NCBI GenBank assembly: GCA_030620115.1
Contig: JAUXFG010000105.1
Span: 1-13,118, forward strand
Direction of reading: 5' to 3'
Source: Candidatus Fermentibacterota bacterium
Lineage (GTDB): Bacteria; JAFGKV01
DNA: 13,118 bases
Part shown: one piece after another, positions 1 through 13,118 of the stretch
Layout: every line of letters begins with the position of its first letter
Numbering within the stretch: position 1 is the stretch's first letter
Notes under the pieces: model-generated
Databases searched by the model: none
What the model was told of the DNA's origin: nothing
What the model saw: the letters and a program-made list of their open reading frames with translations, nothing else
Translations under genes and position numbers: made by a program

Positions 1-2
1 CC

Positions 3-767
3 ACCGCCACCACGGGCTACACCTACGGGGGTAGATTCGAGAGCCCCTCCACGTCGGGCGTGGGCGTCTTCGGTTACGCCCCCGCCACCACGGGCAGCAC
101 CTACGGAGTCTGCGGCCGCAGCGTCTCCACGTTGGGCAGGGGCGTCTACGGTTACGCCTCGGCCACCGCGGGCGCCACCTACGGAGTGCTTGGGCGGAGC
201 GATTCCCCCGGCGGCTACGGAGTCTACTATTCCGGCGGGCTAAGCGGCAGTGGTACGAAGGCCTGCGTGGTGAAGACGTCCAAGGGTCCGACGCTGCTGT
301 ACTGTCAGGAGAGCCCCGAGAACTGGTTCGAGGACGTGGGTGAAGGGCGGCTTGTGAATGGGCGGGTACATATCGAACTCGATGCGTTGTTCTTGGAGAC
401 CGTGACCATCGATGCCCAGAATCCCATGAGGGTGTTCGTGCAGCTGCAGGATGATTGCGAGGGCACGTATGTGAAGCCTGGAATGACCGGATTCGAGGTC
501 GCGGAGTTGCGGGGAGGGGCGAGCAATGCGCACTTCATCTATCGGGTGATGGCCAAGCGCAAAGGCTTCGAGGCGAAGCGCTTGGACGTGTGTGAGGCGG
601 CGCGGACCGATTCGTACCTCTACCCTGAGCTGCGGGAGTTGGAGGAAGAACGCGCCGGGCACGAAGAGGAACGGGTGCGGATGGAGATGGAGCGTGATCG
701 GGTGGAAGAGGAGCATGCGCGGATGAGGCAGCAGCGAGATCGGATGGAAGAGGTCGGGACCGAGTAG
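3..767 (+). CDS. Repeat-rich exported protein, 3' end only (C-terminal 254 residues)
   Basis: The reading frame is open to the left edge, so the true start lies outside the window. Residues 2-79 are three 26-residue repeats with the pattern A-T-x-G-x-T-Y-G-V-x-G-R-S, then G-V-x-G-Y-A, rich in Tyr, Gly, Ser and Thr. They are followed by a globular region (about residues 83-200) containing ESPENWFEDVGEG, VNGRVHIELDALFLETV and MRVFVQLQDDCEG. I recall this combination of YGV-type repeats and an ESPENWFED tail domain from large predicted surface proteins of candidate-phylum bacteria; its function is unknown. The last ~47 residues are a highly charged Glu/Arg heptad-like stretch, probably a coiled coil that could oligomerise the protein or hold it in a complex. 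No enzyme motif is visible. The repeat architecture resembles phage tail-fibre and adhesin shafts, so a surface-fibre role is an inference only. Confidence 0.85.
   Translation, partial: TATTGYTYGGRFESPSTSGVGVFGYAPATTGSTYGVCGRSVSTLGRGVYGYASATAGATYGVLGRSDSPGGYGVYYSGGLSGSGTKACVVKTSKGPTLLYCQESPENWFEDVGEGRLVNGRVHIELDALFLETVTIDAQNPMRVFVQLQDDCEGTYVKPGMTGFEVAELRGGASNAHFIYRVMAKRKGFEAKRLDVCEAARTDSYLYPELRELEEERAGHEEERVRMEMERDRVEEEHARMRQQRDRMEEVGTE
6..239 (+). repeat. Three tandem 78-bp coding repeats
   Basis: Units start at 6, 84 and 162, each 78 bp (26 codons). Units two and three share GCC ACC, ACC TAC GGA GT and GGC GTC TAC GG blocks, while the first and last units are more diverged. The array probably continues to the left of the window. 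Such in-frame repeats can expand and contract by recombination or slippage. Confidence 0.8.
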
Positions 768-844
768 CGGGAGACGCGATCGAGAGGGTCGCGAAGTGCC
801 GACCTAATCTCCTCCTGAGAACGAAACGCCCCAATCTGAATCCA

Positions 845-870
845 GCGGGCGGGCCTAGGTGCCCTCCCGC
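845..870 (+). terminator. GC-rich hairpin downstream of the repeat protein
   Basis: GCGGGCGGGC (845-854) pairs with GCCCTCCCGC (861-870) with a single mismatch and a 6-nt loop CTAGGT. It lies 78 nt after the stop codon. There is no run of T after it, so intrinsic termination is uncertain; it may instead be an RNA 3'-end stabiliser. Confidence 0.4.
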
Positions 871-1222
871 GTTGTTGATAAGCGTGAGGCTTCTTCTGAG
901 CGATGCCCGGGCGGTTACTGGGCTCCATGGTCCCCGTGGAGTAAGCTTGGCTACACCACTGGTCCGGACTTCTCCAGTTCTCTTCCATCTTCACATCAGA
1001 TCCCCAGGTCCTGCAACTAATCATTGACGGCGGTGTTCATTGTTCTGGGGCGTATGATCACTTATCTGTAAATCCCCGCGCTTGCTGTCTGGGACGGGCC
1101 TTCCTCCAAGAAAGACCCCCCGTGTCACAGGTCGCGGACATAGCCCGGACTTCTCACCGTCCGTCGTCGCGAAACGGCTGAGACGGCATTGCCTGCAAGG
1201 CCTGCGACCGAGGCCGACCGAA

Positions 1223-1244
1223 GACGTATCCTCTGCGATACGTC
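1223..1244. repeat. Perfect 8-bp inverted repeat within a probable dispersed repeat
   Basis: GACGTATC and GATACGTC are exact reverse complements separated by CTCTGC. GGCC blocks outside the arms can extend the pairing with an internal loop. It lies about 100 nt upstream of the serpin start, with no T-run. It may be a REP-like palindrome or part of the serpin's 5' region. Confidence 0.5.
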
Positions 1245-1340
1245 GAGGCCGGCCGACGAAGCGTAACGAAGCAGGGAGTGCCTGATCAGTCGTTGCAGCA
1301 GATGGTTGGTGAGAAAGCCGTGCTAACAAGGAGGAGGCTG

Positions 1341-2585
1341 ATGTTGAAGACCAGATCTCTACCGCTGTTCTTGCTGTTCTTCGCCGTGATGATCAGTGGA
1401 TGTGGCGATAGCAGCCCAACGGGCCCGGATCCATTCGGAGCGCGCGCAATACCGGAGCATATGCTCCCTTTTGTGGAAGAGGCCGTCACTGCCGGCAATC
1501 TGTTCGCGTTTGATCTATATGCAGAACTCAAGGATGGGGAGGGCAATAGGTTTTTCTCACCTTACAGTATTTCCTCGGCTCTGAGCATGACGTATGCGGG
1601 AGCTGCGGGAATCACTGAGGAGGAAATGGCCAGGGTCCTCCATGTGCCCAATAATCCCAGTCAGTGGCACCCCGCAGTCGGCGCCCTGCAGAACAGCCTG
1701 AATCGCGGCATTGCCTTGGGTGGCTATGAACTCAGCATTGCCAATCGGCTCTGGGCTCAGGAAGGTTACCCTTTTCTCGAATCGTTCTTTGCCATCATGC
1801 AAGACTGCTACGACGCAGGGGTGGCGCTGATAAACTTTGCTTTGGATCCTGAGGCGGCACGCCTCATCATAAACGAATGGGTAGCTGATCAGACACAGGA
1901 CAAGATCCAAGATCTCATCTCCCCACCTTTGAGTGGAGATACACGACTAGTCCTTGTCAATGCGATCTACTTCAAAGGAACATGGCTCACACAATTTGAT
2001 CCTGAGCTTACGACGGATAGGTCCTTCAGAATCACGGCCGATGAGTCGGTGACGGTTCCCATGATGATGCTGAAAGAAACTGAGTTCAACTACGTCCAGA
2101 CGGATGATGTTTCAATCCTGGAAATGCCGTACGATGGCGAGGATCTGTCCATGATCGTCCTCTTACCCGAGGAGGTCGATGCATTGACTGAACTCGAAGA
2201 CGCATTGACTCTGGCCAGAGTCGAATCCTGGCTTGCGTCCATGTACAAGACAACACTGAACGTTATCCTCCCGAAGTTCGAGATGACCTCAGAGTTCCTC
2301 TTGAATGAGGTCCTAGCCAGAATGGGTATGCCCTCAGCATTCGGCAATGCCGATTTTTCCAACATGACCGGCGCGCGGGACCTGTTCATTTCCGCCGTGA
2401 TCCACAAAGCATTCGTCAACGTGAACGAGGAAGGAACCGAAGCTGCTGCAGCCACTGCCGTCATCATGCTCGAAACATGCATGGGAAACTCCTTCGTGGC
2501 AAATCATCCCTTCATCTTTCTGATCCGTGACAACGTGACTGGAAGCATCCTCTTCATGGGCCGTGTGAGCGATCCATCTGCCTGA
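1341..2585 (+). CDS. Membrane-anchored serpin (serine/cysteine protease inhibitor)
   Basis: The 414-residue product starts at the ATG preceded by AAGGAGGAGG; a GTG at 1278 in the same frame is preceded by no comparable ribosome site. Residues 1-20 form a short basic then hydrophobic lipoprotein signal ending ISG-Cys21, so the mature protein should be lipid-anchored. The rest is a full-length serpin core (FFSPYSISSALSMTYAGA, LVNAIYFKGTW, VPMMM, LPKFEMTSEFLLNEVLARMG). The reactive-loop hinge EEGTEAAAAT (363-372) has the small residues needed for loop insertion, and FVANHPFIFLI matches the serpin family signature. By gapless spacing to alpha-1-antitrypsin, P1 falls on Thr379 with Glu378 before it and Cys380 after it; this assignment is tentative. 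The family traps target proteases irreversibly, so this one probably protects the cell surface against foreign or self proteases. No operon partner is visible. A likely hairpin terminator follows. Confidence 0.95.
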   Translation: MLKTRSLPLFLLFFAVMISGCGDSSPTGPDPFGARAIPEHMLPFVEEAVTAGNLFAFDLYAELKDGEGNRFFSPYSISSALSMTYAGAAGITEEEMARVLHVPNNPSQWHPAVGALQNSLNRGIALGGYELSIANRLWAQEGYPFLESFFAIMQDCYDAGVALINFALDPEAARLIINEWVADQTQDKIQDLISPPLSGDTRLVLVNAIYFKGTWLTQFDPELTTDRSFRITADESVTVPMMMLKETEFNYVQTDDVSILEMPYDGEDLSMIVLLPEEVDALTELEDALTLARVESWLASMYKTTLNVILPKFEMTSEFLLNEVLARMGMPSAFGNADFSNMTGARDLFISAVIHKAFVNVNEEGTEAAAATAVIMLETCMGNSFVANHPFIFLIRDNVTGSILFMGRVSDPSA

Positions 2586-2597
2586 GCTAAGACGCGA

Positions 2598-2620
2598 TGG
2601 AGCGGGCTTCTCCCGCTCCA
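2598..2620 (+). terminator. Hairpin terminator after the serpin gene
   Basis: TGGAGCGGG and CCCGCTCCA form a perfect 9-bp stem with the loop CTTCT, beginning 12 nt after the stop codon. A T-tract is lacking, so termination efficiency is uncertain, but position and stability fit a terminator. Confidence 0.65.
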
Positions 2621-2802
2621 ACGCTGAGCATGAGAGCAAGGGAGCGACAGATTCACGATGCGACAGGATTAGCCCGGCAGTTCCGGCCGGGTAGAAGGAA
2701 GCGAAGCCCAACGAAGCCACGAAGGGCGTAGTTGGGAGAGATAGCTGATGCCAGATCCTCACCGCTGTCATTCTGAGTCCATTCGTTTCACACAGGATAA
2801 AT

Positions 2803-3081
2803 CGGGATGTTTCAGGATAGGCCCTTCGACTGGGCTCAGGACAGGCCGGGAAGTGGTTTGTACTTTCGGAACCCTCCTTGCAATGACTGAGGCCATGCCG
2901 GGGTCATCGCGAGCGGTAGCGTGGCGATCTCAATGGGCGGATGAGATTGCTTCGTCGCTATCCTCCTCGCAATGACTGAGGGCGAGGCCACGGTTCCGGA
3001 AGCCCTCTACGTGATTCTGTATTCCTATCGTGAGCCGTAGCGCTGGGCCTAGACTGTAAAACGAGAGAATGAAAGATCCCG
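2803..3081. mobile_element. Composite non-autonomous repeat element, copy A (279 bp)
   Basis: The ends CGGGATGTTTCA (2803-2814) and TGAAAGATCCCG (3070-3081) are inverted repeats matching at 11 of 12 positions. ATAAAT immediately precedes and immediately follows the element (2797-2802, 3082-3087), as a target duplication would. Both ends and much of the left half match a second copy at 11844-12096. The interior holds a long imperfect palindrome built of a GTCATCGCGAGCGGTAGCG-like arm (2903 on) and a GATTGCTTCGTCGCTATCC-like arm ending in GCAATGAC. No transposase is encoded, so any movement would need help in trans. A MITE-like nature is an inference. Confidence 0.6.
2821..2844. repeat. 24-bp nested insertion in composite element A
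   Basis: Element B reads GGATAG directly into GCCGGGAAG (11856-11870). Element A has the same two blocks separated by exactly 24 extra bases, starting GCCCTTCGACTGGG and ending CTCAGGACAG. The insert resembles a widespread short dispersed repeat. The GATAG/GACAG ends flanking it hint at a short duplication. Confidence 0.65.
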
Positions 3082-3091
3082 ATAAATTGCA

Positions 3092-3139
3092 CGAAGAATC
3101 TCTCTTCATGGCCGAGATCACGTGTCTTGAGATTCTTCG
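3092..3139. repeat. 11-bp perfect inverted repeat
   Basis: CGAAGAATCTC (3092-3102) pairs with GAGATTCTTCG (3129-3139). It is followed by CTGCGCTCAGAATGACAG, giving the familiar layout of a REP-like module. No gene is associated with it. Confidence 0.6.
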
Positions 3140-3217
3140 CCTGCGCTCAGAATGACAGACCGCGCTCAAGACCTTATGCAATGCAGTCCACAACGCACAA
3201 CCCACTGCCGACTTCAC

Positions 3218-3239
3218 CCATCCGCCAGCCGGCGGATGG
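3218..3239. repeat. 9-bp perfect hairpin
   Basis: CCATCCGCC and GGCGGATGG form a perfect stem with the loop AGCC. There is no nearby gene end, so it is probably a REP-type palindrome, not a terminator. Confidence 0.6.
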
Positions 3240-3339
3240 ACTCGACCCCACTGAACTGCTAAGCTGTTGATCTGACAGCTCGGGCACGTCCGCCAATCGG
3301 CGTATGCCAATCGTAATGACAAGCAGGGGAAGAATAGCA

Positions 3340-3422
3340 GGCAGGCCTCCGGCTCCGCTTCCAGCCCGTAGGCTTACAGGCCGGAGGGTGGAGCCTACCG
3401 CCCCTCGGAGAGGACGCCTGCC
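3340..3422. repeat. Nested and crossed inverted repeats (83 bp)
   Basis: The outer arms GGCAGGC (3340-3346) and GCCTGCC (3416-3422) enclose CCTCCGGC (3346-3353) with GCCGGAGG (3380-3387), and GTAGGCT (3368-3374) with AGCCTAC (3392-3398). The last two pairs cross each other, so they give alternative folds or a pseudoknot-like arrangement. All arms are exact. The compact, ordered structure suggests a discrete repeat unit. Confidence 0.6.
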
Positions 3423-3576
3423 CCACTATCCTGCCCCACTCACGCTCCAACCACGCGACATACGTGGTGAAAGAACCGAGTCAGTGATCTCCCCAGACCA
3501 ATAGCTCAATATGGAGGAAAGTTCTCCTCTTCTCCCTCCGTTGTCCACTGATCCTGCTCATAAATGCTCATATTCT

Positions 3577-3586
3577 AGTAATTACT
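3577..3586. promoter_or_regulatory. Possible operator palindrome AGTAATTACT
   Basis: A perfect 10-bp palindrome lies 13 nt upstream of the -35 box of the regulator promoter. Its position fits an operator for the MarR/GbsR-type protein encoded just downstream, but the region is AT-rich and the site is short. Confidence 0.35.
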
Positions 3587-3598
3587 GAAATTTGCCAT

Positions 3599-3627
3599 TT
3601 GACAGAATTTACGAGTTCTATTATATT
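3599..3627 (+). promoter_or_regulatory. Near-consensus sigma70-type promoter of the exporter operon
   Basis: TTGACA (3599-3604), a 17-nt spacer and TATATT (3622-3627) give a perfect -35 and a five-of-six -10 box. The predicted start lies about 35 nt before the regulator's ATG. It probably drives the regulator and the export genes behind it. Confidence 0.8.
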
Positions 3628-3668
3628 ATCAGGAAATACTGCATTGTGGCACAGCAAGGAGGTCCGCC

Positions 3669-4154
3669 ATGCCAGATCAAGAGAAGCAGCTAGGCTTCGC
3701 GCACTACATCGAACAATGGGGAATGCTCTTCGAGCTCTTAGGCGCCACGCGTATGATGGGCAGGATCCTGGGGTGGCTGCTGATCTGCGATCCCCCGGAG
3801 CAGACCGCAAAGGAGATCGCTGACGCAATCGACGTGAGTATCGGTTCGATAAGTACCGCAACAAAAACACTCAACCAAGGGGCTATGATAGAGCGTATCG
3901 GATTGCCTGGGCAGCGAAGTGTCTACTTCCGCATCAAACCCGGCATGTGGACACAGCTTCTGAAAACACGCATGGGGCGCCTGGCAGCGATGCGTGAGCT
4001 GGCCGACAAGGGTATGGATCTTCTCTCCCCCGCGGACGACGACGCAAAGCTGCGCCTAAGGGAAATCCGTGACTACTGCGCCTTCGTGGAGAAGGAGTTC
4101 CCGATCCTCCTGGAACGTTGGGAGGAGGCTTGGAAGAAAGGACAACAATCATGA
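3669..4154 (+). CDS. GbsR/MarR-family winged-helix transcriptional regulator
   Basis: The 161-residue protein has an AAGGAGGT ribosome site 5 nt before its ATG. It matches the GbsR-type branch of the MarR superfamily: an N-terminal helix (about 10-25), RMMGRILGWLLICDPPEQ (28-45), a helix-turn-helix with TAKEIADAI (46-54) and recognition helix SIGSISTATKTLNQ (57-70), then a wing (74-90) with IERIGLPGQRSVYFRI. The C-terminal half is helical and probably serves for dimerisation and ligand sensing. Its stop overlaps the next start (ATGA at 4151-4154), so it is co-translated with the LolA-like gene and is the first gene of the exporter operon. Relatives commonly sit beside transporters, often as repressors. 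The inducer cannot be inferred, and autoregulation through the promoter at 3599-3627 is likely but unproven. Confidence 0.9.
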   Translation: MPDQEKQLGFAHYIEQWGMLFELLGATRMMGRILGWLLICDPPEQTAKEIADAIDVSIGSISTATKTLNQGAMIERIGLPGQRSVYFRIKPGMWTQLLKTRMGRLAAMRELADKGMDLLSPADDDAKLRLREIRDYCAFVEKEFPILLERWEEAWKKGQQS

Positions 4155-4978
4155 GCAAGACCTGCTGGAATCTCACCAAGACATGTTGCCGCTATACGAT
4201 TCTGGCCGCGGCGCTCCTGCTCAGTATTTTCGCGGGTTCGGCCTCTGCGCAGATGTCCTCCGGAGACCAAACACCAGCGACAACAACCGTCCCAGCGCCG
4301 GATGTATCCGAACTCCTGGGGCGTTTCGATGAATTGTACGAGTCGCCTGGCACCAAATCACAGGTGGTGATCACCATAACCAAACCAAGAAGAACCCGAA
4401 CCCTGTGCATGAGAAGCTGGAGCAAAGGAGACGACAAGGCACTCATCGTCATCGATGCCCCTGCCCGCGATGCCGGCACCGCGACGCTGAAGGTAGGCAA
4501 GAACCTCTGGAACTACCTGCCCAAGATCTCACGAACCATCCGCGTTCCGCCATCCATGATGATGGGATCGTGGATGGGGAGCGACCTGACCAACGATGAT
4601 ATAGTCCGCGAATCGTCATATGAGGAAGACTACTTCTCGGAGCTCGTTGGATCCTCCGTGGATCCCCCCGGATGGAAGGTGCGACTCGACGCTCGCCCCG
4701 ACATGGTGGGGCTTTGGAATCGTGTGGAGATCGTATTCTCGTTCGACGACGAACTCCCTATGCAAGCGCAGTTTTTCGATCGCAAGGATCGTCTCTCGCG
4801 GACCATGCGATTCGGTGAAGTGAAGGATATCGGCGATCGCCGGATACCAACCTACATGAAGATCATTCCAGAGCGGGAGGAAGACCAATGGACCGAACTC
4901 TGGTATCAAAACGTCGAGTTCGACATCGAGCTCGACGATGGAATGTTCAGCCTGTCACGGCTGGAACGAACACGCTAG
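4151..4978 (+). CDS. LolA-like periplasmic carrier (outer-membrane lipoprotein-sorting family)
   Basis: The ATG at 4151 overlaps the preceding stop and gives 275 residues. Residues 1-33 are a Sec signal peptide with cleavage after ASA, so the product should be periplasmic. The mature part has the signature of the LolA-like 'outer membrane lipoprotein-sorting protein' family: NLWNYLPKISRTIRVPPSMM (118-137) followed by GSWMGSDLTNDDIV, then alternating beta strands such as WNRVEIVFSFDDELPMQAQFF. Such proteins have an open half-barrel that binds acyl chains or other lipids. The short C-terminal TELWYQNVEFDIELDDGMFSL is also typical. It is encoded in one operon with two FtsX permeases and an ATPase, so it is the likely carrier that receives cargo from them. 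It is not canonical LolA, which is usually encoded alone and is shorter. The cargo is unknown. Confidence 0.88.
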   Translation: MSKTCWNLTKTCCRYTILAAALLLSIFAGSASAQMSSGDQTPATTTVPAPDVSELLGRFDELYESPGTKSQVVITITKPRRTRTLCMRSWSKGDDKALIVIDAPARDAGTATLKVGKNLWNYLPKISRTIRVPPSMMMGSWMGSDLTNDDIVRESSYEEDYFSELVGSSVDPPGWKVRLDARPDMVGLWNRVEIVFSFDDELPMQAQFFDRKDRLSRTMRFGEVKDIGDRRIPTYMKIIPEREEDQWTELWYQNVEFDIELDDGMFSLSRLERTR

Positions 4979-4991
4979 AATCGAGGATGCC

Positions 4992-6233
4992 ATGGCAACC
5001 AGCAGTACTCTCAGAATAGCGTGGCGCAACCTGGGGCGTAATCGTAGGCGTACCTTCCTGGCGCTTGGCGCCATCGCAGTAGGGCAGCTCGCATTCCTGG
5101 CCACTGCCGCGCTGTTGCATGGTTACGCCGAGAAGTATTTCGACTCGGCTACCGGTCCTCTGGTGGGACACATCCAGGTCCATGCTCCGGAATGGCGCGA
5201 CGATCGATCCATAGATCTCACAATTCAAGATATCCATCATACAGCCGATGAAATCCGGAAAGATCCAAACGTTGCGCATGTTTCGCCCCGCATTTTCGCT
5301 CCCGTGCTTGCGGCGCTGACAGAAGATGGGTTCATGGGAATGGTGGTTGGTATCAATCCTGCCCTTGAATCGCACAAATCGGGCCTTCTTGGCGACGAGA
5401 CGCTCTCGGGGAAAATCGGCGACAGATGCATACTCGTGGGCAGGGTCTTTGCCCAGAAGTACGACATGGAGCCCGGCATGCAGCTTGCCGTTATCGGGCA
5501 GGATGTGGACGGCTCCATTGCCAACGATCTCTTTACCATAACCGACATCTTATCTTCGCCTGTTGCCGTGGTGAATAATCTCGGCATCGTGATGTCCCTC
5601 CACGATGCACAGGAATTGCTCTTGATGTCGGATCAGGCGCATGAGATAGTGATCCATGTTGACGACGGGGATCTATTGGACGAAACAGTGTTACGGCTCT
5701 CCTCAAGCCCGCTTCTGGCCGGAATGGAAGTACTTCCATGGCAAAAGATTGTCCCCCACATCGTGTCCATGATCAAGTTCATGGACATCTACCTGTTCAT
5801 TATCCTGTTCATAGTCTTTTTAGCCGCGGCAGCGGGCATTGCCAATACCATGCTCATGTCGACCTTCGAGCGTACCCACGAGTTCGGCATGCTTCTCTCG
5901 TTGGGGTGCGGACCGGGCAGACTGTCAAGGATGATAGCCGTGGAGGCGGTCATTTTGGGTCTTTTGGGCGTAGCCATAGGAACGGTTTTAGGGCTGGGCT
6001 TCTTCCTCCTGACCTCTGAAACCGGGATCAACTATGCGGCTCTTGGAGGCGACAAATCTACCTACGAGATGGCCTACAAAGGCTTACAAATCTCCTCTTT
6101 TGTATTCCCGAAGCTCTACGTCCGTGATGTCGTCTTCGCAGTGTGCGCAGTGCTGCTGACCTCATTCATCTCAGTGATATGGCCCACGTTGCACATTGCA
6201 CGATTGGCGCCAATGGAGGCGATGCGATCATGA
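4992..6233 (+). CDS. FtsX/LolCE-type ABC permease, subunit 1
   Basis: The chosen ATG follows GAGG at 5-nt spacing and yields 413 residues. A positively charged N-terminus (LGRNRRRTF, 14-22) precedes membrane segment 1 (about 21-43). A large periplasmic MacB-PCD-like domain follows (about 45-260). Three more membrane segments lie near 266-290, 316-340 and 380-402. ERTHEFGMLLSLG (about 293-305) is the FtsX-family coupling motif that contacts the ATPase, and the end APMEAMR is also typical. This is the four-segment topology of LolC/LolE and MacB. In such systems ATP hydrolysis in the cytoplasm moves the periplasmic domains to extract or push cargo. It pairs with the next gene, overlapping it by ATGA. 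Confidence 0.93.
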   Translation: MATSSTLRIAWRNLGRNRRRTFLALGAIAVGQLAFLATAALLHGYAEKYFDSATGPLVGHIQVHAPEWRDDRSIDLTIQDIHHTADEIRKDPNVAHVSPRIFAPVLAALTEDGFMGMVVGINPALESHKSGLLGDETLSGKIGDRCILVGRVFAQKYDMEPGMQLAVIGQDVDGSIANDLFTITDILSSPVAVVNNLGIVMSLHDAQELLLMSDQAHEIVIHVDDGDLLDETVLRLSSSPLLAGMEVLPWQKIVPHIVSMIKFMDIYLFIILFIVFLAAAAGIANTMLMSTFERTHEFGMLLSLGCGPGRLSRMIAVEAVILGLLGVAIGTVLGLGFFLLTSETGINYAALGGDKSTYEMAYKGLQISSFVFPKLYVRDVVFAVCAVLLTSFISVIWPTLHIARLAPMEAMRS

Positions 6234-7471
6234 GAGTATCACTGATAATGAAGTTCGCGGTTCGTACCCTCGGAAGGAGCAAACGACGCACACTGCTCTC
6301 TGCCATCGGAATAGGCGTTGGCTGCGCAGTGGCTCTCTTCATCACGGCCTTCATGCGCAGCGGTACCGAGATGAGAATACAGGCCATTGCCGACAGTGGC
6401 TTCGGCCATCTCAGGATCGCTCCCTCAGGCTGGATGAAAAGCCGCGAGAACAAGCTTCGTCTTTCTGACTGGCATGCCGAGCTGCAGGCAGCGAGATCCA
6501 TGGATGGAGTAAGAGTCGCAGCCCCACACGCCCGTACCACTGCTCTGCTCGCCTTTGGAACCCGGGTTACGGGCGTAGAGATGTTAGGCGTGGATCCGCC
6601 TGCTGAGGAAAAGCTGAATCGGCTCATTGGAGCAGTGCAAGAGGGCAGATATCTCAGACCCGGCGATAGAGACGTGACAGTGATAGGCAATGCGATAGCA
6701 GAGCGTCTCGAGGTGGAGCTGGAAGATGATCTTTTCCTGACCGTCGTTTGCGAAGATGGCAACATGGAGTATGCTATGCTCAGGATTGTGGGCATCGTGA
6801 ATACGGGCAGCCGCGACATAGACGCTTCCATCTGTCACGTGGCCCTTGGAGACCTGGAGCGCCTCACCGGCTTGCATGGAGCAGGTGAGATCACGATCAC
6901 TCTGGAGGATCCGAGCAAAATCGATCAGATGGCGGCCCAACTCAGTGACCAGATAGGAGGACGAAATGAAGTCCTTACATGGCGAGAGATACAACCTGGA
7001 CAGGGCGCCGACTCGGCCAGTGACAAGGCATTCATGAACCTCTTCATCGGAATCGTTGGCGTGGTTGTCATTCTCGGTATCGCCAGCGCGCAGCTCACGG
7101 CAATACTCGAGCGCAAACGAGAGTTCGCTGTCTTGATGGCATTGGGTATGAAGGGTTTTCAAATCGTGCGGCTGGTTCTTTTGGAAGCTGTCGCTTTGGG
7201 GCTGTTGGGTGCAGCCGCGGGTCTCGCTCTTGTGACGCCCCTCTTGTACTACACGGATACAAAAGGAATCGACTTTGGATCAGCCTTGGGTGGAGACATG
7301 GCGGTCTCAGGTGTTCTATTCGACTTTGTGATGTACACCCAGATGGGTTTGTGGATGATACCGTATGCATTATCCGTTGCGCTCATTTCGACACTCATTG
7401 CGGCATTATATCCCGCCTGGTTTGCCATGAAAACAGATCCCACTTCCGCCCTGAGCTTGAGGGAGGCATAA
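6230..7471 (+). CDS. FtsX/LolCE-type ABC permease, subunit 2
   Basis: The start at 6230 overlaps the previous stop (ATGA); GGAGG lies 10 nt upstream. The protein also has 413 residues, exactly the length of its partner, and similar landmarks at nearly the same positions: LGRSKRRTLL at 14-23, membrane segment 1 at about 20-42, ERKREFAVLMALG at about 294-306, and further membrane segments near 268-292, 312-340 and 376-398. Sequence identity by eye is limited, so the two probably form a heterodimer of old paralogues like LolC and LolE. The periplasmic domain (45-265) is the likely docking site for the LolA-like carrier; which of the two subunits docks it cannot be told. The C-terminal PTSALSLREA is typical of the family. 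Confidence 0.93.
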   Translation: MRVSLIMKFAVRTLGRSKRRTLLSAIGIGVGCAVALFITAFMRSGTEMRIQAIADSGFGHLRIAPSGWMKSRENKLRLSDWHAELQAARSMDGVRVAAPHARTTALLAFGTRVTGVEMLGVDPPAEEKLNRLIGAVQEGRYLRPGDRDVTVIGNAIAERLEVELEDDLFLTVVCEDGNMEYAMLRIVGIVNTGSRDIDASICHVALGDLERLTGLHGAGEITITLEDPSKIDQMAAQLSDQIGGRNEVLTWREIQPGQGADSASDKAFMNLFIGIVGVVVILGIASAQLTAILERKREFAVLMALGMKGFQIVRLVLLEAVALGLLGAAAGLALVTPLLYYTDTKGIDFGSALGGDMAVSGVLFDFVMYTQMGLWMIPYALSVALISTLIAALYPAWFAMKTDPTSALSLREA

Positions 7472-7473
7472 AG

Positions 7474-8196
<723 letters not shown>

Positions 8197-8252
8197 TACT
8201 CCGTCTCGGAATTTCTGTCCTCTGTTTTGGCAATTCAAAATGAGACGATATT

Positions 8253-8275
8253 AGGAGATGATGAAGACATCTCCT
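8253..8275 (+). terminator. Hairpin between the ATPase and barrel genes (terminator or attenuator)
   Basis: AGGAGATG (8253-8260) and CATCTCCT (8268-8275) form a perfect 8-bp stem with a 7-nt loop. It lies 57 nt after the ATPase stop and 78 nt before the barrel start. There is no T-run. It may partly stop transcription so that the barrel is made at a lower level, or it may mark the operon end. A weak promoter-like pair TTGGCA-N16-TATTAG (8227-8254) runs into it. Confidence 0.45.
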
Positions 8276-8353
8276 GATTCTGCGACAGGGGCGGGTGGGT
8301 GACATTTAGTTGGTGAGAAGTTCGGGCTGGGTCTTTCACAGGGGCTGGATCAT

Positions 8354-9661
8354 ATGGGAACAGCGTGTTGCGTGCACTTGGGTAAGACCGGAAGACTGAT
8401 AGCCGGAATAGCTTCTGCGCTGTGGCAGATAGCCTTCGTGCCCACAGCGTTTGCTATCGAGCTCTGGTCGAGCAATGTTGACGATCGTTATCTCTCCCTC
8501 GATGCATCGATGAAATGGACGTCTCTTCTTTCGTACGCGCCGGATGACACCGCGTTTTACCCTGAGCGCTGGAGTTCAGCTAGTCTTTGGCGCATGAGAC
8601 TGGCTATCGGTGCGCAGCCGGCGTCTTGGTTGACCGTCAAGACGGCCTATGAACAACGTGCTCGGGCAGTCTCCGAAGGCTCAGGCGCTGCGGGAGGATT
8701 CGGCATTCTCGTTTCCGAGAATCGCGCACCCTATCGTATTTCCCAGATCGACGAGTCTCTGGTGGAAATCGGCAGCACTTTCGCTTACAGACACGAGCTT
8801 GATCGTGTCTTCGTGGCCGCGCATCTAGGGAGAACAGAGATCATCATAGGCAGGCAGGCCATCGGCTGGGGCCGCGGCGTGCTTTTCTCCGCAGTTGACA
8901 TATTCGCGCCTTTCAGTCCGCTGGAGAGCGACAGGGAATGGCGGCGCGGCATCGATGCGGTTCGAGTCGGCACTCCGGTAACCGATCTGATGTCGGTGGA
9001 GGTTGTGGCAGCATTCGGTGAATCAAGGGAGACATCCGCCTTGGTTGGACGTATGCGAGGATACCTGGGCAATGTTGACGGTGAGATGATATTCGGGAAG
9101 AGACGTGAGGATTATGTCTATGCAGCCACGGCCTCATTGCCCGTGCTTGACGCGGAGCTGCACGGCGAGGTCGCGCTTTTCAAGACACCGGGGGAATCGC
9201 CGGATTGCGGCGTCTTTGGGAGAGATGACCTCATCGCAAAGACGGTCATCGGGGGCTCCTACAGCTTTGAACTGGGCATCGAGCTTTATCTCATGGCGGA
9301 GTATCATCATAGCGGGTTTGGTGTACGCGACATCAAGGATCTCGAGACATGCCTGGAAGAGGAAGCATTGAGAGAACGGTTTGTGCGAGGCGACACCCAG
9401 ATCTTGGGCCGGCATGCCGGTGTCGTGCAGGCTGTGTATGGGATTGGAGGGGTGTCGCCACTCAATATCTCCTGGATATTCAGCCCAATGGACGGATCCG
9501 GGATCTTCGTTCCAACCGTATCATGGATATTCTCGGACAATGTCACCCTGGTCGCCAATGCCTATCTCCCCTACGGCGCAGAACCCAAGGACGGCAAGAT
9601 TAGGAGCGAGTACGGCGGCACGCCGACCAGTGGACTGCTCCAGATCAGTTTCTATTATTGA
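8354..9661 (+). CDS. Predicted outer-membrane beta-barrel protein
   Basis: The product has 435 residues. The start is the ATG preceded by AGGGG at about 9-nt spacing. A signal peptide is visible (basic K11-R14, hydrophobic 15-33, cleavage after AFA at 34). The mature sequence is made of alternating amphipathic strands rich in aromatic residues and Gly, with no globular domain, and ends ISFYY, a terminal aromatic residue typical of proteins inserted by the Bam complex. The stretch GRQAIGWGRGVLFSAVDIFAPFSP (about 165-188, written without its neighbours) resembles a motif of large DUF1302-like barrels, which often neighbour LolA-like and DUF1329 proteins. It lies 157 nt after the ATPase on the same strand. 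I infer that it is the outer-membrane partner of the exporter, but a separate porin-like role is possible. The two midregion cysteines are unusual for a barrel. Confidence 0.75.
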   Translation: MGTACCVHLGKTGRLIAGIASALWQIAFVPTAFAIELWSSNVDDRYLSLDASMKWTSLLSYAPDDTAFYPERWSSASLWRMRLAIGAQPASWLTVKTAYEQRARAVSEGSGAAGGFGILVSENRAPYRISQIDESLVEIGSTFAYRHELDRVFVAAHLGRTEIIIGRQAIGWGRGVLFSAVDIFAPFSPLESDREWRRGIDAVRVGTPVTDLMSVEVVAAFGESRETSALVGRMRGYLGNVDGEMIFGKRREDYVYAATASLPVLDAELHGEVALFKTPGESPDCGVFGRDDLIAKTVIGGSYSFELGIELYLMAEYHHSGFGVRDIKDLETCLEEEALRERFVRGDTQILGRHAGVVQAVYGIGGVSPLNISWIFSPMDGSGIFVPTVSWIFSDNVTLVANAYLPYGAEPKDGKIRSEYGGTPTSGLLQISFYY

Positions 9662-9880
9662 GTACTTGGACGATCTTGCTCGTCAAAGATATGTCAGACA
9701 GACGCAGAGCCGTCAGCCGTGGAAAGGTGCTTGCAGATGCGGTGGGGGGGAATCCCTTCATCCTCGTATTCTCCGCAGGGAGAAGGGACTTGGGCAAAGG
9801 CGACAACGACCTGGGAAAGCTGCTTCACTCATAGAGAGAGGATCGAATAGCGCGTGACGTTCAAGGCAACAGCAGCTATT
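9662..9880. other. Intergenic interval with weak hairpins
   Basis: No gene is supported. A short hairpin just after the barrel stop (GACGA/TCGTC, 9669-9684) may help termination. A second structure at 9753-9788 has two competing pairings: TTCTCC (9769-9774) with GGAGAA (9779-9784), or TCCCTTC (9753-9759) with GAAGGGA (9782-9788). No T-run follows either. Confidence 0.4.
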
Positions 9881-9910
9881 TTGCTGCGCGAGAAACCAAG
9901 TTCTTATATT
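9881..9910 (+). promoter_or_regulatory. Probable hicBA promoter
   Basis: TATATT (9905-9910) is a good -10 box; TTGCTG (9881-9886) at 18-nt spacing is a partial -35. The -35 sits in the right arm of GCAGC-TATTTT-GCTGC (9872-9887), which could be an operator. Confidence 0.5.
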
Positions 9911-9939
9911 TGAAGGAAACGCTTGCCGGAGGCCAGGCA

Positions 9940-10158
9940 ATGTTGAGTAGCTACACAGCGAAGTATACAAGAATCCGGTCCGGCTATATGGGGCAACTCG
10001 TGGAATGGCCGGAGGTTGTGACCGAAGGTGGAACTCTGGAGGAATGCCGAGAAATGCTGAGAGACGCGTTGAGTGAGATGATACTTGCATATCGGCAACA
10101 AGAAAAGGAGATCCCCATCGGCAGCGCTCTTTTGGAGCAGATTCCGGTAGAAATGTAG
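9940..10158 (+). CDS. hicB: HicB-family antitoxin (short form)
   Basis: The ATG at 9940 has GGAGG 7 nt upstream and gives 72 residues; a TTG at 9910 in the same frame overlaps the -10 box and is not preferred. The sequence fits the HicB partial RNase H-like fold: a YTAKYTRIRSGYMGQLVEWPEV strand pair (residues ~5-26, Gly-Tyr and a Pro-Glu turn), then TEGGTLEECREMLRDALSEMI as the helix. It neutralises the toxin encoded 1 nt downstream by direct binding. Longer HicB proteins carry a C-terminal HTH or ribbon-helix-helix domain. None is present here, so autoregulation must be weak, use another protein, or depend on the complex. Antitoxin comes first, the reverse of the Escherichia coli order but common elsewhere. 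Confidence 0.88.
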   Translation: MLSSYTAKYTRIRSGYMGQLVEWPEVVTEGGTLEECREMLRDALSEMILAYRQQEKEIPIGSALLEQIPVEM

Positions 10159-10159
10159 G

Positions 10160-10348
10160 GTGTCTGTCAAACGCAGGGACCTCATCAGGTATTTCGTGGA
10201 GAATGGGTTCTATCTTCTGCGCGAAGGTGGAAGACACTCGATATACACTGACGATCGGAAAACAATTCCCATCAAGCGGCATCGGACCCTCGACAGAATC
10301 ACTGCAAACGAGCTCTGCAAGCAGGCAGGACTCAAACCCAAATTCTAA
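10160..10348 (+). CDS. hicA: HicA-family mRNA interferase toxin
   Basis: A GTG start directly after the antitoxin stop (TAG, one base, GTG) gives 62 residues. No strong ribosome site is present, so translation is probably coupled to hicB. HicA has a small double-stranded-RNA-binding-like fold and cleaves mRNA. The family layout is clear: KRRDLIRYFVENGFYLLREGG, then the catalytic histidine in GGRHSIY (His26), then IPIKRHRTLDRITANEL and KQAGL. The usual Gly-Ser-His triad reads Gly-Arg-His here. The pair is complete and both genes look intact, so the module is probably active. Confidence 0.9.
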   Translation: MSVKRRDLIRYFVENGFYLLREGGRHSIYTDDRKTIPIKRHRTLDRITANELCKQAGLKPKF

Positions 10349-10391
10349 GGACATTTGACTGGGCAGGATGAGAAATCAACCCAATGACGCT

Positions 10392-10407
10392 TGCCCGCCG
10401 TCGGGCA
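10392..10407 (+). terminator. Hairpin after hicA
   Basis: TGCCCG and CGGGCA form a perfect 6-bp stem with loop CCGT, 44 nt after the toxin stop. CTT before it and AAAG after it could extend the pairing. No T-run is present. It may separate hicBA from the following unit. Confidence 0.4.
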
Positions 10408-10491
10408 GAAAGCGAAGCTCCATACCGGTTCCTGATGCTCACGTGGCTGGTGCCAAATGCTAATTCTGGGACTCGAGAAGAGGAGGATCCG

Positions 10492-10977
10492 ATGACAAGA
10501 CCATTGGCAAAATGCATTGTACTCGTGTTGGCGCTATGGATGGTAGGCCCCGGTGCAACCCGGGTCGCCGCAGCTGAACCCATTGAGTCCGCCGCCACCA
10601 ATTGGGAGGGAGTGACGGTACACCTCATGAAGGTCACGCGGAAGCGCAATGTGCTTACGGTGAAGTGGGCTGCCGTGAACGAGGGCGAGAGCAAAAAAAA
10701 GATCTGGTTTGGCTTTACGGGCAAGAATGTGTGCTACGCCGTTGATGAGGAGAACGGTACGAAGTACTACGTACTCACCGACAAAGAGGGCAACCCAATG
10801 GCTTCCGCCAATGAATGGGTCGACTCAAATACGAATGGCTACTCTCGTGAGCTCAAGGCGGGATCAACGGCTAGGCTATGGATGAAGCTTCCGGCTCCGT
10901 CTGCGGAGATCACGGAAATCAGCATCTTCCTCAATGAGGCAGAGCCTTTAGAGGACATTCCAATCGTGGACAAATAG
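10492..10977 (+). CDS. Secreted protein of unknown function, partner of the OmpA gene
   Basis: The ATG at 10492 follows AAGAGGAGG at 5-nt spacing and gives 161 residues; an upstream in-frame ATG at 10384 would add an unlikely tail before the signal sequence. Residues 1-27 are a Sec signal with cleavage near VAAA-E. The mature part is predicted to be one beta-sandwich-like domain: VTVHLMKVTRKRNVLTVKW, a WFGFTGKNVCYAVDE strand region, ARLWMKLPAP, and EISIFLNEAEPLEDIPI at the end. Such a pattern suggests an immunoglobulin-like fold of the DUF4352 type, but I cannot assign a family. A single mature cysteine is present. It ends 1 nt before the OmpA-family gene, so the two are almost certainly co-expressed and probably act together in the periplasm or at the outer membrane. 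Confidence 0.8.
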   Translation: MTRPLAKCIVLVLALWMVGPGATRVAAAEPIESAATNWEGVTVHLMKVTRKRNVLTVKWAAVNEGESKKKIWFGFTGKNVCYAVDEENGTKYYVLTDKEGNPMASANEWVDSNTNGYSRELKAGSTARLWMKLPAPSAEITEISIFLNEAEPLEDIPIVDK

Positions 10978-10978
10978 G

Positions 10979-11680
10979 ATGCGGCTCTCGCCTATTCTCC
11001 TCATCTCTCTGTCTTTGCTGCTTGCGGGCGATGCGTCGACTGCATACAGCATAGGCAATCCTCCACGCATCGATAGCTCCGCGCCCATTGTGATCGATTG
11101 GGAAGATCCCGAGCCGCCGCAAGCCCAGCAATGCGCCGAGGATGTGCTGAATGAACCGTGGAACAAGGACAAACACACCACGCTCAGTCAAGGAGTTACC
11201 ACAAAGCTCACCATGCACATCACTACTCTCGTTGACCGCACCACAGGCATCGAGGGCTTCCACACGGCTCTGGACCAAACTGAGACTAGCATCGAGGATC
11301 GTCTTGACCGTCTGGGGGCAACCGAGACCGAAATGGAGATCACCATTCGTCTGTCCGGTGCGATTCTATTTGACTTCGATGCCGCGGGAATACGACCTGA
11401 TGCCGGGCGTGTATTGAACGAGGTTGTGGAAGTATTGGGCTCCTATGTCGGCCGTCCGGTCAAGGTGGAAGGCCATACGGACTCTGTCGGATCGGACGAG
11501 TACAACCAGAAGCTTACAGAGCAACGCGCAGAGTCGGTCTGTGACTGGTTCGTGGTCCATGGAGTAGAGGCGGGCCGTCTCTCATCTGCCGGATATGGAG
11601 AAACCAAGCCAGTAGACGACAACTCGATTGCAGAGGGTAGACAGCAAAACCGCCGTGTGGAGATCACAATAGCGAAATAG
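10979..11680 (+). CDS. OmpA-family peptidoglycan-binding protein
   Basis: This 233-residue protein starts 1 nt after the previous stop. It has no strong ribosome site, so translational coupling is likely. Residues 1-22 form a signal peptide. An extended, Thr-rich and partly helical linker (about 25-125) follows; it has no barrel. The C-terminal OmpA domain begins near ILFDFDAAGIRPDAG (129-143), has GHTDSVGSDEYNQKLTEQRA (165-184), and SSAGYGETKP, and ends NRRVEITIAK (224-233). That domain binds the diaminopimelate of peptidoglycan non-covalently, so the protein probably tethers its partner to the wall. There is no lipobox, so anchorage must come from the linker or from a partner. The secreted protein encoded upstream is the obvious candidate. 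Confidence 0.93.
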   Translation: MRLSPILLISLSLLLAGDASTAYSIGNPPRIDSSAPIVIDWEDPEPPQAQQCAEDVLNEPWNKDKHTTLSQGVTTKLTMHITTLVDRTTGIEGFHTALDQTETSIEDRLDRLGATETEMEITIRLSGAILFDFDAAGIRPDAGRVLNEVVEVLGSYVGRPVKVEGHTDSVGSDEYNQKLTEQRAESVCDWFVVHGVEAGRLSSAGYGETKPVDDNSIAEGRQQNRRVEITIAK

Positions 11681-11741
11681 CCTGAGTATTCGGCATACAC
11701 CGCCGGCTCTTCACCTCGACGACGTATTTGATCCTGAGAAA

Positions 11742-11757
11742 GAGAGGATTGCCTCTC
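11742..11757 (+). terminator. Hairpin after the OmpA-family gene
   Basis: GAGAGG and CCTCTC form a 6-bp stem with loop ATTG, 61 nt after the stop. No T-run follows, so it is only a possible terminator. Confidence 0.4.
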
Positions 11758-11793
11758 GACCCCATGTGGACGGACCGGCGGACACACGTTTTC

Positions 11794-11831
11794 AAACTGA
11801 TTAAGTTTCTGCGCATAAACTTAATCAGTTT
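11794..11831. repeat. Perfect 15-bp inverted repeat
   Basis: AAACTGATTAAGTTT (11794-11808) is the exact reverse complement of AAACTTAATCAGTTT (11817-11831), with the spacer CTGCGCAT. The arms are AT-rich in contrast to the surroundings. It lies between the OmpA gene and composite element B, 12 bp from the latter. It could be a bidirectional terminator, an operator for a dimeric regulator or a small palindromic repeat. Confidence 0.75.
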
Positions 11832-11843
11832 CCATGCAAGAAT

Positions 11844-12096
11844 CGGGATATTTCAGGATAGGCCGGGAAGTGGTTTGCGCTTTCCGAACCCTCTCTGCAA
11901 TAACTGAGCCCCGGGGGCCATCGCGAGCGGTAGCGCAGCGATCTCAATGGGCGGATTAGATTGCTTCGTTGCTATCCTCCTCGCAATGACAGGTGGATGA
12001 GCTGGTCATCGCGAGCGGTAGCGTGGCGATCTCAGTTGAGGGCATGAGATTGCGTCGTCAGGCCGAGACCGCAAAGCGAGAAAATGAAACATCCCC
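11844..12096. mobile_element. Composite non-autonomous repeat element, copy B (253 bp)
   Basis: The ends CGGGATATTTCA (11844-11855) and TGAAACATCCCC (12085-12096) are inverted repeats matching at 10 of 12 positions. Left end, TIRs and the right-end block around 12060-12095 align with element A (2803-3081). The interior differs: B has two copies of the GCGAGCGGTAGCG module (from 11912 and 12011), A has one. The 31-bp block at 12004-12034 is identical to 2902-2932. No transposase is encoded. No clear target duplication is seen here (AAGAAT left, AAAACA right). Confidence 0.6.
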
Positions 12097-12115
12097 AAAA
12101 CACCTCTCGAGCGCG

Positions 12116-12144
12116 TTGACATTTCGGATTGCAGGATATATCAT
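12116..12144 (+). promoter_or_regulatory. Strong sigma70-type promoter of the padR gene
   Basis: TTGACA (12116-12121), a 17-nt spacer and TATCAT (12139-12144) give a perfect -35 and a five-of-six -10 box. The promoter starts 20 nt after the right end of element B. Confidence 0.75.
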
Positions 12145-12155
12145 TTAGAGATATC
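12135..12155. promoter_or_regulatory. Probable operator overlapping the padR -10 box
   Basis: GATATATC (12135-12142) and GAGATATC (12148-12155) are inverted repeats with one mismatch, separated by 5 nt. They cover the -10 box and the start region, the right place for repression by the PadR-type protein encoded next. Confidence 0.5.
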
Positions 12156-12186
12156 GCATTGATCCATTTCCCATGAGGTGAATTCC

Positions 12187-12759
12187 GTGGCAAGAACAAA
12201 CAAGACGAAGTATGCGATTTTGGGGTTCCTGAGTTCGGGGCCGAAATCAGGATATGACATCAAGAGAGAAAGCGAGTGCTGCATCGGTTGCTTCTGGCAT
12301 GAGAGCTACGGCTCCATATATCCCATGATGAAGAGGCTCACTGCTGAGGGTCTCGTCACTCGCGAACTGGATACCGAAGGCGGAGTGCACGATCGTATTC
12401 TCTATCACATGACCGAGAAGGGCTGGGCCGAGCTCAAGGATTGGCTGAGACGCCCGCCTGACCCGCCTGTTCTGCGCGATGAACTGCTCCTGAAGATTAC
12501 CTTCGGCAGGCATGGTTCCTTTCGGGATCTTGCCGCGCACGTGAATAGATGCCGGATCTACTGCCAGGACAGACTGAATACGCTGGAGCGAATCGAACAG
12601 CGGCTCCATGAGAACCAGTCAACCCACCCGAACTTTCCCCTCTGGTTGATCACCGTCAACATGGGGCGGCATCGCGCCAATGCATACCTCGCATGGTGCG
12701 AGGAGACATTGGAAACGCTTGCCGAGCTCGACAACAATCACATGAAAGACACATCGTAG
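12187..12759 (+). CDS. PadR-family transcriptional regulator
   Basis: The GTG at 12187 is chosen because AGGTGA lies 5 nt upstream; a GTG at 12178 in the same frame is inside that ribosome site. The product has 190 residues. The N-terminal winged helix has the PadR pattern KYAILGFLSSGPKSGYDIK (8-26) and ESYGSIYPMMKRLTAEGLV (recognition helix), followed by the wing around HDRILYHMTEKGW. The C-terminal part (about 95-185) is an all-helical dimerisation domain of the Vir_act_alpha_C type. This length fits the longer PadR subgroup. PadR proteins usually repress a neighbouring gene and are released by a small ligand. The next gene, 16 nt downstream, encodes an Ntn hydrolase and is the obvious co-expressed partner. 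A likely operator sits over its own promoter. Confidence 0.93.
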   Translation: MARTNKTKYAILGFLSSGPKSGYDIKRESECCIGCFWHESYGSIYPMMKRLTAEGLVTRELDTEGGVHDRILYHMTEKGWAELKDWLRRPPDPPVLRDELLLKITFGRHGSFRDLAAHVNRCRIYCQDRLNTLERIEQRLHENQSTHPNFPLWLITVNMGRHRANAYLAWCEETLETLAELDNNHMKDTS

Positions 12760-12775
12760 ATGGAGGATGAATCTG

Positions 12776-13118
12776 GTGAATCAAAAGCGAACAATTGGCG
12801 TCCTGATAGGGGCTGTTCTTGCCGCATGGATAGCCGTACCAGCAGACGCGTGCACCTGCTTCTTCCTCAGTCATGTTAAGGCAATGATTGTGGGGAAGAA
12901 CTACGATTGGATGATGTCGGATGGGCTTTTGATCGTGAACAAGCGCCATCTCCGTAAGCCATTCGACATAGTCCCAACAGAGGATACGGCCTACTGGACA
13001 TCAACATATGGAAGCGTGACGTTCAATCAGTATGGGCGCGACCTCCCTCAGGGAGGCATGAACGAGGCCGGACTCGTCATCGAGATCCTCTGGCTCAATG
13101 GAACCGAGTACCCCCTCA
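12776..13118 (+). CDS. Ntn linear amide C-N hydrolase (choloylglycine hydrolase family), 5' part
   Basis: The gene runs off the right edge; 114 codons are visible. GTG at 12776 follows GGAGG at about 9 nt; ATG at 12767 is in frame but touches that ribosome site. Residues 1-25 are a signal peptide ending PADA. Cys26 starts the mature chain in the motif CTCFF, so cleavage would expose the N-terminal nucleophile. VGKNYDWMMSDG follows with the conserved Asp, then YGSVTFNQYGRDLPQGGMNEAGLVIEILW, the family block with Asn. The usual Arg of the GRNxDW motif is Lys here. Members include penicillin V acylase, bile-salt hydrolase and related acylases acting on amides, and some degrade acyl-homoserine lactones. 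The substrate cannot be told from this part. Export fits a role on an extracellular or host-derived amide. Confidence 0.88.
   Translation, partial: MNQKRTIGVLIGAVLAAWIAVPADACTCFFLSHVKAMIVGKNYDWMMSDGLLIVNKRHLRKPFDIVPTEDTAYWTSTYGSVTFNQYGRDLPQGGMNEAGLVIEILWLNGTEYPL

What the first reader, a model, noticed from the sequence alone, without database searches (positions are those of the whole stretch)
3669..9661. Six-gene Lol-like envelope export cluster with its own regulator and outer-membrane barrel
Seen: a GbsR/MarR regulator, a LolA-like protein with signal peptide, two FtsX permeases, a LolD-type ATPase with all motifs, then a barrel, all on one strand. The first five genes are coupled by ATGA overlaps or 2-13 nt gaps. 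Known: LolCDE and LolA move lipoproteins, and LolA-like proteins also occur beside RND (MMPL) permeases with DUF1302-type barrels. Inferred: this is a dedicated, regulated export route from inner to outer membrane with an ABC engine in place of an RND pump. The cargo is unknown. No LolB is seen, so the barrel may be the receptor.
Basis: partly seen in the sequence, partly recalled or inferred. Interest (0 to 1): 0.75.

Follow-up and report, generated by a model that had tools for sequence, protein, structure and literature searches.

The report
ABC-powered Lol-like export cassette with barrel
A row of five genes, kept together in the same order in at least 13 bacterial phyla, appears to encode an ATP-driven machine that lifts a greasy molecule out of the inner membrane, carries it across the periplasm on a LolA-like shuttle and delivers it to a barrel in the outer membrane; what it carries is unknown.

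Summary
At 3669-9661 lie a MarR/GbsR-type regulator, a LolA-like periplasmic carrier (Pfam PF17131), two LolC/E-like permeases, a LolD-like ATPase and an outer-membrane barrel, all on the + strand and tightly packed.
The last five form a real unit. In genome contigs with enough sequence, carrier-permease-permease-ATPase-barrel is complete and in order in 59 of 59 loci, across at least 13 phyla. The regulator belongs almost only to the window's closest relatives.
It is not the cell's lipoprotein Lol system: better LolC/E, LolD and LolA candidates lie elsewhere in the genome.
The genome holds four other PF17131 carriers, one with another ABC engine and three with RND/MMPL pumps, each beside a barrel-like gene. 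Across 81 engine-labelled carriers the tree splits almost cleanly by engine (2 changes; 27 expected by shuffling). The two permease slots are separate lineages, apart from the genome's own LolC/E pair. The modelled barrel is porin-like (OprD/AlgE fold) and related to the RND clusters' DUF1302-type barrels.
Best reading: a dedicated ABC-driven route for a hydrophobic cargo from inner to outer membrane. Cargo, direction and carrier-barrel docking are inferred. A new variant of a known kind; I found no published description.

The parts
3599..3627 (+). promoter-like site TTGACA-17-TATATT upstream of the regulator gene
   Evidence: consensus match 11 of 12; 5 sites found in the region against 3.7 expected, so suggestive only
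3669..4154 (+). MarR/GbsR-type winged-helix regulator, 161 aa; lineage-specific addition
   Evidence: MarR_2 17.9 bits, below cut-off; profile of relatives matches 4nb5 E 4.4e-39 and 1ku9; present upstream only in close relatives and in L119
4151..4978 (+). LolA-like periplasmic carrier with signal peptide, 275 aa, PF17131
   Evidence: PF17131 E 5.5e-42; model pLDDT 89.4; closest folds 4z48, P. gingivalis LolA3, 3bk5, 3buu; lipobox pattern absent here and in 79 of 81 carriers scanned
4992..6233 (+). FtsX/LolC-E-like permease, slot 1, 413 aa, about four transmembrane segments
   Evidence: FtsX and MacB_PCD; closest solved LolF; slot-1 lineage and hydropathy
6230..7471 (+). FtsX/LolC-E-like permease, slot 2, 413 aa, about four transmembrane segments
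   Evidence: FtsX and MacB_PCD; closest solved LolE E 6e-19; slot-2 lineage and hydropathy
7474..8196 (+). LolD-like ABC ATPase, 240 aa, all motifs present
   Evidence: TIGR02211 221 bits, below the 307.75 cut-off; motifs read in the sequence
8354..9661 (+). outer-membrane beta-barrel, 435 aa, about 18 strands, distantly DUF1302-related
   Evidence: model pLDDT 89.3, pTM 0.84; OprD/Occ family Z 24 over 321 residues, AlgE Z 22; hhalign to RND-cluster barrels probability 100, E 1.6e-40

Best explanation
This is a dedicated ATP-driven transenvelope exporter. The two permeases and the ATPase form a LolCDE-like (type VII ABC) complex that lifts a hydrophobic or acylated molecule out of the outer leaflet of the inner membrane. 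The LolA-like protein takes it into its hydrophobic half-barrel, crosses the periplasm and docks on the porin-like barrel, which inserts the cargo in the outer membrane or lets it out. It is the ABC-powered sister of the RND/MMPL + LolA-superfamily + DUF1302-barrel modules, and is more likely to carry a lipid-like or other apolar molecule than the general pool of lipoproteins. Shown: gene content, order, conservation, predicted fold of carrier and barrel, separate lineages of carrier and permeases, canonical Lol candidates elsewhere. Inferred: complex formation, direction, carrier-barrel docking, cargo class.
For: Five genes complete and in order in 59 of 59 loci with enough sequence (58 automatically, one with a split first permease), same strand, median gaps 1-37 nt, at least 13 phyla. 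No other gene family recurs across phyla in the flanks. In 70 loci of PF17131 sampled over 98 genomes, 57 have an RND or ABC engine alongside and 54 a barrel; engines and barrels are always on the carrier's strand. The own genome has five PF17131 carriers: two with ABC, three with MMPL, all beside a barrel-like gene. The carrier tree needs 2 changes of engine, 27 expected by shuffle, with engine-specific residues in the carrier. Cassette permeases form one clade (99), slots 1 and 2 apart, separate from the own LolC/E pair. The barrel is homologous to RND-cluster barrels. Literature: P. putida DUF1302 barrel PP_0765 and DUF1329 carrier PP_0766 are both needed on Tween20 and co-fold with each other, and the carrier with an RND pump (PMC10866462); AmeABCD gives monoterpene tolerance (PMC6394551); the PF17131 protein LolA3 of P. 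gingivalis hardly binds LolB, and lolA3 deletion in F. johnsoniae left gliding and secretion intact (PMC13103446, PMC11885536).
Against: No cargo gene travels with the cassette, so cargo class rests on distant RND relatives. Those relatives are tied to growth on apolar compounds, where import is possible too. Carrier-barrel and carrier-permease contacts were not modelled for this cassette. The 157-nt gap before the barrel in the window leaves co-transcription unproven, though no terminator-like site was found there. About a quarter of PF17131 loci lack a recognised barrel.
Confidence: 0.6

Rival explanations
1. A second, specialised lipoprotein pathway: the ABC complex and carrier transport a subset of lipoproteins, and the barrel is the outer-membrane receptor or surface translocon in place of LolB.
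For: Permeases and ATPase are closest to LolE/LolF/LolD; carrier has the LolA/LolB fold; no LolB found in the genome; a role of this kind is proposed for the Borrelia cluster BBJ23-29 (PMC13078400).
Against: PF17131 relative LolA3 hardly binds LolB, and loss of lolA3 left gliding and secretion intact; carriers of the same superfamily work with RND pumps tied to apolar small molecules; no lipoprotein gene recurs beside the cassette; barrel is porin-like in the model.
Confidence: 0.22
2. Import rather than export: the barrel admits an apolar nutrient, the carrier takes it to the inner membrane, and the ABC complex receives or moves it inward.
For: RND sister modules are needed for growth on Tween20 and tied to hydrocarbon or terpene use; barrel fold is closest to OprD/Occ uptake channels.
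Against: Type VII ABC complexes of the LolCDE/MacB kind are known to extract or expel (established knowledge, not tested here); no catabolic genes recur in the flanks.
Confidence: 0.1
3. A regulated efflux or tolerance system that expels toxic hydrophobic compounds, sensed by the MarR/GbsR regulator.
For: MarR-type regulator overlaps the carrier gene in the window; two RND paralogue clusters have TetR regulators; AmeABCD gives monoterpene tolerance.
Against: The regulator is absent from nearly all other cassettes, so the core function does not depend on it.
Confidence: 0.08

Closest known systems
AmeABCD and related RND (HAE3/MMPL) + DUF1329 LolA-superfamily + DUF1302 barrel modules (Castellaniella, P. 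putida PP_0765/0766/2018/2019)
   Same: LolA-superfamily carrier and a related outer-membrane barrel encoded beside or co-functional with an inner-membrane pump
   Different: engine is a two-permease LolCDE-like ABC complex, not an RND pump; within PF17131 the carrier belongs to a separate branch from the RND-linked ones; no YCF48-type protein in the unit
Borrelia BBJ23-BBJ29 cluster
   Same: LolCDE/MacB-like ABC transporter, LolA-like carrier and an outer-membrane barrel in one cluster
   Different: Borrelia has one permease (proposed homodimer), TPR proteins and an Omp85-family barrel; here two permease lineages and a porin-like barrel
LolCDE-LolA-LolB lipoprotein pathway
   Same: type VII ABC complex with a LolA-fold carrier
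   Different: carrier is PF17131 not PF03548, barrel instead of LolB, scores below the LolCE and LolD model cut-offs, and the genome has better candidates elsewhere
P. gingivalis LolA3 (9tp6)
   Same: same carrier family and fold (Z 26.9)
   Different: its partner engine and cargo are unknown; not linked to this kind of cassette in the passages read

Membership tests
PF17131 LolA_like | score over the curated cut-off over the full profile | tested here: met
   143.9 bits against 30, profile 1-184 of 184
Canonical Lol lipoprotein pathway | carrier is PF03548 LolA | tested here: not met
   only PF17131 found at E <= 0.01; the one PF03548 match in the genome is at C116
Canonical Lol lipoprotein pathway | permeases over the TIGR02212 lolCE cut-off | tested here: not met
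   97 and 127 bits against 362; the genome's C291 pair scores 254-271 and is also below the cut-off
Canonical Lol lipoprotein pathway | ATPase over the TIGR02211 LolD cut-off | tested here: not met
   221 bits against 307.75; C55 scores 266, also below
Canonical Lol lipoprotein pathway | lipoprotein cargo | not testable with these tools
   needs experiment
RND + LolA-superfamily + DUF1302 module (AmeABCD type) | RND/MMPL inner-membrane pump | tested here: not met
   engine is two FtsX permeases and an ABC ATPase
RND + LolA-superfamily + DUF1302 module (AmeABCD type) | DUF1302 barrel | tested here: inconclusive
   no Pfam match for the window barrel; 6 of 61 relatives match weakly; hhalign to RND-cluster barrels, two of which pass the DUF1302 cut-off, probability 100
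Borrelia BBJ23-29 type | Omp85-family barrel | tested here: inconclusive
   model resembles OprD/AlgE and its barrel strands begin at residue 46, leaving no room for POTRA domains; Omp85 not listed but not excluded
MacAB-TolC type exporter | permease and ATPase fused in one chain | tested here: not met
   separate genes

The most novel reading that the evidence does not exclude
An ancient, general ABC-driven route for a non-lipoprotein envelope lipid or apolar metabolite from inner to outer membrane, with its own LolA-type shuttle and a barrel as outer-membrane receptor, distinct from Lol, Lpt, Mla and RND modules and spread over at least 13 phyla.
Probability: 0.35. Interest if true: 0.8.

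Novelty: new variant of a known kind. Interest (0 to 1): 0.6.

Why it matters
How lipids other than LPS and lipoproteins reach the outer membrane is an open question. A five-gene cassette that is kept intact over many phyla and is not the general Lol system gives a compact, testable system for it. The split of one carrier family by engine also offers a natural comparison of how a LolA-type shuttle is matched to an ABC or RND pump, with candidate docking residues.

Tried and rejected
Cargo from neighbours: clustering of flanking genes gave no family that clearly recurs across phyla; the recurrent ones look like Poribacteria synteny or reverse-strand shadow frames. Defence-system link: only generic ATPase and FtsX matches in PADLOC. 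Transcription stop before the barrel: the region with the hairpin near 8254-8276 folds no better than shuffles (z -0.67) and has no terminator-like site. Sequence match of the barrel to solved structures: none credible. Frequent swapping of engines on the carrier tree: not seen, only 2 changes (quick tree, many open forks); the odd ABC row L189 is a long branch whose permease match is weak and in a 794-aa frame, so its label is doubtful; the RND clade of L016 and L040 sits on the ABC side. The 59-of-59 figure comes from the loci most similar in the carrier and is not an unbiased rate; the PF17131 survey is the less biased one.

Full report
Observation. Carrier 4151-4978 is PF17131 (E 5.5e-42), permeases 4992-6233 and 6230-7471 carry FtsX and MacB_PCD domains, 7474-8196 is an ABC ATPase with all motifs, and 8354-9661 has no family match. 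The window is a whole contig, C246, of a 4.1 Mb draft genome. Its closest cassette relatives are Candidatus Eisenbacteria and TA06 bacterium SM23_40.

Conservation. A scan of genome contigs with the carrier found 350 relatives, of which the best 80 were kept. The gene order carrier-permease-permease-ATPase-barrel recurs on one strand. Of 59 loci with at least 5.2 kb downstream, 58 show it automatically and the last has it with a split permease. By record titles these include Eisenbacteria, Krumholzibacteriota, Latescibacterota, Elusimicrobia, Poribacteria, Myxococcota, Zixiibacteriota, Gemmatimonadota, Pseudomonadota, Acidobacteria, Desulfobacterota, Nitrospirota and, in shorter loci, Fermentibacterales and Deferribacteres. 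Median gaps are 37, 15, 11 and 1 nt; the ATPase-barrel gap is 50 nt or less in 44 of 58, so the barrel belongs to the unit although the window has 157 nt there. The regulator is found only in near relatives and in one Zixiibacteriota locus.

Not the general Lol system. The genome has a LolC/E-like pair at C291 with about twice the score of the window's permeases, a better LolD-like ATPase at C55, a PF03548 LolA at C116 and no LolB found. Cassette permeases from many phyla form one clade with support 99, apart from the C291 pair, and split into slot 1 and slot 2 lineages (one change of label, support 76), so the two-permease arrangement looks old.

Carrier and engine. The own genome has five PF17131 carriers. 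Besides the window, C240 has an ABC engine, and C212, C146 and C46 have MMPL pumps; all five lie beside a barrel-like gene, and two of the MMPL-side barrels pass the DUF1302 cut-off. In 98 genomes, of 70 PF17131 loci examined, 32 have RND and barrel, 13 ABC and barrel, 1 both engines and barrel, 8 barrel alone, 11 an engine alone and 5 neither; some of the incomplete ones are cut by contig ends. Barrels (55) and engines (78) are never on the opposite strand. In the carrier tree the engine label changes only twice, against 27 by shuffle. Residues that differ by engine cluster at 81-101 and 117-148 of the carrier, while P104, P124, G143, D145, D150 and others are shared. I infer that the first set touches the engine and the second serves cargo or fold.

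Structures. The carrier model (pLDDT 89.4) is closest to 4z48, P. gingivalis LolA3, 3bk5 and 3buu (Z 25-27) and then to LolB and LolA (Z about 10-15). The barrel model (pLDDT 89.3, about 18 strands) matches OprD/Occ channels (Z 24, rmsd 3.2 over 321) and AlgE (Z 22). Profile comparison ties it to the RND-cluster barrels (probability 100, E 1.6e-40); two of the five rows there were first found with the window barrel, so the comparison is not fully independent. Conserved residues G166, R167, D182, G199 and D201 lie in and around a long loop after a strand; that it folds into the lumen is inference.

Literature. PMC10866462 reports that P. putida DUF1302 barrel PP_0765 and DUF1329 carrier PP_0766 are essential on Tween20, share phenotypes with a periplasmic protein and an efflux transporter, and co-fold as barrel-carrier and carrier-pump complexes. 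PMC6394551 describes AmeABCD. PMC13078400 proposes an ABC + LolA-like + Omp85 system in Borrelia. PMC13103446 shows only weak LolA3-LolB binding, and PMC11885536 that lolA3 deletion leaves gliding and amylase secretion intact. Searches found no description of the present cassette; the library lacks most subscription journals and all preprints.

Conclusion. A dedicated, probably ancient, ABC-powered version of the LolA-shuttle and barrel modules. Content, order, spread and lineage are shown; assembly, direction and cargo are inferred. Lipid-like or apolar cargo is preferred over lipoproteins because carriers of this superfamily work with pumps tied to apolar compounds and no lipoprotein gene travels with the cassette.

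Noticed in passing
window 1278-2585 +: A serpin (protease inhibitor; Pfam 401 bits) with an N-terminal stretch like a lipoprotein signal (MISGCGD), judged by eye.
   Followed up: no
window 10979-11680 +: Frame whose C-terminal part reads like an OmpA-type peptidoglycan-binding domain; judged by eye only.
   Followed up: no
window 9940-10158 + and 12178-12759 +: A UPF0150 small protein and a PadR-type regulator.
   Followed up: no
L078 8682-9266, L111 9355-11028: In some Poribacteria, genes are inserted between the carrier and the first permease; a 195-aa and a 558-aa family each recur in six loci.
   Followed up: no
L042 3211-9593: Variant order ATPase, three permeases, carrier, barrel.
   Followed up: no
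genome G089: One sampled genome has 17 PF17131 matches, many in frames of 450-510 aa.
   Followed up: no
L016 and L040: An RND-coupled carrier-barrel clade whose carrier falls on the ABC side of the tree, a possible engine switch.
   Followed up: partly
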